DNA from: Natrarchaeobius chitinivorans
GTDB lineage: Archaea > Halobacteriota > Halobacteria > Halobacteriales > Natrialbaceae
Direction of reading: 5' to 3'
NCBI RefSeq assembly: GCF_003841505.1
Contig: NZ_REGA01000006.1
Coordinates: 1 to 64,000, forward strand
Length of the DNA: 64,000 nt
Position 1 is the stretch's first letter. Every line of letters starts with the position of its first letter. Positions 1-64,000 of this stretch are shown piece after piece. Position numbers and translations under genes: made by a program. The notes beneath the pieces were generated by a model, which did not search any database, was not told the DNA's origin, and worked only from the letters and a program-made list of their open reading frames with translations.

Positions 1-198
1 CTCAACTACAGCGACCGAAACCACGTCGAAAAGTGGTTTCAGACCGTCTCAATGCGGATCGACCGCTTTCACTCCTTCTGGCGGGGCAGTCCGGCCAGCG
101 CAAGACGCTGGCTCAGACGCTTCAGACACCATTATAACCACGATCGACCGAATCAAGCGCTCAATGGTCGAACACCGGTCGAGGAGGTGCTGAACTAG
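1..198 (+). CDS. IS6-family transposase, C-terminal fragment (cut by window edge)
   Basis: The frame is open from base 1 to a TAG at 196-198 and encodes about 65 residues. The peptide contains HVEKWFQT, MRIDRFHSFWRGS, RRWLRRFRHHYNHDRPNQAL and NGRTPVEEVLN. This matches the end of the DDE catalytic domain of IS6/IS240-type transposases, where the last catalytic glutamate sits in the VEKWF segment. The N-terminal helix-turn-helix and the two catalytic aspartates are outside the window. The stop codon lies inside the presumed terminal inverted repeat, as is usual for these compact elements. Confidence 0.8.
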   Translation, partial: LNYSDRNHVEKWFQTVSMRIDRFHSFWRGSPASARRWLRRFRHHYNHDRPNQALNGRTPVEEVLN

Positions 199-206
199 AC
201 AGTGCC
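1..206 (+). mobile_element. Right end of an IS6-family insertion sequence
   Basis: The window opens inside an insertion sequence. The transposase reading frame stops at 198, and the next bases give an end that reads GGCACTGTCTAGTTCAGC on the opposite strand, the kind of short terminal repeat carried by haloarchaeal IS6 elements. The element should end near 206. The left end and any target duplication lie outside the window, so the family assignment rests on the transposase remnant. Confidence 0.6.
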
Positions 207-246
207 GTCGTTCGGATTGTCCTCTACCAGGAGAACCGTGAGTTCG

Positions 247-735
247 TCAAGTTGGCCGGTCATTGGTGGGACTTTCCGGGAGCTTTACCACTTCGAACCA
301 GAACCGTTCGAACTCCCTGATTGTCTCTTGAAACGCCTGATAGCCGACGGGTTTGGTCATATACGCGTTCGCGTTGTGCCTGTACGATTCGACGATGTCT
401 TGTTCTGCTTCGGAACTCGTGAGGACGACGACCGGAATCTGCGAGAGCGAGTCACTGTCTGCGAGTTCTTCCAGGACCTCTTTCCCGTCTTTCCGGGGCA
501 TCTCCAGGTCCAACAGGATGATATCCGGTCGCGGGGCGTCCTCGTACTCTCCGTCCTGTCGGAGATACGCCATCGCCTCGACGCCGTCGGTAACCACCGA
601 GAGATTGTTGACGATACGTCCTTTCTCGAGGGCTCGCCGGGTCATCTCGACGTCGTTGGGATTATCTTCGGCGAGCAAGATCTCGACTGTGTTACCTTTT
701 CTCGTCGTTTCTGCTGTCGTGTCGTCTGGATTCAT
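247..735 (-). CDS. Single-domain response regulator (Rcp1/CheY type)
   Basis: The 162-residue protein is one receiver domain with no output domain. It has the acidic pocket (ILLAEDNPNDVEM, about residues 19-31), the phosphoacceptor aspartate in ILLDLEMPRKDG (about residue 76), the conserved Thr/Ser in VVVLTSS and the switch lysine in YMTKPVG (about 127). Family knowledge: such stand-alone receivers pass phosphate from bacteriophytochrome-like hybrid kinases. The start codon overlaps the stop of the upstream kinase gene by 4 bp (ATGA), so the two are almost certainly co-transcribed and form a cognate pair. Partner output is unknown. The gene ends about 40 bp from the IS6 end. Confidence 0.92.
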   Translation of the reverse strand: MNPDDTTAETTRKGNTVEILLAEDNPNDVEMTRRALEKGRIVNNLSVVTDGVEAMAYLRQDGEYEDAPRPDIILLDLEMPRKDGKEVLEELADSDSLSQIPVVVLTSSEAEQDIVESYRHNANAYMTKPVGYQAFQETIREFERFWFEVVKLPESPTNDRPT

Positions 736-2231
736 CGTTCAACCTCGGTAGCCGTGGCCGGTGTGGCCGTGTTTGCGATAGTGAAAACGAACGTCGAACC
801 GTCTCCTGGTTCGGACTCGACCCAGATCTCACCGCCGTGTCGCTGGACGATATTGTCACAGATAGCAAGTCCGATCCCTTTCGCCTGGCTGGACGTTTGA
901 TACTGCGCGGTGCTTTTGAAGATGCGAAAGATCTTCTCCTGTCGGCGTTCCTCGATACCGGGACCGTCATCGGCGACTTCGAACCGGTATCCGTCCTGGT
1001 CTTCGTGCGCCCGGATCTGCATCTCGACGGAGGCCTCGCCCGAATGTTCGAGTGCGTTCTTGACGAGGTTCTGGAACAGCTGTCGAAGTTGATCTTTATC
1101 GGCCATCACGGTGGGTAACTCGTCCCACGTGACCGTTCCGTCGTGTTCCTCGAGGAGTGTTCCCAGGTCGTCGACGATGTCCGTGACTACCTCGTCGGTA
1201 TCGACCGGGCTGAACTCGTTACCGCGAGTTGTGACTCGCGAGTAATCGAGGAGGCCGTTGAGCATCGACTGCATCCGCTGGGTGGCGGTAACGACGATGT
1301 CGATGAGTCGATCGGCTTCGTCGTCGAGTTCGTCTCCGTACTCCTCCGAGATGAGTTCCGTGTAGTTCGACACTGTCCGAAGCGGTTCTTGCAGATCGTG
1401 GGAGGTGACGTACGCGAACTGCTCGAGGCGCTCGTTCGATTCCTCGAGCCGTCGTTCGTGTTCTTTGCGCTCAGTCACGTCCCGTGCGAACCCGATCAGG
1501 TATTCAACCGCGTCGTCGCTGAAAACGGGCTCTCCCTGCACCCACACCCACCGGCTGAACTGCTCTTTAGCGTTGACTCGATACTCCAGATCGATCGATT
1601 CGCCGGTGGAGAGCCGTTCCATCGCTTCCCGTACCCGTTCGCGATCGTCGGGATGGACCGCCTCCAGAAACGCCGTCGAATCCGTTCGAAGCTCGTCGAT
1701 CGATTGTCCCCACACGTCCTCGTAGGAATCAGTCACGTAGAGCAAGTCCATCCAGTCCGGGGTAAACATCCAGAGCACGTCCTCGGTCGTCTCGACGAGC
1801 GTTTGCAACTGGTAACGCTCGTCCGCGTTCGTTTGCTGTGCTCGATATCGTTGGACCTCCCGTTCGACCCGACGAGCGAGGCGTGTCGCCTGTGTGCCGT
1901 CGTTCCGACGTTCGATGCAGGCGTCTGCTCCGGCGTTCAGTGCTTCCGTGACTTCCTCCTCGGCTATCACCGCAGGAACGAGCACGAAGGGGACGTTGGT
2001 ATTGCGCTTTCTCACTGCGCGCAACAACGCGAGGGCATCCATCTCCGGTGGGTTGTGTCCGCTGACGATTCCATCGCTGTCCTCGAGGTGGTCGAGGATC
2101 GATTCGGGGACGGCAGGGACCGATACGATCTCCACCGTACCATCGAGTCGAGCTACCATGGCCGTCGTTACGTCGGATTCGTCGCCGATCCACAGCAGCC
2201 GTATCACGTCCTCCTCATCGTCCGGTTCCAT
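732..2231 (-). CDS. PAS-domain sensor histidine kinase with degenerate N-terminal receiver
   Basis: The 499-residue protein has three parts. Residues 10-125 have a receiver fold, but where the phosphoacceptor Asp is expected the sequence reads GIVSGHNPPEMDAL, so this domain is probably not phosphorylated. Residues 145-255 form a PAS/PAC sensor ending in FARDVTERKEHERRL. The kinase core has the histidine in VTSHDLQEPLR (about 275) and ATP-binding G boxes ADDGPGIEE and KGIGLAICDNIVQRHGG. No membrane segment is visible, so it is likely a cytosolic sensor. It overlaps the response regulator gene by 4 bp. The signal sensed cannot be deduced; the PAS domain has no obvious cofactor-binding cysteine or histidine signature. 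Confidence 0.92.
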   Translation of the reverse strand: MEPDDEEDVIRLLWIGDESDVTTAMVARLDGTVEIVSVPAVPESILDHLEDSDGIVSGHNPPEMDALALLRAVRKRNTNVPFVLVPAVIAEEEVTEALNAGADACIERRNDGTQATRLARRVEREVQRYRAQQTNADERYQLQTLVETTEDVLWMFTPDWMDLLYVTDSYEDVWGQSIDELRTDSTAFLEAVHPDDRERVREAMERLSTGESIDLEYRVNAKEQFSRWVWVQGEPVFSDDAVEYLIGFARDVTERKEHERRLEESNERLEQFAYVTSHDLQEPLRTVSNYTELISEEYGDELDDEADRLIDIVVTATQRMQSMLNGLLDYSRVTTRGNEFSPVDTDEVVTDIVDDLGTLLEEHDGTVTWDELPTVMADKDQLRQLFQNLVKNALEHSGEASVEMQIRAHEDQDGYRFEVADDGPGIEERRQEKIFRIFKSTAQYQTSSQAKGIGLAICDNIVQRHGGEIWVESEPGDGSTFVFTIANTATPATATEVER

Positions 2232-2490
2232 ACAGTCCGTGTCACCTATTGGCTGCGGAACTATCGTCTACGTCCGCCCATGAGTGTTTGGGCCGACGTG
2301 ACACAACGCCTTCACGCAACTACCAGAACTGAGTAAGCTATGTCACGTCCCACCCCTCATCAGACCCTGACGATTTTTCAGGAGATGAGTTTATGCTACC
2401 GTCTCGCATAGTCGGACAGGCGAGCGTTCTTCGTGCCGGGCGGTGGGCGGTGACGTGGCTGTCGTATAGAACGCGAGGAGAGACAACCCA

Positions 2491-2784
2491 ATGCCAACGT
2501 ACATCCACCTCACGAGTTTTACCGGAGACGGCGTCCAGAACATTACGGAGAGCCCCGATCGCCTCGATAACGCCAAGGAACTGGCTACGTCCTTGAATGG
2601 CGAGTTCGAGGAGTTTTTCCTGACGATGGGACAGTACGACATCGTAGCAATCACGGAATTTCCGGACGACGAGACAGCAGCGAAATTCTCCCTTGGTGTC
2701 GCCAGCGAAGGGGCCGTCACGACCGAGACACTCAAAGCGTTCCCCGAGGACGAATACCGTGACGTAATCGCTGGCCTCCCATAA
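2491..2784 (+). CDS. GYD-domain protein
   Basis: The 97-residue protein begins MPTYIHLTSFTGDGVQNI and contains the GxYD-type core FLTMGQYDIVAITEFPDD followed by KAFPEDEYRDVI, typical of small GYD-domain proteins (COG4274). These are ferredoxin-like folds found across archaea and bacteria with no established biochemical role. A TATA-like box at about 2463-2469 is 22-28 bp upstream, and a purine-rich GAGGAG lies between, so a leaderless or very short leader transcript is likely. The gene stands alone between the kinase operon and the IS200/IS605 element, which begins within about 50 bp of its stop codon. Confidence 0.88.
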   Translation: MPTYIHLTSFTGDGVQNITESPDRLDNAKELATSLNGEFEEFFLTMGQYDIVAITEFPDDETAAKFSLGVASEGAVTTETLKAFPEDEYRDVIAGLP

Positions 2785-2861
2785 GGAACGATCCAGTCGT
2801 TAAACTGCCTTTCAGCAACCGGCAAAATCTAAACGAAAAGCAGCGCGAGTTCCCCGCCCTT

Positions 2862-2905
2862 CCGAAAACCTGCGGTTTTCGGCTTTCGCAAATCTTCGAT
2901 TTGCG
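2862..2905. repeat. Paired hairpins at the left end of the IS200/IS605 element
   Basis: Two perfect inverted repeats are adjacent: CCGAAAACC/GGTTTTCGG (9-bp arms, 3-nt loop, 2862-2882) and CGCAAATC/GATTTGCG (8-bp arms, 3-nt loop, 2887-2905). They lie just downstream of the tnpA stop. In IS200/IS605 elements, hairpins near each end are the single-stranded substrates recognised by TnpA. They could also end transcription of tnpA. Confidence 0.7.
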
Positions 2906-2933
2906 TCAACACCGTGGCCGGGGGTGAAGCGCG

Positions 2934-3341
2934 TCACTCCGGCGCGTGTTCCGTCTCTTCGATATACCGTTCAACCACTTCCTCCGACACCGCACCTGTC
3001 GTTCCCACGTAGTACCCAACCTTCCAGAATCCGCCACCCCAGAAATACGACTCCCGAATCTCGGGATACCGCTCTAGCAAGTGCTTACCCGAGTACGACT
3101 TGAACTGCCGGGCGAGGTCGGCTGGGCTGTGTTTTGGGTCGCACTGGACGAACAGGTGTACGTGGTCGTCTGCAATCTCCAACGCCAGAATTTTCTGCCC
3201 GAAGTGGTCGGAAGTCTCATCAAAAAACTCTCGTACATCGTCTTCAGCCACGTTGAGAACCGGGTGTCGGTACTTGGGACACCAGACAAAATGATACTTA
3301 CAGGAACTAACCGAATGTGCGTGACTGCGGTACTCTTCCAT
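2934..3341 (-). CDS. tnpA: IS200/IS605 transposase TnpA (Y1 HUH)
   Basis: The 135-residue protein has the normal length and layout of the family. The opening segment SVSSCKYHFVWCPKYRHPVL is typical. The HUH metal-binding motif is DDHVHLFV, and the nucleophilic tyrosine lies in the helix containing WKVGYYVGTTG, followed by the ERYIE segment. The enzyme cuts and rejoins single-stranded DNA at the ends of its element. The gene is divergent from tnpB, whose possible upstream starts overlap the tnpA 5' end. Nothing is missing, so the element may still move on its own. Confidence 0.95.
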   Translation of the reverse strand: MEEYRSHAHSVSSCKYHFVWCPKYRHPVLNVAEDDVREFFDETSDHFGQKILALEIADDHVHLFVQCDPKHSPADLARQFKSYSGKHLLERYPEIRESYFWGGGFWKVGYYVGTTGAVSEEVVERYIEETEHAPE

Positions 3342-3385
3342 CCCTAATCCCTACATTTATGACAATCTGGAACGATTGTCAATGC

Positions 3386-4744
3386 ATGGGTGAAGAAGCC
3401 ACGAAGACGATCCAGACGCGCCTCCACATAGCGTCTGGTGAACGATCGTGGCTTCACGACGCCCGTCTCGCCTCACGCGAGCTCTTCAACCAAACCATCC
3501 GCCTCAAACAACAAGGGTACAATCGCACCGAGATACAGAAGGAGGTTGACCGCGACGACTTCTTACGGAACAACAAGTGCGCTGTCGTCGGCAAAGCCCT
3601 CCAAACATGGGACTCCTACCAATCACTCAAAGAATGGTGGGAGAACCAAGACGACCCTGACGGCGGGAAGCCAACGCCGCCGAGTACGGACAAATCTGGT
3701 GCATACCCGCTTGTGATGGCGCACACGGAAGGCTACCGCCTCACCGTGGACGACGACACGAACCGCATCCAGTTCCGCATCAGCCCGAAACCCTACAAGA
3801 AGGTGAAGGGTCATCTGCGCGGCGAGCCGGACGCGATGGACGAACTTCGAGATGCCCTCACGTCGGATGAGGTGGATGTGGGGCAGGCCGAACTCCTGTC
3901 TCGAAAATCAAAGATTTTCGACGAGTCATCGAAGTGCCACGGCACTTCGAGATACCGCGATGGCGTGTACTACCTACACGTCACGGTCACACGCGAGTTC
4001 GACGTGCCCGAACCCGACACCAGCGACACGCTTGTTGGCGTGGACATCAACGAGCGCAATGTCGCACTCACCGCCCTTGGCCGCGAGACGATGCAGACGA
4101 AAGGTACACTCGTCCTCGATTACGGACGAGTCAAGCAGGAACGCCAACGCTACCACACTATCACCACTCGCTGTCAAGAACACGGCAAAACGCGCATCCA
4201 CCACAGACTCGGTGACAAGGAGGAGCGGTTCACCGAGTGGGTGTTGCATCGGCTTTCCCGTGCTGTCGTGGAGTTCGCAGAGCAGTTCTCGAATCCGGTT
4301 ATCGTGTTCGAGGATATGAGCGGCATCCGCGACGAAATCAAGTACGGGACGTATATGAACCGCCGATTGCACAAACTACCGTTCCACAAGTTCGAGAAGT
4401 TTGTCTCGTACAAGGCGACGTGGCGAGAGATTCCCACGGATACGGTGGATGCGTACTATAACTCGCAGACGTGTTCGTGCTGTGGTGGGCGTGGAGATCG
4501 GCAGGGACGGCGGTTCCGCTGTCCGAACGACGAGTGTGACGTGGTGCAAGACCACGCTGACCGGAATGCATCGGTGAACATCGCGTGGCGTGAGAAGGCG
4601 AAACTCGATGGGAACACAACGAATTACCGGACTCACAAAACCCAGCCGCAGGTGCGGGTGGTGCGTCTGTCCGGGTCGGGGCGCGTAAGCCGCCCAGCCT
4701 CATCCCGCTCGCTCGCCGAGCAGGGAGTGCTAGCGCACGGCTGA
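3386..4744 (+). CDS. tnpB: RNA-guided endonuclease TnpB (IS200/IS605 OrfB)
   Basis: From the chosen start the product has 452 residues. The RuvC-like catalytic acids are present: Asp about 220 in GVDINERNVALTALG, Glu about 309 in VFEDMSGIRDE and Asp about 392 in HADRNASVNIAWR. The zinc ribbon TCSCCGG...RCPNDEC lies between the last two. TnpB proteins use a guide RNA made from the element's right end to cut DNA at the donor site. Upstream in-frame ATGs at 3317 and 3359 exist; 3386 (MGEEATKTIQTRLHIASG) was chosen because homologues begin with this beta strand and 3317 lies inside tnpA. The last 40 or so codons before the stop probably double as guide-RNA scaffold. Confidence 0.92.
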   Translation: MGEEATKTIQTRLHIASGERSWLHDARLASRELFNQTIRLKQQGYNRTEIQKEVDRDDFLRNNKCAVVGKALQTWDSYQSLKEWWENQDDPDGGKPTPPSTDKSGAYPLVMAHTEGYRLTVDDDTNRIQFRISPKPYKKVKGHLRGEPDAMDELRDALTSDEVDVGQAELLSRKSKIFDESSKCHGTSRYRDGVYYLHVTVTREFDVPEPDTSDTLVGVDINERNVALTALGRETMQTKGTLVLDYGRVKQERQRYHTITTRCQEHGKTRIHHRLGDKEERFTEWVLHRLSRAVVEFAEQFSNPVIVFEDMSGIRDEIKYGTYMNRRLHKLPFHKFEKFVSYKATWREIPTDTVDAYYNSQTCSCCGGRGDRQGRRFRCPNDECDVVQDHADRNASVNIAWREKAKLDGNTTNYRTHKTQPQVRVVRLSGSGRVSRPASSRSLAEQGVLAHG

Positions 4745-4758
4745 GGGAACTACAAAAG

Positions 4759-4780
4759 CCTCGGGCCACCGCGCCCGAGG
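4759..4780 (+). ncRNA. Right-end hairpin of the IS200/IS605 element; likely end of the TnpB guide (omega/re) RNA
   Basis: CCTCGGGC and GCCCGAGG form a perfect 8-bp stem with a 6-nt loop, starting 14 bp after the tnpB stop. In TnpB systems the guide RNA covers the end of tnpB and the right-end hairpin, and its guide is the DNA just outside the element (here from about 4781-4790 onward). The RNA's 5' limit is not visible. Its assignment rests on family knowledge plus this hairpin. Confidence 0.55.
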
Positions 4781-4901
4781 TTGTTTACTCCAGCAGACCA
4801 ACTGAAACCGATCACTGGCTGATGGATGCAAGAAGGCCGTTCTCGAGCCCTGTCTCGAGGCCGAACGTACAACTGCGTCGGTATCGTGGGTCGGGACGAC
4901 T

Positions 4902-5699
4902 ATGCCGCTCGATCCGTCGGCCGCGACGTCGCGCGTTCGTTCGACGGTCGATCGCGTCGCTCGAGAGACGTATCACCGGTTGGCGGGCGAAAACTACGAG
5001 CGCGAATGGATCTCGAGGCGCAACCGAACGCCGGCGGGGAACTTCCGTTGTCTCGAGCCGATCAATCGCCACGGGAACGACGCGATGTTGGCGGAACTGG
5101 ACGACGCCTGCGGTCCCGAGGCCGTCGTCTACGACGTCGGGGCGAACGTCGGCATCTACGCGCTCGCGCTCTCGAGCGAGAGTGCCGGTCGCCGGGTTGT
5201 CGCCTTCGAACCGTCGCCGTCCGTCGCCGACCGCCTCCGGGCGAACGTGCGGTTGAACGGTCTCGAGGATCGGATCGACGTCGAAGCGTTCGGAATCGGC
5301 GAACGAGTGGGCGAGCGGTCGTTCTACCGGTCGTCGAACCCGGAACTCTCCGCGTTCGATCGGGCGAATGCAACCCGATGGGGCGCGACCGTCGTCGACG
5401 TGCGGACGGTCCCGGTTCGCCCGCTCGACGCGCTCGCGTCGGGACTCGGGGGCGAACGACGAATCGAGAACGACTTTCCGCCCCCGGACGCGATCAAAAT
5501 CGACGTCGAGGGCGCAGCCCCCGAGGTCCTCCGCGGCGCTCGCCGGACCCTCGAGCGGTACGGCCCCGTCGTGTTCGTCGAACCTCACGGGGACGAACTC
5601 GAGCGCGACGTTCCAGGTGAAATCAGGGGGGTGCTCGAGGAGTGTGGATACGGCCGCCGGGAGCGCGCCGGGTACTGGCGATGTTCGCCGAGGCAGTGA
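4902..5699 (+). CDS. FkbM-family SAM-dependent methyltransferase
   Basis: The 265-residue protein contains the SAM-binding motif I VVYDVGANVGIYALAL (about residues 69-85), the acidic end of strand 2 in VVAFEPSPSVADRLRANV and the FkbM signature IKIDVEGAAPEVLRGA (about 198-213). FkbM enzymes O-methylate sugars or other small molecules, and in haloarchaea are often linked to glycan modification; the substrate cannot be told here because no glycosyltransferase is adjacent. No signal peptide or membrane segment is seen, so it is cytosolic. The gene stands alone between the IS element and a dispersed repeat copy that starts 8 bp after the stop. Confidence 0.88.
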   Translation: MPLDPSAATSRVRSTVDRVARETYHRLAGENYEREWISRRNRTPAGNFRCLEPINRHGNDAMLAELDDACGPEAVVYDVGANVGIYALALSSESAGRRVVAFEPSPSVADRLRANVRLNGLEDRIDVEAFGIGERVGERSFYRSSNPELSAFDRANATRWGATVVDVRTVPVRPLDALASGLGGERRIENDFPPPDAIKIDVEGAAPEVLRGARRTLERYGPVVFVEPHGDELERDVPGEIRGVLEECGYGRRERAGYWRCSPRQ

Positions 5700-5707
5700 C
5701 CGGAGTC

Positions 5708-5791
5708 TGATACGGATTGCTGTCGGTCAGTACCGGTGTACCCGTGACACGGTATGGATACGCCGGAACGTCGGTACAGCAATCCGTCTGA
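5708..5791. repeat. Dispersed palindromic repeat, copy 1 (TGA-flanked)
   Basis: Outer arms TACGGATTGCTGT and ACAGCAATCCGT(C) enclose a central palindrome. The copy is bounded by TGA at 5708-5710 and TGA at 5789-5791, a direct and not inverted arrangement. The other copies are listed at their own positions. Confidence 0.8.
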
Positions 5792-5830
5792 CCCTACTCG
5801 TGGTCGATATACCCCTGTGGCCGTACGCCC

Positions 5831-6025
5831 CTACTCGTGGTCGGACGCCGAATCGGGGATCGGCGGCGCGATGTGACACCCACAGGGGCCGGCAATCGCG
5901 TCCGTCGGGCCGACTATCGTCGTCCGGGCGATTGGATAGCCACAGATCGGGCAGGGCCGCAGCGACGACTCTTCGGGATTAGGGATCGAGTCGCCGTCGG
6001 CGTCAGCTTCGCTCGAGTCCGTCAT
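5831..6025 (-). CDS. Small zinc-binding protein (CPxCG type)
   Basis: A 64-residue protein beginning MTDSSEADADGDSIPNPEES, with zinc ligands in LRPCPICGYPIART and AGPCGCHIAPP. The pattern CPxCG...CGC/H is that of haloarchaeal zinc microproteins, which probably bind one zinc ion and act as regulators or adaptors. An in-frame ATG 18 bp upstream (6043) is possible; 6025 was chosen because the acidic N-terminus is typical. The last five codons recur as a short direct repeat (CCCTACTCGTGGTCG at 5792-5806 and 5830-5844), probably a local duplication. No function is known. Confidence 0.7.
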   Translation of the reverse strand: MTDSSEADADGDSIPNPEESSLRPCPICGYPIARTTIVGPTDAIAGPCGCHIAPPIPDSASDHE

Positions 6026-6377
6026 GGCCCCCTCCGGGGGCAAGCGGGCGCGCTCGAGGTCGATATTCTGGGGACGTACTGTCTGAAGATAGACATCAAA
6101 CCGCTGAGTGCCGTCGCTGCTCGTATCGGGCGATTCGTCGCTCGTGCGAGACGTTTATGTCTCGGTAGTCTATACCAAATCATGGCAACCATTGCAACCG
6201 CGATGGAAGCCACGTCTCGGGTGCTGGTTCCACCCGGGGCATTTCGGCGCATGCCCCCTGCGACGGCTGGAGTGTAGCTTCCATTCTAATTGTTGACTGT
6301 TAGTTACTTATATCTATTGTTGAGTGACAGCAACAAGTGGGAGAAACGAGACTCGAGGGAGGAGTTTTCCCCTCGAG
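6026..6377. other. Gene-poor stretch with a possible truncated coding remnant (6182-6277)
   Basis: No full gene was found. On the plus strand a TATA-like TTTATG at about 6152-6157 is 25-30 bp upstream of an ATG at 6182, which opens a 31-codon frame beginning MATIATAMEATSRVLVPPG. The start resembles those of haloarchaeal HTH-10 regulators, but the frame ends at once, so this may be a broken gene or chance. The end of the stretch (6290-6340) is A/T-rich. Confidence 0.3.
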
Positions 6378-7400
6378 TCAGCCCGTATCCGAAAAACGGC
6401 CGTCCTCGGAGTCCGCAGTGAGGCGGTCGACGAGGACGACCAGTACGACGGCGTGGACGGAGCCGACGACCGCGACGCTGAGAGCGGTCCCCACGTGGGG
6501 GACCTGTGCGAGCGCCCACGAGCCCAGTCCGAGAATCACGACGAGTCCGAAGAGCGTCGTCCCCTGGCCCCGAGAGCCTCGCCAGCTCGTACGGATCGAT
6601 CGGACGGGACGCCCCTCGAGGAGGATCACTACCGGCCACAGGAAGAGCCGGACGAAGACGTACGCCACGACCGCGAGCAGTGCGAGCGCGACCAGCAGGC
6701 TCCCGCCGGTGTACTCGAGGCCGATTTCCTCGAACAACCGGCCGGAAAAGCCGATTGCGAGCACGAAGCCGACGTACTCGCCGAGGCGGTCCAGCCGAGG
6801 CTCCACGCCGCCGGCTCGAGCGACTGTGAGCCAGCCGGCTCCGGCGACGACGACCAGTGTGACCACCTCGAGACCGAGGCCGTAGACGAGCGTCGACCGC
6901 GGAAGGTCGACGAGTGCCCCCAGCGGCCGCACGATGGTCGGCGTCCCCGTCGGATAGAACGTGTACGAGACGGTAATGGTCGAACCGTCGATTCCCGGCG
7001 CGGTGGGGAGCGGGTCGCGTTCGCGAAGCCACTCGGCCGCGAGGAGGACGACGCCAGCCACGAGGAACGGAATCCAGAGGAAAGGGTCTCGATAGAGTCG
7101 GCCGAACGCCGCTCGAAGCACTGAGCCGTTTCCGTTCCCGCCGTTTTGGCCCGATTCGTCGTTCGGCGTCCGTCTCGGTTCGCTTCCTGGCGGGGCGTCC
7201 GACTCGAGGAGGGTTCCCGGCGGGGCGTCTGGCGTCTCCGGAGGTGTGTCGTTCTCGCCCGGCGAAGAAGACGCCGTTCCATCATCTGCCTCCGCTCTTT
7301 GTCCTCCGGATTCGGGGTTCGAATCCGTCCCCCGGCCGTTCGCTTCCTGGTTCGATCCCCCACCGCGGTCACCCGAATCGGCGTCGCGGTCTCCCGTCAT
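6378..7400 (-). CDS. Multi-pass membrane protein with long acidic N-terminal linker
   Basis: The 340-residue protein has a roughly 110-residue disordered N-terminus rich in Asp, Gly, Glu, Pro and Ser, then about six hydrophobic segments (for example DPFLWIPFLVAGVVLLAAEW, LVYGLGLEVVTLVVVAGAGW, LLVALALLAVVAYVFVRLFL). No transporter or enzyme motif was recognised. The start overlaps the stop of the upstream Tat-exported beta-propeller gene by 4 bp (ATGA), so both are made from one transcript. A structural or assembly link between an extracellular beta-propeller and this membrane protein is an inference from that coupling. Confidence 0.75.
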   Translation of the reverse strand: MTGDRDADSGDRGGGSNQEANGRGTDSNPESGGQRAEADDGTASSSPGENDTPPETPDAPPGTLLESDAPPGSEPRRTPNDESGQNGGNGNGSVLRAAFGRLYRDPFLWIPFLVAGVVLLAAEWLRERDPLPTAPGIDGSTITVSYTFYPTGTPTIVRPLGALVDLPRSTLVYGLGLEVVTLVVVAGAGWLTVARAGGVEPRLDRLGEYVGFVLAIGFSGRLFEEIGLEYTGGSLLVALALLAVVAYVFVRLFLWPVVILLEGRPVRSIRTSWRGSRGQGTTLFGLVVILGLGSWALAQVPHVGTALSVAVVGSVHAVVLVVLVDRLTADSEDGRFSDTG

Positions 7401-8608
7401 CGTTCCTCCAGCGCGACGATTCGATGTCGGTTGACCGCGAACAGGATATCGTCGCCGACGATCGGCGGCGACAGCGGGACCTGCGTCGGCTCGTACCGAA
7501 ACCGTTGCTCGCCCGTCTCCGCGTCGAACCCGATCAGCGCCCGATCCCCCTCGACGGCGTACACCATCCCGTCGGCGACGACCGGCGTCGTCTCCCCGTC
7601 GAATGGTGCCGACCACAGCTCCTCTCCCGTCTCGAGGTCGAGCGCGTAAAAGGTCTCGCGACCGTCGCTCAGGTACACCACGCCGTCGGCGACGGCCGAC
7701 GTGCCGTCGACCGCGTTCCCCTCGAGATCGGTTTGCCAGACGGGGTCGCCGTCGTCGGTCGCCAGCAACGCGACGCCGTTGCGGGAGGTGACGACGACGC
7801 CCTCGTCGGTCGGCGTCGAACTCAACTGCATCTGATCCTCGCGTTCGCGCTGCCAGCGTATCGTCCCGTCCGCGACGTCGTAGGCGGTCACCTGGTGGGG
7901 CCAGTTGGCAACGTAGAGCGTTCCATCGGCGACGGCCGGTCGCCCGTAGGAGACGCTCACCGCGTCGTCCTCGTGGTGTGTGACGCGCCAGCGCTCGCTC
8001 CCGTCGTCGGCCTCGAGTGCGACGATGGCGTTCGTCCCGGAAACGGCCGCGTAGATCGTTCCGTCCGCGGTGACGGGATCGACGGATGGACGGTGATCGA
8101 CCGTCTCGACCGGCGAGTTGCGGCCGGGACCTTCCCAGCGCTGGCCGCCGATCGCCCGGTCGAGTCCCGGAACCTCGATTCCGCCGCCGGCGTTGAGTCC
8201 GTACACGCCGCCGGTCGCGGTCACCGCGAGAGTGTCGGTTCGGTAGGCGGAAGCGCGCGCTCGGGCGGGACTCGAGGTGTACGGTCCGCGGTGGGCGAAC
8301 CGTCGCTCGCCGCTGTCGACGTCGAGCGCCACCAGTCCGTCTCCGATCGCGTAGATCGTCTCCCCGAGTCGAACGGGTGGAGCCGCACCGCGAAACCACT
8401 CGGTCGATTCGTGGGACCAGGCGACCCGCACGTCCTCGCGCGGTCCGGACGCCTCGGGGTTGTAGCCGGTTCCGGCGGGATCGTACTGCGACATCGGCCA
8501 GTCGAAAACCGACGTCGCTGACGCTGCGTTCGCTGTGGCGAGCGCGCCACCGGTTCCCCCGACGAGGGCGATTCCGACGCCGGCGGCGAACTGACGTCTG
8601 GAGGGCAT
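7397..8608 (-). CDS. Tat-exported PQQ-like beta-propeller repeat protein
   Basis: The start at 8608 gives 403 residues. The N-terminus MPSRRQFAAGVGIALVGG is a twin-arginine signal, so the protein is exported folded. The mature part consists of repeated blades with the pattern typical of PQQ/BamB-like propellers: DGTIYAAVSGTNAIVALEAD, ADGTLYVANWPHQVTAYDV, ADGVVYLSDGRETFYALDLE, ADGMVYAVEGDRALIGFDAE. Such proteins act as extracellular binding scaffolds; few of them really bind PQQ, and no dehydrogenase active site is seen. The longer upstream frame to 8929 has no signal and unfavourable composition, so it was rejected. The downstream membrane protein overlaps by 4 bp. Confidence 0.88.
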   Translation of the reverse strand: MPSRRQFAAGVGIALVGGTGGALATANAASATSVFDWPMSQYDPAGTGYNPEASGPREDVRVAWSHESTEWFRGAAPPVRLGETIYAIGDGLVALDVDSGERRFAHRGPYTSSPARARASAYRTDTLAVTATGGVYGLNAGGGIEVPGLDRAIGGQRWEGPGRNSPVETVDHRPSVDPVTADGTIYAAVSGTNAIVALEADDGSERWRVTHHEDDAVSVSYGRPAVADGTLYVANWPHQVTAYDVADGTIRWQREREDQMQLSSTPTDEGVVVTSRNGVALLATDDGDPVWQTDLEGNAVDGTSAVADGVVYLSDGRETFYALDLETGEELWSAPFDGETTPVVADGMVYAVEGDRALIGFDAETGEQRFRYEPTQVPLSPPIVGDDILFAVNRHRIVALEER

Positions 8609-8819
8609 CGTCTTCCGGTATTCGTATTGATTACTTGAAAGTTGTTCTCCCGCTCGAGGTCGCGACGGGCTGCTGTCGAGGGCTCGCTGTCGGTCGTCGC
8701 CGAGACGACAGCGACCGGTACGAGTTGTACCGGCACACGACGACGGTCTCTCGAGTCGTCGAGTCGAACGCCCGCTCGCTTTTCTCTCTCGAGGCTTCCC
8801 TCCCTCGAGAAATGAACGT

Positions 8820-8828
8820 GTTTTTACC
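8820..8828 (+). promoter_or_regulatory. TATA box for the secreted protein at 8850
   Basis: GTTTTTACC is 22-30 bp upstream of the ATG at 8850, the spacing expected for a leaderless haloarchaeal transcript. It supports that start. Confidence 0.5.
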
Positions 8829-8849
8829 AGTGTTGAGTGAACTGTCAGT

Positions 8850-9365
8850 ATGGTCCGCCGCCTCGCGATCCTCCTGGCTGCAGTCCTCCTCGCCGTCTCG
8901 CTCGTCGGCTTCGCCGCCGCGACGGGCACTCCCGAACCGGTAGTGACGATCGAAAACGAAGACGACGTGTCCCACCACGTGACTGCCTACACCATCGAAG
9001 ACATGGATACGGCGGGGTATCTCAACTTCGAGGTGACGACGGAAGACGGGGAGCAACGGCTAGTGAGTTTCGCCGACCTCGTCTGGCCGAACTACGACCG
9101 AAACGTAACCCTCGTCGACGAGGGGATCGCTAGCCACGAGATCGAGGTCGATCCCGGCGAAAACACCACGACCGCTCTCGAGGGCTGGGAGCACGGTGAC
9201 GTGACGATCTACGTCGTCGAGGAAGGCGAGAACAGAACGCACGTTTCGACGCGACCAGTTACGTGCGAGAGCCGCGGACAGGAACACAGGCTCACGCTCT
9301 CCGACGGGTCAGGAATGAGCAGTTCGGCAATCTGCGGCGGCGGGATTAGTTGGCTGTGGCGGTAA
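8850..9365 (+). CDS. Secreted protein of unknown function
   Basis: The 171-residue protein has a Sec signal peptide (MVRRLAILLAAVLLAVSLVG FAA, cleavage probably after about residue 24). The mature part is acidic with possible N-glycosylation sites (NVT, NTT, NRT). It has two cysteines, in VTCESRG and SAICGGG, that could form a disulfide. The spacing of beta-strand-like segments suggests a beta-sandwich, but no family was recognised. It is divergent from the beta-propeller operon, so the two share a 240-bp intergenic region, but a functional link is not shown. Confidence 0.7.
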   Translation: MVRRLAILLAAVLLAVSLVGFAAATGTPEPVVTIENEDDVSHHVTAYTIEDMDTAGYLNFEVTTEDGEQRLVSFADLVWPNYDRNVTLVDEGIASHEIEVDPGENTTTALEGWEHGDVTIYVVEEGENRTHVSTRPVTCESRGQEHRLTLSDGSGMSSSAICGGGISWLWR

Positions 9366-9541
9366 GCGGTTTCCCCGACCTGTTCAGATAAGCGGTTTCC
9401 CCGATCCCGACTTCGCAGGCGGGCTCGAGGTCTCCGACCGGTTCGACGAGTCGATCCGGATTCGATGGCTCGACCGACACCTCGAGTCGCCGCTCAACCG
9501 GCTTCGCCAGTACTCATACTGGAAGAGGTTCGCTCACTCGC

Positions 9542-10054
9542 TTACTCGCCGACCGGTCGCGCCGGCACGCCGGCGACGGTCGTTCCCGGGTCGACGTCGC
9601 CGGTGACGACCGATCCGGCACCGACCGCGGCGTTCTCGCCGATCGTGATGTCGCCGAGCAGCGTCGCGTTGGCACCGATCTGGACGCCCGACTCGACGGT
9701 CGGATGGCGCTTTACTGGCTTGTTGACGTTCCCACCGAGCGTGACGCCGTGGTACATGTGGACGTCGTCGCCGACCTCGGCCGTTTCGCCGATGACGACG
9801 CCCATTCCGTGATCGATCGTCACTCGGCGGCCGATCGTCGCCGCGGGATGGATCTCGACGCCGGTCAACAGGCGAACGACGTGTGCGAACAGGCGGGCGA
9901 CGAGACGAAACCCGTGATTCCAGAGCCGGTGTGCGATCCGGTGGCCCCAGACGGCGTGGACGCCGGGGTAGCTGAGTGCGACCTCGAGACACCGTTTGGC
10001 CGCCGGGTCTCGCTCGCACATCGCCCGCGTGTCCTCACGAAGCTGTCCGAACAT
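9542..10054 (-). CDS. cysE: Serine O-acetyltransferase
   Basis: The 170-residue protein has the compact archaeal/bacterial CysE form. A helical N-terminus (MFGQLREDTRAMCERDPAAK, SYPGVHAVWGHRIAHRLW) is followed by left-handed beta-helix hexapeptide repeats with the catalytic segments TIDHGMGVVIGETAEVG and MYHGVTLGG. The reaction is serine plus acetyl-CoA to O-acetylserine, the first step of cysteine synthesis. No cysteine synthase gene is next to it. The start at 10054 was chosen because MFGQLREDT is the conserved beginning of the family; the longer open frame upstream (to 10657) crosses the region of the next gene and has arginine-rich shadow composition. Confidence 0.92.
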   Translation of the reverse strand: MFGQLREDTRAMCERDPAAKRCLEVALSYPGVHAVWGHRIAHRLWNHGFRLVARLFAHVVRLLTGVEIHPAATIGRRVTIDHGMGVVIGETAEVGDDVHMYHGVTLGGNVNKPVKRHPTVESGVQIGANATLLGDITIGENAAVGAGSVVTGDVDPGTTVAGVPARPVGE

Positions 10055-10269
10055 CACTCGTCGACCTCGCGAAGACGCTGGTGGAGCGGCGCTGTCCTCT
10101 CGAGACGCCGCCGTGAGAGCGCCAACACCCGGCCACAGCGCGACGCGGTCGGGTTCTGCCTGTGCTCGCGGTGTCGCCTGGTGGCACCATACCCGAGGGT
10201 ATCCGCGGAACCCGCTTAAAACGGTTGTTTCCTCGTCGGCGGTCGTCTCCGAAGCCACAGTGGCGCGCG
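10055..10269 (-). promoter_or_regulatory. Possible leader region upstream of cysE
   Basis: On the minus strand a TATA-like TTTTAAGC (about 10215-10222) lies about 160 bp before the cysE start, unlike the leaderless arrangement of most genes here. Between them is a short hairpin, ATACCC/GGGTAT (about 10190-10203), and an ATG-opened frame of about 50 codons that overlaps the cysE start. A regulated leader is possible; no known riboswitch was recognised. Confidence 0.3.
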
Positions 10270-10944
10270 TTATTTTCCCCGTGAGAGTCGACGACCGATC
10301 CGTTCGGGGAGGCCGGCCTCGGTGACCGCCGTCTGGACCGTGTCGACGTCGTACTCGACGCGGTGGGTTTCGACTGTCAGCGCCTCGAGGTCGACGACCG
10401 CATAGCCCGCGCGTGGATCGCCGTCGCGGGGCTGGCCGACGCTCCCCGGATTCACGACGATTCCCTCCGCGAACCGTTCGACTCCCTGGACGTGGGTGTG
10501 GCCGAGCACCAGAACGTCTTCGTCCTCGAGCAGTCGCGGCGAGAACTCCTTCGGATACGTGTATCTGGTGTACCGATCGGGATCGTCCGGGTGCCCGTGG
10601 ACGAGTTTGATCCGGCCGTCGCACTCGAGGCGTTCGGCCGGCAGGTCGGCGAGCCACTCGCGCTGGTCGTCAGTGAGTGCTTCCCGAGCGTATTCGACGC
10701 CCGCCCGGGCCATCCCGTTGAACCGAAACGGCGCTTCGTCGGCGACCGCGGCGTCGTGGTTTCCCATTACGGTCGGCACGCCCCGCCTTCGGAGTTCGTC
10801 GACGCAGTCGCCCGGCCAGGGGTTGTAGCCGACGACGTCCCCTGCACAGAGCACCTTTTCGACCGGCGCCATCGCCTCGAGGACGGCCTCGAGAGCGACC
10901 CGGTTCCCGTGGACGTCCGAGATGAGTCCGACCTTCATGTTCAT
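10270..10944 (-). CDS. Metallophosphoesterase of the YfcE/MJ0936 type
   Basis: The 224-residue protein carries the five-part metal site of calcineurin-like phosphoesterases: SDVHGN (residues 9-14), CAGDVVGYNP, VMGNHDAAV, KLVHGHP and VLGHTHVQG. Members hydrolyse phosphodiesters with Mn or similar metals; the natural substrate is usually unknown. It is cytosolic with normal family length. An alternative start two codons downstream (MKVGLISD) is equally possible. It lies on the same strand as cysE but 215 bp away, so it is probably a separate transcription unit. Confidence 0.92.
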   Translation of the reverse strand: MNMKVGLISDVHGNRVALEAVLEAMAPVEKVLCAGDVVGYNPWPGDCVDELRRRGVPTVMGNHDAAVADEAPFRFNGMARAGVEYAREALTDDQREWLADLPAERLECDGRIKLVHGHPDDPDRYTRYTYPKEFSPRLLEDEDVLVLGHTHVQGVERFAEGIVVNPGSVGQPRDGDPRAGYAVVDLEALTVETHRVEYDVDTVQTAVTEAGLPERIGRRLSRGK

Positions 10945-11108
10945 ACTCGGGACTAACGGGTGGGAAGGGTTTGTAGGTTGTCCGGATGCCGTCTTCCCGT
11001 GACTTGAGCATTCGGTTCGCTCTCGCCTGGCTCGTACCGAATCGGCTCGGGATTCGGATCCAACAGTTCGAACGAAAGACAGTTTTCGAACTAGTGACGA
11101 GTTGGCGT

Positions 11109-11570
11109 ATGTCCGCTCTTACGCGCCGCCGCGCCTTCCAGTCCGGAGCCGTCGCACTCGCGGCTCTCGGCGGAGGCTGTACGTCTCTCGGACGGGAGAC
11201 GCCGGAACCGACCCGCCTGAACGAGATTTCGGTCTGGAACTACGATCCGGAGCCCCGGACTGTTTACGTGTTGGTTCTCGACGACGATCCAGTTTACTGG
11301 AGTTTGGAGGTAGCGGACGCGTATTCGGAAAACGACGACGTTCTCGGCGGAGCGGAGTTCGACGGCCTCCCGGCCGAGTCCGGAACGTACGTTCTGTACG
11401 CGTGGCGCGACGACCAGCCTCGGTCCGAGTGGGAACGGCTCGACCTCGGCGAGTACGGTCACACCTGTACGAACCTCGTCATCAGAATTGGCTCGAGATC
11501 CGGCGACGATCGCGGGGAGGTGTCGATCCTCGCATCCGCTGGCTGTCCCGAGGAGGACGCCGGATCGTAA
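11109..11570 (+). CDS. Lipoprotein of unknown function
   Basis: The start at 11109 gives 153 residues. The N-terminus MSALTRRRAFQSGAVALAALGGGCTS combines a twin-arginine-like motif with a lipobox (GGGC), so the product is probably exported and lipid-anchored at Cys 25. The mature domain (about 120 residues) is acidic and contains RTVYVLVLDDDPVYW and GTYVLYAWRDD, which suggest a beta-sandwich seen in several haloarchaeal lipoproteins. No function is known. The stop is 15 bp from the convergent purO stop. Confidence 0.72.
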   Translation: MSALTRRRAFQSGAVALAALGGGCTSLGRETPEPTRLNEISVWNYDPEPRTVYVLVLDDDPVYWSLEVADAYSENDDVLGGAEFDGLPAESGTYVLYAWRDDQPRSEWERLDLGEYGHTCTNLVIRIGSRSGDDRGEVSILASAGCPEEDAGS

Positions 11571-11585
11571 CGAGTACGTGCCCGT

Positions 11586-12176
11586 CTACTCCCCGTTTTC
11601 GATCGCCGTCTCGAAGCCGTCGTCGGTCCGCGCCACGCCCGCCGCACAGACCGCGTGTTCGAACTCGAGGTCGTACGCTTCCCGCGCAGCCTCCTCGGCG
11701 GTCTCGGCCTCGAAGTCGAACGCTTCGGGGGAGTCTTTCTCGTAGGTCGCGACCAGCGTCGGCTCCTCGACGGTCTCGACGACCAGCGCGTCCCTCCGGA
11801 CGGTGCCGATCAGCGCCTCGCCGTCGCCGCCGATCGTCGCCGCGATGCGGGGCGTGTCGTAGTCGTCTTTCTCGTAGTCCAGTGCGAGCAGGCTCTCCGC
11901 GAGCGCGTCGCGTGCGGGGTAGCCCAACTCGAGTTTCTCCGCGATCGGATCGACGTGCGAGCCGTTGCCGAACGCGGCCGTCTCTCCGATCGGCGTCTCG
12001 ACGACGCGCAGACAGTTGTAGGAGACGTAGGGGTTGTCCGTCTCCGGGGCGTCTTCGGTCGGCCCCACGGTCAGGGCCTCGTCCCGGGCGGCGATTTCAC
12101 GGTTCGGGAACGATCTCGAGGAGACGCGGTACGCGCCGACCTCGGGGCCGACGACGACGAATCGTCCGACGTACAT
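11586..12176 (-). CDS. purO: Archaeal IMP cyclohydrolase
   Basis: The 196-residue protein matches the length and character of the archaeal PurO family: it begins [20 protein letters not shown] and contains [19 protein letters not shown] and [16 protein letters not shown]. PurO closes FAICAR to IMP, the last step of purine synthesis, replacing the bacterial PurH cyclohydrolase domain. It is cytosolic. It is divergent from the twin-HNH gene with 80 bp between the starts. No other pur genes are in the window. Confidence 0.9.
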
Positions 12177-12226
12177 ACTCGCACGTGAGCGGGAGGTGGG
12201 AAAAGGGATGTCGATTCGTCCTCGAG

Positions 12227-12234
12227 TTTATATT
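12227..12234 (+). promoter_or_regulatory. TATA box for the twin-HNH gene
   Basis: TTTATATT is 23-30 bp upstream of the GTG at 12257. It supports a leaderless transcript and decides that start in a frame that is open far upstream. Confidence 0.6.
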
Positions 12235-12256
12235 CGGTGGGGCGGCCAACCCGGTC

Positions 12257-13054
12257 GTGACGACCGAGGACGAGTGCCTCGAGGCCTTGCGGCGAGCGGC
12301 CGACGAACTCGGCGAGTCGCCGACGAAAGCACAGTACGAGGAGCTGGGATTGACACCGGCGTCCGCGACGATCATCCGGACCGTCGGAGGATGGAACGCT
12401 GCGAAAGAAAACGCAGGGCTGGAAACCAGTTACTCGAGGGGTTCCCGCGTCGGTCCAAAACCGGAGGACGTCGACCTTCCGCCGGGTACGTCGTGGACAG
12501 ACCTCTCCGTCGATCAACGATGGCATTGCAGAAATACCGGGTGGAACAGTGAGCGGACGTTACAGCGTCGATCTCGACTTCGGTCGTGGCTCAACGACCG
12601 AAAGCGCGACCGGGGTTGTTCACGGTGTGGCGTCGATGCCGCGGCCTGTTTGGACTTTCACCATACCAATGAACACACGAAGGAAATGGCGGTTAGCCGG
12701 ATGGTTACCTTCGGTTACGGAAAGGATGCACTTCGTGAAGAGATCGAGAATTGCAAGGTCCTGTGTGCCAACTGTCACCGACGGCTTCACTATTCCTCGC
12801 CGGAGCGCGAACGACGCCGATGGGTTCACGACCGAAAACGTGACGCGGGCTGTCGCCGGTGTGCAGAATCGGATCCAGCGTGTTTAGATTTCCATCACCC
12901 TGGTGATACCAAGGAGACGACCGCCTCGGAACTCGTCTCGGAGTCGAAGCCAAAACAGCGGGTTTCCCTCGAGATCGAACGCTGTCAGGTTCTCTGTGCG
13001 AATTGCCATCGGAAGGAACATTACGCACCCCCGCGTTCCTCAAGTAACCGTTGA
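12257..13054 (+). CDS. Twin-HNH nuclease with homing-endonuclease-associated repeat
   Basis: The 265-residue protein starts with a DNA-binding repeat of the homing-endonuclease-associated type (ECLEALRRAADELGESPTKA...TIIRTVGGWNAAKENAGLE, residues 5-55). Two copies of a zinc-HNH module follow: GCSRCG...CLDFHH...VLCANCHRRLHY (about 120-190) and GCRRCA...CLDFHH...VLCANCHRKEHY (about 195-255). Both copies keep the His-His and Cys ligands. The protein is probably a stand-alone DNA nuclease, related to mobile homing enzymes but not inside an intron or intein. The start is a GTG placed by a TATA box. The frame upstream of 12257 is purO shadow. Confidence 0.85.
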   Translation: MTTEDECLEALRRAADELGESPTKAQYEELGLTPASATIIRTVGGWNAAKENAGLETSYSRGSRVGPKPEDVDLPPGTSWTDLSVDQRWHCRNTGWNSERTLQRRSRLRSWLNDRKRDRGCSRCGVDAAACLDFHHTNEHTKEMAVSRMVTFGYGKDALREEIENCKVLCANCHRRLHYSSPERERRRWVHDRKRDAGCRRCAESDPACLDFHHPGDTKETTASELVSESKPKQRVSLEIERCQVLCANCHRKEHYAPPRSSSNR

Positions 13055-13080
13055 AACGGTTCTTCTTTCTCGCACTCAAA

Positions 13081-13104
13081 CGGCCAGCACTGTTGTGCTG
13101 GCCG
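13081..13104. terminator. Strong hairpin after the twin-HNH gene
   Basis: CGGCCAGCAC and GTGCTGGCCG form a perfect 10-bp stem with a TGTT loop, 26 bp after the stop codon. No T-run follows, so its role as terminator is inferred from place and stability. Confidence 0.5.
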
Positions 13105-13208
13105 CTGATTCGCGAGTGGGAGTGTACTGACGGAAAGCGACTCCGATACCCCTTACAATCGGACGGTATCGGGTCCTACTCCTGCTATGGAACTCACTAT
13201 ACGTCGCC

Positions 13209-13243
13209 CACACCTGATCGCCAGACGGACACCGATCAGTGTG
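13209..13243. repeat. Hairpin element CACACCTGATCG, copy 1
   Basis: CACACCTGATCG and CGATCAGTGTG pair over 11 bp with one bulged C around a 12-nt loop. The same arms, with the same bulge, occur at 26559-26594. The stretch 13105-13356 around it holds no gene. Confidence 0.55.
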
Positions 13244-13356
13244 CAACTCGTTGCAGTCGTTACTACAGACTGGTCCTCGACCGAGTTCGCAACACTCTAA
13301 TACTGCGATCAACTACGGACTGATACGTCGGAGTTACGCCCCGACCGATCATGTCA

Positions 13357-13429
13357 AGTCCATTAGGGTAGTGGCCAATCCTGAAGCCTTCTGGGGGCTT
13401 CGACCCTGGTTCGAATCCAGGATGGACTA
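13357..13429 (+). tRNA. tRNA-Gln (anticodon CUG)
   Basis: A full 73-nt cloverleaf can be drawn: acceptor stem AGTCCAT/ATGGACT (13357-13363 with 13422-13428), discriminator A at 13429, anticodon stem AAGCC/GGCTT with loop TTCTGGG (anticodon CTG) and T arm CCTGG-TTCGAAT-CCAGG. The D arm is the weakest part, as in many archaeal glutamine tRNAs. CCA is not encoded. It lies alone between the HNH gene and the rhodanese gene. No duplicated 3' end marking an integrated element was seen in the window. Confidence 0.93.
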
Positions 13430-13550
13430 CTTCTTCGACTCGAGCACACTTCCCAGCCCAGCCTATCGGTTTCCACCTGAAACGAAGGGGTCGGCTCGCT
13501 CGATCACGCCACCAGAACCCCTATTTGCACGCCGTTCCTACGTGGTCCCA

Positions 13551-14294
13551 ATGAATCGACGGCAGTATCTCGCCGCGGGAGTGGCCGCCACGGTGACGGC
13601 CGTCGCCGGCTGTCTCGGCGGGAACGACAGCTCCGACGGCTACGGTCCGGAGCCGGAGGAGGTCCCCGAGGAGCGGTCGATCGACACGGACGAGTACGAG
13701 ACGAAGTCGTTCGGCGCAATCGACGTCCCGCTCGCGCCGCTCGAGGACGTCCACTACTGGTACCAGCGCCAGGAGGCGCGGATGGTCGACACGCGGGGGC
13801 GCGACCAGTACGACGCGATTCGAATCACCGGTGCCGTACTGAGTAGCGCGCCGGACGGCGTTTCGAACGACCCGGTCGCCACCTGGCCCGAGGAAGACCG
13901 GATCGTCACCTACTGCGTCTGTCCGCACACGCTCGCCGGCCAGCGAGCGGCGACGTTGATCGCGAGCGGATACGAGAACGTCTACGCACTCGACGAGGGG
14001 CTCCAGGCCTGGTTCGAATCGGGATACCGGATCGAGGGGAGCGAAGCGACGCAGAGTCTCACCGCGTACACCGTCCGCGGTCGATCCGATCCCGCCTACG
14101 CCGGCGAATTCGTCACCGTACGAACGCTCGAGAGCGATCAAAGCGAGATGAGCGCGGTCGAGTCGGACGGGAGCTACGAACTGACGCTTTACTTCACGGA
14201 CGTCGAGGACGACTCGCTGCTCGAGGTCGACACGCCGGGGTACACCCGCGAGGTGACGCTCTCCGAGGCGACGAGCGACGTGATCACCGCCTGA
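13551..14294 (+). CDS. Rhodanese-domain lipoprotein
   Basis: The start at 13551 gives 247 residues. MNRRQYLAAGVAATVTAVAGC is a Tat-like signal ending in a lipobox (VAGC), so the protein should be lipid-anchored outside the cell. Residues about 60-165 form a rhodanese fold with the loop RIVTYCVCPHTLAGQRAA, in which a cysteine (TYC or CVC) is placed as the sulfur-carrying residue. A second, C-terminal domain (about 170-247) is a beta-sandwich-like segment of unknown role. Possible activity is sulfur transfer or sensing outside the membrane; this is inference. A TATA-like TATTTGC lies about 29 bp upstream of the start. Confidence 0.82.
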   Translation: MNRRQYLAAGVAATVTAVAGCLGGNDSSDGYGPEPEEVPEERSIDTDEYETKSFGAIDVPLAPLEDVHYWYQRQEARMVDTRGRDQYDAIRITGAVLSSAPDGVSNDPVATWPEEDRIVTYCVCPHTLAGQRAATLIASGYENVYALDEGLQAWFESGYRIEGSEATQSLTAYTVRGRSDPAYAGEFVTVRTLESDQSEMSAVESDGSYELTLYFTDVEDDSLLEVDTPGYTREVTLSEATSDVITA

Positions 14295-14331
14295 TCGTGA
14301 CGCTTTGTCGGCTGGATCGTCTGATCGTCCC

Positions 14332-15711
14332 TCAGGACCGTTCGTACGCGCCGTCTCGCTCGAGTTTCCCCCGTTCGCGTAGCACGCTCGGCGTTCGGCA
14401 GATCCCCGGCGCGCCGGTCACCTGCGGAACGGTGCAGTTGTTACAGCTCTCACAGAGAGCCCGCTCGTCGGGACCGACAGGGCCGGAACTGCCACGCTCC
14501 TCTAACAACCGCGCGGCCAGTCGTGGCTCGGCGTAGAACGGTCGCGCCATCCCGACCATGTCGCAGGCGGGCCCGTCCCCCGTCGGCGGACCGTCGACCC
14601 CTTCGGTTCCACTCGAGCCGAGCAGCCGATCCATCTCCCCTCGCCCGCGGATTCCACCCTCCGCGAGGACCGGAATCGAGACGCGTTCGCGAACCCGGCG
14701 ACAGAACCCCTCGTTCCACGCCGGCTCGAAATCGTAGACGACCGACTCGAGTCGGTTCCCGAGCGCGGTCAGTCGGCGTCGCCAGGGACCGCCGAACGCG
14801 GCGTCGTACCCCTCGCGAAGCGCCTCGTTCTCCCACGCCCGTTTCGGATACTCGCCGCGGACGATACTCATGTCCCAGACGACCGACGCCCGGACGGGGA
14901 CGACCGCGTCGTAGCCGATCCGCTCGAGTCGACGCGCCGCCTCGACGCCGTCCCCGAGCGACAGCTTTCGGCGAACCACGGGTGCGGGCGGCGCGGGCGT
15001 CTCCGCCGGAATCTTGGTAATCAGCGGAACCGTCCCCGCCCGATCCCGGATCTCGTCGTGGACGAGCGCGAGGAACTCGAGGCGCGCCCCGGGCGAGCCG
15101 CCGAACTCGTCGTCGCGCCGATTGTAAAAGGGCGAGCAAAACTGCTGGACGATCCCCATGTTCGCCCCCGAGAGGTGGATCCCGTCGTACCCCGCCTCGA
15201 CCGCGTACGCCGCCGACCGGCCGAAATCAGCCGCGAGGTCGTACACCTCTTCCGTCGAGAGGACGTGGGGATCGAACGAGAGGAATCCCAGCCGATCCAG
15301 CAGTCGCAACTGCCACGGCGGCCGCGAGACGGCGAGTTGCTCGAGGTCCGGATTCCCCCGGCGGCGCTCGGCGTGCCAGGTTTCCATGCTCCGCAGGCCG
15401 CCGTGTTCGAGTTGCAGGAAGATCCGGCTCCCGTGGTCGTGGATGCGGTCGGTGAGCCGCGAGAGCCGCGAGACGAACGCCGGGTCGTGGACCCGGGTCA
15501 TCCCCGGTGCCGCACAGCCGCCGTCGCCGCGAACGATCGTCGCCCCCTGGAAAACGAGGCCGACGCCCGACGCGGCGGCGGGTTCGAGGTCCTCGATCAG
15601 CGTATCGACGGCGTCCGAGCCGTTGCCCGCACACTCGAGCAGCGGCGCGCGATAGAGCCGGTTCGGGATCCGGACGCCCCCGATCTCGATCGGGTCCTCG
15701 AGGGTAGCCAT
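14332..15711 (-). CDS. Old-yellow-enzyme-type NADH:flavin oxidoreductase with Fe-S cysteines
   Basis: The 459-residue protein begins MATLEDPIEIGGVRIPNRLY, the FMN-binding start of OYE TIM barrels, and contains GYDGIHLSGANMGIVQQFCSPFYNRRDDEFGG, an active-site region of this family. Near the end, ALCESCNNCTVPQVTGAPGIC supplies four cysteines spaced as in the [4Fe-4S] site of 2,4-dienoyl-CoA reductase and trimethylamine dehydrogenase. The C-terminal NAD(P)/FAD-binding domains of those enzymes are absent, so electrons must come from a separate partner. Substrate unknown. The longer frame to 16059 was rejected because it overlaps the divergent DUF211 gene. Confidence 0.85.
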   Translation of the reverse strand: MATLEDPIEIGGVRIPNRLYRAPLLECAGNGSDAVDTLIEDLEPAAASGVGLVFQGATIVRGDGGCAAPGMTRVHDPAFVSRLSRLTDRIHDHGSRIFLQLEHGGLRSMETWHAERRRGNPDLEQLAVSRPPWQLRLLDRLGFLSFDPHVLSTEEVYDLAADFGRSAAYAVEAGYDGIHLSGANMGIVQQFCSPFYNRRDDEFGGSPGARLEFLALVHDEIRDRAGTVPLITKIPAETPAPPAPVVRRKLSLGDGVEAARRLERIGYDAVVPVRASVVWDMSIVRGEYPKRAWENEALREGYDAAFGGPWRRRLTALGNRLESVVYDFEPAWNEGFCRRVRERVSIPVLAEGGIRGRGEMDRLLGSSGTEGVDGPPTGDGPACDMVGMARPFYAEPRLAARLLEERGSSGPVGPDERALCESCNNCTVPQVTGAPGICRTPSVLRERGKLERDGAYERS

Positions 15712-15829
15712 ACCGCCCCTATCACGGGATCGTACAAGAGCGTGGCGTCCGGTTTCGGCTCGCTCGTTCGAACCGAGGAAACGGGGCTGTACGGCAACTC
15801 CTATCAGTCCCTCTGTCCTTCTGGAAACT

Positions 15830-16111
15830 ATGGCTCCGATCACGAGACTCGTCCTCGACGTTTTGAAACCCCACGATCCCGGCGTCGTTCCCTTCACGGC
15901 ACGTCTCGGCGATCTCGAGGGAATCGAAGCGGCCACCGCGACGGTCGTCGAAATCGACGAAAACGTGAAGACGCTGCGGGTCACGATCGAGGGCGGGGAT
16001 CTCGAGATGGATTCGATTCGCGACGAGATCGAGGACCTCAGCGCGTCGGTCCACTCCATCGATCAGGTCGCCTGTGGGTCGCGAGCCGTCGACGATCCCT
16101 GGCTCGGCTGA
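15830..16111 (+). CDS. DUF211-family protein
   Basis: The 93-residue protein begins MAPITRLVLDVLKPHDPG and matches the short archaeal DUF211 family, which has a ferredoxin-like fold (VKTLRVTIEGGDLEMDSIRDEI is its central strand-helix unit). The biochemical role is not established. The stop is 2 bp before the start of the VIT1-like membrane gene, and these two families are known neighbours in other archaea, so a joint role in metal handling is a fair guess. Confidence 0.88.
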   Translation: MAPITRLVLDVLKPHDPGVVPFTARLGDLEGIEAATATVVEIDENVKTLRVTIEGGDLEMDSIRDEIEDLSASVHSIDQVACGSRAVDDPWLG

Positions 16112-16113
16112 CG

Positions 16114-16695
16114 ATGGCCGGTCGTCTCTCACGCCTTCGGCGCGTTCTCGGAAAGGAGGAGGTGCGATCGATCTCCCGGCGGTACTTCATCGCCAACGGG
16201 TTCGACGGCACGCTCACCAGCATCGGCGTCGTCGTCGGCGCCTACCTCTCGGGCATCGACGACGGACTCACCGTGATCGCGATCGGCGTCGGTGCAGCCG
16301 TCGGCCTCGGCACGTCGGGCGTCTGGAGCGTCTGGGAGATCGAGCGCGCGGAGGCGATGGCCGAGCGCCAGCGCCTCGAGCGAGCGATGCTGACCGAACT
16401 CGAGGATACGCGCGTCCAGCGCGAGGGGCGAGCCGCCCAGATCGTCCACGCCGCCGCGAGCGCGTCCGGTCCGCTGCTGGCGATCGGGCTCACGCTCTTT
16501 CCGCTGGCGCTCGAGGGGGTCGTCTTCTCGATGCTCGAGGCGGTACTCGCCTCGATTACCGTCGGCGTCCTGATACTGTCGACGTTCGGCGTCTACCTCG
16601 CCTCGATCTCCCGCCAGCGGTGGTACGTCGCCGCCGCCCGAATGGGGATCGCCGGAATCGTCGTCGCGGCGATCAACGTCGTGCTGCCGGGGTGA
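16114..16695 (+). CDS. VIT1/CCC1-like membrane protein (TIGR00267 type)
   Basis: The 193-residue protein has about five membrane segments. The first contains FIANGFDGTLTSIGVVVGAY, resembling the opening of VIT1/CCC1 iron/manganese transporters (NDG near the start). Later segments are VIAIGVGAAVGLGTSGVWS, LLAIGLTLFPLALEGVVF and MGIAGIVVAAINVVLPG. The cytosolic stretch rich in Glu (EIERAEAMAERQRLERAMLTE) is where these proteins bind metal ions. It is co-transcribed with the DUF211 gene. Transport of iron or manganese is inferred from the family only. Confidence 0.8.
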   Translation: MAGRLSRLRRVLGKEEVRSISRRYFIANGFDGTLTSIGVVVGAYLSGIDDGLTVIAIGVGAAVGLGTSGVWSVWEIERAEAMAERQRLERAMLTELEDTRVQREGRAAQIVHAAASASGPLLAIGLTLFPLALEGVVFSMLEAVLASITVGVLILSTFGVYLASISRQRWYVAAARMGIAGIVVAAINVVLPG

Positions 16696-16710
16696 TTTCG
16701 ATCGATCCGA

Positions 16711-17880
16711 TCACTCGGTGACCGAACGGAGATCGATGTCTGCAACCGTTCGATCGTCGGCGTCGGTGCCGCCGATCAGGCCCGTGTCGTCATCCCCACC
16801 CGAACCCGTCGCCTCGAGTCCATCGAGCGATCGCTCGTCGGGAGTGGCCCACGGCATAAACTCACACCCCTCGGACTCGAGGCCGGACTCCTGGTCGACG
16901 AAGATGGCAGTCGCCACGTCGTACTCGCAGTGGACCGCCTCTCCTTCGGGTGGAATCGTCACCGTCTCGTCGCCGATCTGCATCGCGAGCTGGGCGCGCA
17001 TCTCGGCGTCGGTGACTTCCTCGTTGTCGACGTGGGTGGCAAACCACGCGGCGACGTCGTCGTTGTCGAGGTCGACGACGAACGTGACCTCGCGGCTCTC
17101 ACCCGGTGGAATGTTCGTCCCGTCACCTCCCTCGAGGGCGTCGACCTCGTGGGCGTCCCACTCGGCGACGAGGTGATCGTTGAACTCCATCTCGCCGGTG
17201 AACGCCGGCGTCGGGAGCGGGTAGGCGTTCGGGTTGTGGACGTCGAACGTGAGGTGTAGTTCGGTCCGGTCCCGATCGACTGCACCCCACTCCGCGTCGG
17301 TGTCCGTGATCTCGACCGTCGGTTCGAGCGTTCCGTCACCCGTCGCTCCGGAGTCGACTGGCGACAGCGAGTGTTCGCCCTCCATCTCCGAGATGCTCTC
17401 GGCCACCATCGGCTCGAGGTCGGTCTCGATCTCGTCTTCGTGGGTGTGGGTGGGTGATCCCGAGAGCGGGCCGACCTCGGCGTGGACGGTGACGTCGGCC
17501 TCGAGATCGCTCACCTCGCCGTTGTCGACGTGGGACGCCCACCAGACGGGAATCTGCTGGTAGCGAAGGCCGGTCCGAAGCTCGGTCGTGGAGTTGCCCG
17601 ACGGAACCGTGACGTCCGCCGCGTCTCCGTCGGCGAGCGAGACGTCGTTCATCTCGAGTGCGTACTCGACGGCGAGCTCGTCGACGTTGATCCCGGGATT
17701 GGGATTGTCGATCCAGACCGTCGTGATCACCTCGATCCGCTCGTCGTCGACCTCGCCCCAGGCGTTGTCCTCGAGGCCGGCGTCTGGAACGCCGATCACG
17801 CCCGCGGCGAACAGTCCGCCGAGTATCCCGACGGAACCGATCCCCAGTGCGAACACGACCGCCACCACCTTCTTGATCAT
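16711..17880 (-). CDS. LEA14-like (WHy domain) exported or membrane-anchored protein
   Basis: The start at 17880 gives 389 residues. One hydrophobic segment near the N-terminus (VVAVVFALGIGSVGILGGLFAAG) is a signal or anchor. Two related beta-sandwich units follow (about 40-170 and 180-310), each with the WHy hallmarks: TTVWIDNPNPGINVD and LTFDVHNPNAYPLP, then IPVWWASHVDN and VAAWFATHVDN. The LEA14 family is tied to desiccation and osmotic stress. The tail is Asp/Gly-rich. A TATA box at 17904-17914 is 24-34 bp upstream of this ATG, which favours it over the ATG 51 bp further up. Confidence 0.85.
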   Translation of the reverse strand: MIKKVVAVVFALGIGSVGILGGLFAAGVIGVPDAGLEDNAWGEVDDERIEVITTVWIDNPNPGINVDELAVEYALEMNDVSLADGDAADVTVPSGNSTTELRTGLRYQQIPVWWASHVDNGEVSDLEADVTVHAEVGPLSGSPTHTHEDEIETDLEPMVAESISEMEGEHSLSPVDSGATGDGTLEPTVEITDTDAEWGAVDRDRTELHLTFDVHNPNAYPLPTPAFTGEMEFNDHLVAEWDAHEVDALEGGDGTNIPPGESREVTFVVDLDNDDVAAWFATHVDNEEVTDAEMRAQLAMQIGDETVTIPPEGEAVHCEYDVATAIFVDQESGLESEGCEFMPWATPDERSLDGLEATGSGGDDDTGLIGGTDADDRTVADIDLRSVTE

Positions 17881-17903
17881 GTGTCCGGACGCCACGAATC
17901 GAA

Positions 17904-17914
17904 GTACAATATAC
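17904..17914 (-). promoter_or_regulatory. TATA box for the LEA14-like gene
   Basis: On the minus strand AGTATATTGTA is 24-34 bp before the ATG at 17880, fitting a leaderless transcript. It decides the start. Confidence 0.6.
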
Positions 17915-18014
17915 TTGGTGGATCTCACCATTGTTGTCGTTCCGTTATCTATTCGGCCCTCGAGGCCTGTCGATCCGAAACACCCTACCCGTTTCTTCGA
18001 GTTTGTCAGAGCTG

Positions 18015-18536
18015 TTATTTTTCGACTTCGAGCAACGCCACCCGCTCGCGGACCAGCGCCGACAGCGAGGCATCGGTCGCCGCCCGCTCGGCGTCGGTGA
18101 TCTCGAAGAAGTCACACAGCGTCCGCTCGTCCGGCTCCGCGAGCGTCGCCTCCAGCGAGGCGACCGCCTCGAGTTCCTCGAGTGCCTCGAGCGCCGCCGA
18201 TTCGCGAGCGTCGTCTACTTCGCTCGTCTCGTCGCCGGCGATCAGGATCACGGCTCGGTTCCCGCCCTCGCCGACGCCCATCTCGAGCGCACGATCGATC
18301 TGTCGCCGCCCGGCGGCGTACAGCAGGATCTCGACGGCTCGATCGCGAGCCACGTTCTCCCCGCGTTCGATCGACCGGTCGGCCAGTTCGACCGCGCGCT
18401 CGAGGTGGTTTCGGTCGGCGACGTACCGGGCATCGAACGCCTGTATCGTCACGCCGTGATCGTCGCCGATCTCGCCCAGTCGCGAGACGAACGCGTCGAG
18501 GTCGTCGACCGACAGCCGGCACTCGAGTAGCTCCAT
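18015..18536 (-). CDS. cgi121: KEOPS complex subunit Cgi121
   Basis: The 173-residue protein begins [20 protein letters not shown] and contains VTIQAFDARYVADRNHLERA and VEILLYAAGRRQIDRALEMG, the RNA-binding core of Cgi121. In KEOPS it helps load tRNA for t6A modification at position 37. It starts within the stop of hel308 (TGATG, one base shared), a gene pairing known from other haloarchaea. No other KEOPS subunit (Kae1-Bud32, Pcc1) is in the window. The protein is cytosolic and of normal length. Confidence 0.9.
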   Translation of the reverse strand: MELLECRLSVDDLDAFVSRLGEIGDDHGVTIQAFDARYVADRNHLERAVELADRSIERGENVARDRAVEILLYAAGRRQIDRALEMGVGEGGNRAVILIAGDETSEVDDARESAALEALEELEAVASLEATLAEPDERTLCDFFEITDAERAATDASLSALVRERVALLEVEK

Positions 18537-20926
18537 CAGAAGTCACCCAGACTCGACTGGCTGTCCTCGAATTCGGTCGTACTGGCGTCTCCGTTCGGGC
18601 CGTCCCCCGTCCCGCTTTCGCCTTCGGCGCTCGAGCCACCGGTCCCGCCGCCGGGATCGACCGGATCGACGCCGTCCATCGACGGATCCTCCCGGCCGGC
18701 GTTCTCGAGGATCGTTTCGGCGGTCTTTTTCCCCTTGAGCACCCGGAGGACGACGCCCTTGTCGGCCGTTCGAAGGTCGGCGGGCTCCTCGATGCCCGCC
18801 TCGTACAGCCGCCGGGCTCGTTTCCGGCCGACGCCGCCGACCGAGACGAGTTCGAGCAGGTCTTCGCCGACGCCGTGTTCGACTCGTGCCCGTGCCTCCC
18901 GGACCGCGACGGTCCACTCGCTGTCGATCTCGCGGGCGAGCGATTCGGCGGCTCCGAGCAGCCACTCGGCGGTATCGACCTTCCCGCGGAGGTCGCCCGG
19001 GCCGATCTTGTAGCGTTCCGTAATCGTCTCCTCTTCGGTCTCCTCGGCCCAGTCCTCGAGCAGTTTGCCCGTCTTCAGCGCCGCGAGCCAGTCCTCGAAG
19101 CGATTCTCCTCGAACTCGCTCGGAGCGTCGCCGAGCAGCTCGGCTTCGCGCTCGTAGTACAGTTCGCCGAATTTCTCGTCTTCCCCCGAGCGGAGGTAGA
19201 GTTCGTACATGTCCGGCGTCCGCGAGACGAGCTGGTAGAGCCCGAGCGCGGTCGGGCGGTCGTCGGCCGACTCGAGGCCGTGGACGATCTCGGCGGCGCT
19301 CATCGGGTCGAGGTAGAGCCGGGAGACGGTGTGGCCGAGGTTCGTCGCCTCGAGTTCGACGGCCGCGTCGTCGCGTTCGGCGAGGTCTGCCGCGGAAGTG
19401 AAGGCACTCCCAGCGTCGTCCGCCTCGACCGAATCGCTCCCGGATCCCGTACCGGGCGACGCTCCCTCGCGTTCGACGAAGTCGTTGCGCTCGAGATAGG
19501 AGAGCACGTCGTCGGTCACCGACTCGAGTCGGCCGGATTCGGCGGACTGGCTCGCATAGAGGGTGGCCTCGAGAAAGTCGAGCAGCCCCGTTCGGGTTCG
19601 CGCGAACCCGGAGGCGATCGTCGCGAGGACGTGCGTTCGCAAGGCGGGTTCGGCCGCCAGTTTCGAGCGGACGTCCTCGGGGTCGGCCCAGACGTAGCGG
19701 TCGAACAGTTCCTGGCTCTCGTCGTGACTCTTTGCGAGCAAAACGGCTTCGCCGTAGGGGTCGAGGCCGGGTCGTCCCGCCCGCCCCATCATCTGGTGGA
19801 TCTCGAGGACGTCGAGGGGAGCCATGCCGCCGGCGCTGGGGTCGAAGCGCCGCCAGTCCCGGACGACGACGCGTCGGGCGGGCGTGTTGACGCCTGCAGC
19901 CAGGGTGGGCGTCGCGGAGATCACCTTCAACAGGCGGTCGCGGAAGGCGTCCTCGACGAGGCTCCGCTGGGTGTTCGAGAGGCCGGCGTGGTGAAACGCG
20001 GAGCCGCGCTCGACGCAGTCCGCGAGATCGCGGCTCGTCTCCGTGTCGCTGTCCTCGCGGATCTCCTCGGCGAGTTCCGCGAGCGCCGTTCGGTCGTCGT
20101 CGGTCAGTTCGGGACTCGAGACGCTTCCCAGTCTGCGAGCGGCGGCCTCGGCGTTTCGCCGGGAGTTGACGAACACCAGTGAGGACCCTCCTTCCTGTAA
20201 GATGTCGCGGACGAGCGCCGCCTCCTGTTTTTCGGAGCCTTCCACGGGCACCTCCCGCGTCGACCCGTCGTCGAAGTTGAGCGCGTTGCCGTAGTGGACG
20301 CCTGTTCGCAGGTCGATCGGTCGCCACTCCGAGTCGACGAGCGAGGCGTCGAGCCAGTCGGCGATCTCGTCGGCGTTGCCGACCGTCGCCGAGAGCGCGA
20401 CGACTTGCAACTGCGGGTTCAGCTGCCGGAGCTTGGCGAGGGTCACCTCGAGGGTCGGTCCCCGGCTTCGGTCGTCGATGAGGTGGACCTCGTCGCTGAC
20501 GACGCAGGTGAGATCCGAGAGCCAGGCCGCGCCGTTTCGCACCAGAGAGTCGACTTTCTCGCTGGTAGCGACGATCACGTCCTTGGTGGCGAGCCACTCG
20601 CTGGTCGATTCGTAGTTGCCGGTCGCGACGCCGGTCGTCACGCCGAACGAGTCGTAGGCGTCGAATTCGGCCTTTTTCTCGCTGGCCAGCGCTCGCAACG
20701 GGACGATGTAGAGCGCCTTCCCCCCTCGCTGGACTGCAGAGAGCATCGACAGCGCCGCGATCATCGTCTTCCCGCTTGCGGTCGGGACGGCGGCGACGAG
20801 GTTCTCGCCCTCGGTCGCACCGGCGTCGACGGCCTCGGCCTGTGGCGGGTAGAGCTCCTCGATGCCCTCCTCCCGAAAGTGAGAGACGGCACCGGGCGGG
20901 AGCCCCGACAGCTCCTCGACGTTCAT
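18536..20926 (-). CDS. hel308: ATP-dependent DNA helicase Hel308
   Basis: The 796-residue superfamily 2 helicase begins [20 protein letters not shown]. Motif I is [10 protein letters not shown] (about 48-57), the DEVH box is [11 protein letters not shown] (about 143), motif III is [10 protein letters not shown] and motif VI is [12 protein letters not shown] winged-helix/ratchet region and a C-terminal helix-hairpin-helix ([20 protein letters not shown]) complete the fold. Hel308 unwinds lagging strands at stalled forks and acts in repair and recombination. An acidic insert rich in Ser/Gly/Asp (about 490-530) is a halophile-type linker. Cgi121 follows with a one-base overlap. Confidence 0.97.
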
Positions 20927-21023
20927 TACCCGCCTTTGGCGCGTCCCGGGGTTTAAACTGTCGTCTCCCGCCCAGCGCGTGTCGTCTGTCCACCGAACGC
21001 CGTTTCTCTGAGATCATACTGGC

Positions 21024-21102
21024 GGCGACAGATCGATGTGTCACACGGACCCGGTGGCGACAGGTCGATGTGCCACACTGGCCCGGCGGCGACAGATCGA
21101 TG
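21024..21102. repeat. 32-bp tandem repeat, about 2.5 copies
   Basis: Units start at 21024, 21056 and 21088 with GGCGACAGRTCGATG; the first two are 32 bp and the third is cut after 15 bp. They lie between the divergent starts of hel308 and the universal stress protein gene, so they could affect either promoter. Confidence 0.8.
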
Positions 21103-21126
21103 AGGCTCGCGGTCGAACTGTGCCCG

Positions 21127-21561
21127 ATGGCCGATCCCACTCGCGTCCTCGTCCCCACGTTCGGCCGTCCTCGAGAGGACGAGGCGCTCGCGTACGCTCT
21201 CGAGGCGTATCCCGACGCGGAGGTAATCGTCCTCGCCGTCGTGACCCCGATCGGCACACCGCTGAGCGAGGGGGGCGTCCTCGAGCGAGACGACGAACGG
21301 ACGGCACGAGCGCGCGACCGTGCGGCGGAACTGCTCGAGTCCGTCGACGCTGGGGCCGCGACGGATCGCGTCCGGATCGAGGTTCGCGAGGGCCGTCCGG
21401 CGAACGTCATTCCGACGTACGCGAGCGACGAGGGAGTCGATCACGTCGTCATGTACGGCCACGGGACCGAAACGAGCGGTCTCGTTCGGCGGCTTCTCGG
21501 TCGAACCGTCGCCACGACCGTCGTCGAGCGGACCGACCGTCCGGTGACGGTTCTGGGCTGA
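21127..21561 (+). CDS. Universal stress protein (UspA family)
   Basis: The start at 21127 (MADPTRVLVPTFGRPREDEA) gives 144 residues. The ATP-binding pattern of the family is near the end: VVMYGHGTETSGLVRRLLGRTV followed by PVTVLG. The single Usp domain is cytosolic and probably dimeric. The role under stress is general and not further defined. The open frame extends upstream through the tandem repeat (to 20776), but no promoter or family sequence supports a longer form. The TGA stop is also the left boundary of a dispersed palindromic repeat. Confidence 0.85.
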   Translation: MADPTRVLVPTFGRPREDEALAYALEAYPDAEVIVLAVVTPIGTPLSEGGVLERDDERTARARDRAAELLESVDAGAATDRVRIEVREGRPANVIPTYASDEGVDHVVMYGHGTETSGLVRRLLGRTVATTVVERTDRPVTVLG

Positions 21562-21645
21562 TACGGTTTACTGTAAGTCATTTCCGGCGCAACCGCGACC
21601 CGGGCGGCGGTTGCGCCGGTAAATCGTTACAGCAATCCGTATGAT
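21559..21645. repeat. Dispersed palindromic repeat, copy 2 (TGA-flanked, overlaps a stop codon)
   Basis: The core TACGGTTTACTGTAA...TTACAGCAATCCGTA holds an inner palindrome CCGGCGCAACCGC/GCGGTTGCGCCGG. The left TGA (21559-21561) is the stop codon of the stress protein gene; the right flank also reads TGA (21643-21645). Confidence 0.88.
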
Positions 21646-21897
21646 GCGGTCGCCGGTGCCGGCTACCCGGCGCGACCGCAGCCCACCCGGCTTGCACCGG
21701 AACTGCCGGCCGACAGCCAGTACGGTTCGGGTGCTACCGGCCTCGAGACGGGCGCCAGGCACCGCGTGGGCGTTGTCCACGACCGCCGGTCACCGCGTGG
21801 GCGCTGTCGACGACCGCACAGCGAGCGAGCGTGAAGCGGACGAAACCAGGATCGAAACGCGTCGAAGCCAAAACGAACCGACGACACGGAGGAACCA
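21646..21897. other. Non-coding stretch with a short tandem repeat (21760-21817)
   Basis: No gene was found. CACCGCGTGGGCG(T/C)TGTC is repeated with a 31-bp period (21760 and 21791). The rest is GC-rich without clear structure. Confidence 0.5.
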
Positions 21898-22125
21898 GTG
21901 AAACCGGTGTACTACTGCCGTCGATGCGACGAGGAGATCTCGCGAACCGCCGACGAGTGTCCACACTGTGGATACTACCCGCAGTCGATCGTCTGGCGGA
22001 TCGGGGTCGGGGCGCTGATCTTCGGGACGCCGATCGTCTTCGTGTCGCCTCCGATCGACCTGTTTCTGGTGTTCGTCGGAGTTCTCGCTATCTGTGGAAG
22101 CTACCTCGCATCTCCCGCCGGTTGA
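21898..22125 (+). CDS. Small zinc-ribbon membrane protein
   Basis: The 75-residue protein starts with GTG. A zinc ribbon (YYCRRCDEEISRTADECPHCGYYP, two CxxC pairs at residues 7-10 and 21-24) is followed by one or two membrane segments (IGVGALIFGTPIVFVS and LFLVFVGVLAICGSYLA). Such zinc-ribbon membrane microproteins are common in haloarchaea and have no proven role. It is convergent with the phosphate transporter gene, 49 bp apart. Confidence 0.72.
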   Translation: MKPVYYCRRCDEEISRTADECPHCGYYPQSIVWRIGVGALIFGTPIVFVSPPIDLFLVFVGVLAICGSYLASPAG

Positions 22126-22174
22126 TCCTCGGCACCAGAAGCCTCGCACACCGGGGACGGTGTCCGGTTCGCGT

Positions 22175-23383
22175 TCACCCGCCGATCACTGTGGCGAGCG
22201 CCCGGTAGAGGCCGTATCCGACGGCGATCGAACTCGCGAGCGTCAGCAGCCAGAACGTGACCGTGAAGGCGATCTTCCGCCGGGAGACGCCGGCCGATCC
22301 CGCGGCCAGTCCACCGCCGATAACTCCCGAGAGGATGATGTTGTTGAGCGAGATAGGAATCCCGAGCGCGATCGCGAGCTGTGCGATGACGAAGCCGGGA
22401 ACCAGCGCCGCGATCGACCGACGGACGCCGAGCTGGGCGTACTCCCGCGAGGTCGCCTGTAACAGACGCGGTGCGGCCATCCACGCACCGGCGAGAATGC
22501 CGGTCGCGCCGAGCGCCAGCAGCGTGATTCCCGGCAGTCCGAGTTCGACCCGGAAGAGGTTCTCGAGCGGGCCGGTCGCGAGCCCGACCTGGGAGCCGCC
22601 GGAGGAGAAGGCGACGATTCCGCCGAGGACGAGCAGAAACGACCGAATGCCGCCTTCGACCGACTCGAGGACGCGCTTTCGAACCCAGTAGAACGCGAGG
22701 ACGCCGACGGCGACGGTCACGAGGACGGTCCCGACGTCGACGCCGTAAGCGAGGGTCGGACCGCCACCGAACTGTCGGGAGACGAAGCGAGCGAGCGTTC
22801 CCTGGTCGGCGACCGGATCGGGGACGATGCCGAGGCGAACGTTTGCGACGATTGCGCCGACGACGCCGGCGAGCAGTGGGACGCCAACGGACTCGGGAAT
22901 GTCGTCGCGGCGCAGCGTGACGGCGGTGGCGTACGCCAGACCGCCGGACATGAAGGGGACGAGCAGCCAGAAGGTCCCCAGTCGGCGATAGGTCGCCATC
23001 GCGGGATCGCCGCCCAGCGAGAGCCCGACGCCGACCATCGCGCCCGTGGTCGCGAACGCCGCGGGGATCGGATACCGGGTGTAGATCCCGACGGCCATGA
23101 ACGTCGCCGCGGTGAGCAATCCGGCGGTCGCCGCCAGCGGCGTGATCGCGACGCCGTCTATCAGGTCCGCGCCGACCGTCTCGGAGATGCTTCCCCCCTG
23201 CATCAGCGCGCCGGCGGCCGCGAGCAGGCCGATCACGAACGCGGCCCGCATCGTCGAAATCGCGTTCGCGCCGATCGCGGGGGCGAACGGCGGCGAGTTG
23301 CTGTTCGCGCCGAGTACCCACGCCATAAACAGACAGGTAACGATAGCCGTCCCGACCAGAACGACGAACGACGCAGCGACCAT
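22175..23383 (-). CDS. pit: Inorganic phosphate transporter, PiT family
   Basis: The start at 23383 gives 402 residues with about ten to twelve membrane segments. The duplicated PiT signature is recognisable: VLGANSNSPPFAPAIGANAISTMRAAFVIGLL in the first half and GIPISLNNIILSGVIGGGLAAG in the second. PiT proteins import phosphate (or metal-phosphate) coupled to Na+ or H+. No phoU gene is beside it. The start was placed at MVAASFVVLVGTAI because the upstream extension lacks membrane character. Confidence 0.9.
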   Translation of the reverse strand: MVAASFVVLVGTAIVTCLFMAWVLGANSNSPPFAPAIGANAISTMRAAFVIGLLAAAGALMQGGSISETVGADLIDGVAITPLAATAGLLTAATFMAVGIYTRYPIPAAFATTGAMVGVGLSLGGDPAMATYRRLGTFWLLVPFMSGGLAYATAVTLRRDDIPESVGVPLLAGVVGAIVANVRLGIVPDPVADQGTLARFVSRQFGGGPTLAYGVDVGTVLVTVAVGVLAFYWVRKRVLESVEGGIRSFLLVLGGIVAFSSGGSQVGLATGPLENLFRVELGLPGITLLALGATGILAGAWMAAPRLLQATSREYAQLGVRRSIAALVPGFVIAQLAIALGIPISLNNIILSGVIGGGLAAGSAGVSRRKIAFTVTFWLLTLASSIAVGYGLYRALATVIGG

Positions 23384-23510
23384 CTCGTCAGGCAGGATTC
23401 GACGGGCCGTCGGATAAACGTTCGTCTGGCTATCCCCACCCCGACGCTCCGCTCGGTTCGTCTCGAGCGATCGCGAAGGAGTTAGGTGGTTGTCACCATA
23501 TCGATCCTGC

Positions 23511-23999
23511 ATGACGACGCAGACGCGGCCACTCCGCCAGGTCATCGGGACGAGCGTTCGGTCCGGCGTTCCGCTCGCCGTGCTCGCGGGAGTGATCCAC
23601 GCGCTCACCATCGTCCGCGCCCGAACGGAGATCGAGGGCGAACTCGAGGCGGCCCTCGAGACGCACCCGGAACTCGCCGAGTTCGCCGTCGAGGAACTGT
23701 ACCACCTGATACTGCTAACCACGCCGCCGATTACGGTCGGCGCGTACCTCGTCGTCGCCGTCATCTTCGGCGTCGTCTACGATCGGTATCTCTCGAGGGG
23801 CGGGGAAATCGATGCGTACGTGCTCGCGGCCCTCGTCGGAGTCGCACTCAGTTTCGTCTGGGGATTTCGACTGCCGTTGATCCCGCTCGTCGGTGCGAAC
23901 GTCGCGCTCTGGCTGGGGTTCACGTGGCTGTTTTTCCGGTTTCGCGCCCGGCGATCTGCGTCCGACGAGGACGGTTCGACCGCCGGGGGCGGTGCGTGA
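23511..23999 (+). CDS. Membrane protein of unknown function
   Basis: The start at 23511 (MTTQTRPLRQVIGTSVRSG) gives 162 residues with about four hydrophobic segments, including VPLAVLAGVIHALTIV, ITVGAYLVVAVIFGVVY, YVLAALVGVALSFVWGF and NVALWLGFTWLFFRF. A Glu-rich loop lies between the first two. No family was recognised. It is divergent from the phosphate transporter (128 bp between starts) and 56 bp upstream of the ferredoxin gene on the same strand, so co-transcription with ferredoxin is possible. Confidence 0.65.
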   Translation: MTTQTRPLRQVIGTSVRSGVPLAVLAGVIHALTIVRARTEIEGELEAALETHPELAEFAVEELYHLILLTTPPITVGAYLVVAVIFGVVYDRYLSRGGEIDAYVLAALVGVALSFVWGFRLPLIPLVGANVALWLGFTWLFFRFRARRSASDEDGSTAGGGA

Positions 24000-24055
24000 C
24001 CGCTCTCGTTTCCGATCCCGTCAGTGCTTTACCCGCATCGATCCAACCGTCGGCC

Positions 24056-24301
24056 ATGCGTGTCGAATTCGACGAGGACACCTGTATCGGGATGTACCAG
24101 TGCGTCGCGGAGTGGGACGCCTTCTCGAAGGACAAAGACAGAGGGAAGGCGATCCTCGAGGGAAGCGAGGAGGAAGAAGACGGGATCTTCGCCCGCGAAA
24201 TTCCGGAAGACGCGGAACTGGACGCGAAGTTCGCCGCGCGGACGTGTCCCGTCGACGCGATCACGATCTACGACGATGACGGCGAGCAGATAATTCCCTG
24301 A
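24056..24301 (+). CDS. Ferredoxin, probably [3Fe-4S] type
   Basis: The 81-residue acidic protein has the cluster motif CIGMYQC (residues 10-16) and the distal CPVDAI (about 65). In [4Fe-4S] ferredoxins the middle position is Cys; here it is Met, the pattern CxxMxxC...CP seen in ferredoxins that serve cytochromes P450 in actinobacteria and hold a [3Fe-4S] cluster. A halophile-style acidic insert separates the two parts. A P450 gene starts 830 bp downstream, so it may be the electron donor; this is inference. Its TGA stop is the edge of a dispersed repeat copy. Confidence 0.85.
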   Translation: MRVEFDEDTCIGMYQCVAEWDAFSKDKDRGKAILEGSEEEEDGIFAREIPEDAELDAKFAARTCPVDAITIYDDDGEQIIP

Positions 24302-24385
24302 TACGGATTACTGTAACTGTGTACCGGCGCACCCGCGACCCGTGCGGCGGGTGCGCCGGCAATGACTTACAGTAAACCGTATGAC
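24299..24385. repeat. Dispersed palindromic repeat, copy 3 (TGA-flanked, overlaps a stop codon)
   Basis: The core is TACGGATTACTGTAA...TTACAGTAAACCGTA with inner arms CCGGCGCACCCGC/GCGGGTGCGCCGG. The left TGA (24299-24301) is the ferredoxin stop codon; TGA follows the right end (24383-24385). Confidence 0.9.
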
Positions 24386-24404
24386 ACTCGATCAGCCTTC
24401 GTTC

Positions 24405-25058
24405 TCACCGCCGTAACGCCGCGTCGACGAGTTCCGACTCGACCGTCCGAAGCAGCGTCGACGCCGCGCTTTCCGAACACTCGAGTTCAGCCGCCACGTC
24501 GGCGAGCGACCCGCTCCGTGGGACGTCGTAGTAGCCGACGCTCCTCGCGACTTCCATCGCCTCGAACTGCCGGGCGGTCAGTCGACCGGCGAGCGTCTCG
24601 GCTTTTCGCTGGTGGTCGCTCACGCGCTCGACCTCGACGCCGACGCCCTCGGGGAACGCCTCGAGCACGCCCGAGAGCGCGTCCGGCTCCCCGAGGACAG
24701 TGACGTGGACCGTCTTCCGACCGGTGTAGACGATCGGCGGGACGATCACCAGCCCCGGGACGTCGAACGACCCCATGAACGTCGCGTCGGCCTCCCGGAG
24801 ATCCATCTCGACGTAGCCGTAGAAACTGTCGTCGTCGACGCGCGTAATGTCGTACCGCCGGACCATCTCGAGGTCCGCTGCGATCTCGGCGAGTCCCTCG
24901 TGATCGCCGACGACCAGCGAGAGAAACCGGATCGTCTCCGCCTCCGGATCGATCTCCCAGGAGAGGACTTCCTCCCGAAACGTCGGCTCGGCGGGAACGT
25001 TCGCCACTGGCATCTGCATCGACGGCGGGAGTCGCAGCGTGAGGTCGGCAGACCGCAT
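24405..25058 (-). CDS. HTH-10 (bacterio-opsin-activator-type) transcription regulator
   Basis: The 217-residue protein has an N-terminal sensor-like domain (about 20-150) and a C-terminal HTH-10 domain: LTARQFEAMEVARSVGYYDVPR then SLADVAAELECSESAASTLLRTVE. This family is confined to haloarchaea and includes the Bat C-terminus. Targets are usually nearby genes. It is divergent from the P450 gene with 74 bp between the starts, so control of the P450 promoter is likely. The inducer is unknown. Confidence 0.9.
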   Translation of the reverse strand: MRSADLTLRLPPSMQMPVANVPAEPTFREEVLSWEIDPEAETIRFLSLVVGDHEGLAEIAADLEMVRRYDITRVDDDSFYGYVEMDLREADATFMGSFDVPGLVIVPPIVYTGRKTVHVTVLGEPDALSGVLEAFPEGVGVEVERVSDHQRKAETLAGRLTARQFEAMEVARSVGYYDVPRSGSLADVAAELECSESAASTLLRTVESELVDAALRR

Positions 25059-25132
25059 ACTCGTCTTTCCAACTTAAAGAAGTTCAGTGCTTCGGGATAA
25101 CGACGACAGTAGTGGCCACCCACCGTTCGGGT

Positions 25133-26509
25133 ATGAGCGACCCACGACCGACCTCGAGCGCGACGGCATCGGGGCCTCGCGGCCTTCCGCTGATCGGGAG
25201 CACGCTCTCGTTCGCCCGCGATCCCCTCGCGCTCCTCGAGTCGAACGCGGAGTACGGCGACGTCGTTCGCTACGAGGCGTTCGGGCGCGACCTCGTCGCG
25301 TTCTACGATCCCGACCACGTCGAACAGGTGCTCGTCTCCCGGAGCGACGAGTTCTGGCGCGGCGAGTTCGAACACGAGTTCAGTGACGTCATCGACGTCG
25401 AGGGCGTGCTGTTTGCAGAGGGCGAAGAGTGGAAACGCCAGCGGCTCATGTTGCAGTCGGCGTTCACGCCGGATCAGATTCGTTCGTACGCCGACGCGAT
25501 GGTCGAGGAAACCGTCCGGGCGATCGACGGCTGGACGGACGGCGAGGTCGTCGACCTCGAGGAGGAACTGTCGGCGCTCACGCTCACGGTCCTCGCGCGG
25601 TCGCTGTTCGACCTGGAACTCGACGAGGACCGCGGCGCTCGAGTCCGTCGCTGGGTCCACGCGATGAGCGAGTACACGGCCCGCGAGGTGTTCGGCGCTG
25701 GCGCGTTGGTGCCTGGGTGGGTGCCGAGTCGGACCGCACGCCGGTTCGAGCACGCGACGGCCGACGTGCGCTCGCTCGTCGAGCAACTGGTGGCCGAGCG
25801 CCGCGCGTCGGGTGCCGACGGCGACGACCTGCTGACGCTGCTGTCGACCGGGGAGTACCCCGACGGAACCCGACCCTCGTCGGACGAGATCGGCGATCAG
25901 CTCATGACCTTCCTGCTGGCCGGCCACGAGACGACCGCGACCGCGCTCACCTACGCCTGCTGGCTGCTCGCGGGCGACGACGAATCGCGGGAGCGCCTCG
26001 AGTCCGAACTCGAGATCGTCTGCGGTGATCGCGATCCGACGATGGCCGACCTCCCCGAACTGGCGGTGACGGAGGCGATCGGACGGGAGGCGATGCGACT
26101 GTACCCGCCGCTGCCGTTTCTCCACCGCGAACCCCACGAGGAGACGTCGATCGGCGGCTACCGGATCTCGCCGGGGACGACCGTCCAGCTTCCGATGTAC
26201 GCCATCCACCGCGACGAGCGGTGGTGGGACGACCCCGACGAGTTTCGACCCGACCGGTGGCTCGAGGGGGAGGGAGCCGATCTGCCGCTCGTCGCCGACC
26301 CCGACGACAGGCCCGAGTACGCCTACTTCCCCTTCGGCGGCGGGCCGCGCCACTGCATCGGCATGCGCTTTGCGATGACGGAGCTGCAACTGACGCTTGC
26401 GACGCTCGCCCGCCGCGTCGACCTCGAGCGAGTCACCGACTCGATCGAGACGGACGTCGGGATCACGCTCGATCCCGGACTGGTCGAAATGCGAGTGCGG
26501 ACGAAGTAG
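25133..26509 (+). CDS. Cytochrome P450
   Basis: The 458-residue protein has the full set of P450 motifs: the I-helix AGHETTAT (about 263-270), ExxR as EAMR (319-322) and the haem loop FPFGGGPRHCIG with the thiolate ligand Cys 408. There is no membrane anchor or fused reductase, so it is a soluble class needing a ferredoxin and a ferredoxin reductase. The substrate cannot be inferred. Neighbours are a divergent HTH-10 regulator and a [3Fe-4S]-type ferredoxin. The start MSDPRPTSS was chosen over the frame start seven codons upstream for lack of conserved sequence there. Confidence 0.95.
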   Translation: MSDPRPTSSATASGPRGLPLIGSTLSFARDPLALLESNAEYGDVVRYEAFGRDLVAFYDPDHVEQVLVSRSDEFWRGEFEHEFSDVIDVEGVLFAEGEEWKRQRLMLQSAFTPDQIRSYADAMVEETVRAIDGWTDGEVVDLEEELSALTLTVLARSLFDLELDEDRGARVRRWVHAMSEYTAREVFGAGALVPGWVPSRTARRFEHATADVRSLVEQLVAERRASGADGDDLLTLLSTGEYPDGTRPSSDEIGDQLMTFLLAGHETTATALTYACWLLAGDDESRERLESELEIVCGDRDPTMADLPELAVTEAIGREAMRLYPPLPFLHREPHEETSIGGYRISPGTTVQLPMYAIHRDERWWDDPDEFRPDRWLEGEGADLPLVADPDDRPEYAYFPFGGGPRHCIGMRFAMTELQLTLATLARRVDLERVTDSIETDVGITLDPGLVEMRVRTK

Positions 26510-26558
26510 TCGACTCTCCGATTTCTTCGATTGAGATAGTGGTCACTGCAGATCAATG

Positions 26559-26594
26559 CACACCTGATCGCACGATAGCTGTGCGATCAGTGTG
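26559..26594. terminator. Hairpin element CACACCTGATCG, copy 2; likely terminator of the P450 gene
   Basis: CACACCTGATCGCAC and GTGCGATCAGTGTG pair over 14 bp with one bulged C and a 7-nt loop, 50 bp after the P450 stop. The arms match the hairpin at 13209-13243. Confidence 0.6.
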
Positions 26595-26638
26595 AAGAAT
26601 TGCCCTGCGTCGCCCGATCTGTTTCGATATCCGTTCAA

Positions 26639-26725
26639 CTCATACGGATTGCTGTACCGATGTCCCGGTACACCCGCCGCTCGGATCGCGGGTGCGCCGG
26701 GAATGACGGACGGTAAACCGTATCA
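26639..26725. repeat. Dispersed palindromic repeat, copy 4 (TCA-flanked, overlaps a minus-strand stop codon)
   Basis: The core runs from TACGGATTGCTGTAC to GTAAACCGTA. TCA stands on both sides (left ends at 26643; right 26723-26725), i.e. TGA/TGA on the minus strand. The right one is the stop codon of the small zinc protein. Confidence 0.85.
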
Positions 26726-26905
26726 GTCTTCACGGAGATTGGTGATGTTCGTTTTCTGGATGACCTGCAACTCCGCTGCGCCACACTGACATCCGTTTCT
26801 CATCCCGATCGGTTGAATCGTCCCGTCTGGCCACTCTTTCACCGCATAGACGTTGCCGCAGTCGAGACATTCGGCGATCGTTCGATCGCTCTCTCCGCCG
26901 GGCAT
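26723..26905 (-). CDS. Small zinc-binding protein
   Basis: The 60-residue protein MPGGESDRTIAECLDCGNVY... has two cysteine pairs, ECLDCGN (about 13-16) and GCQCGAAE (about 39-42), fitting a zinc ribbon with a shortened second knuckle. The C-terminal part (ELQVIQKTNITNL) is a beta strand typical of such ribbons. Function unknown. The stop codon is contributed by, or duplicated at, the edge of a dispersed repeat copy. A longer reading from further upstream has no support. Confidence 0.72.
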   Translation of the reverse strand: MPGGESDRTIAECLDCGNVYAVKEWPDGTIQPIGMRNGCQCGAAELQVIQKTNITNLRED

Positions 26906-26976
26906 ATGTTGTGCTCTTCTTGGTCACGGATCTACGTCAGCACTACTTATGGGTATACAACACTTTTTTAAGCAAG

Positions 26977-27249
26977 TCACTGATTCGAACCGTCCGTTTC
27001 GGGAGGGGTGTTCTCGAGGATGTGTTTCGGCCCCAGACGGAGGCGAGATACGACAGCCTGCGGGGACATTCCGAGTTCGTCGCCGAGTTCTTCCATCGTT
27101 ACCTGACGGGGGGACTCGAAGTAGCCGCGATCGGACGCACGTACCAGCGTCTCTTTCTGGGGGTCAGGAATCACGCCGTGTATACACCACGACTCGAGGA
27201 CGGTATTTCCAGACCGATCGCGGAACGTCTCTCCAGAGCGACTCGAGAA
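26977..27249 (-). pseudogene. Remnant of an HTH-10 regulator (C-terminal DNA-binding part only)
   Basis: The open frame from 27249 down to the TGA at 26977 encodes GNTVLESWCIHGV, IPDPQKETLVRASDRGYFESPR and VTMEELGDELGMSPQAVVSRLR, an almost complete HTH-10 helix-turn-helix. A TAG at 27250-27252 cuts it off, and no N-terminal sensor domain of this family is found upstream, where a HAD gene begins within 40 bp. A 65-residue GTG-started protein (27174) could still be made. Either a decayed regulator or a very small stand-alone HTH protein. Confidence 0.55.
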
Positions 27250-27287
27250 CTATGTCCGCACGTACTGATCTCGACGAAACCGGATAC

Positions 27288-27971
27288 TCAGGAGCGTCCA
27301 CGCCGTCCATCGCCGCACACGAGATCCGCGACGTCGTGGAGGTCCCCGAGGTCGTAGGTCGGCGCGACCTCGAGTTCCGTCTCCCGGCAGTGGGGCCGGC
27401 GGACGAACGCCGACTCGAGTCCGGCTCGCGTTGCGGCGACGATGTCGCTCTCGCTGTCACCCACGTACAGCACCGATTCGGCCGCGAGGTCTGCCATCGC
27501 CCGCTCGAGGTAGTGCGTGTTCGGCTTTTTCAATTCGAGACTCTCGATCGTCATCTCGCGGCCGTAGTACGTCTCGAAGGCGGGTTCGAGGCCGAACTGC
27601 GTCAAGACGTACTCGATCGTCGTGTGGTGGTTGTTGCTGACGACGCCGCAGTCGACCGGAAGGTCGGTGATCGCGGACACGTCGTCGTACCGACCGCGGA
27701 CGCCTCGCTCGAACTCGTCCAGTTGGGACCGCTCGTCGTGGTGCTCTCGAGCCTCCCAGAACGTTTCGGGATCGAGGTCGTAGGCCGCACAGATCCCCTC
27801 GAGTTCCTCGACGGTGATGCCGTCGACGACGGCCTCGACGTGTCGTCGGTCGGGGTCGTCGACGCCGACTTCGCGGAACGCGGCTCGCGTGGCTGTCGAC
27901 TGCGTCTCGGCTGGCGGGGGCTCGACGAGGACACCGTCGCTGTCGAACAACACTGCGTCGTACGCTGTCAC
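27288..27971 (-). CDS. HAD-superfamily hydrolase (phosphoglycolate-phosphatase-like)
   Basis: The 227-residue protein has HAD motif I AVLFDSDGVLVEPPP (nucleophile Asp about 9, acid Asp 11), motif II in DCGVVSNNHHTT, the motif III lysine in LELKKPNTHYLERA and motif IV in LYVGDSESDIVAATRAG. The alpha-helical cap between motifs I and II is of the beta-phosphoglucomutase/Gph type. It should dephosphorylate a small metabolite, which cannot be named. The nearest same-strand neighbour is the HTH-10 remnant, so co-transcription of a regulator with it may once have existed. Confidence 0.9.
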   Translation of the reverse strand: MTAYDAVLFDSDGVLVEPPPAETQSTATRAAFREVGVDDPDRRHVEAVVDGITVEELEGICAAYDLDPETFWEAREHHDERSQLDEFERGVRGRYDDVSAITDLPVDCGVVSNNHHTTIEYVLTQFGLEPAFETYYGREMTIESLELKKPNTHYLERAMADLAAESVLYVGDSESDIVAATRAGLESAFVRRPHCRETELEVAPTYDLGDLHDVADLVCGDGRRGRS

Positions 27972-28076
27972 GCCGGATCGGTACGCAAACGTATCAGTTG
28001 AACGTTGCGATCGCGCTCGTCCGCTGGTTCCGGCGATCGAACTGCGGGAGGTGAAAGCGGGGGAGAGAAAGCCGGA

Positions 28077-28991
28077 TTACGCGATTTTGTCGTACTGCTC
28101 GGAGAGCTTCTCGGCGGCTTCGCCGAGCTGGTTGCGCTCGAACTCGGTGAGGTCCCACTCGACGACCTCTTCGACGCCGTTCGAGCCGAGTTTGACGGGA
28201 ACGCCGAATGCGGTGTCCTCGTGGCCGAACTCGCCCTCGAGTGTGACGCTTGCGGGCAACACTTCGCCCGTGTCGCGAAGAATCGCCTCGACCATGTGGC
28301 CGACGCCGGTCGCCGGGCCCCACTCGGTCGCGCCCTTCTTCTCGATGACGTTCATCGCCGAGGTCTGGAGTTCCTCCAAGAGTTCCTCCTTCTCGTCGTC
28401 GGTGAACTTGAGATCCCGACCGTCGACGCGGACCTTCGAGAAGACGGGCACCTGGGCGTCGCCGTGTTCGCCGAGGATCGTCGCCTCGACGTTCTGGACG
28501 GGTGCGTCGTAGCGCTGGGAGATGACGTACCGGAATCGTGCGGAGTCGAGTCGGCCGCCGAAGCCGATCACTTGCTCGCGGGCGCGGTCGCCGGCCTCGT
28601 AGAGGTGGCGGTTGAGCAGATCGACCGGGTTCGACGTGGTGACGGTGATGAAGTCGTCGTTGTGCTCGGCGAGCGAGGAGCCGATGTCCTCCATGATCGG
28701 TGCGTTGTCGCCCGCGAGGTCGATCCGGGTCTGACCCGGCTGGCGCGGAATGCCGGCGGTGATGACGACGACGTCCGAACCCGCGGTGTCGGCGTAGTCG
28801 CCCTGACGGATCGTCGTGTTCGAGTCGTAGGCTGCGCCGTGGTTGGTGTCGGCTGCCTGTCCGACCGTCGTGTCCTCCTGGTCCGGGATGTCCACGAAAA
28901 CGAGTTCGTCTGCGATATCCCGAAGCGCGATGTTGTAGCCTGCGGCGGCCCCGACCGTTCCAGCCGCGCCGACCACGCTAACTTTCGTCAT
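28077..28991 (-). CDS. mdh: Malate dehydrogenase
   Basis: The start at 28991 ([20 protein letters not shown]) gives 304 residues, the normal length of the halophilic LDH-like malate dehydrogenases. The NAD site is GAAGTVGAA. Substrate and catalytic residues lie in [18 protein letters not shown] (substrate arginines), TTSNPVDLL and the catalytic His in [13 protein letters not shown]. Arg in the mobile loop (IPRQPGQTR) rather than Gln marks malate specificity. The enzyme interconverts malate and oxaloacetate in the cytosol. The very acidic surface is typical. It is a single-gene unit, divergent from the FG-GAP lipoprotein gene. Confidence 0.96.
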
Positions 28992-29149
28992 ACCACGTAA
29001 CGATCCGCCTGCCCCCGCGTTAAATCCGTCGAATCGGGCTTTCTCGAGCGGTTTGACGAATATAATGACGTCGATCGTCGAAAGTCGAGTCCACTCTCGG
29101 AAGCGAACCGTCCGATATCTCATCGCTCGTGAGGGGTCGAATCAATTGA

Positions 29150-29157
29150 TTTATAAT
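29150..29157 (+). promoter_or_regulatory. TATA box for the FG-GAP/UnbV gene
   Basis: TTTATAAT is 24-31 bp upstream of the GTG at 29181, which makes that GTG, and not the ATG 12 bp later, the likely leaderless start. Confidence 0.6.
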
Positions 29158-29180
29158 GCCTAACCAACATCTACCGTGTT

Positions 29181-30842
29181 GTGCGTTACCTAATGGGGAT
29201 GGGTGCGGTCGTGCTCGCTGTCATTGTGATGGGCTGTGTCGGTGTCCCCGTCCAGGACGTCGACGGACACGGGGCCGAAGAGCCGACGACGGACGACTAC
29301 GGCTTCGAGGAAGTCGCGACCGAACGCGGCCTCGAGTACGAGTCGATCAACATCGGTGCCGTAAACGGGAACGACGGCGTCTACGCTGTCGACTACACGA
29401 ACTCCCGTGAGACGGATCTCCTGGCGATCGGTGGCGGTGAACCGGTTCTGTTCGAGAATACTGGTGGCGAGTTCGAGCGCTCCGGGGACCTCCCGCCGGT
29501 CGAGGGAACGGCTCAGGGGGCGTTGTTTTTCGATCACGACAACGACGGCTGGGAGGATCTGCTCCTGTTGCGCCGCGGCGGAACGCCGGTCTTTTTCGAA
29601 AACGACGAGGGGACGTTCCGCGAGCGCGACGTCGGCTTCGACGACGAGTTCGTCGTTCCCGTCTCGGCGAGCGCCGCCGACGCGACCGGCAACGGCTGTC
29701 CCGACGTGTTCGTACTCGATTACGGCGACTGGCTCGACGAGCACCCCCGGGGCTGGCACTACCAGCTCGACTTCCCCGCCGAGGAGGACAACGGAGAACT
29801 CAACGCCCTCTACACCGGCGACTGCGGCGAGTTCGACAGAGTCGACGACGCGGGAATCGAAGGCGAACACTGGAGCATGGCCACTAGCTTCGTCGACCTG
29901 ACTGGCGACGGCCACCCGGACATCCACGTCGCCAACGACTACTTCGAGGACGAGATCTACTACAACCGGGGCGACGGCACGTTCGACCGGGAGTACCTCG
30001 GCAACGAGACGAACCGGAACGGAATGTCCTCGAGTACCGCCGACGTCACCGGCGACGGGCAACTCGAGATATTCGTGACGAACATCTACTACCCCCGCGA
30101 TCGGTGGGGCGAACTACCCGACACGCAACGGCAACTGTTCGTCGATTTCATGACCGCACGCATCGGCGACCGCAATCAGGGCAACAACCTCCTCGTTCGC
30201 ACTGACGAGGGCTTCGTCGATCAGGGCGAAGAGCGCGGACTGAACGAGGGTGGCTGGGGCTGGGGCGCTGCCGTCGAGGACTTCGACGGCGACGGGCAGG
30301 TCGACGTCTTCCACGCGACGCAGTTTCAGGCGCGTTTCGACGAGGGCCAGCCGACGTTCGTGCGGCCGATGGTGTTCGCCCAGCAAAACGGCCAGTTCCA
30401 CCGACTCGACGCGAGCGAACTCGGCCTCGAGGAGGTCGACGAGCGCGGCGTCGCCGCCCTCGATTTCGACTCGAGCGGCTCGATGGACGTCGCCGTCGCC
30501 GGGAGCCGGGCAAGCTACCGCCTCTACAGCAACGACGCCGAGCAGGGAGACAGCCTGCAGGTCGTCGTGGGCGGTGCCGAAGACCTCGACCACACGACGC
30601 TCGGAACGACTGTGGAAGCGACCGTCGACGGCGACTCCCAGCTTCGGGTTCGCAACGCCAGAGCGGATTACCAGTCCCAGGACACCCGAACGCTACACTT
30701 CGGCTTCGGCGAGGCCGACACGGTCGACGAACTCCGGGTGACGTGGCCCGACGGAACCGAACTGACGCTCGAGGACGTCGAAACCGGCCAACGGATACAC
30801 GTGACCCCCGACGGTATCGACGAGCGGCGATCGTACGCCTAG
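29181..30842 (+). CDS. CRTAC1-like FG-GAP/UnbV repeat lipoprotein
   Basis: The 553-residue protein has a signal peptide with lipobox (AVIVMGCVG, Cys about 19). The mature part is a seven-bladed integrin-type propeller with calcium-binding loops (DHDNDGWED, DATGNGCPD, DLTGDGHPD, DVTGDGQLE, DFDGDGQVD, DFDSSGSMD). The C-terminus is an ASPIC/UnbV domain (HFGFGEADTVDELRVTWPDG). Such proteins are extracellular adhesion or assembly scaffolds, and in bacteria they often stand next to vanadium-haloperoxidase-like genes, exactly as here: the next gene begins 62 bp downstream. Joint function is inference. Confidence 0.9.
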   Translation: MRYLMGMGAVVLAVIVMGCVGVPVQDVDGHGAEEPTTDDYGFEEVATERGLEYESINIGAVNGNDGVYAVDYTNSRETDLLAIGGGEPVLFENTGGEFERSGDLPPVEGTAQGALFFDHDNDGWEDLLLLRRGGTPVFFENDEGTFRERDVGFDDEFVVPVSASAADATGNGCPDVFVLDYGDWLDEHPRGWHYQLDFPAEEDNGELNALYTGDCGEFDRVDDAGIEGEHWSMATSFVDLTGDGHPDIHVANDYFEDEIYYNRGDGTFDREYLGNETNRNGMSSSTADVTGDGQLEIFVTNIYYPRDRWGELPDTQRQLFVDFMTARIGDRNQGNNLLVRTDEGFVDQGEERGLNEGGWGWGAAVEDFDGDGQVDVFHATQFQARFDEGQPTFVRPMVFAQQNGQFHRLDASELGLEEVDERGVAALDFDSSGSMDVAVAGSRASYRLYSNDAEQGDSLQVVVGGAEDLDHTTLGTTVEATVDGDSQLRVRNARADYQSQDTRTLHFGFGEADTVDELRVTWPDGTELTLEDVETGQRIHVTPDGIDERRSYA

Positions 30843-30845
30843 ACC

Positions 30846-30923
30846 GTGACCAGACCGACCCGCGATGACCGGACCGAACCCACGATGACCGGACCGAACC
30901 CACGATGACCAGACCGAACTCAC
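30846..30923. repeat. 20-bp tandem repeat carrying the next start codon
   Basis: GATGACCGGACCGAACCCAC occurs at 30864, 30884 and, with two changes, 30904, preceded by a diverged unit from 30846. The last unit contains the ATG at 30905 used as start of the haloperoxidase-like gene, so the number of units may alter the distance between the genes and the choice of start. Confidence 0.8.
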
Positions 30924-32248
30924 GACTGCACACCGGGATGGATCGCGCGACGAACGATCGATCGTCTTCACGAAGCAGGCGCTCGTTTCTCGCCGCCGCG
31001 GGGACCGCGGGACTCCTCTGTGTCGCGGGCTGTACCGAGGTCATCGGCGCGGCGGAGCCGACAGACGACCCGCTGTGTCTGTGGAACGAACGGTTCATCG
31101 AGGGCATCCAGCACTTTCGCGGCGGAAACATCGCCCCGACGCGTCGCGGTGCGTTGCTCAACGTCGCGACGTTCGACGCGATAAACGGCGTCCACGCCGC
31201 CGCCGGCGACGACCACTTCGAGCCGTACCTGGCGGATCCGTCCGCCGCACCCGCGGACGCGTCGCCGGTCGCAGCGCTCGCCGGAGCGGCCCACGAGACG
31301 ATGGCGGAACTGTACGGAAGCGAGTTCGAGCCCGCCCTCGAGGCGACGCTCGCGGCCAGCGAGGGCGGAGACGTCGATGCGGGCGAACGGTGGGGCCGCG
31401 AAGTGGCGACGGAACTGCTGGCCCACCGCGACGACGAGTACGCGACCGAAATCTACGTTCCCTGCGAGGATTCGACCCAGCCCGGCTGTTTCCGCGGGGA
31501 CTGGAATCCGGTCCACGCCCACGTCGACCCGTGGACGATGAACGCGCGCGATCAGTTTCGTCCGGACGGGCCGCCGCCGCTCGAGAGCGAGGTCTACGCC
31601 GATTCCTGGTGGGAGGTGTACGAACGCGGTAACGACGCGGCAGAGCGGCCCCAGGAACACGTCGACGTCGCGGGCTTCTGGCGCGGTGCGCCGGGATCAC
31701 CCAGGCCGCCGAATATGTGGAACGTCATCGCCCAGCGACTCGTCGTCGAGGAGGATCTCTCGCTGCTCGAGGAGGCCAGGCTGTTCGCACTGGTGAGTCT
31801 GGCGCTTGTCGACGCCGGTATCTCGGGGTCGGAGTCCAAGTACGAGTTCGGTTTCTGGCGACCCCGGACGGCGATTCACGAGGCCGACCGCGACGGGAAC
31901 CCGGAAACCGAGGCCGACGGAACGTGGTCCCCGCTTGCCGCCGGCGGATCGCCGGAGTACAGTTCGACGCTCGCGGCCTACGGCGGTGCGGCCTGTCACG
32001 TCCTCGAGGGAGTCCTCGGCGGCGGCGACTACTCCTTCGAACTGGGCGGCGACATCCGAACCGGCACTTCCGGCGAGGACGAGGGCGTGGTCCGCTCGTT
32101 CGACAGCCTCGCTGACGCGCTCTCCGAGTCGGTCGATAGCCGGATCTACGTCGGGAACCACTTCCGGTTCACGATGGAGGACAGCCGCGAGCAGGGCGAA
32201 CGGATCGGCGAGTGGATTCTCGCCAACTACCTCCGGCCGCTCGAGTGA
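30905..32248 (+). CDS. Vanadium-haloperoxidase-like lipoprotein (PAP2 fold) lacking the apical histidine
   Basis: The 447-residue protein has a Tat-like signal (RSRRSFLAAAGTAGLLCVAGC) with lipobox. The C-terminal half matches vanadium-dependent haloperoxidases: SKYEFGFWRPRTAI gives the oxyanion ligands Lys 312 and Arg 319, and SRIYVGNHFRFTMED gives Arg 413 and the vanadate-linking His 419. The usual PEYPSGH loop reads PEYSSTLA here, so the catalytic His (expected at Leu 356) and its Gly are lost. Ordinary haloperoxidase chemistry is therefore unlikely. An in-frame ATG eleven codons later (MDRATNDRS) is an alternative start. Confidence 0.85.
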   Translation: MTRPNSRLHTGMDRATNDRSSSRSRRSFLAAAGTAGLLCVAGCTEVIGAAEPTDDPLCLWNERFIEGIQHFRGGNIAPTRRGALLNVATFDAINGVHAAAGDDHFEPYLADPSAAPADASPVAALAGAAHETMAELYGSEFEPALEATLAASEGGDVDAGERWGREVATELLAHRDDEYATEIYVPCEDSTQPGCFRGDWNPVHAHVDPWTMNARDQFRPDGPPPLESEVYADSWWEVYERGNDAAERPQEHVDVAGFWRGAPGSPRPPNMWNVIAQRLVVEEDLSLLEEARLFALVSLALVDAGISGSESKYEFGFWRPRTAIHEADRDGNPETEADGTWSPLAAGGSPEYSSTLAAYGGAACHVLEGVLGGGDYSFELGGDIRTGTSGEDEGVVRSFDSLADALSESVDSRIYVGNHFRFTMEDSREQGERIGEWILANYLRPLE

Positions 32249-32251
32249 CTG

Positions 32252-32305
32252 AGACGGATTGCTGTAACTGTGTACCGGAGGGACCGCGACTCTGCGGTCA
32301 CAGGG
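32252..32305. repeat. Dispersed palindromic repeat, copy 5 (half copy)
   Basis: TGAGACGGATTGCTGTAACTGTGTACCGG begins 1 bp after the stop codon of the haloperoxidase-like gene, then the sequence diverges into GGACCGCGA...TGCGGTC. The right outer arm is missing. Confidence 0.55.
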
Positions 32306-32356
32306 TGAATCGGACCAATCGACCGTCTGAAGAACTCCCGCTCCCAACGGGGTCGT

Positions 32357-32809
32357 ATGCGCGCAAGCGTCGTCGGTGGCGGAACGATCACGGACAGCGA
32401 ACGGGCCCTCGCCGAAGCGATCGGTCGCGAACTCGCGGCTCGAGGGCACACGGTGGTCTGTGGCGGACTGGGCGGCACGATGGCGGCCGTCTGTCGCGGT
32501 GCCAAACGTGAAGATGGAACGACGATCGGCATTCTCCCCGGCGACAATCCGGAGGCGGCCAACGAGCACGTCGACGTTTCGATCGCGACCGGACTCGGCC
32601 ACGCCAGGAACGCGCTCGTTCCGCTCAACGGCGACGCCGTCGTCGCGCTCGCGGGCAGCGCCGGCACCCTCTCCGAAATCGGATTCGCGGCGGTCTACGA
32701 TAGACCGATCGTCGGCCTCGGCACCCACGAGATCGACGCCCTCGAGATCGAGGTCGTAGAGACGCCCGAGGCGGCGGTCGAGGCGCTCGAGGACGCCGTT
32801 TCCGGATAA
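32357..32809 (+). CDS. TIGR00725-family (LOG-like Rossmann) protein
   Basis: The 150-residue protein begins MRASVVGGGTITDSE and has the nucleotide-binding features of the family: TVVCGGLGGTMAAVCRGA, the GILPG turn and VVALAGSAGTLSEIG (in place of PGGxGTxxE of lysine-decarboxylase-like LOG enzymes). The fold binds nucleotides; the role of TIGR00725 members is unsettled. It is cytosolic, of normal length, and a single-gene unit. Confidence 0.85.
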   Translation: MRASVVGGGTITDSERALAEAIGRELAARGHTVVCGGLGGTMAAVCRGAKREDGTTIGILPGDNPEAANEHVDVSIATGLGHARNALVPLNGDAVVALAGSAGTLSEIGFAAVYDRPIVGLGTHEIDALEIEVVETPEAAVEALEDAVSG

Positions 32810-32935
32810 CTGTTGCGCAGGTCGTTCGGGTCGTGGGAAGGTCGGAGCCGTCCTCGAGCGTCGCCGTTTCACAGCTTCGACCGGAACTGTCCTCGAGTGC
32901 GTTGCTGGCGTCCTCGAGCGTGGGAAAATGCAACC

Positions 32936-32942
32936 TATATAG
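32936..32942 (+). promoter_or_regulatory. TATA box for the lipoprotein gene at 32966
   Basis: TATATAG is 24-30 bp upstream of the GTG at 32966 and supports a leaderless GTG start. Confidence 0.65.
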
Positions 32943-32965
32943 TGTCAGACTGTTAACTATCGATC

Positions 32966-33502
32966 GTGAACCGCAGAGCCCTCCTCCGGGCCGGCGCTGT
33001 CGGGGTGGTCGGTGCGACCGCCGGGTGTCTCGACGCCGTCTCCCGGATCACCTGGAGTGCCGGCGTCGGGTCGCTCCATCGTCCCGGCGACGTCACCATC
33101 GACGACCGCGATCCGTCGGACGACGGCGGTATCGCGGCGATTCTCATCGACGAAAGCGAGACGGACCGAATCGCGGGAACCGAAGCAGCCCCCGACTTCG
33201 CTCGCGAAACCGACTTCGAGTCGTACGGCCTCGTTGTCGTCCAGATCAACCGACCCGCCGCGGACGCCGCGTCACTCTCGTTCGAACTGGGCGGACCGGA
33301 GCGCGCCGGCCTCCGCGGACTGTCCACGGTCGTCGACGTCGAGCCGTGGGGCGACCTCCCCGACTCGCTCGCCGATGCCGAGGGACTCGAGTACACCGTC
33401 GCACAGCAGTTCGATCGGCCGAACCGGTTCGTCCCCCGGTCCGCAACGATCACCCTCCAGGATCCGGACGGCGGTCGTCTCGGTCGCCTCGAGGCGGTGT
33501 GA
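32966..33502 (+). CDS. Lipoprotein of unknown function
   Basis: The 178-residue protein starts with GTG. MNRRALLRAGAVGVVGATAGC is a Tat-type signal with lipobox, so Cys 21 should be lipidated outside the membrane. The mature domain (ESYGLVVVQINRPAADAASLSF, PRSATITLQDPDGG) looks like a beta-sandwich shared by several haloarchaeal lipoproteins. No function is known. Strong TATA box and single-gene context. Confidence 0.75.
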   Translation: MNRRALLRAGAVGVVGATAGCLDAVSRITWSAGVGSLHRPGDVTIDDRDPSDDGGIAAILIDESETDRIAGTEAAPDFARETDFESYGLVVVQINRPAADAASLSFELGGPERAGLRGLSTVVDVEPWGDLPDSLADAEGLEYTVAQQFDRPNRFVPRSATITLQDPDGGRLGRLEAV

Positions 33503-33678
33503 TCGACCGACCGGCAATCCTCCAGAGCCCGGTGACAGAGCGACCGACTGTTGTTCTCGTCGTTCTCGGAGAGTCGACACGGTGTCGCCGTTCGGGCTCG
33601 CCTCCCCAGCGGACGATCGTTTCTGCCGATAGCGAACGCTTCGCAGCTTTTTCGACGGTCGACGACGTTACGGAAGGT

Positions 33679-34395
33679 ATGAGCGACTTCGACAAGGAAG
33701 CCGAGCGCGAAAAGCTCCGCGAGAAGTACGAACGCGACAAGAAAGAACGCGAGGCCACCCAGCGGATGAGCGATCTCCTGCTCAAGGGGGCGACGATGAC
33801 GAACTCCCACTGTGGCACCTGCGGCGATCCGCTGTTTCAACAGGACGGAACGACGTTCTGTCCGAGCTGTCACGGTACCCCCGACGCCGTCGAGGGGACC
33901 GACCTCGAGGCCCAGCCGGCCGAACAACCGCCGGCAGAGACGGGGCCGTCCGACGCCGCCGGCGACGGCCCGACCGAGGAAACGGACGGGGCGAACGCGG
34001 GATCGACGGCGGACCCACCGTACGGATCGGCGACGATCGAACTCGAGGATCGCGGGGACGAACCCGTCACATCCTCTCGGTCGACGGAGGAGGGGCCGTC
34101 CGACGATCGTTCGGCCGATCAGGCCACGCCGCGCGGCGGCGACGAGGCGGTCCGGTCGTCGAAAACGGAGACGGGGTCCGGCCGCTCCCCGCCGCGCTCG
34201 AGCGAGACCACGACCCGGCGGTCGTCGTCCACGCCGCCGGCGGTCGACGGCGACCTCGAGACGGCTCGGGACTCGCTGGTTCGTGCCCTCGAGAAGTTCG
34301 CCCGCGAAGCCGCCGAAACTGACGACCCCCGGTACGCGACCGAGTGTCTCGAGGCCGCTCGAGAGGCGAGCGAGACGCTGAACACGCTACGGTAA
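33679..34395 (+). CDS. Sjogren's syndrome/scleroderma autoantigen 1 (p27)-type zinc protein
   Basis: The start at 33679 (MSDFDKEAEREKLREKYERD) gives 238 residues. A charged helix is followed by the family's zinc site, HCGTCGDPLF...TFCPSCHG (about 45-66), then a 120-residue Ser/Asp/Pro-rich linker of low complexity, and a C-terminal helical domain (ARDSLVRALEKFAREAAET, ATECLEAAREASETLNTL). The role of archaeal members is unknown. The long linker is a halophile elaboration. It is convergent with the DCC gene, stops 5 bp apart. Confidence 0.85.
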   Translation: MSDFDKEAEREKLREKYERDKKEREATQRMSDLLLKGATMTNSHCGTCGDPLFQQDGTTFCPSCHGTPDAVEGTDLEAQPAEQPPAETGPSDAAGDGPTEETDGANAGSTADPPYGSATIELEDRGDEPVTSSRSTEEGPSDDRSADQATPRGGDEAVRSSKTETGSGRSPPRSSETTTRRSSSTPPAVDGDLETARDSLVRALEKFAREAAETDDPRYATECLEAAREASETLNTLR

Positions 34396-34400
34396 CGCTT

Positions 34401-34817
34401 TCAGTCCAGAAACCGCGAGCGAACGTCCTCGCTCGGCATCATACACTGGTCTTTCTTGCCCCACACGCGGTACCGGTTCGCCGCGACGACGTCGTACCCC
34501 CAGTTGCGAAGCCGTTGTGGGAGCAAGCGGAGGGGTCGTGCGAGTGCGTAGATTCCGCCGAGAAGGGAGGCGATCCGGATGACTGCGGCGGATTTCACGT
34601 ACGCAGAATTCCCCTCGATCAACACGATCGAATCCAGGTCGTGGTCGTCGAGACCGTACTCGGCGACCAGCCGCTCGCCGACGTCGGACTGGAGGGAGGC
34701 GAAGTAGAAAACCCCGTCCGGGTCTCGAGGGATGAGAAACTGTACGAATCCGGTACAGAGGTTACAGACGCCGTCGAAGAGGACGATCGCCCCGTCGTCC
34801 GGTATATCTTCGCTCAT
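34401..34817 (-). CDS. DCC-family thiol-disulfide oxidoreductase-like protein
   Basis: The start at 34817 gives 138 residues. IVLFDGVCNLCTGFVQFLI (about 11-29) carries the family DxxCxxC motif in a thioredoxin-like fold, and the C-terminus has RYRVWGKKDQCMMPSEDVRSRF. DCC proteins often sit beside HTTM membrane proteins, as here, with 47 bp between the genes on the same strand. They may act together in a membrane redox or carboxylation process, but no activity is shown. Cytosolic. Confidence 0.9.
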   Translation of the reverse strand: MSEDIPDDGAIVLFDGVCNLCTGFVQFLIPRDPDGVFYFASLQSDVGERLVAEYGLDDHDLDSIVLIEGNSAYVKSAAVIRIASLLGGIYALARPLRLLPQRLRNWGYDVVAANRYRVWGKKDQCMMPSEDVRSRFLD

Positions 34818-34864
34818 CGCGTTGTTCGCACGTACGGGAAGACGCCAGTTCAGGGTTCCGGTCG

Positions 34865-36457
34865 CTACAGATCGTCCGGCGGCGGTGCAATCTCTTCCGG
34901 TTCGTTGTCGCCGCAGGCGTTTTGCTGGATCAGGTACGCGTTTCGCTCCCGGTTTTCGTGGTCGCTGATCGTCTCCATCGTGATGTCTTCGGTCACCTGA
35001 TACATGTTCACGTGGGTCAACTCGATGCCGTGTTCTTCCTCCCACGTCTCGCAGATGTGTTCGGCGAGGACAGTCGGCACGTCGTTACTCGAGCCGCCGC
35101 GTCGGACGCTGTTCATGTAGAACCGTTCGCGATACGTGCCGTACTGTTTCTGTAGTTCGTCGCCCGGTCTGTCGTAGGTCATCGGGCGTTCGTTGTAGAC
35201 GTCGATCAGGTCCCCGTCGGCGGTTCTGGCCGGGAAGACGTAGTACCGATCGGTCGTTCGCGGCGTGGGCGCGAACACCGTCCACGACGGCTGGTGGGCG
35301 GCGACTTTCGACGCCACGCCGCTGATCTCGTCGTCGGGATTTACGTCGTCGCCGACGACTGCGCCCATCGGAGCGTGGGCAAAGAGCAGGAAGACGACCA
35401 TCGAGGCGGCGACGACCGCGAGGCTCACGTCGTACGCCGCCGATTTCACCTGTCGCTGTTGCTCGCTATCGAGTCGGAGCGACGGGACGGACGCGGCGAC
35501 CCGTTCCAGTCGAGAGAACGGTTCCGTAAGGCGGGAGGGGTCGACGTTCGCGTACCGAAGCAGCGTCTTTCCGTCCTCCCAGACCTGTGCCTGGAAGAAC
35601 AGGAGCAATCCGGCCCACGCGACGTAGGGAAACGCCCCGATCCGAACCGTGACGGCGAACGTCGCGTGGCCGCCGACGAACAGCAACGCAAAGAGCATCC
35701 GCTTTCGGCCGACGAGCAGGAGAAGGAGCCACGAGAACAACAACATGTAGTACCACTTCAGACCGCCGAGCTGGAGCAGCGTCGGGAACTGCCGGATCGG
35801 TTCGGCGAGGAAAAACGTCATGTCGTCGAGTCCCAGAATCTGTGGCGTCGCCTCCCCGCTGGTCCACAGTTCGGACTCCATCTTGTGGACCCCGTTGTGG
35901 AAGTACATGTAGACCATCTGGAACAGTATTAGCGCGGAGGCGGCGCTCGCGATGCTCGCTCGAGGCTCCCGATCGGCGTGAACGGCGTCGATCGACCACC
36001 GTTCGCCGAGCGGGAGGAAGATCGCCCAGAACAGGAGCAACCGGAACAGGATGTCGGCGTAACTCGTCACCAGCGGGTTGTGATAGTCGAGCGAGATGAC
36101 GAACAGAAAGGAGAGAACCGTCGCGATACGAGTCTTGTAGCCGACGATCAACTGGATGGCGATGAGCCCTTGCAGGACGAACAGCGCGGCGATCAGCGTC
36201 GGATCCGTCGTGAAGTGATAGAACGAGAACGCGCCGTCGACGGTCATATCCTGAGCGAGCGACTGCGGGACGACGCCGTCGTTCCTGTAGTAAAACGAAA
36301 AGTTCCGACTCCGGAGAAACAGGTCGGCGACGATGAGCAATCCGACGAACACCCGGAACACGGCGAGGGTTCGCGTATCGATCCGGACGCGATCCTCGAG
36401 ACCGCGCCGAACCCGCGCCAGTTGGTCCGAACGCGAGGCGGAGAACTCCGGTATCAT
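34865..36457 (-). CDS. HTTM-domain (vitamin K-dependent gamma-carboxylase-like) membrane protein
   Basis: The 530-residue protein has about eight to ten membrane segments in residues 25-380, with HTTM features such as TRTLAVFRVFVGLLIVADLF, FLPLGERWSIDAVH and QMVYMYFHNGVHKM. The last 150 residues are soluble and include YYVFPARTADGDLIDVYN. The family is related to gamma-glutamyl carboxylase, but the substrate in archaea is not known. Downstream on the same strand is the DCC gene, a frequent partner. A quinone-linked role is inference. Confidence 0.88.
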   Translation of the reverse strand: MIPEFSASRSDQLARVRRGLEDRVRIDTRTLAVFRVFVGLLIVADLFLRSRNFSFYYRNDGVVPQSLAQDMTVDGAFSFYHFTTDPTLIAALFVLQGLIAIQLIVGYKTRIATVLSFLFVISLDYHNPLVTSYADILFRLLLFWAIFLPLGERWSIDAVHADREPRASIASAASALILFQMVYMYFHNGVHKMESELWTSGEATPQILGLDDMTFFLAEPIRQFPTLLQLGGLKWYYMLLFSWLLLLLVGRKRMLFALLFVGGHATFAVTVRIGAFPYVAWAGLLLFFQAQVWEDGKTLLRYANVDPSRLTEPFSRLERVAASVPSLRLDSEQQRQVKSAAYDVSLAVVAASMVVFLLFAHAPMGAVVGDDVNPDDEISGVASKVAAHQPSWTVFAPTPRTTDRYYVFPARTADGDLIDVYNERPMTYDRPGDELQKQYGTYRERFYMNSVRRGGSSNDVPTVLAEHICETWEEEHGIELTHVNMYQVTEDITMETISDHENRERNAYLIQQNACGDNEPEEIAPPPDDL

Positions 36458-36878
36458 TGATTCGTGACCGTCGAACCGGCGGGTATCCGGCCGGCGTGTG
36501 CGTCTCGAATCGGTCCGTTCGTGGTCGCTGTCTGGATCGTCATCGTGAGGGGATCAGTTCGCACTCGAGTCCCGATCCGTGTGATCGAGCGAATCCCGAT
36601 CGGGAGTCGGCCATCGGTGCCGACGCTGGAGGGCGGATCGGGCGTCTCCCGAAGTATCGAGAGCCGTTCGATATATATTTTCCGTTCACCGTCGTTCGGA
36701 CTGATTCCGACGACTCGTCACCGGCGGGCGGTCTCCGACGGGCTGTTGTCTCGGCGTCTCGATCCGGATGGAGTGTGGCCCACGTACTGGGGGATTGCGC
36801 CCGCTTTCGCGGCCACGCCGCCGCTCGAGGAGCGTCTCGTAATTCTCCGGCGACCGAGATCGTCTTCGCTTCCCGCGG
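36458..36878. other. Intergenic region without a gene
   Basis: Open frames here have shadow composition and no family sequence. A strong A/T block, CGATATATATTTTCC (about 36668-36682), could serve as a TATA box on either strand: on the minus strand it would give the HTTM gene a leader of about 180 nt; on the plus strand no credible gene follows. Confidence 0.5.
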
Positions 36879-39347
36879 TCACTTCGACCCCGTGTACTCG
36901 CTGCCGATGACCTCGCGCATTCGCTCGGCGGTCACCTGGCCGACGCCGTCGGCCGCCTGCAACTCGTCCTCGGTCGCGATCATCACCGCCTCGACGGTGC
37001 CGAACTCCTCGAGCAGCGAGCGGGCGGTGACGGGTCCGATCTCGGCGATCGAGGAGACGACGTACTCCTGTTGCTCCGCGAGCGTCTTGGTCCCCTTCTC
37101 GCCGTGAACCGATACCTCGCGGTCGGCGGTCTCCTGTTCGCGAGCCGCGATCACCGCGAGCAGTTCCGTCGTTTCGTCCTCGCCGTCGGTTCGCAGGATG
37201 CTCGCGTCGAAGTCGACCGCCAGACTCGAGAGCGCACCCCGTATCGCGTTCGGGTGGACGTCGCGCTGGTCGTACAGCCCGTCGCCCTCGACGACGACGA
37301 TCGGTCGCGAGTAGTGTCGGGCCATGGCTCCGACCTGCTCGAACAGCGACCGGTCGCCGTCCAGAAGCGAGTCGACGAAGTCCGCCACCGACTTGCGCTC
37401 GACGACGACGCGATCGGAGCAGACGTAGTCGCCGACCTCGAGCGTCTCGAGGCGAATGTCGATCTCGTCTCGCCTCGAGAGCTCCCGTGCGATGTTCGCG
37501 TCCATCTCGCGCTGGTCGGCGACGATCTCGACGGTATCGCCGTCGGCCGACGGCTCGTGCGTTTCGACCTCGTCGTCGCCGTCGTCCCCTGCGCTTCCTT
37601 CGTCCTCGCCGTTCGAACCCGCGTTTTCGCCGGCGAACTCCTGCAATCCGGGCTGGTTCCCAGCCCCCTCGCTTCCACTGGAAGAGTCGGTGACTGCATC
37701 GGGTTTCCCGGCGTCGCCGTCCACTTTCGCTACGCTCTCGCTCGCGCCGTCGAAGTCGGCGAGTGACTGCTGGGAGTCGTCGAGTTCGGCCTCGAGGTCG
37801 TCGGCCATTCCCTTGAGATCCCGGAGTTCCCGTTCCATCTCTTTCTCGCGCCGCCGGGAGATCCAGAAGTAGGCTTCGTCGCGGGTATCGTCCGCCATGA
37901 GGACGACGACACGGCCCTCCGACTGACGTCCGGTACGTCCCTTCCGCTGGATCGACCGGATGGCGGTGGGGACGGGTTCGTAAAAGAGGACGAGATCGAC
38001 CTCGGGAACGTCGAGTCCCTCTTCGGCGACGGAGGTCGAGACGAGCACCTCGAACTCGCCCGCCCGGAAGTCGTCGAGGACCTCCTGTTGCTGGTTCTGG
38101 GTCATCCCGTCGGAGCCCTCGCGGTCGCCCTGTCCGACGAAGCGCTTCGCCTCGAAGCTCTCGGAGAGAAACGCCGTCAGCGCCTCTGCCGTGTCGCGGG
38201 ATTCGGTGAAGACGATGACGCGCTCGCCGCCCTCGAGACCCAGCGTCTCGGCCAGCAGCATCCGCGCCTTCCGGTATTTTGGGTGGAGTTCGTCGAAACT
38301 CTCCGCGCGGCGCATCGCCTCGCGAACCCGCGGATCGGAGACCATCCGCTGGCTGGCTTTCGACGCCCCCGAAGACCGGGCCTGGTTGCGCTGGCGCTCG
38401 AAGTACCGCCGGAGGGCTTCGACGCTCTGGGTTTCGACGAGCGTGACCGCTTGCCTGAGTTTCATCACCTCCGCGTGGATCGACATCCCCTCGAACCCCT
38501 TCGACTGGTCGTTGTCGATCAACTCCTGTAGCTGGGCACGCATCCGGTTCAGGTCCTTCTGGGACTGGTCCGGCTGGGTCGAACTCGCGATCCCGAGTTC
38601 CTTCAGCGACTCGAGGCGGTCGGTGATCACCTCGTTCAACGCGTCCCGGATCTCTATGACCTCCTCGGGGAGGTCGATGCGCTCCCACTCGACGTCGGTG
38701 TCGTGAGTGAACTCGGCGACGTCGGCGTCCTCCTCGGTCATCACCTCGACCTCCGCGATACCGAGGTTCTCACAGACCTCGAGGATCGCCTCCTCGTCGC
38801 CGCCGGGAGAGGCGGACATTCCGGTGACGAGCGGCCGCTCGGCGTCGGTGTGATAGCGCTCCGCGATGTAGTTGTACGCGTAGTCGCCGGTCGCGCGGTG
38901 GCACTCGTCGAAAGTCAAGTGGGTCACGTCGGCCAGCGAGATGCGGCTCCCGACGAGGTCGTTTTCGATCACCTGCGGCGTCGCCATCACGACCGTCGCA
39001 TCGGCCCACATCTCGGCGCGGTCGTCCGGACTGACGTCGCCCGTGAAGACGACGATCTCGTCGTCCGGAATCCGCAGCGCCTCGCGATAAAAGTCCGCGT
39101 GTTGCTGGACGAGCGGCTTCGTCGGTGCGAGCATCAGCGACGTGCCGCCGACCTCCTCGAGCCGGCGGGCGGTGACCAGCAGGCTCACGGTCGTCTTTCC
39201 CAGCCCCGTCGGCAGGCAGACGAGCGTGTGGTGGTTCGCCGCCGTGCCCGCCAGCTTCAACTGGTAGAGCCGACGCTCGAGGAAGTCGGACTCGAGAAGC
39301 GGATGCTCGATCGACGGTGGTTCGCCGCTCTCGTCCGTCGTTGCCAT
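36879..39347 (-). CDS. hef: Hef-type helicase/nuclease (XPF/FANCM family)
   Basis: The start at 39347 (MATTDESGEPPSIEHPLL) gives 822 residues. The superfamily 2 helicase has Walker A CLPTGLGKTTVS (about 45-56), a DECH box in LTFDECHRATGDY, and motif VI in RSIQRKGRTGRQSEGRV. After an acidic linker (about 545-600), the nuclease has ADQREMDANIARELS and VVERKSVADFVDSLL, keeping the ERKxxxD active site. A tandem helix-hairpin-helix at the end (SIAEIGPVTARSLLEEFG, ADGVGQVTAERMREVIG) completes it. Hef handles stalled forks and crossover structures and is an alternative to Hjc, also present here. Confidence 0.96.
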   Translation of the reverse strand: MATTDESGEPPSIEHPLLESDFLERRLYQLKLAGTAANHHTLVCLPTGLGKTTVSLLVTARRLEEVGGTSLMLAPTKPLVQQHADFYREALRIPDDEIVVFTGDVSPDDRAEMWADATVVMATPQVIENDLVGSRISLADVTHLTFDECHRATGDYAYNYIAERYHTDAERPLVTGMSASPGGDEEAILEVCENLGIAEVEVMTEEDADVAEFTHDTDVEWERIDLPEEVIEIRDALNEVITDRLESLKELGIASSTQPDQSQKDLNRMRAQLQELIDNDQSKGFEGMSIHAEVMKLRQAVTLVETQSVEALRRYFERQRNQARSSGASKASQRMVSDPRVREAMRRAESFDELHPKYRKARMLLAETLGLEGGERVIVFTESRDTAEALTAFLSESFEAKRFVGQGDREGSDGMTQNQQQEVLDDFRAGEFEVLVSTSVAEEGLDVPEVDLVLFYEPVPTAIRSIQRKGRTGRQSEGRVVVLMADDTRDEAYFWISRRREKEMERELRDLKGMADDLEAELDDSQQSLADFDGASESVAKVDGDAGKPDAVTDSSSGSEGAGNQPGLQEFAGENAGSNGEDEGSAGDDGDDEVETHEPSADGDTVEIVADQREMDANIARELSRRDEIDIRLETLEVGDYVCSDRVVVERKSVADFVDSLLDGDRSLFEQVGAMARHYSRPIVVVEGDGLYDQRDVHPNAIRGALSSLAVDFDASILRTDGEDETTELLAVIAAREQETADREVSVHGEKGTKTLAEQQEYVVSSIAEIGPVTARSLLEEFGTVEAVMIATEDELQAADGVGQVTAERMREVIGSEYTGSK

Positions 39348-39505
39348 TGTCGCCAGTTCATCCTCGCTTCGAATAAGGGTTCCCGTACCGCGGTGAAAGT
39401 ATAGCGGGCGACGCCGTACGCCGGCAGTGGCTCTTTCGGCGCAGTCATCGAGTGAAAACACGAGCCACCACGGGGACTCAAGCCGCTCGAGCGCGTCCGT
39501 TCGGT

Positions 39506-40006
39506 ATGGCGTTCGAAACGGCTTCCAGTCGGCTGCCGCCGGGTGGCGACGTGTTGCGAGCGCTCGGATTCGTGCTCCTGGTGAACGTCGTCGGCAGCGT
39601 CCCCGGCGTCCTCTCGAGTCCCGATTCGCCCTGGTTCCGAGCCCTCGAGAAGCCGTGGTTCTACCCGCCGGAGATCGCGTTTCCGGTCGTCTGGACGGCG
39701 CTGTTCACGCTGCTCGGAATCGCCCTCTGGCTGGTCTGGCGGGCCGACGCCGGCGGCCGCCGGCTGGCGCTCGGACTGTTCGTCGCCCAGATGGCGTTCA
39801 ACGTCGTCTGGACGCCCGCGTTCTTCTCGCTCGAGGCCCCGCTCGCGGCGCTTGGAATCATCCTCGTCCTCTGGATACTGGTCGTCGCGACGATCGCCGC
39901 GTTTCGACGGGTCGATCGGCGGGCCGCCGCGTTGCTCGTCCCCTATCTCGTCTGGGTAACGTTCGCTACGGTACTCAACTTCGAGCTGTGGCGGCTCAAC
40001 AGCTGA
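39506..40006 (+). CDS. tspO: TspO/MBR-family membrane protein
   Basis: The start at 39506 gives 166 residues with five membrane helices. Family marks are the tryptophan-rich segments FRALEKPWFYPPEIAFPVVWTALF (loop 1/helix 2) and AFNVVWTPAFFSLEAP (helix 3), with the final NFELWRLNS. TspO proteins bind porphyrins and other tetrapyrroles or respond to light and oxygen in bacteria; the archaeal role is open. It is divergent from hef, starts about 160 bp apart. Confidence 0.92.
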   Translation: MAFETASSRLPPGGDVLRALGFVLLVNVVGSVPGVLSSPDSPWFRALEKPWFYPPEIAFPVVWTALFTLLGIALWLVWRADAGGRRLALGLFVAQMAFNVVWTPAFFSLEAPLAALGIILVLWILVVATIAAFRRVDRRAAALLVPYLVWVTFATVLNFELWRLNS

Positions 40007-40061
40007 TACGGTGGAATAGACACCTCGAGCCGGCCGTAGACGCCCCGAGCCGTCCGCGCCG

Positions 40062-40652
40062 TTAGACGGGGGCGAACTCGAGGACGATCCAGGCCGCCAC
40101 GGCGGCGTAAATCGGGATCGTCAGGTTGTCGTCGACGATGAACTCCCCGACCTGTACCTTCACGCCGTCGGCGATCGTCGACCCCAGCGCCGCCGCGAGG
40201 ACGGCCAGCGGGTACTCGAGGAGAAACGGCGCGGCCAGTGCCGCCGAGACGACGAACATCGTGACGAGGACTTTCGGTCCTTTCACCCGCTTGAGCGAGT
40301 CGTCCGAGACGGCCCCGCTTATCGGATCACCGATCGCGAGCATCAACATCGCCGGCAGGGCGATCGCGGGCTGGAAGACGAGCACCACCGCCGTCATGCT
40401 CAGCATGTAGTAGCCGTAGCCGGCGAACTGATCCTGTTCGTACTCTCGAGTGAGTTTGTCGTAGAGCCACCACTCGAGGCCGACGCGGAGTCGCACGAAC
40501 TCGAGGGCGACGACGACCACCGAGAGGACGACCATGAGATACCGGAAGTACTCCCAGGTGAGCCCGAACTCGAGGTACTGGGCCAGCAGATAGAGCGCGA
40601 CCAGTCCGGAGCCGCTGGCGTGGACGAGTCGGCGTTTGAGTTCGTCGGCCAT
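40062..40652 (-). CDS. Dolichol-kinase-like membrane protein
   Basis: The start at 40652 (MADELKRRLVHASGSGLVAL) gives 196 residues with about six hydrophobic segments. The CTP-binding/active segment is MLMLAIGDPISGAVSDDSLKRVKG, followed by LAAALGSTIADGVKV, as in the polyprenol/dolichol kinase and SEC59 family. The enzyme would phosphorylate dolichol with CTP, feeding N-glycosylation, or a related prenol. Its identity is secure at family level; the exact substrate is not. A longer start (40724) reads into sequence without family features. Confidence 0.85.
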   Translation of the reverse strand: MADELKRRLVHASGSGLVALYLLAQYLEFGLTWEYFRYLMVVLSVVVVALEFVRLRVGLEWWLYDKLTREYEQDQFAGYGYYMLSMTAVVLVFQPAIALPAMLMLAIGDPISGAVSDDSLKRVKGPKVLVTMFVVSAALAAPFLLEYPLAVLAAALGSTIADGVKVQVGEFIVDDNLTIPIYAAVAAWIVLEFAPV

Positions 40653-40869
40653 CGATACCTGTCTGTGTTTCCCGTCGAACGACGTGACCTTCAGTCCGTC
40701 GGTATGGTAGCCACTACACGTCACTGCACACCTGCTGTCTCCGACCGTCGCGTCGTTTTCGAGCGCGCTGGCACACCCCTGAAGTGGTGAGCTATCGCTT
40801 CACTGCTATCGCACCGATGACACGAGTCCACCGACTACGAACGAGATCAGGATCGGGATCCAGTGGACT
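40653..40869. other. Upstream part of the 40.65-41.01 kb gene-free stretch
   Basis: No gene was seen. The sequence GCACACCTGCTGTCTCC near 40728 resembles one arm of the CACACCTGATCG hairpin element without its partner. Confidence 0.35.
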
Positions 40870-40955
40870 CTCATACGGCTTACTGTAACTGTTCACCGGC
40901 GCATCCGTCGCCCGGGTCGCGGGTTCGCCGGTACTGACGTACAGTAAACGTATCA
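40870..40955. repeat. Dispersed palindromic repeat, copy 6 (TCA-flanked)
   Basis: The core TACGGCTTACTGTAA...TTACTGTACG-complementary arm TACAGTAAACGTA has the inner palindrome CCGGCGCATCCG/CGGGTTCGCCGG. TCA flanks both ends directly. It stands about 55 bp before the five-PAS kinase start and overlaps no gene. Confidence 0.82.
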
Positions 40956-41010
40956 GCGGTCGCCATCGCCATATCAGTGAATTTTAGCGGTTTCAGAACA
41001 ACAGGATGGT

Positions 41011-43644
41011 ATGACTGGGCAAAACGGATCCGAGTACCGGGATGATCGCTCCCGGCCATCCGATCGATCGTCCGGGTCGGGACGGGGATCGTCGGCGATC
41101 GAAATCGAGTACCAGACGATCTTCGATACCGTCGACGACGCAGTGTTTCTCGTCGATGTCGGTCACGACGGATCGACGTACACGTTCACGTTTCGCCGGA
41201 ACAATCCCGCCCACGAAGCGCTAACCGGACTGTCGACCGAGGAGATTCGAGGGACGCGGCCACACGAAATCCTCGACGGCGAAGACGCGGCGGCCGTCGT
41301 CGTCAACTATCGCGACTGCGTCGAAAAGCGGGAGACAATCGAGTACGAGGAGACGCTCGACCATCCATCCGGGACCGTCGAGTGGCACACGAAACTCACG
41401 CCGATCGTCGAGGACGACGCGGTAACGCAACTGGTTGGCGTCGCTCGAGACGTTACCGACCGGAACGCCCGGAAACGTGCGCGCCGGCGGATCGAACAGC
41501 GGTTGTCGCTTGCACTCGACGCCGCCGACGCCGGCGTCTGGGAGTGGGACCTCCAGTCCGAAGCCGTGATCTGGGACGACTCCATGGCGGAGTTACTCGG
41601 GCTCGAACCCAGGGCGTTCGAGGGGACCTACGAGGCGTTTATCGACCGGGTTCATCCGGACGACCGAGACGAACTCGGGCGCGTCGTCGAAACTGCCCTC
41701 GAGCAGGCGGAGGGGTTCGAACACGAATTCAGGATCCGCCACGACTCGGGCGAGTACATCTGGAACATCACACGCGCAGAACTGATCGCCGACGCCGGCG
41801 GGAACCCCGATCGAATGATCGGTGTCGGTATCGATATCACCGATCGCAAAGAACGGGAGCGGGAGTTAGATCGAAACAGAGAACGACTCCGGGTGTTGTT
41901 CGAAAAAGCGCCGGACGGAATCGTCGTTCACGACGCCGACGGGAACGTCCACGACGTCAACGAGACGCTCGCCGATATGCTCGGCTACGAGCGGGACGAA
42001 CTGCGTTCGATGACAGTTCCCGACTTCGAAGTTGGCGTCGACGTCACGGAATTACGGGATCGGTGGGAGTCGATGAAACCGGGATTGATACACAACATCG
42101 AGGTCGACGGGACCCATCGACGACGGGACGGGTCGACCTACCCCGTCGACGTCTGGGTGAGCAAAGTCACGCCAGAAGCGGAAGCCGGTCCGCTGTTCAT
42201 CGCGATCTGTCGGGACGTCACCGAGACCGTCGAGTACGAACAGGAGTTAGAGCGGTACAAGGAACTCGTCGACAACGTCCCCGTGGGAATCTATCGGAAC
42301 ACGCCGGGGAAAGCGGGTAAATTCCTCGAGACCAACCCGGCAATGGTCGACCTGTTCGACGCGGATTCCGCCGAGCAACTGCTCGATTACGACGTGCGGG
42401 ACCTGTACGCTGATCCGACGGCACGACAGGCGTTTGCCGACCGCCTTGAGGCGGACGGCCGCATCGCGGAATCCGAACTGGAACTCGAGACGCTCTCCGG
42501 CGAACGGTTCTGGGGGTCGGTGACCGCGATCGCCACGACGGTCGATGGAGAGACGTACTTCGACGGCGTTATCCAGGACATCACCGAGCGCAAGGAGATG
42601 GAAGCAGCGTTGCGACGACGCGAGGAGCGGTTCCGTCGGATGTTCGAGCGACATAGCGCGCCAATGTTGCTGATCGATCCGGAGTCGGGTTCGATCCAGG
42701 ATGCGAACGAGGCCGCGACCGAGTTCTACGGCTACGCGGCCGAGGAACTCACCGCGAGGAATATCGAGTCGATCAATCGGCTCTCGCCCGAGGAAGTGGC
42801 ACGGGAACGCACGCGTGCCGAGCGGGAAGATCGCAACTACTTCGTCTTCCATCACGAACTGGCAAGCGGCGAGGTCCGAACGGTCGAGGTCCACTCCTCG
42901 CCCATTACGATAGCCGACGACGATTTCCTCTTCTCGATCGTCCACGACATCACGGAACGGGTCGAGTACGAGAACCAACTCGAAGAGCAACGGGACAACC
43001 TCAAGATCCTCAACGAGGTCGTCCGCCACGACATCCGGAACGATCTCCAGCTCGTCCAGGCGTACGCCGAGATGCTCGAAGGGAACGTCAGCGAGGGGAT
43101 GCAAGACGAACTCGAAACGGTTAGACAGAGCGCCGAAAACGCGATCGAACTCACGACGACTGCGCGCGACCTGGCCGACGTAATGTTACAGGTCGACGTC
43201 GACGATAAACGGATCGCCCTCCACCGAACGATCGACCGGGAGATTGCAGAGATCAGATCGACACATCCGGAAGCGAACGTGACCGTCGAGGGGACGCTTC
43301 CACGAACGGACGTCGTCGCCGACGACATGCTGGCTGCGGTGTTTCGAAACCTCCTGAAAAACGCCGTCCAGCACAACGACGAGGACGTTCCCGAGATAAC
43401 CGTCACCGCCGAGAAGCGCGACGATCGGGTCGCGATTTCCGTCGCCGACAACGGTCCAGGGGTTCCGGACGAACGGAAAGAAACGATCTTCGGGAAAGGC
43501 GAAAAGGGACTCGAGAGTGCGGGCACCGGAATCGGACTGTACCTCGTCGAGACGCTCGTCGACAGGTACGGTGGCGACGTCTGGGTCGAGGACAACGATC
43601 CCGAGGGTGCCGTGTTCGTCGTCGAGTTACAGCGAGCCAGTTGA
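41011..43644 (+). CDS. Multi-PAS sensor histidine kinase
   Basis: The 877-residue protein has five PAS domains in a row (about 30-155, 163-285, 290-405, 413-530 and 540-655), three of them followed by clear PAC ends such as GVGIDITDRKERERE and VIQDITERKEMEAAL. The kinase core has the histidine in EVVRHDIRNDLQLVQAY (about 675) and ATP-binding boxes VADNGPGVPDE and GTGIGLYLVETLVDRYGG. The HDIRND form is typical of haloarchaeal kinases. No membrane segment is present, so it senses an internal signal, perhaps redox, light or gas. No receiver gene is adjacent; it is an orphan kinase. Confidence 0.93.
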   Translation: MTGQNGSEYRDDRSRPSDRSSGSGRGSSAIEIEYQTIFDTVDDAVFLVDVGHDGSTYTFTFRRNNPAHEALTGLSTEEIRGTRPHEILDGEDAAAVVVNYRDCVEKRETIEYEETLDHPSGTVEWHTKLTPIVEDDAVTQLVGVARDVTDRNARKRARRRIEQRLSLALDAADAGVWEWDLQSEAVIWDDSMAELLGLEPRAFEGTYEAFIDRVHPDDRDELGRVVETALEQAEGFEHEFRIRHDSGEYIWNITRAELIADAGGNPDRMIGVGIDITDRKERERELDRNRERLRVLFEKAPDGIVVHDADGNVHDVNETLADMLGYERDELRSMTVPDFEVGVDVTELRDRWESMKPGLIHNIEVDGTHRRRDGSTYPVDVWVSKVTPEAEAGPLFIAICRDVTETVEYEQELERYKELVDNVPVGIYRNTPGKAGKFLETNPAMVDLFDADSAEQLLDYDVRDLYADPTARQAFADRLEADGRIAESELELETLSGERFWGSVTAIATTVDGETYFDGVIQDITERKEMEAALRRREERFRRMFERHSAPMLLIDPESGSIQDANEAATEFYGYAAEELTARNIESINRLSPEEVARERTRAEREDRNYFVFHHELASGEVRTVEVHSSPITIADDDFLFSIVHDITERVEYENQLEEQRDNLKILNEVVRHDIRNDLQLVQAYAEMLEGNVSEGMQDELETVRQSAENAIELTTTARDLADVMLQVDVDDKRIALHRTIDREIAEIRSTHPEANVTVEGTLPRTDVVADDMLAAVFRNLLKNAVQHNDEDVPEITVTAEKRDDRVAISVADNGPGVPDERKETIFGKGEKGLESAGTGIGLYLVETLVDRYGGDVWVEDNDPEGAVFVVELQRAS

Positions 43645-43720
43645 TACGCGCCGAGAATCGAAAGAAGTGGGAATCGAACGTACCGGAGATCGAAACTGCC
43701 CGTCCGGTCACTCGAGTCGG

Positions 43721-45499
43721 CTACAGTTCCTCGAAGGCCATTTCGCCGGCCCGAATCGCCGACAGCGTCTCCGCGAGGTCGCCGACGGGCAGGCGCTTCT
43801 GGGCGGTGGTGTCCCGTTCACGAACCGTGACGGTCGTCTCCTCGTTTTCGATCGTCTCGTAGTCGACCGTCACGCAGAAGGGCGTGCCGACCTCGTCCTG
43901 CCGGCGGTAGCGCCGGCCGATGTTGCCCGAGTCGTCGTAGGTGACGGAGAGCCCCGCGTCGCGGAGGTCGGCGACGATTTCGCGGGCCTGCTCCTCGAGG
44001 GCGTCGTCGTTTTGCAGCGGGAAGACGCCGACGAACGTCGGTGCGACTTCGGGCTCGAGTTCGAGATACGTCCGCTGTTCCCCGTCGACCTCGTCCTCGC
44101 GGTAGGCGTGGTGGAGGACGGTGTAGACGAGCCGGTCGATCCCGAAGGAGGGTTCGACGACGTGTGGGACGACGTGTTCGCCGGCTTCGGTCTGTTCTTC
44201 GACCGCAAAGCCGGTCTTCTCGGCGGGAATCTCGTGGGTTTCGCCTTCGAGTTCGATCTCGACGGCGTCGGCCTCGAACGCGGACCGATCACGACCGGCG
44301 AGGGCCTCGAGTTCCTCGGCGACGGCTCCCGCGTCGCCGCCGAACTCCGGTCCGAGGTAGCTCATGTCGGGATCGACCGTAGCGCGCTCGACGGTCTGTG
44401 GCTCGTCGTACTGTTTGAAGACGGTAAACCGGTCGCCGGAGTGGTCGGCGTGTTTCGAGAGGTCGTAGTCGCCCCGGTAGGCGAAGCCGGCCAGCTCGAT
44501 CCAGTTACCATCAATTTCACTCTCGGCGTCCCAGCAATCCGCCGCGTAGTGGGCGCGCTCGCCCGAGAGGTGCTGGCGAAAGCGGAACCGATCCATGTCG
44601 ACGCCGACAGCCTCGTACCACGGCTTGGCGACGCCGAGGAAGTACGCGACCCACGGATCGCCGATGATCCCGTCCTCGAGGGCCGAACCGATCGTCGTCT
44701 CGACCTCCGACCCGTCGTCGTTTCGCTGTTCGCTCGCCGGGTAGAGCGTCAGTTCGACGTCTTCGACGCGCTCGAGATTCGGTTCGTCCGCCTCGGGATC
44801 GACGAAGTACTCGAGTTCGGCCTGGGTGAACTCGCGGGTGCGGATGATCGACCGCCGCGGGCTGATCTCGTTGCGGTAGGCCCGGCCGATCTGGGTGACG
44901 CCGAACGGAAGCTGGTTGCGAGCGTACTCCTTGAGTCGGGGAAACTCGACGAAGATACCCTGTGCCGTCTCGGGGCGCAGGTAGCCCGGCTGTGAGTCGC
45001 CGGGACCGATGTTCGTCGCGAACATGAGGTTGAACTCCTCGACGGCGACGCCGGCGAGCCCTGCACCGCACTCGGGACAGACGAGTTCGTACTCCGCGAT
45101 GATCTCTTCGACCTCGTGGATGGGGAGGCTCTCGGCGTCTTCGTACTCGGTTTCGTCCTCGACGAGGTGGTCTGCCCGGCTGCTCGTCCCGCAGTCGGGA
45201 CACTCGATGAGCATGTCGTCGAAGCCGTCGAGGTGCCCCGAGGCTTCGAAGACCGGTTCGGGCATGATCGTCGGCGCGTCGATCTCCATGTTGCCCTCCG
45301 CGATGGCAAAGCGATCCCGCCAGGCGTCTTCGACGTTCCCTTTCAGGGACGCTCCCTGCGGGCCGAAGGTGTAAAACCCCCCGACGCCGCCGTACGATCC
45401 CGAGGAACGAAAGAAGTAGCCACGTCGCTTCGCGAGTTCGGTGAGCTTTTCGCCGATCGCCTCGCCCGTTTCGGGCGGTTCGGATTCGGCGTTACTCAT
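43721..45499 (-). CDS. glyS: Glycyl-tRNA synthetase (class II, alpha2 type)
   Basis: The 592-residue enzyme shows the archaeal/eukaryotic form: the N-terminal motif RRGYFFRSSGSYGGVGGFYTFGPQG, two zinc-like cysteine pairs (IECPDCGTSS, VCPECGAG), motif 2 in YRNEISPRRSIIRTREFTQAELEYF, motif 3 in EPSFGIDRLVYTVLHHAY and the C-terminal anticodon-binding domain (PTFVGVFPLQNDDALEEQA). It charges tRNA-Gly in the cytosol. The start overlaps the stop of the CBS gene by 8 bp, so both are one operon. Confidence 0.97.
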   Translation of the reverse strand: MSNAESEPPETGEAIGEKLTELAKRRGYFFRSSGSYGGVGGFYTFGPQGASLKGNVEDAWRDRFAIAEGNMEIDAPTIMPEPVFEASGHLDGFDDMLIECPDCGTSSRADHLVEDETEYEDAESLPIHEVEEIIAEYELVCPECGAGLAGVAVEEFNLMFATNIGPGDSQPGYLRPETAQGIFVEFPRLKEYARNQLPFGVTQIGRAYRNEISPRRSIIRTREFTQAELEYFVDPEADEPNLERVEDVELTLYPASEQRNDDGSEVETTIGSALEDGIIGDPWVAYFLGVAKPWYEAVGVDMDRFRFRQHLSGERAHYAADCWDAESEIDGNWIELAGFAYRGDYDLSKHADHSGDRFTVFKQYDEPQTVERATVDPDMSYLGPEFGGDAGAVAEELEALAGRDRSAFEADAVEIELEGETHEIPAEKTGFAVEEQTEAGEHVVPHVVEPSFGIDRLVYTVLHHAYREDEVDGEQRTYLELEPEVAPTFVGVFPLQNDDALEEQAREIVADLRDAGLSVTYDDSGNIGRRYRRQDEVGTPFCVTVDYETIENEETTVTVRERDTTAQKRLPVGDLAETLSAIRAGEMAFEEL

Positions 45500-46343
45500 A
45501 CAGTGCCTCCAGGAGGTCGACGTCGCGGACGACGCCGACGAGCTGTTCGGCCGAGACCATCGGGATCTGTTCGATGTCGTTGCTGATCATTCGCTGTGCG
45601 GCTTCCTGAACGGCCGTTCCGGAGGAGGCGGTGACGACGTCCTCGCTCATGAACTCGCTGACCGGACCGTTCGGAATTTCGATGTCCCGCGTCGGGAGGT
45701 ACCGGCTGCCGACGCCTTTGATCCCCTCCCACGACCACTGGGAGTCCTGATCCGGGAAGTTGTTCCCGGTCTCTTCCTCGCCTTCGACGATGCGGGCGAC
45801 GTCGATGATGTCGACTTCGGTGAGGACGCCGCTCATCCGGCCGTCGTCGTCGAGCGCGACCGTGTAGGGAACGTTGGCGTAGGAGAGTTCGCGCTCGGCG
45901 ACGGGAAGCGGGGCACCCTCGTAGGTCGTGTTGACGTCACCGCTTGCGTACCGTTCGACCGTCTCGTCGGTCTCCTGGTCGCCCGCCGCGATCGCGTGCA
46001 CGACGTCGGTCACGGTCACGATTCCCTCGAACTCCCCGTCGACGACGGGGACCCGCCGCGCGTTCTCTTCGACCATCGTCCGCGCGACGTCCGGGAGCGC
46101 GGTGTCCGCCGTCGTCGTCGGCACGTCGTCCATGAGCATGACCAGCTGGTCTTCGTCGGGCTGTTCGATCAGGACGTCCCGCGAGATCAGTCCGCGGTAC
46201 TCCGGACCGTCGTCGGTCGATTTGACGACCGGAACGGACGAGAACGATCGCTCTTGTAGGTACTCGAGGACGTCGGATCTGGTGCCTGGCAGTTCGGCGG
46301 TTACCACGTCCTCGCGGGGCGTCATCGCGTCGGCTACGTTCAT
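45492..46343 (-). CDS. Four-CBS-domain protein
   Basis: The start at 46343 (MNVADAMTPREDVVTAELPG) gives 283 residues forming four CBS motifs, two Bateman modules: DAMTPREDVV...YRGLISRDVL, MLMDDVPTTTADT...FEGIVTVTDVV, YANVPYTVALDDDGRMSGVLTEVDI and EFMSEDVVTASS...LVGVVRDVDL. CBS pairs bind adenosine nucleotides or SAM, so the protein is probably an energy-state sensor; its target is unknown. A TATA box 24-32 bp upstream confirms the start. It is translationally coupled to glyS by an 8-bp overlap. Confidence 0.92.
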   Translation of the reverse strand: MNVADAMTPREDVVTAELPGTRSDVLEYLQERSFSSVPVVKSTDDGPEYRGLISRDVLIEQPDEDQLVMLMDDVPTTTADTALPDVARTMVEENARRVPVVDGEFEGIVTVTDVVHAIAAGDQETDETVERYASGDVNTTYEGAPLPVAERELSYANVPYTVALDDDGRMSGVLTEVDIIDVARIVEGEEETGNNFPDQDSQWSWEGIKGVGSRYLPTRDIEIPNGPVSEFMSEDVVTASSGTAVQEAAQRMISNDIEQIPMVSAEQLVGVVRDVDLLEALYE

Positions 46344-46366
46344 GTCACCACGGTACGGCGAAAATG

Positions 46367-46375
46367 AGTATAAAC
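46367..46375 (-). promoter_or_regulatory. TATA box for the CBS-glyS operon
   Basis: GTTTATACT on the minus strand is 24-32 bp before the ATG at 46343. Confidence 0.65.
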
Positions 46376-46445
46376 CCAGTGTTTCCCGCGTGCGATACCA
46401 TCTACAAATTGACCCATCGCTTGGCCGGACAATCAATTCGACGAG

Positions 46446-46452
46446 TTTATAT
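46446..46452 (+). promoter_or_regulatory. TATA box for the small gene at 46476
   Basis: TTTATAT is 24-30 bp before the ATG at 46476, divergent from the CBS promoter. It is the main reason, besides sequence character, to accept that short gene. Confidence 0.65.
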
Positions 46453-46475
46453 GTGGGTGTTTGTGACTCTCATAC

Positions 46476-46643
46476 ATGGCGACGAACCCCCACGCCACGA
46501 CGAATCGGGATACGATCGTTGGATCGATCGATTCGGCCGGCTCGAGCGACGTCGACGAGTACGTCATCGCGGACATCTCTGCGGACGACGCGTGGCTCTC
46601 GATGCAGGCCGAGGCTGCACCGACACTTACAGCCTGGCGATAA
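46476..46643 (+). CDS. Small haloarchaeal protein (55 residues)
   Basis: The frame from ATG at 46476 to TAA at 46643 encodes 55 residues: MATNPHATTNRDTIVGSIDS... then DEYVIADISADDAWLSMQ and a final LTAWR. The core EYVIADIS-DAWLSM-WR recalls a family of very short conserved haloarchaeal proteins of unknown function (DUF7556-like; name given with reserve). It is acidic, with no signal or cysteine. It has its own TATA box and should be leaderless. Confidence 0.7.
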   Translation: MATNPHATTNRDTIVGSIDSAGSSDVDEYVIADISADDAWLSMQAEAAPTLTAWR

Positions 46644-46967
46644 CTGCGGGGGCAGGGAACTGGGGGTCTCGCCGGAGTGTATCGTAGCCAGGAACCGTCT
46701 TCGTACTCCGCTCGCGACTCATACTGGCGGTCAGCAGTCAGTGAGACGTCGGTCGGGAATTCGCGGCCGTCGCCACGGAGACGGCCGCGGGAGGTGACCG
46801 TCACATAGTTTCGTCCGGCAGTATCGGCGGCCAGCACACCCACCGTGACCACTCGAGTACGAGCGGATACCATCGTTTCAACGGTAACGATAGGTCCTCT
46901 GTCACACCGCAGGGCCCGCCGACGTCTGTTCGACAGTATTAGTATCGACGCATCACTTCTTCGGCGC
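46644..46967. other. Intergenic stretch of 324 bp
   Basis: No gene can be supported. A minus-strand open frame crosses it but has no family features and would run into the divergent promoter. The inverted match CGGCCGTC/GACGGCCG (about 46764-46792) forms a possible hairpin. Confidence 0.45.
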
Positions 46968-47480
46968 ATGGTCGGCCCACGGCAGCCACGCGGTGGGAGC
47001 GCTGGATCGTCCTCGAGGGGCGACGATGGACTCGATACGTCGCGGTGGACGATCGCGAGATTCCTCTCGGCGCTCGTTCCGGTGACGCTCGCGCGGCGAG
47101 CCATCGCGGTGTCGATCGACACCGATCGGGACGTCTACGAACGGGACGACTCCATCGAGATCGCGATCGACTTCAAGAACCGACTACCGCTTCCGGTCGA
47201 CATCCCGACGCCGCGTCAGCGACGATGGGGATGGAGTATCGACGGGCAACTCGAGGCGAGCGACGAACGGCTGTACGTCAGGGATCGCCCCTCGTCGTTT
47301 TCCTTCGGCGGCGGCGAGCGCAAACGCATCAGGTTCACCTGGAACGGGCGACTCGAGCGCACGCGCGGCCGCCACGAGTCCGTCGTGCCGGAGCCGGGGG
47401 AGTACGAAATTCGGGCGTTCGTCGCGACTCACGAGGGCCGGTATCAGCCCGCCGACTCGACGACGATTCGAATCACGTAG
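46968..47480 (+). CDS. Unknown protein with a beta-sandwich (BsuPI-like) domain
   Basis: The start at 46968 gives 170 residues. After a basic, Ser/Gly-rich N-terminus, residues about 45-170 look like a beta-sandwich: AVSIDTDRDVYERDDSIEIA, RWGWSIDGQLEASDERLYV, FGGGERKRIRFTWNGRLE and VPEPGEYEIRAFVATHEG. The order (hydrophobic strand, W-x-W, PGxYxIRA) recalls the BsuPI/intracellular protease-inhibitor domain. No signal peptide is clear. Function unknown. It lies 46 bp upstream of the CPBP gene on the same strand. Confidence 0.65.
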   Translation: MVGPRQPRGGSAGSSSRGDDGLDTSRWTIARFLSALVPVTLARRAIAVSIDTDRDVYERDDSIEIAIDFKNRLPLPVDIPTPRQRRWGWSIDGQLEASDERLYVRDRPSSFSFGGGERKRIRFTWNGRLERTRGRHESVVPEPGEYEIRAFVATHEGRYQPADSTTIRIT

Positions 47481-47526
47481 CGTCGAAGAAAGGAACGCAC
47501 AAGGACATCGCCGATCTAGTCCGCGC

Positions 47527-48363
47527 ATGGAAACTCCCTCCCGTGTGCGTTCGGCCAGCCCTCTCTGGGCGACGCTCGTCGCGTTCGGTCTCGCCGTCTT
47601 CGGTATCGTCGCGACCCAGTTTACCACGTTACCGGCGATTTTCCTCGAGCCGGCGTTGATCGAGTCACCGGGCGACACGTCCATCGGCGCGCGAGCACTT
47701 CTCATGACACTCAACTTCCTCGGGTTCGCTCTCGCGGGTGCGATCTACCTCGCCGCGACCGATCGGGGCTGGTCGTACGTCGATCTTCGCATGCCGACGA
47801 AACGCGGCTGGCTCTACGTTCTCGCGGGGATCGTCGGAAGTCTGGTGTTTTACTTTCTGGTGAGTATCCTGATTCAACTTCTCTCGTTACCGGCCACGGA
47901 CAATCAGGTGATGCAGTACATCGCCGGCGATCAGACGATGATTCTGGTCATGATCCTCATCGTCTTCTTTTTCAACGCCCCCGCCGAGGAGTTCCTCTTC
48001 AGGAACGTCATCCAGAAACGACTCTACGAGGCGTTCAGCCGATTCCAGGCCGTCCTCGTCGCGAGCGCGATTTTTGCCCTGATCCACTTCCCGGTGTACC
48101 TGGCCGCCTCCGGTGACCCCCTCGCGATCGGTCCCTCCGACCTGCTTGCTACCACCGTCCCGCTCGTGGTCGTCTTCGGTGGCTCGGTCATCTTCGGTTA
48201 CGTGTACGCCAAAACCGACAACCTCGTCGTTCCGACCGCGGCCCACGCCGCGTTCAACGCGTTCCAGTTCGGCCTCGTCTATCTCGCCCTCGAGTTCGAC
48301 CTCGAGACCGGCGAACCCGTACAGTCGCTGCTCGTCGACCTGCTCGCGGTCGTTCCAGTGTAG
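47527..48363 (+). CDS. CPBP-family intramembrane metalloprotease
   Basis: The 278-residue protein has about eight membrane segments and the CPBP/Abi (Rce1-like) motifs: EE in FFFNAPAEEFLFRNVIQKRL (about 155-175), the His in FALIHFPVYLAA and the third motif in PTAAHAAFNAFQ. These enzymes cleave proteins within the membrane; archaeal targets are unknown. The TAG stop (48361-48363) is only 2 bp before the 8-bp direct repeat that marks insertion of the regulatory cassette, so that insertion changed the gene's 3' flank but not its coding sequence. Confidence 0.92.
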   Translation: METPSRVRSASPLWATLVAFGLAVFGIVATQFTTLPAIFLEPALIESPGDTSIGARALLMTLNFLGFALAGAIYLAATDRGWSYVDLRMPTKRGWLYVLAGIVGSLVFYFLVSILIQLLSLPATDNQVMQYIAGDQTMILVMILIVFFFNAPAEEFLFRNVIQKRLYEAFSRFQAVLVASAIFALIHFPVYLAASGDPLAIGPSDLLATTVPLVVVFGGSVIFGYVYAKTDNLVVPTAAHAAFNAFQFGLVYLALEFDLETGEPVQSLLVDLLAVVPV

Positions 48364-48388
48364 ATCGGGTTCCAAGGGTGTCATAGAA

Positions 48389-48650
48389 CGGTGCGCATAC
48401 TCCCTTTGGGACTACCCGACGAACGGTTAGTACAGGTGAAGGACTTACCGCTGCCAGCATCCACGAATGAAGTGAGCGGTTCACTGCCGAAGCGAGCGAT
48501 GCCCGCGGAGGTGGCCTTTCTAGCGTAGATTTTTGCAAGCGGTTCGAGTGAGCGAAGCGAACGAGGACCCGCAGCAAAAAGGTGCTATACAAACACATTG
48601 AGTGCCCGAGTATCCGACGTGCGAGGACGTAGTGGCTCCGCAGCGACTTT
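48389..48650. other. Left arm of the cassette, no gene seen
   Basis: The stretch contains the partly palindromic GTTCGAGTGAGCGAAGCGAAC (about 48542-48562) and an A/T patch TAGATTTTTGC, but no supported coding frame. Confidence 0.45.
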
Positions 48651-49010
48651 CTACGATAGGTCTGCTTCGGTTGGCTCGTAGACCTGAATCCACCCGTCGC
48701 TCCGAACTTTCACGAGGTAATTTGTATACTGAAACTCGACAGTGCCGACACCTTGCCGAGAATCACCGGCCAGGTCTGGCCCGAAGAACGCGTCTTCAAT
48801 CGCTGGTATGTCCACAGATTCGTACACCGGTGGGGATTTCACCTCAGGCGGGGAGACGCCTTTCGCCTCCGCGATGGCGAATACGAGCGCGGTCGTGAGT
48901 TCTCCCTGTCCGTTGGGTTCGTAATGGCGCTGTGCTAGCTGTGACCAGTGCGTATCGGTACTGGTGGAGCCGTCTCCGTTCATGATTCCATCATCAGTCC
49001 GCTTACTCAT
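48651..49010 (-). CDS. HalOD1 output-domain protein
   Basis: The start at 49010 (MSKRTDDGIMNGDGSTSTDT) gives 119 residues. The core WSQLAQRHYEPNGQGELTTALVFAIAEAKGVSPPEV, then LYESVDIPAIEDAFF-like YESVDIPAIEDAFFG and FQYTNYLVKVRSDGWIQVYE, fits the haloarchaeal HalOD1 output domain, a small domain found alone or at the end of receivers in signalling. It overlaps the stop of the DUF7344-type gene by 8 bp, so translation is coupled. A regulatory partnership with that HTH protein is likely. The gene lies inside the transposon-like cassette. Confidence 0.85.
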   Translation of the reverse strand: MSKRTDDGIMNGDGSTSTDTHWSQLAQRHYEPNGQGELTTALVFAIAEAKGVSPPEVKSPPVYESVDIPAIEDAFFGPDLAGDSRQGVGTVEFQYTNYLVKVRSDGWIQVYEPTEADLS

Positions 49011-49443
49011 CCATCTCACTCCGGGCGTGCGTTTCCTGATTAGCGTCAAGGCTGGCACCTAATCCTTCGAGAGCGGTCATGACCTGTTCGGCGTGTTCGG
49101 CGGTCGTAATCGTCTCGGTCGCCTCGTCGAACGTAATTACGCTTTCATCCACCAGTTTCGGGACGTGAGCATGATACAGCGAAACGTACACTCTATCGCG
49201 CTGGTTTTCCGTTACTTCGTGTTCGGAAACGTCATTCTCCCACGCGGCGATTTTCGTCGCCAAGTCGGTCAGTGACCATTCGGTGTCTTCCAAGAGGGTG
49301 TAGCATAGGTAGCGTCGTCGGGAGTGTCCCAACGCCTCGTACACCGGTTCGATTTCCAAAACGGCGGGCGGTGGCAGTTGTTTTTCCGTAGACGCGGACA
49401 CGTTAGACGTTGCTTCCTCATCTGGGTCGGGTTCGCCAGCCAT
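49003..49443 (-). CDS. DUF7344-type winged-helix regulator
   Basis: The start at 49443 (MAGEPDPDEEATSNVSASTE) gives 146 residues. A winged-helix DNA-binding domain spans about 35-115: YEALGHSRRRYLCYTLLEDTEWSLTDLATKIAAWEN, then DRVYVSLYHAHVPKLVDESVITFDEATETIT. This is the ArsR-like HTH now called DUF7344, common in haloarchaea. It is the first gene of the cassette operon, with a TATA box 21-29 bp upstream and the HalOD1 gene overlapping its end by 8 bp. It may control its own operon or host genes near the insertion. Confidence 0.85.
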   Translation of the reverse strand: MAGEPDPDEEATSNVSASTEKQLPPPAVLEIEPVYEALGHSRRRYLCYTLLEDTEWSLTDLATKIAAWENDVSEHEVTENQRDRVYVSLYHAHVPKLVDESVITFDEATETITTAEHAEQVMTALEGLGASLDANQETHARSEMDE

Positions 49444-49463
49444 ACGAGAGTGAGAATACGAGG

Positions 49464-49472
49464 TAGTAAAAC
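49464..49472 (-). promoter_or_regulatory. TATA box of the cassette operon
   Basis: GTTTTACTA on the minus strand is 21-29 bp before the ATG at 49443, so the cassette brings its own promoter. Confidence 0.55.
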
Positions 49473-49724
49473 AGTTCCCCCTAAAACAGACGAAAATCGG
49501 GATTTTAATGCTGTACACGACCGTTTTTCGTTCTTATACGTTCCATGTGCGAACCTCTCGAACGAGTCGTAGTTTCCGACTCCTCTACTATTGATGGCAC
49601 CGGGGGCGTGTGAGGTCGTAGCGTCTTCGGAGGGACGTGACAACGACCTCCTGCTGGTATATACGCACGTGTAATGACCGTGCTATTCGTCTGAGAGAGG
49701 TAGAAATTAATCCCATGAGAAGCC
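49473..49724. other. Right arm of the cassette, no gene seen
   Basis: This A/T-richer stretch (AAAATCGGGATTTTAATG near 49492-49509, CGTTTTTCG near 49522) holds no supported gene. AAAATC/GATTTT forms a short hairpin. Confidence 0.45.
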
Positions 49725-49806
49725 TTCTATGACACCCTCCGGGTTCCGGTTATCCTCACAGCGACTCCGCGTTCGCTTGCCAGCTCCGGCGGACCCGCGT
49801 CCGTCC

Positions 49807-49815
49807 TTTTAATAT
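49807..49815 (+). promoter_or_regulatory. TATA box for hjc
   Basis: TTTTAATAT is 23-31 bp upstream of the ATG at 49838 and supports that start over the GTG at 49829. It lies 60 bp outside the cassette's right end. Confidence 0.6.
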
Positions 49816-49837
49816 CGCCCGCAGGCGAGTGGTGGAC

Positions 49838-50362
49838 ATGTCCCATGCGAAGGGCGACCGCCGCGAGCGGGAACTCGTCAACGAACTCGACGAGGCCGGC
49901 TTCGCGGTGATGCGTGCGCCCGCGAGCGGTTCGGCAACAGAGCGCGAACTCCCCGACGTCCTCGCCGGCGACGGCGAAATCTTCTACGCGATCGAGGCCA
50001 AATCGAGCTCCGGCGACCCGATCTACCTCTCCGGCGAGGAGGTCGAGGCGTTGATCTACTTCGCGCAAAACTTCGGCGCGAAACCCCGTATCGGCGTCCG
50101 TTTCGACCGCGAGGAGTGGTACTTCTTCCATCCGGCCGACCTCCACGTCACCGACGGCGGTAACTACCGGGTCAAGAAGGAAACCGCGATCGCGGAGGGC
50201 ACGGACTTCCCGGAGTTCGTCGGTCGCTCGGAGAAGGTAACTCTCGAGGAAGCGGCCAACGCCAGCGGCGACGACGGTCCCGACGAGGACGTCCTCCGCG
50301 TCCTGAACGCCGTCGAACAGGGTGTAATGGACGTCGAGGAGGCCGCCGAGTTACTCGAGTGA
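49838..50362 (+). CDS. hjc: Holliday junction resolvase Hjc
   Basis: The start at 49838 ([21 protein letters not shown]) gives 174 residues. The nuclease site is complete: the N-terminal Glu in RERELVNEL (residue 10 or 12), Asp in [10 protein letters not shown] and ExK in [17 protein letters not shown]. Hjc cuts four-way junctions symmetrically during recombination. A C-terminal acidic extension (about 135-174, [20 protein letters not shown]) is found in haloarchaeal forms. Hef and RadA genes are elsewhere in the window. Confidence 0.95.
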
Positions 50363-50379
50363 TCGCGCCGGGGTGGTCG

Positions 50380-50460
50380 TACGGACTACTATTTTCGGTG
50401 GAACCGCGACCCGTTTGCGGTCCGGTACATCGTTCCAATAGACCGTTTCATACGGATCGT
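50380..50460. repeat. Diverged dispersed repeat, copy 7
   Basis: CGTACGGACTACT and the later CATACGGATCGTTGTC keep the outer-arm start, and the interior has GAACCGCGACCCGTTTGCGGTCC. The segment CCGGTACATCGTTCCAAT resembles CCGGTACGTCGTTCCAAT at about 55614-55631, so a second, related repeat type may be mixed in here. Confidence 0.45.
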
Positions 50461-50529
50461 TGTCGTATTCTCTCGGTAATCACTCGGACGGAGTCGGCGA
50501 TCACCGGCAAAGAACCACGACGGTCCGTC

Positions 50530-51207
50530 TCAGCCCGTCACCTCGTCGCGGACGACCGCCTCGAGTCGCGTCCGCGGAAAGACGTACACCGTAAGCGACG
50601 ACGGGACGACGCCGTTTCGCTTCACGGTGGCGTGGGGGTACACCGCGGCGACGACCGGAACGTCCGGATCGTACGCCGCGTTCGTCTCGTACTCGGCGAC
50701 GGTGCAGTCGGCCGCCCGAATCCGGACGGCGTCGGCCCGGCGGTCGGAGACGTCGACGACGGTGAGGCGGCCGCCCGTTTCGCGATCCCTGACCGTATCG
50801 CCCGGCGCGATGGCGTGTGCGTCGCAGTAGAACGGACCGGCGACGGCTTCGCCGTCTCCTCGGTGCCGCTTTGCGGCATCGCTCTCGGTAACGAACGTCG
50901 TCTCGCCGCAGTCGTGACACTGGACGGAGACCTCTCCCGGCGGCGGCGTTCGTCCCTCGGTGATTTCGATCGCGATTCGCCGGACGTGCTTGCACCGAGC
51001 CCCGCGGAAGACGTGATCGGGACAGGTACAGCGGCCCGCCTCGAGGTCGACGAGGTAGGTGTGGTCGCTGGCCGACTCGACCTCGTAGAGGCCGTCGCCG
51101 AGCGGGAGGACGGACATCGGTTCGGCCCGCGCCCGGCGCGAGCGCTCCTCGAGGTGATCGGCGGTCGGAACGGGAAGCGGTGCTTTCGGTGACGCTATTG
51201 TTTTCAT
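50530..51207 (-). CDS. SWIM zinc-finger protein
   Basis: The 225-residue protein has a SWIM domain in residues 45-80: YLVDLEAGRCTCPDHVFRGARCKHVRRIAIE, with ligands CxC and CxH. A second cysteine pair (VQCHDCGETTF, with FYCDAH later) may form another zinc site. The C-terminal half contains DTVRDRETGGRLTVVDVSD and YVFPRTRLEAVV and is unassigned. SWIM domains bind DNA or proteins and in archaea accompany recombination factors; hjc lies 170 bp away convergently. The precise role is unknown. Confidence 0.85.
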   Translation of the reverse strand: MKTIASPKAPLPVPTADHLEERSRRARAEPMSVLPLGDGLYEVESASDHTYLVDLEAGRCTCPDHVFRGARCKHVRRIAIEITEGRTPPPGEVSVQCHDCGETTFVTESDAAKRHRGDGEAVAGPFYCDAHAIAPGDTVRDRETGGRLTVVDVSDRRADAVRIRAADCTVAEYETNAAYDPDVPVVAAVYPHATVKRNGVVPSSLTVYVFPRTRLEAVVRDEVTG

Positions 51208-51331
51208 GGGTTGCGTCGGATAGTCGACGTGAATTCGGTCGGTTGGCTATTCGACCGTGGTAGGTGCTCGAGGCGTATAACGGCCACGCTGGCCGTCACA
51301 CCGCCGGTATTTCACGGATTCCTGAACGCCG

Positions 51332-51799
51332 CTATCGGCGTTCGAGCGAGAATCGAACGATCGCGAAATCCTGCGTCACTCGCGATTCGAACGGATTCGG
51401 AGCGGGGTCGACCCCGAGCAGTCGGGACAGCACGGGCCGCTGTCGAGCGTAGATCGCCCCCAGCGCGCGTCCCTCGGCGGGATCGGTCACGACCTCGCCG
51501 ACGGCGGAGCGTCGGTGCCCCCGGACGTGGAGGGTACACTCCGACGGTTCGCGGAAGTTTTTCCACCAGGTCGTCGCTTCCCGCGGCGTGAGCACGACGA
51601 CCGTCCGGTCCCGGCGGGCGTACGCGACGGGAATTTCGTATCCTCGCCCGCTGACGCGTCCCTCGTAGGCGAGTACCGCGAGCGCGTGGCTGGCGATCCG
51701 GTGGGCCCGGGAGCGCAGTAGCCGCCGGACCAGCGGGTTCGCGAGGCGTTCCTCGACGGTCTTCCAGCCCTCGAGGACGGCGCTCGAGATGCGGCTCAC
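51332..51799 (-). CDS. Deazaflavin (F420)-dependent nitroreductase-like protein
   Basis: The 155-residue protein has the split-barrel fold of the Ddn/DUF385 family: HALAVLAYEGRVSGRGYEIPVAYARRDRTVVVLTP, then the typical TTWWKNFREPSECTLHVRGH. These proteins bind F420 or flavin and reduce diverse substrates. No substrate is deducible. The N-terminus (MSRISSAVLEGWKTVEERLAN) is helical and amphipathic. It is a single gene, with a dispersed repeat copy 16 bp upstream of its start, in its probable promoter. Confidence 0.82.
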   Translation of the reverse strand: MSRISSAVLEGWKTVEERLANPLVRRLLRSRAHRIASHALAVLAYEGRVSGRGYEIPVAYARRDRTVVVLTPREATTWWKNFREPSECTLHVRGHRRSAVGEVVTDPAEGRALGAIYARQRPVLSRLLGVDPAPNPFESRVTQDFAIVRFSLERR

Positions 51800-51814
51800 A
51801 TCGGCGAAACGGCC

Positions 51815-51901
51815 TGATACGGTTTACTGTAAATCATTACCGGCGCACCCGCGACCCGGGTGACGGGTGCGCCGGTACACAGTTACAGTAATCCGTATGA
51901 A
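51815..51901. repeat. Dispersed palindromic repeat, copy 8 (TGA-flanked)
   Basis: The core TACGGTTTACTGTAA...TTACAGTAATCCGTA has inner arms CCGGCGCACCCGC/GCGGGTGCGCCGG... broken by GTGAC in the centre. TGA flanks both ends (51815-51817 and 51898-51900). It lies between two divergent genes, so it overlaps no stop codon. Confidence 0.88.
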
Positions 51902-51986
51902 ACGCGATTATCGCTTCGGTAGTCGTGCGATCCCGCGGCTGACCGCCAACAGGTGCTTTCTAAACGTCCGCGGCCGTTCTCCCACT

Positions 51987-52598
51987 ATGGGACTGCTGGA
52001 CGGACTCCGTGCCGCCCTCGGATTGCGCGCCGAGGCCGACGCCAGACGCGACGCCGATCCCGACGACCTCTTCGGGATGAGCACCGCCTACCTCACGATG
52101 GAGGCCGAACTCGGCTACGACTCGATCGGGGTGGGCGCGCTCTGTTTCTCCGGCGTCGACTCGAGTAGCTTTCACGAGGCCGTCGACGACGTCGAGGCGA
52201 TCCTCGAGGCGGGCCGGGAAGAAACCGGGACCGACTTCTCCGTCTCGGAAGACGACCACGGCTATCACTGGGTGATCCTGACGGACGACGACCCCGAAGA
52301 CCTGATCACGAGCATGCACTTCGCCGCGGACACGTTCGTCGAACACGGCTACGGTTCGCGGCTACTCGCCGCCGTTTTTGGCTACGAGGAACGCCGGAGC
52401 GGGGATCCGGCCTACTGGATCTACTCCTTCCGTCGCGGCGCGTTCTACCCCTTCGCACCGCAGTCGGGCCGCGAGCGCGACTCGAGCGCGGAGTTCAAAC
52501 TCGAGGCGGCGCTCGACGGCGAACTCGAGATCGAACGCGACAAGGAGTACTGGTACCCGCTGTGGCCGAGTCAGAACGGTACCTACCCGTGGGAGTGA
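51987..52598 (+). CDS. pspAB: PspA-associated protein PspAB
   Basis: The start at 51987 (MGLLDGLRAALGLRAEADAR) gives 203 residues. The body has DLFGMSTAYLTMEAELGYDSIGVGALCFSGVDSSSF, GYHWVILTDDDPEDLITSMHFAADTF and YWIYSFRRGAFYPFAP, features of the haloarchaeal PspAB family, whose genes are often linked to PspA of the membrane-stress response. No pspA is in the window. Cytosolic and acidic. Confidence 0.85.
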   Translation: MGLLDGLRAALGLRAEADARRDADPDDLFGMSTAYLTMEAELGYDSIGVGALCFSGVDSSSFHEAVDDVEAILEAGREETGTDFSVSEDDHGYHWVILTDDDPEDLITSMHFAADTFVEHGYGSRLLAAVFGYEERRSGDPAYWIYSFRRGAFYPFAPQSGRERDSSAEFKLEAALDGELEIERDKEYWYPLWPSQNGTYPWE

Positions 52599-52685
52599 CT
52601 GGCATCCACAGCTGGACGGATTGCAGTCCCGACGTCCCGTCGGACGTCGGATCCATTATGTCGGTTCGCTCACTACGTCGATCCA

Positions 52686-53801
52686 GTGACGGAGTGGACC
52701 CAGTTCAAGGCCGATCGTCGAAACGCCGGTCTCGCCCGGGACCTCGAGGGGCCGTACCGAATCGAGGAGGGGTGGACGACCGACCTCGCCGGGTCGGTCG
52801 GATCGCCGGTTCTCGCCCGCGACACCGTCTTCGTCGGCACGAGCCGGGGTACCCTGTACGCGCTCGAGGCCGACACGGGCCGTCGTCGCTGGGTGGTCGA
52901 AACGATCAGTGCGACCGACCTCGCCCCGATCGTCACGCGGGATCTGGTGGCGTTCGCGACGGCCGGCGGGACGGTTCACGCGGTCGATCCGGCGACCGGC
53001 GACCCGCGGTGGGAAACCGACCTTCCGGGCGGGGCCACGACCCCCCTCTCGTACTCGGACGGCCGGTTTTACGCCGGCCACGAGGAAGGGATCTCCGCGC
53101 TCGAGGCGGAGACGGGCGAACTCCTGTGGAGCCACGAGACCGACGCGCCGGTCGGCGGCTCCCCGGCGATCGACGACGACCGAGAGTGGGACGGACCGCG
53201 GATCTTCGCTGGCACCGCGGACGAAACCGTCCTCGCCCTCGAGGCGGAGACGGGCGAACAGGTCTGGGAGGCACCGGCCGACGGCGCGATCACCGCCGGT
53301 CCGACGATCGCCGACGGCCGCGTCTACGTCGGCGACGACGGCGGAACGCTGCTCGCGCTTTCCGGCGACTCCGGCCAGACGTGGTTTACCTACGAGATCC
53401 GCGGTTCGTTTACTACCTCGGCGACGGTCGTCGAGGACGACGACGAGGACGTTCCTGACGACGACACGACGTTCGTCGGCGCGGACGACGGCTACCTCCA
53501 CGTCACCGACACGTCTTTCGGTCGCCGAAAGGTGCGCGGCTGGCTGTTCTCGAAGAAAGGGATCGCACTCGACGGCGAGGTGTGCTCGAGTCCGGTCGTC
53601 GTCGGCGATGTCGTCTGCGTCGGCGATTCGACCGGGTCGCTCTACGGCATCGACGCCGACGAGTACGACCACCTGTGGCATTTCCCGCTCGAGGGATCGC
53701 TCACGGGGCCACCTGCGGTCGGCGAGAACCGCCTCTACGCCGGCACCGACGGCGAGCGGCTGTACTGCCTCGAGTGGACGCCCGGCGCGCCGAAGCCCTG
53801 A
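52686..53801 (+). CDS. Cytosolic PQQ-like beta-propeller repeat protein
   Basis: The 371-residue protein starts with GTG (MTEWTQFKADRRNAGLARD) and lacks a signal peptide, in contrast to the exported propeller at 7397. Blades recur as VFVGTSRGTLYALEADTG, RFYAGHEEGISALEAETGEL, RIFAGTADETVLALEAETGEQ, RVYVGDDGGTLLALSGDSG, VVCVGDSTGSLYGIDADEYD and RLYAGTDGERLYCLEW. It is a BamB/PQQ-like propeller, probably a binding scaffold, and no catalytic site was seen. Confidence 0.85.
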   Translation: MTEWTQFKADRRNAGLARDLEGPYRIEEGWTTDLAGSVGSPVLARDTVFVGTSRGTLYALEADTGRRRWVVETISATDLAPIVTRDLVAFATAGGTVHAVDPATGDPRWETDLPGGATTPLSYSDGRFYAGHEEGISALEAETGELLWSHETDAPVGGSPAIDDDREWDGPRIFAGTADETVLALEAETGEQVWEAPADGAITAGPTIADGRVYVGDDGGTLLALSGDSGQTWFTYEIRGSFTTSATVVEDDDEDVPDDDTTFVGADDGYLHVTDTSFGRRKVRGWLFSKKGIALDGEVCSSPVVVGDVVCVGDSTGSLYGIDADEYDHLWHFPLEGSLTGPPAVGENRLYAGTDGERLYCLEWTPGAPKP

Positions 53802-53847
53802 CGCGGCGAAACCCTGGCGCGGCGAAAGGACCGTGAAGCGGCGCTGC

Positions 53848-54027
53848 TCACGGGCCGCGACAGGAGCGAAGGCCGGAGCGAAGGCCGGGCGTATCGCGGT
53901 CGGGGACGAACTCGACGATCGGCGTCTCGAACGCCGACTCGCAGTCGGGGCAGGCGATCGTCCCGTCGGTGATCTCGGTTCGGACGTCGGTTCCACAGTC
54001 GCAATGGATGGTGAGTTTCGTGACCAT
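53848..54027 (-). CDS. Small zinc-ribbon protein
   Basis: The start at 54027 (MVTKLTIHCDCGTDVRTEIT) gives 59 residues with two cysteine pairs, HCDCG (9-11) and ACPDCES (about 25-28), typical of zinc-ribbon microproteins. The C-terminus LRSGLRSCRGP derives from a 12-bp tandem duplication (GGAGCGAAGGCC at about 53868-53891). Function unknown. It is convergent with the propeller gene. Confidence 0.7.
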   Translation of the reverse strand: MVTKLTIHCDCGTDVRTEITDGTIACPDCESAFETPIVEFVPDRDTPGLRSGLRSCRGP

Positions 54028-54141
54028 GTGTTCTCCGTCTGACCCGACACAGCGGAGCACAACCCACCCGAAACGCCGCAGTCGTCCTGGCTGACCCGGC
54101 GAGCCGCCGACGGGTTCCGAGCCGACGGTACGTCGGCAGGT

Positions 54142-54149
54142 CTTTATTT
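54142..54149 (+). promoter_or_regulatory. TATA box for a structured RNA upstream of radA
   Basis: CTTTATTT precedes, by about 25-30 bp, the start of a run of hairpins without an open reading frame. Confidence 0.45.
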
Positions 54150-54164
54150 CGCCAGCGTCAATGG

Positions 54165-54304
54165 TGGATTGCTCCCGCTACGCGGGAGTCGTGTATGAGC
54201 CGGAGTGGTTGCTTGGTGGCGATAACTCCGGCTCAGCGCACTTTCGTGCGCGTTTATTGGGTTCGCAACCAATCGTAAAAAACGTTAGGATGCTAACTTT
54301 TGGT
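54165..54304 (+). ncRNA. Candidate structured non-coding RNA
   Basis: Five stems follow each other: CTCCCGC/GCGGGAG (54172-54188), GAGCCGGAGT/ACTCCGGCTC (10 perfect pairs, about 54197-54234), GCGCAC/GTGCGC with a TTTC loop (54236-54251), ATTGG/CCAAT (about 54256-54273) and GTTAG/CTAAC followed by TTTT (about 54284-54301), the last being a fair terminator. A TATA box lies just upstream. It is neither SRP RNA nor RNase P RNA by their conserved cores. An H/ACA-type guide RNA is one possibility, but target pairing was not established. Confidence 0.5.
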
Positions 54305-54444
54305 GTGGTGAGCGACGGGAGGCAGTGTTCGAGTGGTACTCGAGCCGTCCGCGCGCATTCCCCTTCACACCTAAACTCTCCGTTTCGCTCTCGAGCGTCC
54401 CTTCGCCCTCGGGCACTTTCACTTTCACTCCCCTGTTAACGAGC

Positions 54445-54452
54445 CTTTATGG
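54445..54452 (+). promoter_or_regulatory. TATA box for radA
   Basis: CTTTATGG is 24-31 bp before the ATG at 54476, which fixes a leaderless start and rules out the in-frame ATG at 54449. Confidence 0.6.
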
Positions 54453-54475
54453 GGTGTCCGGAACAACGTCGGAGT

Positions 54476-55507
54476 ATGCCAGAAGCAGACCTCGAGACGC
54501 TCCCCGGCGTCGGACCGGCAACCGCAGACAAACTCCAGGACGCAGGCTTCGACTCCTTCCAGAGTCTCGCCGTCGCCTCCCCGTCGGAACTTTCGAACAC
54601 GGCGGACGTCGGCGAGTCCACGGCCGCGGACATCGTCAGTGCCGCTCGAGATTCCGCCGACATCGGCGGCTTCGAGACCGGATCGACGGTACTCGAGCGC
54701 CGGAACGAGATCGGCAAACTGACCTGGCACATCGACGAGGTCGACGACCTGCTCGGCGGCGGGATCGAGACCCAGTCGATCACCGAAGTGTACGGCGAGT
54801 TCGGCTCCGGTAAGTCGCAGGTCACCCACCAGATGGCCGTCAACGTCCAGCTTCCCAAGGAGGTCGGCGGTCTCCACGGCAGCGCGATCTTCGTCGACTC
54901 CGAGGACACCTTCCGCCCCGAGCGAATCGACGACATGGTCCGCGGGCTGCCGGACGAAGCGATCGACGCGACGCTCGAGGATCGCGAAATCGAGGGGTCG
55001 GCCGGCGACGAGGAGGCGGTGGACGAACTCATCGAGGACATCCTCGACAAGATCCACGTCGCGAAGGCGTTCAACTCCAACCACCAGATGCTGCTCGCCG
55101 AGAAGGCAAAGGAACTCGCGAGCGAACACGAGGATTCGGAGTATCCCGTCCGTCTCCTCGCAGTCGACTCGCTGACTGCCCACTTCCGCGCGGAGTACGT
55201 CGGTCGTGGTGAACTCGCGAACCGACAGCAGAAGCTCAACAAGCACCTCCACGACCTCGACAAGGTCGGCAACCTCTACAACGCGGCCGTCATCGTCACG
55301 AACCAGGTCGCTTCGAACCCAGATTCCTTTTTCGGCGATCCGACTCAGCCGATCGGTGGCAACATCCTCGGCCACAAGTCGACGTTCCGGATCTACCTCC
55401 GCAAGTCCAAAGGCGACAAGCGGATCGTCCGCCTCGTCGACGCGCCGAACCTCGCCGACGGCGAGGCCGTCATGCGCGTACAGGACGGCGGACTGAAACC
55501 GGAATAA
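54476..55507 (+). CDS. radA: DNA repair and recombination protein RadA
   Basis: The 343-residue recombinase begins [20 protein letters not shown], an N-terminal helix-hairpin-helix domain (about 1-60). Walker A is GEFGSGKSQ (Gly 107 to about 115, Lys 113), Walker B is [12 protein letters not shown]. The L2 region has [21 protein letters not shown] and the C-terminal segment [13 protein letters not shown] is typical. There is no intein. RadA forms filaments on single-stranded DNA and carries out strand exchange. It has its own promoter; the structured RNA upstream and sufU downstream (convergent) are its neighbours. Confidence 0.98.
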
Positions 55508-55734
55508 CGTCGACCTCCTGGTCGAATTCGCACCTCGACGGCCGTTCCGTTCGCCGTCTCGTTCGGCCCCTGTCAGTCGGTGGCGGCCCGACCGCGATCC
55601 GTCTGTGCTCTCGCCGGTACGTCGTTCCAATTGAGGGTCTCTGTGTACCGAACCGGAGACGCTTCGCTTGAGTCTGTAGCTTCCTCGAAAAACCGAAAGG
55701 GGGATCGGCTAGCAACGGCGTCGCGCCGATTCGG

Positions 55735-55807
55735 ACGGGTTGCTGTGCGTCATTTCCGGTGCACCCGCGACCCGAGCGGCGAGTGTGCAGTACAGCAACC
55801 CGTATCA
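55735..55807. repeat. Dispersed palindromic repeat, copy 9 (diverged; overlaps a minus-strand stop codon)
   Basis: ACGGGTTGCTGT and ACAGCAACCCGTA are the outer arms, with inner remains CCGGTGCACCCGCGACCC. The right flank TCA (55805-55807) is the sufU stop codon. The left flank has lost the TCA, reading TCGG. Confidence 0.75.
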
Positions 55808-56224
55808 GTCTTCAGTCGACGTCTTCTCCTTGTCGAGTTCGCCCCGGTAGATCTCCGCGCCGTCCTGGGCGACCTTTTCGGCGAGTACCGCACACTTGAT
55901 CCGCATCGGCGAGATGTCGACGCCGAGCATGTCGACGACGTCGTCGCGGTCCATCTCGAGCAGTTCGTCGACGTTCTTCCCGACGAGTTCGCTCGAGAGC
56001 ATGCTCGCGGAGGCCTGGCTGATCGCACAGCCGTCGCCGGAGAAGGCGACCCGCTCGATCGTCTCGTCGTCCTCGGCGAGCTTGACGTCCATGCGGATCT
56101 CGTCACCACACATCGGGTTCTCGCCGATGTGGGTGAAGGTGGGATCCTCGAGTTCCCCGTAGTTGCGGGGGTTTTTGTAGTGATCGAGGATCTGCTGTCT
56201 GTACATATCCGAGCCCAGTCCCAT
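55805..56224 (-). CDS. sufU: Fe-S cluster scaffold SufU/IscU-like
   Basis: The 139-residue protein begins MGLGSDMYRQQILDHYKNPR and has the three scaffold cysteines: NPMCGDEIRMD (about 39), SGDGCAISQASASM (about 66) and RIKCAVLAEK (about 113), each in the SufU context. It receives sulfur from the cysteine desulfurase SufS, whose gene is 5.6 kb away at 61815, and assembles Fe-S clusters. The length is normal. The start of homologues is at or near MGLGSDMYRQ. Its stop codon lies at the edge of a dispersed repeat copy. Confidence 0.93.
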   Translation of the reverse strand: MGLGSDMYRQQILDHYKNPRNYGELEDPTFTHIGENPMCGDEIRMDVKLAEDDETIERVAFSGDGCAISQASASMLSSELVGKNVDELLEMDRDDVVDMLGVDISPMRIKCAVLAEKVAQDGAEIYRGELDKEKTSTED

Positions 56225-56358
56225 CGTAATCCCGAATAGACTGGTGAGTTGTAAAAGGGTTCCGGGGCCGACGTCGAGAGGTGACCGAAAACGGTTACGT
56301 CCGTGCTCGAGGGCGGCAAAACGGTACGATCGCCCGGCAAACGGCTGGTGATCGATGC

Positions 56359-56463
56359 TAGTACCCTCCCAAGCGTCGACTGATGAGCGAAATCACGCGG
56401 TGTGGTCCGATTTCGCTCATCAGTTCAGGCTTGGGACGCCACTAGTGGCTTGGGAGGGTACTA
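56359..56463. repeat. Nested palindrome of 105 bp
   Basis: TAGTACCCTCCCAAGC (56359-56374) and GCTTGGGAGGGTACTA (56448-56463) are a perfect 16-bp inverted repeat. Inside, TGATGAGCGAAATC (56381-56394) and GATTTCGCTCATCA (56409-56422) form a perfect 14-bp one. GCTTGGGA also recurs directly (about 56429 and 56448). The right end provides the last codon of the DUF418 gene (TAG at 56463-56461). It may be a terminator for the convergent genes or a second kind of miniature mobile element; no target duplication was clear. Confidence 0.85.
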
Positions 56464-57678
56464 TCGATTGCGTCGAAACGGCTGGAGGGTTCCGTACGTG
56501 AGCACGCGCCAGAGCCACTCCATCGGCCCATATCGGAAGTACCGCAACCAGAGCACTGAAAGAACGATCTGTATCGCCCAGATGGCCACGACGATGCCGA
56601 ACGCCTCGAGCCGGGTTACCTGGCCGAACAACCCGAGTCCGTGTCCGTAAAAAATCGACGTGGCGAGTATCGTCTGGAGGAGGTAGTTGCTAAAGGCCGT
56701 CCGTCCGACGGCGGCCAGCGCCCGGCTTATCGCTCCCTCGGGCCGCCACCGACAGTACAGCATAACTGCCCCGATGTACCCGCCGGCGAGCAACAAACTC
56801 CCCCAGTAGTTGAACTGTCGCCAGAACAGCGCTGACCCGCCGGCCCAGTCGTTCGACTGGATGTACCAGACGCCGGTGAGAATTACGACGAGTCCGGCGG
56901 TCGTTCCGACTCCGAGTAGCCAGCGGTAGAACCGCGACGAACGATCGTTCGTCAGGATTCCCCACTTGAAAAGCGCCATCCCGAGGAGCATGGAACCGCT
57001 GACGCGCCAGGCGGTGTACCCGAGAAACCCGGTCGTCTGTCGCTCGAACGCCGCCGGAATCCGGTGGTCCATCTGGTCTCTCCACCCGCTCCGATACGTC
57101 TCGACTTCGGTCCGGAGAACCGATTCCGGGGGTTGCCACGTGCTCGCAATCGCTGCAGGGTCCATCGTCAGCCCCGCCAGAATCTCGAGGACGGAGGGGA
57201 CTGCCACCAGAAAGACGCCGGCGTACGCGAGCAATCGCGCCTCGAGGTGCCGAAGGAAGACGACGCCGAACGCGCAGACGCCGTAGGCAAACAGGATGTC
57301 ACCGTACCACAGCAGGTAGGCGTGTGCGAGTCCGAACACGACGAGCCACCCGGATCGGCGAAAGAACAACTCGAGTGGGCGTCGGCCTTTCTGCTCTGCG
57401 CTTCGCGTAAAGAGTACGACCCCGCCGCCGAACAGGATCGTAAACAGCGTGATGAACTTCTGCTGTGCGAAGACGTGTCCGACGAACCAGGTCCAGTAGT
57501 TTGCGCCGGTGAAATCACCGTACACGGTCGGATTAGCGAGAACCGATTCGGGCATCGAGAACACCCAGACGTTGATCACCAAAATTCCGAGAAGTGCAAA
57601 TCCCCGAAGCGCGTCGAGGCCGACGATGCGCTCCGACGGTGGCGTCGGCCCCTCCTCATACGGTTTACTTTCCGTCAT
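56461..57678 (-). CDS. DUF418-domain membrane protein
   Basis: The start at 57678 gives 405 residues. The N-terminal ERIVGLDALRGFALLGILVIN is the DUF418/acyltransferase-like opening, and about ten membrane segments follow, ending with TAFSNYLLQTILATSIFYGHG and FRYGPMEWLWRVLTYG, typical of DUF418. Function unknown. The first seven codons, MTESKPY, and the start ATG come from a dispersed repeat copy. The open frame continues upstream through the whole repeat to 57732, which probably is not translated. The stop codon belongs to the nested palindrome. Confidence 0.85.
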   Translation of the reverse strand: MTESKPYEEGPTPPSERIVGLDALRGFALLGILVINVWVFSMPESVLANPTVYGDFTGANYWTWFVGHVFAQQKFITLFTILFGGGVVLFTRSAEQKGRRPLELFFRRSGWLVVFGLAHAYLLWYGDILFAYGVCAFGVVFLRHLEARLLAYAGVFLVAVPSVLEILAGLTMDPAAIASTWQPPESVLRTEVETYRSGWRDQMDHRIPAAFERQTTGFLGYTAWRVSGSMLLGMALFKWGILTNDRSSRFYRWLLGVGTTAGLVVILTGVWYIQSNDWAGGSALFWRQFNYWGSLLLAGGYIGAVMLYCRWRPEGAISRALAAVGRTAFSNYLLQTILATSIFYGHGLGLFGQVTRLEAFGIVVAIWAIQIVLSVLWLRYFRYGPMEWLWRVLTYGTLQPFRRNR

Positions 57679-57742
57679 TTCCGTCGCACCCGCGACCCGG
57701 GCGGCGGGTGCGCCGATACATCGGTACAGCAATCCGTCTCAG
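57656..57742. repeat. Dispersed palindromic repeat, copy 10 (TCA-flanked, supplies a start codon)
   Basis: The core TACGGTTTACTTTCC...GGTACAGCAATCCGT has inner arms TCGCACCCGC/GCGGGTGCGCCG. TCA flanks both sides. The minus-strand ATG at 57678 used by the DUF418 gene lies within it. Confidence 0.85.
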
Positions 57743-58020
57743 AACTCATTGGACCTGCTCCCGTCGAAACCGTTCGGCGTGTTCGTCCGCCCGTCACAGG
57801 TCATCGCGTGCCTGTCTCTTCACGTAGCCGCTACAAAAGATGTGGTGCTCGTCGCTCGACCTCGAGTGCCGGCGATCGTCCGCGGGCAGTCACTCGAAGT
57901 CCGTCGGCGGGCCCGTGTGAGTTCCGACCGCGAACTCGAGCATGCCGAACGAGCGTCTCGAGGGAGGGTTCGGCAGGCTCGCTCGAGTACGTCCTCCGAA
58001 AAAACAGGTCGGCGTCCGAT
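57743..58020. other. Intergenic region, no gene seen
   Basis: The open frames crossing it are arginine-rich shadows without family features. No repeat or RNA structure stands out. Confidence 0.45.
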
Positions 58021-58422
58021 TCAGTCGTCCGCTGGCGCAGCCTCCTGTTGTTGGATGTAGTCGACGATTTCGTCCGTTTCGGCGACGAACTCGTCGTGGT
58101 CGATTTCGTTGCCGTGCAGTATCGTCGAGAAGTACCGCGTGTTGCTGGCGACGTTGATCGCCTCCTCGAGTTCCGCGTCAGAGACGTCGGCCAGCTGCGC
58201 TTCTTGCTTGTGGAAGTAGGTGCAGTAGGGACAGCCGATCGCTGCCGCGACGCCGAGTCCGACGAGCCCTTTTTCCCTCTCTGATAGTTCGGTCTCCGCG
58301 AGGACGAGGTCCCGGAAGAGACCCCAGCTGTGGTCGCTCGCCGGCTCTGCGATGGTCTCCATCCAGCTCGGTACCTGCCCGAGGTATTCCTCGATCTCCT
58401 GGTGTGCTTGTTGCGATGCCAT
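58021..58422 (-). CDS. Carboxymuconolactone-decarboxylase/AhpD-like protein
   Basis: The start at 58422 (MASQQAHQEIEEYLGQVPSW) gives 133 residues of the all-helical CMD fold. The redox site is GVAAAIGCPYCTYFHKQEA, with the CxxC and the following His that mark AhpD-type alkylhydroperoxidases. A role in peroxide defence as thiol-dependent reductase is likely. Cytosolic. The longer frame (58467) lacks family sequence. The gene stands alone. Confidence 0.88.
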   Translation of the reverse strand: MASQQAHQEIEEYLGQVPSWMETIAEPASDHSWGLFRDLVLAETELSEREKGLVGLGVAAAIGCPYCTYFHKQEAQLADVSDAELEEAINVASNTRYFSTILHGNEIDHDEFVAETDEIVDYIQQQEAAPADD

Positions 58423-58730
58423 GGTTTGTTCCCCCGTTCTTCGTGACGAACGGTACGTGGCGCTCAATACTGTTCAATGATACCAAGCACCATTCGGCCT
58501 ACGCCGATCCACCACTTATTTCTTTTTCAAGAAACACTTTCGTAACTATCGCGCAGTGTCCGCCGGACGATCCAGTTGATCGGGCGAGGACACTCGTCGT
58601 CTCGTCCGACGCCGTACCGGTTGCGCGTCTCGTCCGTCCGACGCTTCACCCTCGAGCCCTTGCCATCCTCGCCGTCTCGCTGTCCTCACCGCCATCGCTG
58701 TTCTCGCCACCCTCGCCGCCATCACCGTCC
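58423..58730. other. Gene-free region with an acidic out-of-frame tail
   Basis: On the minus strand, right after the HD gene stop, the -1 frame encodes NGEDGDGGEGGENSDGGEDS, then reaches a TGA (about 58643). This acidic, Gly-rich string looks like a natural halophilic C-terminus and suggests that the HD gene once ended there. The rest, toward the CMD gene promoter, holds nothing recognised. Confidence 0.4.
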
Positions 58731-59363
58731 TCACCGTTCGCCCGCGACTTCCGCCTCGAGTCGATCCGCGAACTCCCGGACGAACCGCGCCCGCTCGAGT
58801 GCGAGTTCCCGGCCCGGATCGGTGTACATCCGCTCCGGGAGATCCAGGATCTTCTCGTGGAGGTGGTCGTAGCCGGACTGTCCGTCCCCGGTCGCGTTTC
58901 CGTCCGTCGAAACCGTCGGACCGTGAATCGCTGTCCCGTTCTCGCCGCCGTAGGAGAATACGCGAGCGAGTCCCACCGCGCCGAGGGCGTCGAGGTTGTC
59001 CGCGTCGCTGAGGAGTCGGGCCTCGAGCGTCTCGGGGTCGACGTCGTTCGAGTACCGGTGGGCGCGAATGCAGTGCTGGACGCGCTCTATCGTCTCCGGC
59101 CGCGCACCGACGTCCTCGAGAACGGTGCCTGCCTCCGTTGCACCCCACGTCGCGTGGTCGTCGATCTCGCCGCGGTCCTCGCGCTCTCGCCCGATATCGT
59201 GGAGGAAAACGGCGAGTGTCACGGTCCGCTCGTCGGCCTCCCGGGGATGGCACTCGAGAAGCGTCTCCGCGAGCGCGCCGACTCGTTCGACGTGCTGCCA
59301 GTCGTGGGCCGGCGAGGCGTCCTCGAAGTACGAGCGGGCGCGGCTGCGAACGTCCTCTAGCAT
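58731..59363 (-). CDS. HD-domain phosphohydrolase
   Basis: The start at 59363 (MLEDVRSRARSYFEDASPAH) gives 210 residues. The metal site is complete: HDWQHVERV (about 20-28), the HD pair in AVFLHDIGRE (about 53), HATWGATEAG, and the late Asp in LLSDADNLDALGAVG. The HD family hydrolyses nucleotides or phosphomonoesters; this subgroup (YedJ-like) has no certain substrate. A longer start (59420) gives 19 more residues. A possible frameshift near the end is described with the adjoining region. Confidence 0.9.
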   Translation of the reverse strand: MLEDVRSRARSYFEDASPAHDWQHVERVGALAETLLECHPREADERTVTLAVFLHDIGREREDRGEIDDHATWGATEAGTVLEDVGARPETIERVQHCIRAHRYSNDVDPETLEARLLSDADNLDALGAVGLARVFSYGGENGTAIHGPTVSTDGNATGDGQSGYDHLHEKILDLPERMYTDPGRELALERARFVREFADRLEAEVAGER

Positions 59364-59499
59364 ACCCGACGTGTTTTCGACTGACGGCGATAAGTGGTTC
59401 GTCTCGACCGGCATACCCAAGGCGAGCGGTCTCTCGGGGGCGGATCGCGGGCGAACGTCTTTCGAGAAGAATCGCGGGCGAACGGCCTTCGAGAACGGA

Positions 59500-60387
59500 T
59501 TACGGCTGTACGATGTCCTCTGGGACCGAGTCGAACACGTCGGGGTGACACAGCGCGGCGAGGCGCTCGACGGCGTCGACCAGCCGCGGCGTCCACCGTG
59601 TCAGGTAGGCGCTGCCGTCGAGGATGAACACCCGATCGTCGCGGACCGCCGCGATCTCGTCCCAGCCGGACCGATCCGACAGTTCGTGGAACTGCTCGAG
59701 CGTTCGCTCGGCGTCGAACCCGCAGGGAGCGACGACTAACACCTCGGGATCGTACTCGAGGAAGGCGTCCCACTCGAGGGGTTTCGACCGTTCGCCGGGG
59801 TCGCCGATGCCGTACTCTCCGCCGGCCGCGTCGACGACGTCCGGCACCCAGCTTCCGGCGGGCCGGATCGGGTCCATCCACTCGAGGACGGCCGTCCGCG
59901 GCCGGGGCTCGTCGGGAACGCGCTCCTCGACGGCGGCGATCCGCTCGCGGAGGTCGTCGACCAGCCTCCCGGCTCGCGCCTCCGTCCCGGTTGCCTGCCC
60001 AACGTCTTCGACGCACTCGAGGACGTCCGCGAGGCGGTTCGCCTGCAAGGCGAGGACGTCGGGGTCGACCTCGAGGTCCGCGAGCGTCTCCTCGACGAGC
60101 ACGTCGTCGACCGCACAGACGCCGCAGACACCCTGCGTGACTATCAGATCGGGCTGGACGGCTTCGATTCGGTCGGCCGCCATCCGGTAGAGGTGACCGT
60201 CCGCAGTCGCGGCCCGGACCTGCTCGTGTCGGTCAGCGCTGGCGGTCGCGTCGACTTTCGAGACGTCGATCGACGGCAACTCGGTGGCCGCCGGCGGGTG
60301 GTCGCAGGCGTGGGAAACCGCGACCGGTTCGACGCCGAGTTCGTACAGGATCTCCGTCGACGACGGCGAGGTGGAGACGACGTTCAT
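59500..60387 (-). CDS. Cobalamin-type substrate-binding protein without signal peptide
   Basis: The 295-residue protein has the BtuF/TroA-like fold: MNVVSTSPSSTEILYELGVEPVAVSH, then IEAVQPDLIVTQGVCGVCAVD, the long helix and SKPLEWDAFLEYDPEVLVVAPCG. It starts directly with the first beta strand, so it is cytosolic or attached indirectly. Three cysteines (GVCGVCAVD plus APCG) are unusual. The secreted homologue is just upstream on the same strand (12 bp gap). It may be a cobalamin chaperone or sensor rather than a transport receptor; this is inference. Confidence 0.85.
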   Translation of the reverse strand: MNVVSTSPSSTEILYELGVEPVAVSHACDHPPAATELPSIDVSKVDATASADRHEQVRAATADGHLYRMAADRIEAVQPDLIVTQGVCGVCAVDDVLVEETLADLEVDPDVLALQANRLADVLECVEDVGQATGTEARAGRLVDDLRERIAAVEERVPDEPRPRTAVLEWMDPIRPAGSWVPDVVDAAGGEYGIGDPGERSKPLEWDAFLEYDPEVLVVAPCGFDAERTLEQFHELSDRSGWDEIAAVRDDRVFILDGSAYLTRWTPRLVDAVERLAALCHPDVFDSVPEDIVQP

Positions 60388-60399
60388 ATCGGATCGTAT

Positions 60400-61602
60400 T
60401 TATCGACGAGTATGACGGTACCGGCTCGAGCCGACGGTGGCGAGCACCGCGACGATCGCGACGAGAGCGGCTGCGACGCCGAAGCCGGGCTGATCGTCGT
60501 CGTCGGTTCCGTCGGTGGTAGATTGATCGTCGGCTCCGTCGTCGTCTTCGGCGTCGACCGTGGCGCCATCTGCGTCGTCGCTTACCTCCGCCGTCGCGTC
60601 CGCATCGTCGGTTTCGTTCGCCCCGTTGTCGGCGTCGTCCACTGCGTCTGCGGTCGCGTCCGCGTACGCCTCGGGGTGGAACGTTTCGGCGAACGTCGTG
60701 ACGGCGTGGATCACTCGCGGTCCGGGTCGGTTCAGGAGGTTGGCTTCGACCACGAGCACCTGATCGTTCTCGACGGCGGTCGTGGACTCGTAGGCCGAAC
60801 CGTCGGGGACGTCCGGCGAGTTGGTGTTGAGGACGATCCACTCCGGATCGGCGTCGATCACGGTTTCCTCGCTGAGCTGTTGATACTCCTCGACGCCAGC
60901 TTCGGCCGCGACGTTCGTGGCGCCGCCGGCCACGATCATATCGTGAATGAACGTCTCCGAGCCGGCGGTAAAGCCGAAGAACGTGTACAGAACGTCGGGT
61001 CGCTCCTCGTCTTCGAGGGCCGACTCGACGATCTCGAGTTCCTCGTCCATCCAGTCGACGGTATCTTCTGCGCCGTCGCACTCGCCGACGAGCGAGCCGA
61101 CGAGGAGGGTTCGATCGCGAACCTCGTCGATCGACTCCGCCGACTGGAAGTAAAAGACGGTCACGCCGGACTCACGGAGCGTCTCGACCGTCTCCTCGGA
61201 GACGAAGTTCGAACTCGGCGCGAGCACGAGGTCCGGATCGAGGTCGACCACGATCTCCGGCTCGATCGTCTCGGCGTCGGTCGAAATATTGGTTCGATCC
61301 TCGGCTCCCTCGAGGTTCTCGGCGTGTTTGGTCGTGCCGATAACTTTCTCCTCGGCGCCGATCTCCCACATCGTCTGGGCCGCACTCGGGTTGAGCGTGA
61401 CGACCGTCTCGGGTTCCTCCTCGAGCGTCACGTCGACCCCCATGTCGTCGGTTTCGGTGATCGGGAACGAACACTCCGTCGTCGGGTCGACCGCGGCACT
61501 CGAGTGAACCGGTTCGCCCCCGGCGTCGGCGACGGCGGCGACCGGACTCACCGCGGCCAGCGCAACGAGCAACGCGACGAAACAGATCCGAATCGTGGAC
61601 AT
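60400..61602 (-). CDS. PGF-CTERM-anchored cobalamin/iron-siderophore-type substrate-binding protein
   Basis: The 400-residue protein has a Sec signal peptide (MSTIRICFVALLVALAAVSP), a BtuF-type binding domain (VVTLNPSAAQTMWEIGAEEKVIGTT, PEIVVDLDPDLVLAPSS, DADPEWIVLNTNSPDVP), an Asp/Ala-rich stalk (about 305-365) and the C-terminal signature QPGFGVAAALVAIVAVLA with basic tail RYRHTRR. PGF-CTERM tails are cut by an archaeosortase and lipid-anchored. It captures cobalamin or a related complex outside the cell for an ABC transporter; the permease and ATPase genes are not in the window. It heads an operon with the cytosolic homologue. Confidence 0.92.
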   Translation of the reverse strand: MSTIRICFVALLVALAAVSPVAAVADAGGEPVHSSAAVDPTTECSFPITETDDMGVDVTLEEEPETVVTLNPSAAQTMWEIGAEEKVIGTTKHAENLEGAEDRTNISTDAETIEPEIVVDLDPDLVLAPSSNFVSEETVETLRESGVTVFYFQSAESIDEVRDRTLLVGSLVGECDGAEDTVDWMDEELEIVESALEDEERPDVLYTFFGFTAGSETFIHDMIVAGGATNVAAEAGVEEYQQLSEETVIDADPEWIVLNTNSPDVPDGSAYESTTAVENDQVLVVEANLLNRPGPRVIHAVTTFAETFHPEAYADATADAVDDADNGANETDDADATAEVSDDADGATVDAEDDDGADDQSTTDGTDDDDQPGFGVAAALVAIVAVLATVGSSRYRHTRR

Positions 61603-61814
61603 ACCAGTACCCTCACCAGTAGTACAATAAATACGTGACTATTGCAAGTCGGCTTGTTCACCTTGCGTGCGTCGGTGCGAGATAAGCGCGACTCGAGTAC
61701 CGCCGTCCGATCCGTCGGTGACCCCGCCGTCGCCTACGATCGTGTCAGCTATCCGGTGCGAAAACCCACCGCCAATGATCTAGGTCGAAACGCCGCTCAC
61801 TTCGTTCGCGGCAT

Positions 61815-63059
61815 TCACGCGAACAGTTGCCGCGCGTCGTCCAACGCCGCAACCAGCTTGTCGACCTCTTCGCGAGTGTTGTAGACGTAGAACGACGCTC
61901 GAGTCGACGCCGGAACGCCCAGTTCGTCGTGTAGCGGCTGCGTACAGTGATCGCCGGCGCGGACGGCGATCGTGTGGTCGTTCATGATCGAGGTGAGGTC
62001 GTGGGCGTGGACGCCCTCGAGGTTGAAACTGACGAGGCCGCCGCGGTCGGGGCCGGGCTCTGGACCGTAGATCTCGACGTCGCCCTCGGCTGCGAGTCGT
62101 TCGTAGGCGTATCGGGCGATCTCCTCCTCGTGGGCCTGGATGCGCTCCATGCCGATCTCCTCGAGCCAGTCGATGGCGGCGACGAGGCCGACGGCTTCGG
62201 CGATCTGGGGCGTTCCGGGCTCGAACTTCCAGGGGAGGTCGCCCCACGTGGTTTCCTCGAAGGTAACCTTCCGGATCATCCCGCCGCCGTAGAGGAAGGG
62301 GTCCATCTCCTCGAGCAACTCCCGTTTCCCGTAGAGGACGCCGATGCCGGTCGGGCCGGCCATCTTGTGTCCCGAGAAGGCGTAGAAGTCGGCGTCGATC
62401 TCGTCTACGTCGACCGGGCGGTTGGGAACGGCCTGTGCCCCGTCGATAAAGGACAGCGCGCCGTGTTCGTGGGCGAGGTCGGTGAGTTCGGAGACAGGAT
62501 TGACCGTTCCCAGCGTGTTCGAGACGTGAACCGCCGAGACGATGGCGGCGTCGTCGTCGATCAGTTCGCGGGCGTGGTCCATGTCGAGCCGTCCATCGTC
62601 GTCGACCCGGACGAACTCCACGTCGGCTCCCGTGCGCTCGCCGATCTGCTGCCAGGTGACCAGCGAGGCGTGGTGTTCCATCTCCGTGAGGACGACTCTG
62701 TCGCCGGGCTCGAGTTCGTTCAGCCCCCAGGCGTAGGCGACCAGGTTCTCGCTTTCGGTCGTGTTCTTGGTGAAGATGACCTCTTCGCGACCCGCTGCAC
62801 CGATGAACTCCGCGACCCGGTCGTGGGCCTCCTCGTAGGCGATCGACGCCTCCTGGCTCAGGTGGTGGATGCCCCGGTGGATGTTCGCGTTGTACTCGCG
62901 GTAGTAGTCGCTCATCGCGTCGACGACCGGATCGGGGGTCTGGGTCGTCGCCGCGTTGTCGAGGTAGACGACCTGCTGGCCGTCGAACTCCCGTTCGAGG
63001 ATGGGAAACTCCTCGCGGATGGCCTCGACGTCGAGCGACTCGAGATTCCGTTGACTCAT
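61815..63059 (-). CDS. sufS: Cysteine desulfurase SufS
   Basis: The 414-residue PLP enzyme begins MSQRNLESLDVEAIREEFPIL. The cofactor lysine is Lys 232 in FYAFSGHKMAGPTGIG, the active-site cysteine is Cys 372 in AVRAGDHCTQPLHDELG, and the PLP-binding His/Thr residues lie in TEMEHHASLVTW. It removes sulfur from cysteine for Fe-S assembly, handing it to SufU. The RAGHHC motif reads RAGDHC here, an acidic change often seen in haloarchaea. It lies alone, 210 bp from the substrate-binding protein operon. Confidence 0.96.
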   Translation of the reverse strand: MSQRNLESLDVEAIREEFPILEREFDGQQVVYLDNAATTQTPDPVVDAMSDYYREYNANIHRGIHHLSQEASIAYEEAHDRVAEFIGAAGREEVIFTKNTTESENLVAYAWGLNELEPGDRVVLTEMEHHASLVTWQQIGERTGADVEFVRVDDDGRLDMDHARELIDDDAAIVSAVHVSNTLGTVNPVSELTDLAHEHGALSFIDGAQAVPNRPVDVDEIDADFYAFSGHKMAGPTGIGVLYGKRELLEEMDPFLYGGGMIRKVTFEETTWGDLPWKFEPGTPQIAEAVGLVAAIDWLEEIGMERIQAHEEEIARYAYERLAAEGDVEIYGPEPGPDRGGLVSFNLEGVHAHDLTSIMNDHTIAVRAGDHCTQPLHDELGVPASTRASFYVYNTREEVDKLVAALDDARQLFA

Positions 63060-63146
63060 TAGCGACTAGCAGGGGCCCCACACAAAACACTCCTTCGATC
63101 CGTCCGCTCGAGACACCCTCTCCCGTGGAAATCGGCCGACGATCGT

Positions 63147-64000
63147 CTACCGAGGGACTTCGATCAGTCGCGCGTCACAGCCGTCACAGGAGATCACGTA
63201 CACCGCGCGGGATCGACAGCAGGATTCGACCCGCTCTTCGCCGAGCGTTACGGTTTCCCCGCAGGTCGGACACCGATCGAGAAACGTCCGGAGCCCGTTT
63301 ACCAGTTGGCTACGACGCTCCACCCGAAGTCGGTCCCACCCGGGCAATCTGTCCTCGAGGGCGGCCGCCCCGGCGAGGTCGGCCACCAGCGCCGCGTCGG
63401 ACTCCCAGCGTCCCGTCAGTTCGCCGTCGATCCGAATCTCGACACTACCGGGATCACCAGCCCGCTCGCTCGTCACCAGTTCCGGCTCGACCTCGAGGAA
63501 CGCGCCCACCTGCGTCTCTCGGTCGCCGCCGCGTCGTGCGTCCATCTCGCGTCGCCACGCGGTGCGAAACGGCTCGGTCAGACAGAGGTCGTCCTCGGGC
63601 CGGTCGTCGCCCGGCGACGAGACGTCTCCACAGGGGGCGATCACGCCGTGGTCGAGAAACGTCGTCTCGGGATCGAGCGGATCGATCGCCGGTTCGCCGT
63701 CGTGATCCTCTTTCGCCCGGTCGTCGGTGGGTCCAGCAGTTCTCGAGGGATCGCCCGCGTCGCCCTCGAGCGCACCGCCGCCTGGATCGGGAGTCTTGTC
63801 GAACGTCGCGAGCAGCCAGTCTGGGAAATACCGCTTCGTCAGGGTTGGCGTCCCCGGAACCAGGTAGCCTCTGAGGTAGATCGCGACGACCGAGACCGCG
63901 AGAACGACCAGCCCAGCCGGAAAATACAGGAAACCGACGGCTCCCGCGATGACGACCGCGATCACGACGTTGACGGCGGTACACGGCACACACCGGTTCT
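63147..64000 (-). CDS. Zinc-ribbon membrane protein, N-terminus probably outside the window
   Basis: From the first possible start in the window (GTG at 63989) the product has 280 residues, but the frame stays open to the window edge and reads NRCVPCTAVNVV, adding a CxxC pair before the first membrane segment. So the gene likely begins to the right. Two membrane segments follow (VVIAVVIAGAVGFLYFPAGLVVLAVSVVAIYL), then a long acidic linker, and a C-terminal domain with CPTCGETVTLG...ESCCRSRAVYVISCDGCDARL, a zinc-binding pattern with six cysteines. Function unknown. It is upstream of sufS on the same strand, 88 bp apart. Confidence 0.65.
   Translation of the reverse strand, partial: NRCVPCTAVNVVIAVVIAGAVGFLYFPAGLVVLAVSVVAIYLRGYLVPGTPTLTKRYFPDWLLATFDKTPDPGGGALEGDAGDPSRTAGPTDDRAKEDHDGEPAIDPLDPETTFLDHGVIAPCGDVSSPGDDRPEDDLCLTEPFRTAWRREMDARRGGDRETQVGAFLEVEPELVTSERAGDPGSVEIRIDGELTGRWESDAALVADLAGAAALEDRLPGWDRLRVERRSQLVNGLRTFLDRCPTCGETVTLGEERVESCCRSRAVYVISCDGCDARLIEVPR

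Follow-up and report, generated by a model that had tools for sequence, protein, structure and literature searches.

The window, a 64,000-nucleotide stretch of the Natrarchaeobius chitinivorans genome, contains a transposon-like element of 1,366 bp (positions 48374-49739) between a CPBP/Rce1-like protease gene and the Holliday-junction resolvase gene hjc (Table 1). The element has terminal inverted repeats (TIRs) matching at 14 of 15 positions, is flanked by an exact 8-bp target-site duplication (TSD), and carries two genes, encoding a DUF7344 protein and a HalOD1 output-domain protein, which overlap by 8 bp (ATGAGTAA). A sequence-only reading of this DNA had proposed the repeats, the two overlapping genes, and the lack of a transposase. 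The repeats were re-found and constituted the sole case in the 64-kb window of an exact 8-bp direct repeat immediately outside a 15-bp inverted repeat (one mismatch or fewer), 0.2 to 3 kb apart; the same arrangement occurred in none of 60 Markov-2 synthetic sequences of 64 kb. Both cargo genes were recovered with Pfam, their overlap was confirmed, and a tblastn search for an ISH11-type transposase inside the element was negative.

Table 1. Features of the element and its flanks (positions in the window)
Feature	Position	Strand	Details
CPBP/Rce1-like protease gene, flanking, intact	47527..48363	+	Pfam PF02517, 2.2e-20
TSD, left copy	48366..48373	.	CGGGTTCC, identical to 49740-49747
Left TIR	48374..48388	+	AAGGGTGTCATAGAA; 14/15 vs right TIR; ends as in the ISNpe17/ISH11-type IS at G000:C20:1-1069
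Left-end module, conserved across the cassette family	48374..48436	+	Inner core AACGGTTAGTACAGG; family consensus AACGGTAAGTACAGG
Hairpin-rich noncoding filler, 150 bp	48437..48586	.	Common to 291-bp cargo-less members; missing from sister cassette L076
HalOD1 output-domain protein gene (cargo gene 2), 119 aa	48651..49010	-	Pfam PF18545, 1.4e-12
DUF7344 protein gene (cargo gene 1), 146 aa	49003..49443	-	Pfam PF24035, 1.2e-25
Operon upstream region with putative promoter	49444..49660	-	Conserved in sister cassette L076 (alignment)
Right-end module, conserved across the cassette family	49661..49739	-	Right-end profile score 41.5
Right TIR	49725..49739	-	GAGGGTGTCATAGAA; 14/15 vs left TIR
TSD, right copy	49740..49747	.	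CGGGTTCC, identical to left copy
hjc Holliday-junction resolvase gene, flanking, intact	49829..50362	+	Pfam PF01870, 1.1e-33

The TSD begins 2 bp past the CPBP stop codon and the element itself 10 bp past it, and the insertion left the CPBP gene, the hjc promoter, and hjc undamaged, as the earlier reading had stated. In all three same-genus genomes, CPBP and hjc were adjacent, with no insertion between them. The single copy of CGGGTTCC that should mark an exact empty site was not preserved in the three congeners, because the CPBP-hjc spacer has diverged. The boundary sequences demonstrate insertion of the element by transposition with an 8-bp target duplication.

A sister cassette in another genus (L076; 1,214 bp) carried the same two genes, 86% identical, between a different, 9-bp TSD (ACGATAGCA). 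Element positions 1-213 were 85% identical to one 291-bp cargo-less member, and the hairpin-rich filler had a predicted fold of -51.5 kcal/mol. Over 79 bp, the right-end module was 86% identical to its counterpart on the AArc-T1-2 plasmid. A putative promoter motif, AACTGTTTTAC-ACCTCGTA, lies directly upstream of the DUF7344 start and, as read by eye, is mostly retained in L076 and in a Haloarcula taiwanensis plasmid element (L126); an operon with its own TATA box is plausible. The DUF7344 protein is predicted to be an ArsR/MarR-like winged helix: the best Foldseek matches of its AlphaFold model (mean pLDDT, 73) were ArsR/MarR regulators, at weak scores (best E value, 0.036), and an ArsR protein carried by another cassette matched the DUF7344 profile weakly. 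A sequence search of DUF7344 against solved structures gave no match. The DUF7344 dN/dS ratios of 0.09 to 0.26 across carriers, where dS was measurable, indicate that the gene is under purifying selection. Both families were strongly expanded in the 4.57-Mb genome (44 DUF7344 and 51 HalOD1 matches, mostly away from left ends of the cassette family); 49 HalOD1 copies have been reported in Haloterrigena turkmenica (PMC5847659).

Constant ends and variable cargo in Natrialbaceae

The leftmost 100 bp of the element matched 65 of 125 genomes of Natrialbaceae, as well as plasmids from, among others, Natrinema, Haloterrigena, Halostagnicola, and Natronorubrum. These blastn matches, an alignment, and an anchored conservation profile (104 copies) defined the left-end module. 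An exact degenerate left-end pattern, too strict for a census, matched 6 of 392 genomes of the order, all Natrialbaceae, and the left end was absent from viral contigs. The family sample consisted of 100 fetched loci seeded by similarity to the left end of the window element and is therefore not a random census. End profiles were built from copies with duplications, and right ends were sought within about 6 to 7 kb of left ends.

The fetched loci contained 107 left ends, 65 with and 42 without a right end; solo left ends are apparently common. TSDs flanked 26 of the 65 paired elements (22 exact, of 7 to 9 bp, and 4 with one mismatch), compared with an expectation of 0.3%; flanks mispaired from different elements gave 0.25% exact and 0.07% one-mismatch TSDs. 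Many copies are decayed, since 42 of 107 left ends lack a right end and 39 paired elements lack a TSD. The paired ends recur widely, as the earlier reading required, and L076 is another carrier of this gene pair, with its own TSD. Paired elements ranged from 265 bp to several kilobases, the two longest being doubtful and without duplications. That reading had also called an element carrying nothing but a regulator and a signaling output domain unusual; cargo as such is common in this family, where 45 of the 52 pairs that span 450 bp or more contained an open reading frame (ORF) of at least 100 aa. None of the 65 paired elements encoded an ISH11-type transposase, and no larger autonomous element with cassette ends was found in twenty 18-kb stretches.

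The ends are conserved, and the interiors are unrelated to each other. Cargo flanked by TSDs included, by Pfam, a cupin, a class I tRNA-synthetase-like protein, a TrkA-C protein, and TrmB; ArsR, AHSA1, and DUF1801 proteins on a Halostagnicola larsenii plasmid; a methyltransferase with DUF1428; a metallo-beta-lactamase-fold (MBL) protein; FKBP with PadR; an ABC permease with a DtxR-type regulator; REC, HalOD1, BAT/HTH_10, and DUF7344 proteins together; HTH_63; Bles03; and a long PAS protein assigned as kinase-like by reading. Cargo orientation was balanced (11 versus 10). All four family left ends in the N. chitinivorans genome adjoin HalOD1, DUF7344, or REC genes. Two of them belong to a fused cassette (C23:14814-17633; L014:2814-5633) in which two left ends and one right end lie inside one TSD (CTATGGAT) together with REC, HalOD1, BAT/HTH_10, and DUF7344 genes. 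The fourth (L019, contig C5 near 214043) is followed by a DUF7344-HalOD1 pair and then an IS6-like transposase ORF, and no right end was found for it.

The constant left and right parts are approximately 65 and 75 bp long, and cargo-less relatives measure 284 to 300 bp. Conservation drops to background immediately inside the left core AACGGTAAGTACAGg and, at the other end, just inward of the right core GCA.GTGTAGTGAACGGATAGTTC, and these inner cores rank among the most conserved portions of the ends in the conservation profile. The left and right cores resemble each other weakly at one offset (6.4 of 12); core pairing did not track within elements at the single offset tested, which was a different one, and a role for the cores as direct-repeat recombination sites is a tentative lead.

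Cargo at fixed insertion sites

In loci with matched flanks, homology extended from the left flank to about +62 to +69 (once +83) inside the element and ended there; it restarted about 74 to 80 bp (once 138 bp) before the right end and continued into the right flank, with an unrelated interior. Five sites had both flanks conserved between species (L098/L121, L114/L197, L072/L218, L082/L208, and L221+L223/L229), and at these sites the flanks and ends were inherited, the cargo differed, and the junctions were sharp at the inner edges of the ends. Two of the five lie in named plasmids with conserved neighbors. At one of them, bounded by three small genes and a SWIM gene, Haloterrigena turkmenica pHTUR03 carries a methyltransferase and DUF1428, and Natrinema zhouii carries an amphi-Trp protein with a TrmB-type regulator; at the other, flanked by a DNA-binding-protein gene on one side and a PadR-type gene on the other, the same plasmids carry either an HTH_63 protein or an FkbM methyltransferase. 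In most comparisons, end identity at turnover sites (e.g., 1.00/1.00 and 0.95/0.83) was above the family medians of 0.75/0.64, and because these ends are mostly more alike than those of unrelated members, they are taken to descend from one insertion. When the left flank alone was compared, 21 pairs had different interiors and 2 had the same interior, one-sided cases being weaker evidence.

Cargo between inherited ends thus appears to have been replaced in situ at some sites; recombination at the inner end edges, which are conserved, is the probable route. It is rather unlikely that the apparent exchange reflects independent insertions into a shared hot spot or the differential loss of parts of a larger ancestral cassette. 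Preferred targets are possible for IS-type elements, and nested or fused cassettes such as C23:14814-17633 exist, but the ends at the five two-flank sites are mostly more alike than those of unrelated members, and differential loss would still require deletions that stop at the inner edges of both ends. Replacement in place could, more speculatively, be one level of a two-level system in which the unit transposes by its ISH11-type ends and the cargo is separately exchanged at the inner cores (left, AACGGTAAGTACAGG; right, GCA-GTGTAGTGAACGGATAGTTC); the high conservation of these cores and the swap junctions adjoining them are in keeping with this idea, which we regard as doubtful. Equally tentative is the proposal that core exchange would use a dedicated or co-opted recombination system, amounting to integron-like shuffling in archaea without an integron integrase.

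Cognate insertion sequences and the nature of the element

The N. chitinivorans genome contains a complete insertion sequence (G000:C20:1-1069) with the same ends as the cassette, 95% identical to ISNpe17 and 89.5% identical to ISH11, which encodes a 330-aa DDE_Tnp_1 transposase uninterrupted by stops; the 13-bp core GGGTGTCATAGAA has 11 exact occurrences in this genome. Copies of the IS in relatives have the same ends of about 27 bp and duplications of mostly 7 to 9 bp (e.g., GATGAAAA, TTAGAGAC, TCTTATTG, and GGCGGGCTA). Cassette left ends occurred in 32 of 46 genomes with the IS versus 33 of 79 without it (odds ratio, 3.2; P = 0.003; uncorrected for kinship). A close IS was absent from 33 of the 65 cassette-bearing genomes, which counts against mobilization by an ISNpe17/ISH11-type IS. 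We infer the acting transposase, because the IS and the cassettes have only about 27 terminal bp in common, the conserved subterminal blocks being missing from the IS. The proposal of a mobile regulatory module moved in trans by a related IS stands as to the transposase-less mobile module, which is supported by the recurrence of the paired ends, the second copy of the gene pair with its own TSD, the same-end IS, and the lack of the insertion in 3 of 3 congeners; movement in trans is the part that we infer.

Taken as a whole, the window element is very probably a nonautonomous transposon of the mobile insertion cassette (MIC) kind, belonging to a Natrialbaceae family with constant ends and variable cargo. 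ISH11/ISNpe17-like terminal repeats and conserved subterminal blocks would bracket passenger genes, here a putative winged-helix regulator and a HalOD1 signaling protein under their own promoter; the transposase would most likely be supplied in trans by the ISNpe17/ISH11-type IS of the same genome, and recombination at the inner end edges would probably replace the cargo at some sites.

The same gene pair also travels in other elements. DUF7344-HalOD1 modules (DUF7344 81 to 85% identical) adjoin IS5-type transposase genes on plasmids of Halorussus limi, Halosimplex aquaticum, and Haloarcula taiwanensis. The element on H. taiwanensis pNYT2 (CP019157.1; L126:3094-5135) comprises an IS5-type transposase, HalOD1, and DUF7344 genes between perfect 16-bp TIRs beginning GGCTCTGTTGAAATCC and an 8-bp TSD (GGTATTTT) and is, by its gene content and boundaries, a transporter IS. 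A 1,136-bp Natronococcus pandeyae element (L177:4909-6044) with the gene pair, the pNYT2 end type (TIR, GGCCCTGTTGAAACCC; TSD, GGAGCTGT), and only transposase residues 1-65 stands, on the same grounds, midway between transporter ISs and cassettes. The pair itself is a recurrent passenger, which unrelated IS5-type elements carry as well. Element boundaries were not seen around many relatives of the pair. Only a strict boundary search was used, because the loose form (7-bp repeat, up to four mismatches) gave false positives at 120 of 171 random places; the strict form gave one match in 559 random places, itself the L177 element.

The pNYT2 and N. pandeyae elements form a series of the kind expected if the window element were a decayed transporter IS whose own transposase gene, once next to the regulator pair, had been removed by an internal deletion. 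That series has another end type, however; the window ends are of the ISH11 type, no transposase remnant was found, the non-cargo part corresponds to a 291-bp cargo-less element, dozens of other cargos travel between these ends, and no intact same-ended element with a transposase was found in 65 paired elements or twenty 18-kb stretches, which leaves this origin distinctly unlikely. The recurrence of the pair with both ISH11-type ends and IS5-type transposase genes, and the position of all four family left ends of the genome beside HalOD1, DUF7344, or REC genes, could alternatively mean that the pair is a transposition control module, hence its carriage by two unrelated IS lineages. We regard this as most unlikely, as most family cassettes carry other genes, the 44 DUF7344 and 51 HalOD1 genome matches mostly do not lie beside family left ends, and many relatives of the pair lack element boundaries. 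Chance flanking of two host genes by independent end fragments, which the frequency of solo left ends (42 of 107) might favor, is refuted by the target duplications (exact for the window element and for 22 of the 65 pairs versus 0.25% of mispaired flanks) and by the same cargo and ends having different TSDs in two genera, and its probability is practically nil.

MICs are known from a handful of bacterial elements noticed chiefly through resistance genes. The window element combines IS-type TIRs, a TSD, and passenger genes without a transposase with an intact cognate-ended IS in the genome, and by these sequence features it is an MIC as defined in publications (PMC3913671 and PMC3129680); the former summarizes the definition and the trans-mobilization of MIC231A1, and the term is from the latter. 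Other classes were rejected: MITEs are noncoding and under about 600 bp, and this element has 1,366 bp with two conserved genes; the transposase of an ISH11/ISNpe17 IS is absent by tblastn; a transporter IS has its own transposase with passengers, as L126 does; and a composite transposon has two complete IS or MITE copies, where this element has one left half and one right end.

MIC231 of Bacillus cereus and the qnrD/qnrS2 mics likewise have IS-like inverted repeats, a TSD, a passenger, no transposase, and expected trans-mobilization; the present cassettes differ in being archaeal and in their unrelated IS5/ISH11-type ends, long subterminal blocks, very wide cargo, and fixed-site turnover. ISH11 and ISNpe17, which are IS5-like haloarchaeal elements, share the terminal 27 bp or so and duplications of mostly 7 to 9 bp, whereas the cassette lacks their transposase and they lack its subterminal blocks. 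In the Tn3-derived TIME/TIME-COMP elements of Pseudomonas, miniature ends also acquire varied modules and move them in trans (PMC4133298), but these belong to another transposon family and are flanked by whole miniature copies instead of single left and right halves. Haloarchaeal MITEs (Haloquadratum HqIRS and ISH2 type) are also transposase free with ends like those of resident ISs; such transposase-free elements have been reported as mostly noncoding and up to about 520 bp, with a likely protein ORF in the ISH2 type only (PMC3119063). The pNYT2 transporter IS holds the same pair beside a transposase and has other ends. Integron gene cassettes offer an analogy only, a constant frame with exchangeable single-gene cargo; the present element has no integrase or attC-like array and moves with target duplication.

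No description of a haloarchaeal family of such cassettes was found in a search of the open-access literature. What is apparently new is an archaeal MIC family with constant subterminal ends, a very wide range of cargo, and turnover of that cargo in place. Present in about half of 125 genomes, and with cargo that takes in regulators, sensor kinases, transporters, and enzymes, the family would be a general haloarchaeal gene-shuttling route, which could help to explain numerous and patchy signaling genes such as HalOD1. Cargo replacement between inherited ends raises the testable question of gene loading into a transposon frame without an integrase.

Two minor observations concern individual copies. 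Cassette ends adjoin a ComEC/Rec2 and DUF3006 gene pair, on different sides, on two plasmids, one from Natrinema gelatinilyticum (L237) and one from AArc-T1-2 (L127), a possible recurrent cassette neighborhood. In one contig (G071:C2:697 and G071:C2:96971; L214 and L213), a left end was duplicated at 100% identity together with 615 bp of its interior and 300 bp of flank.
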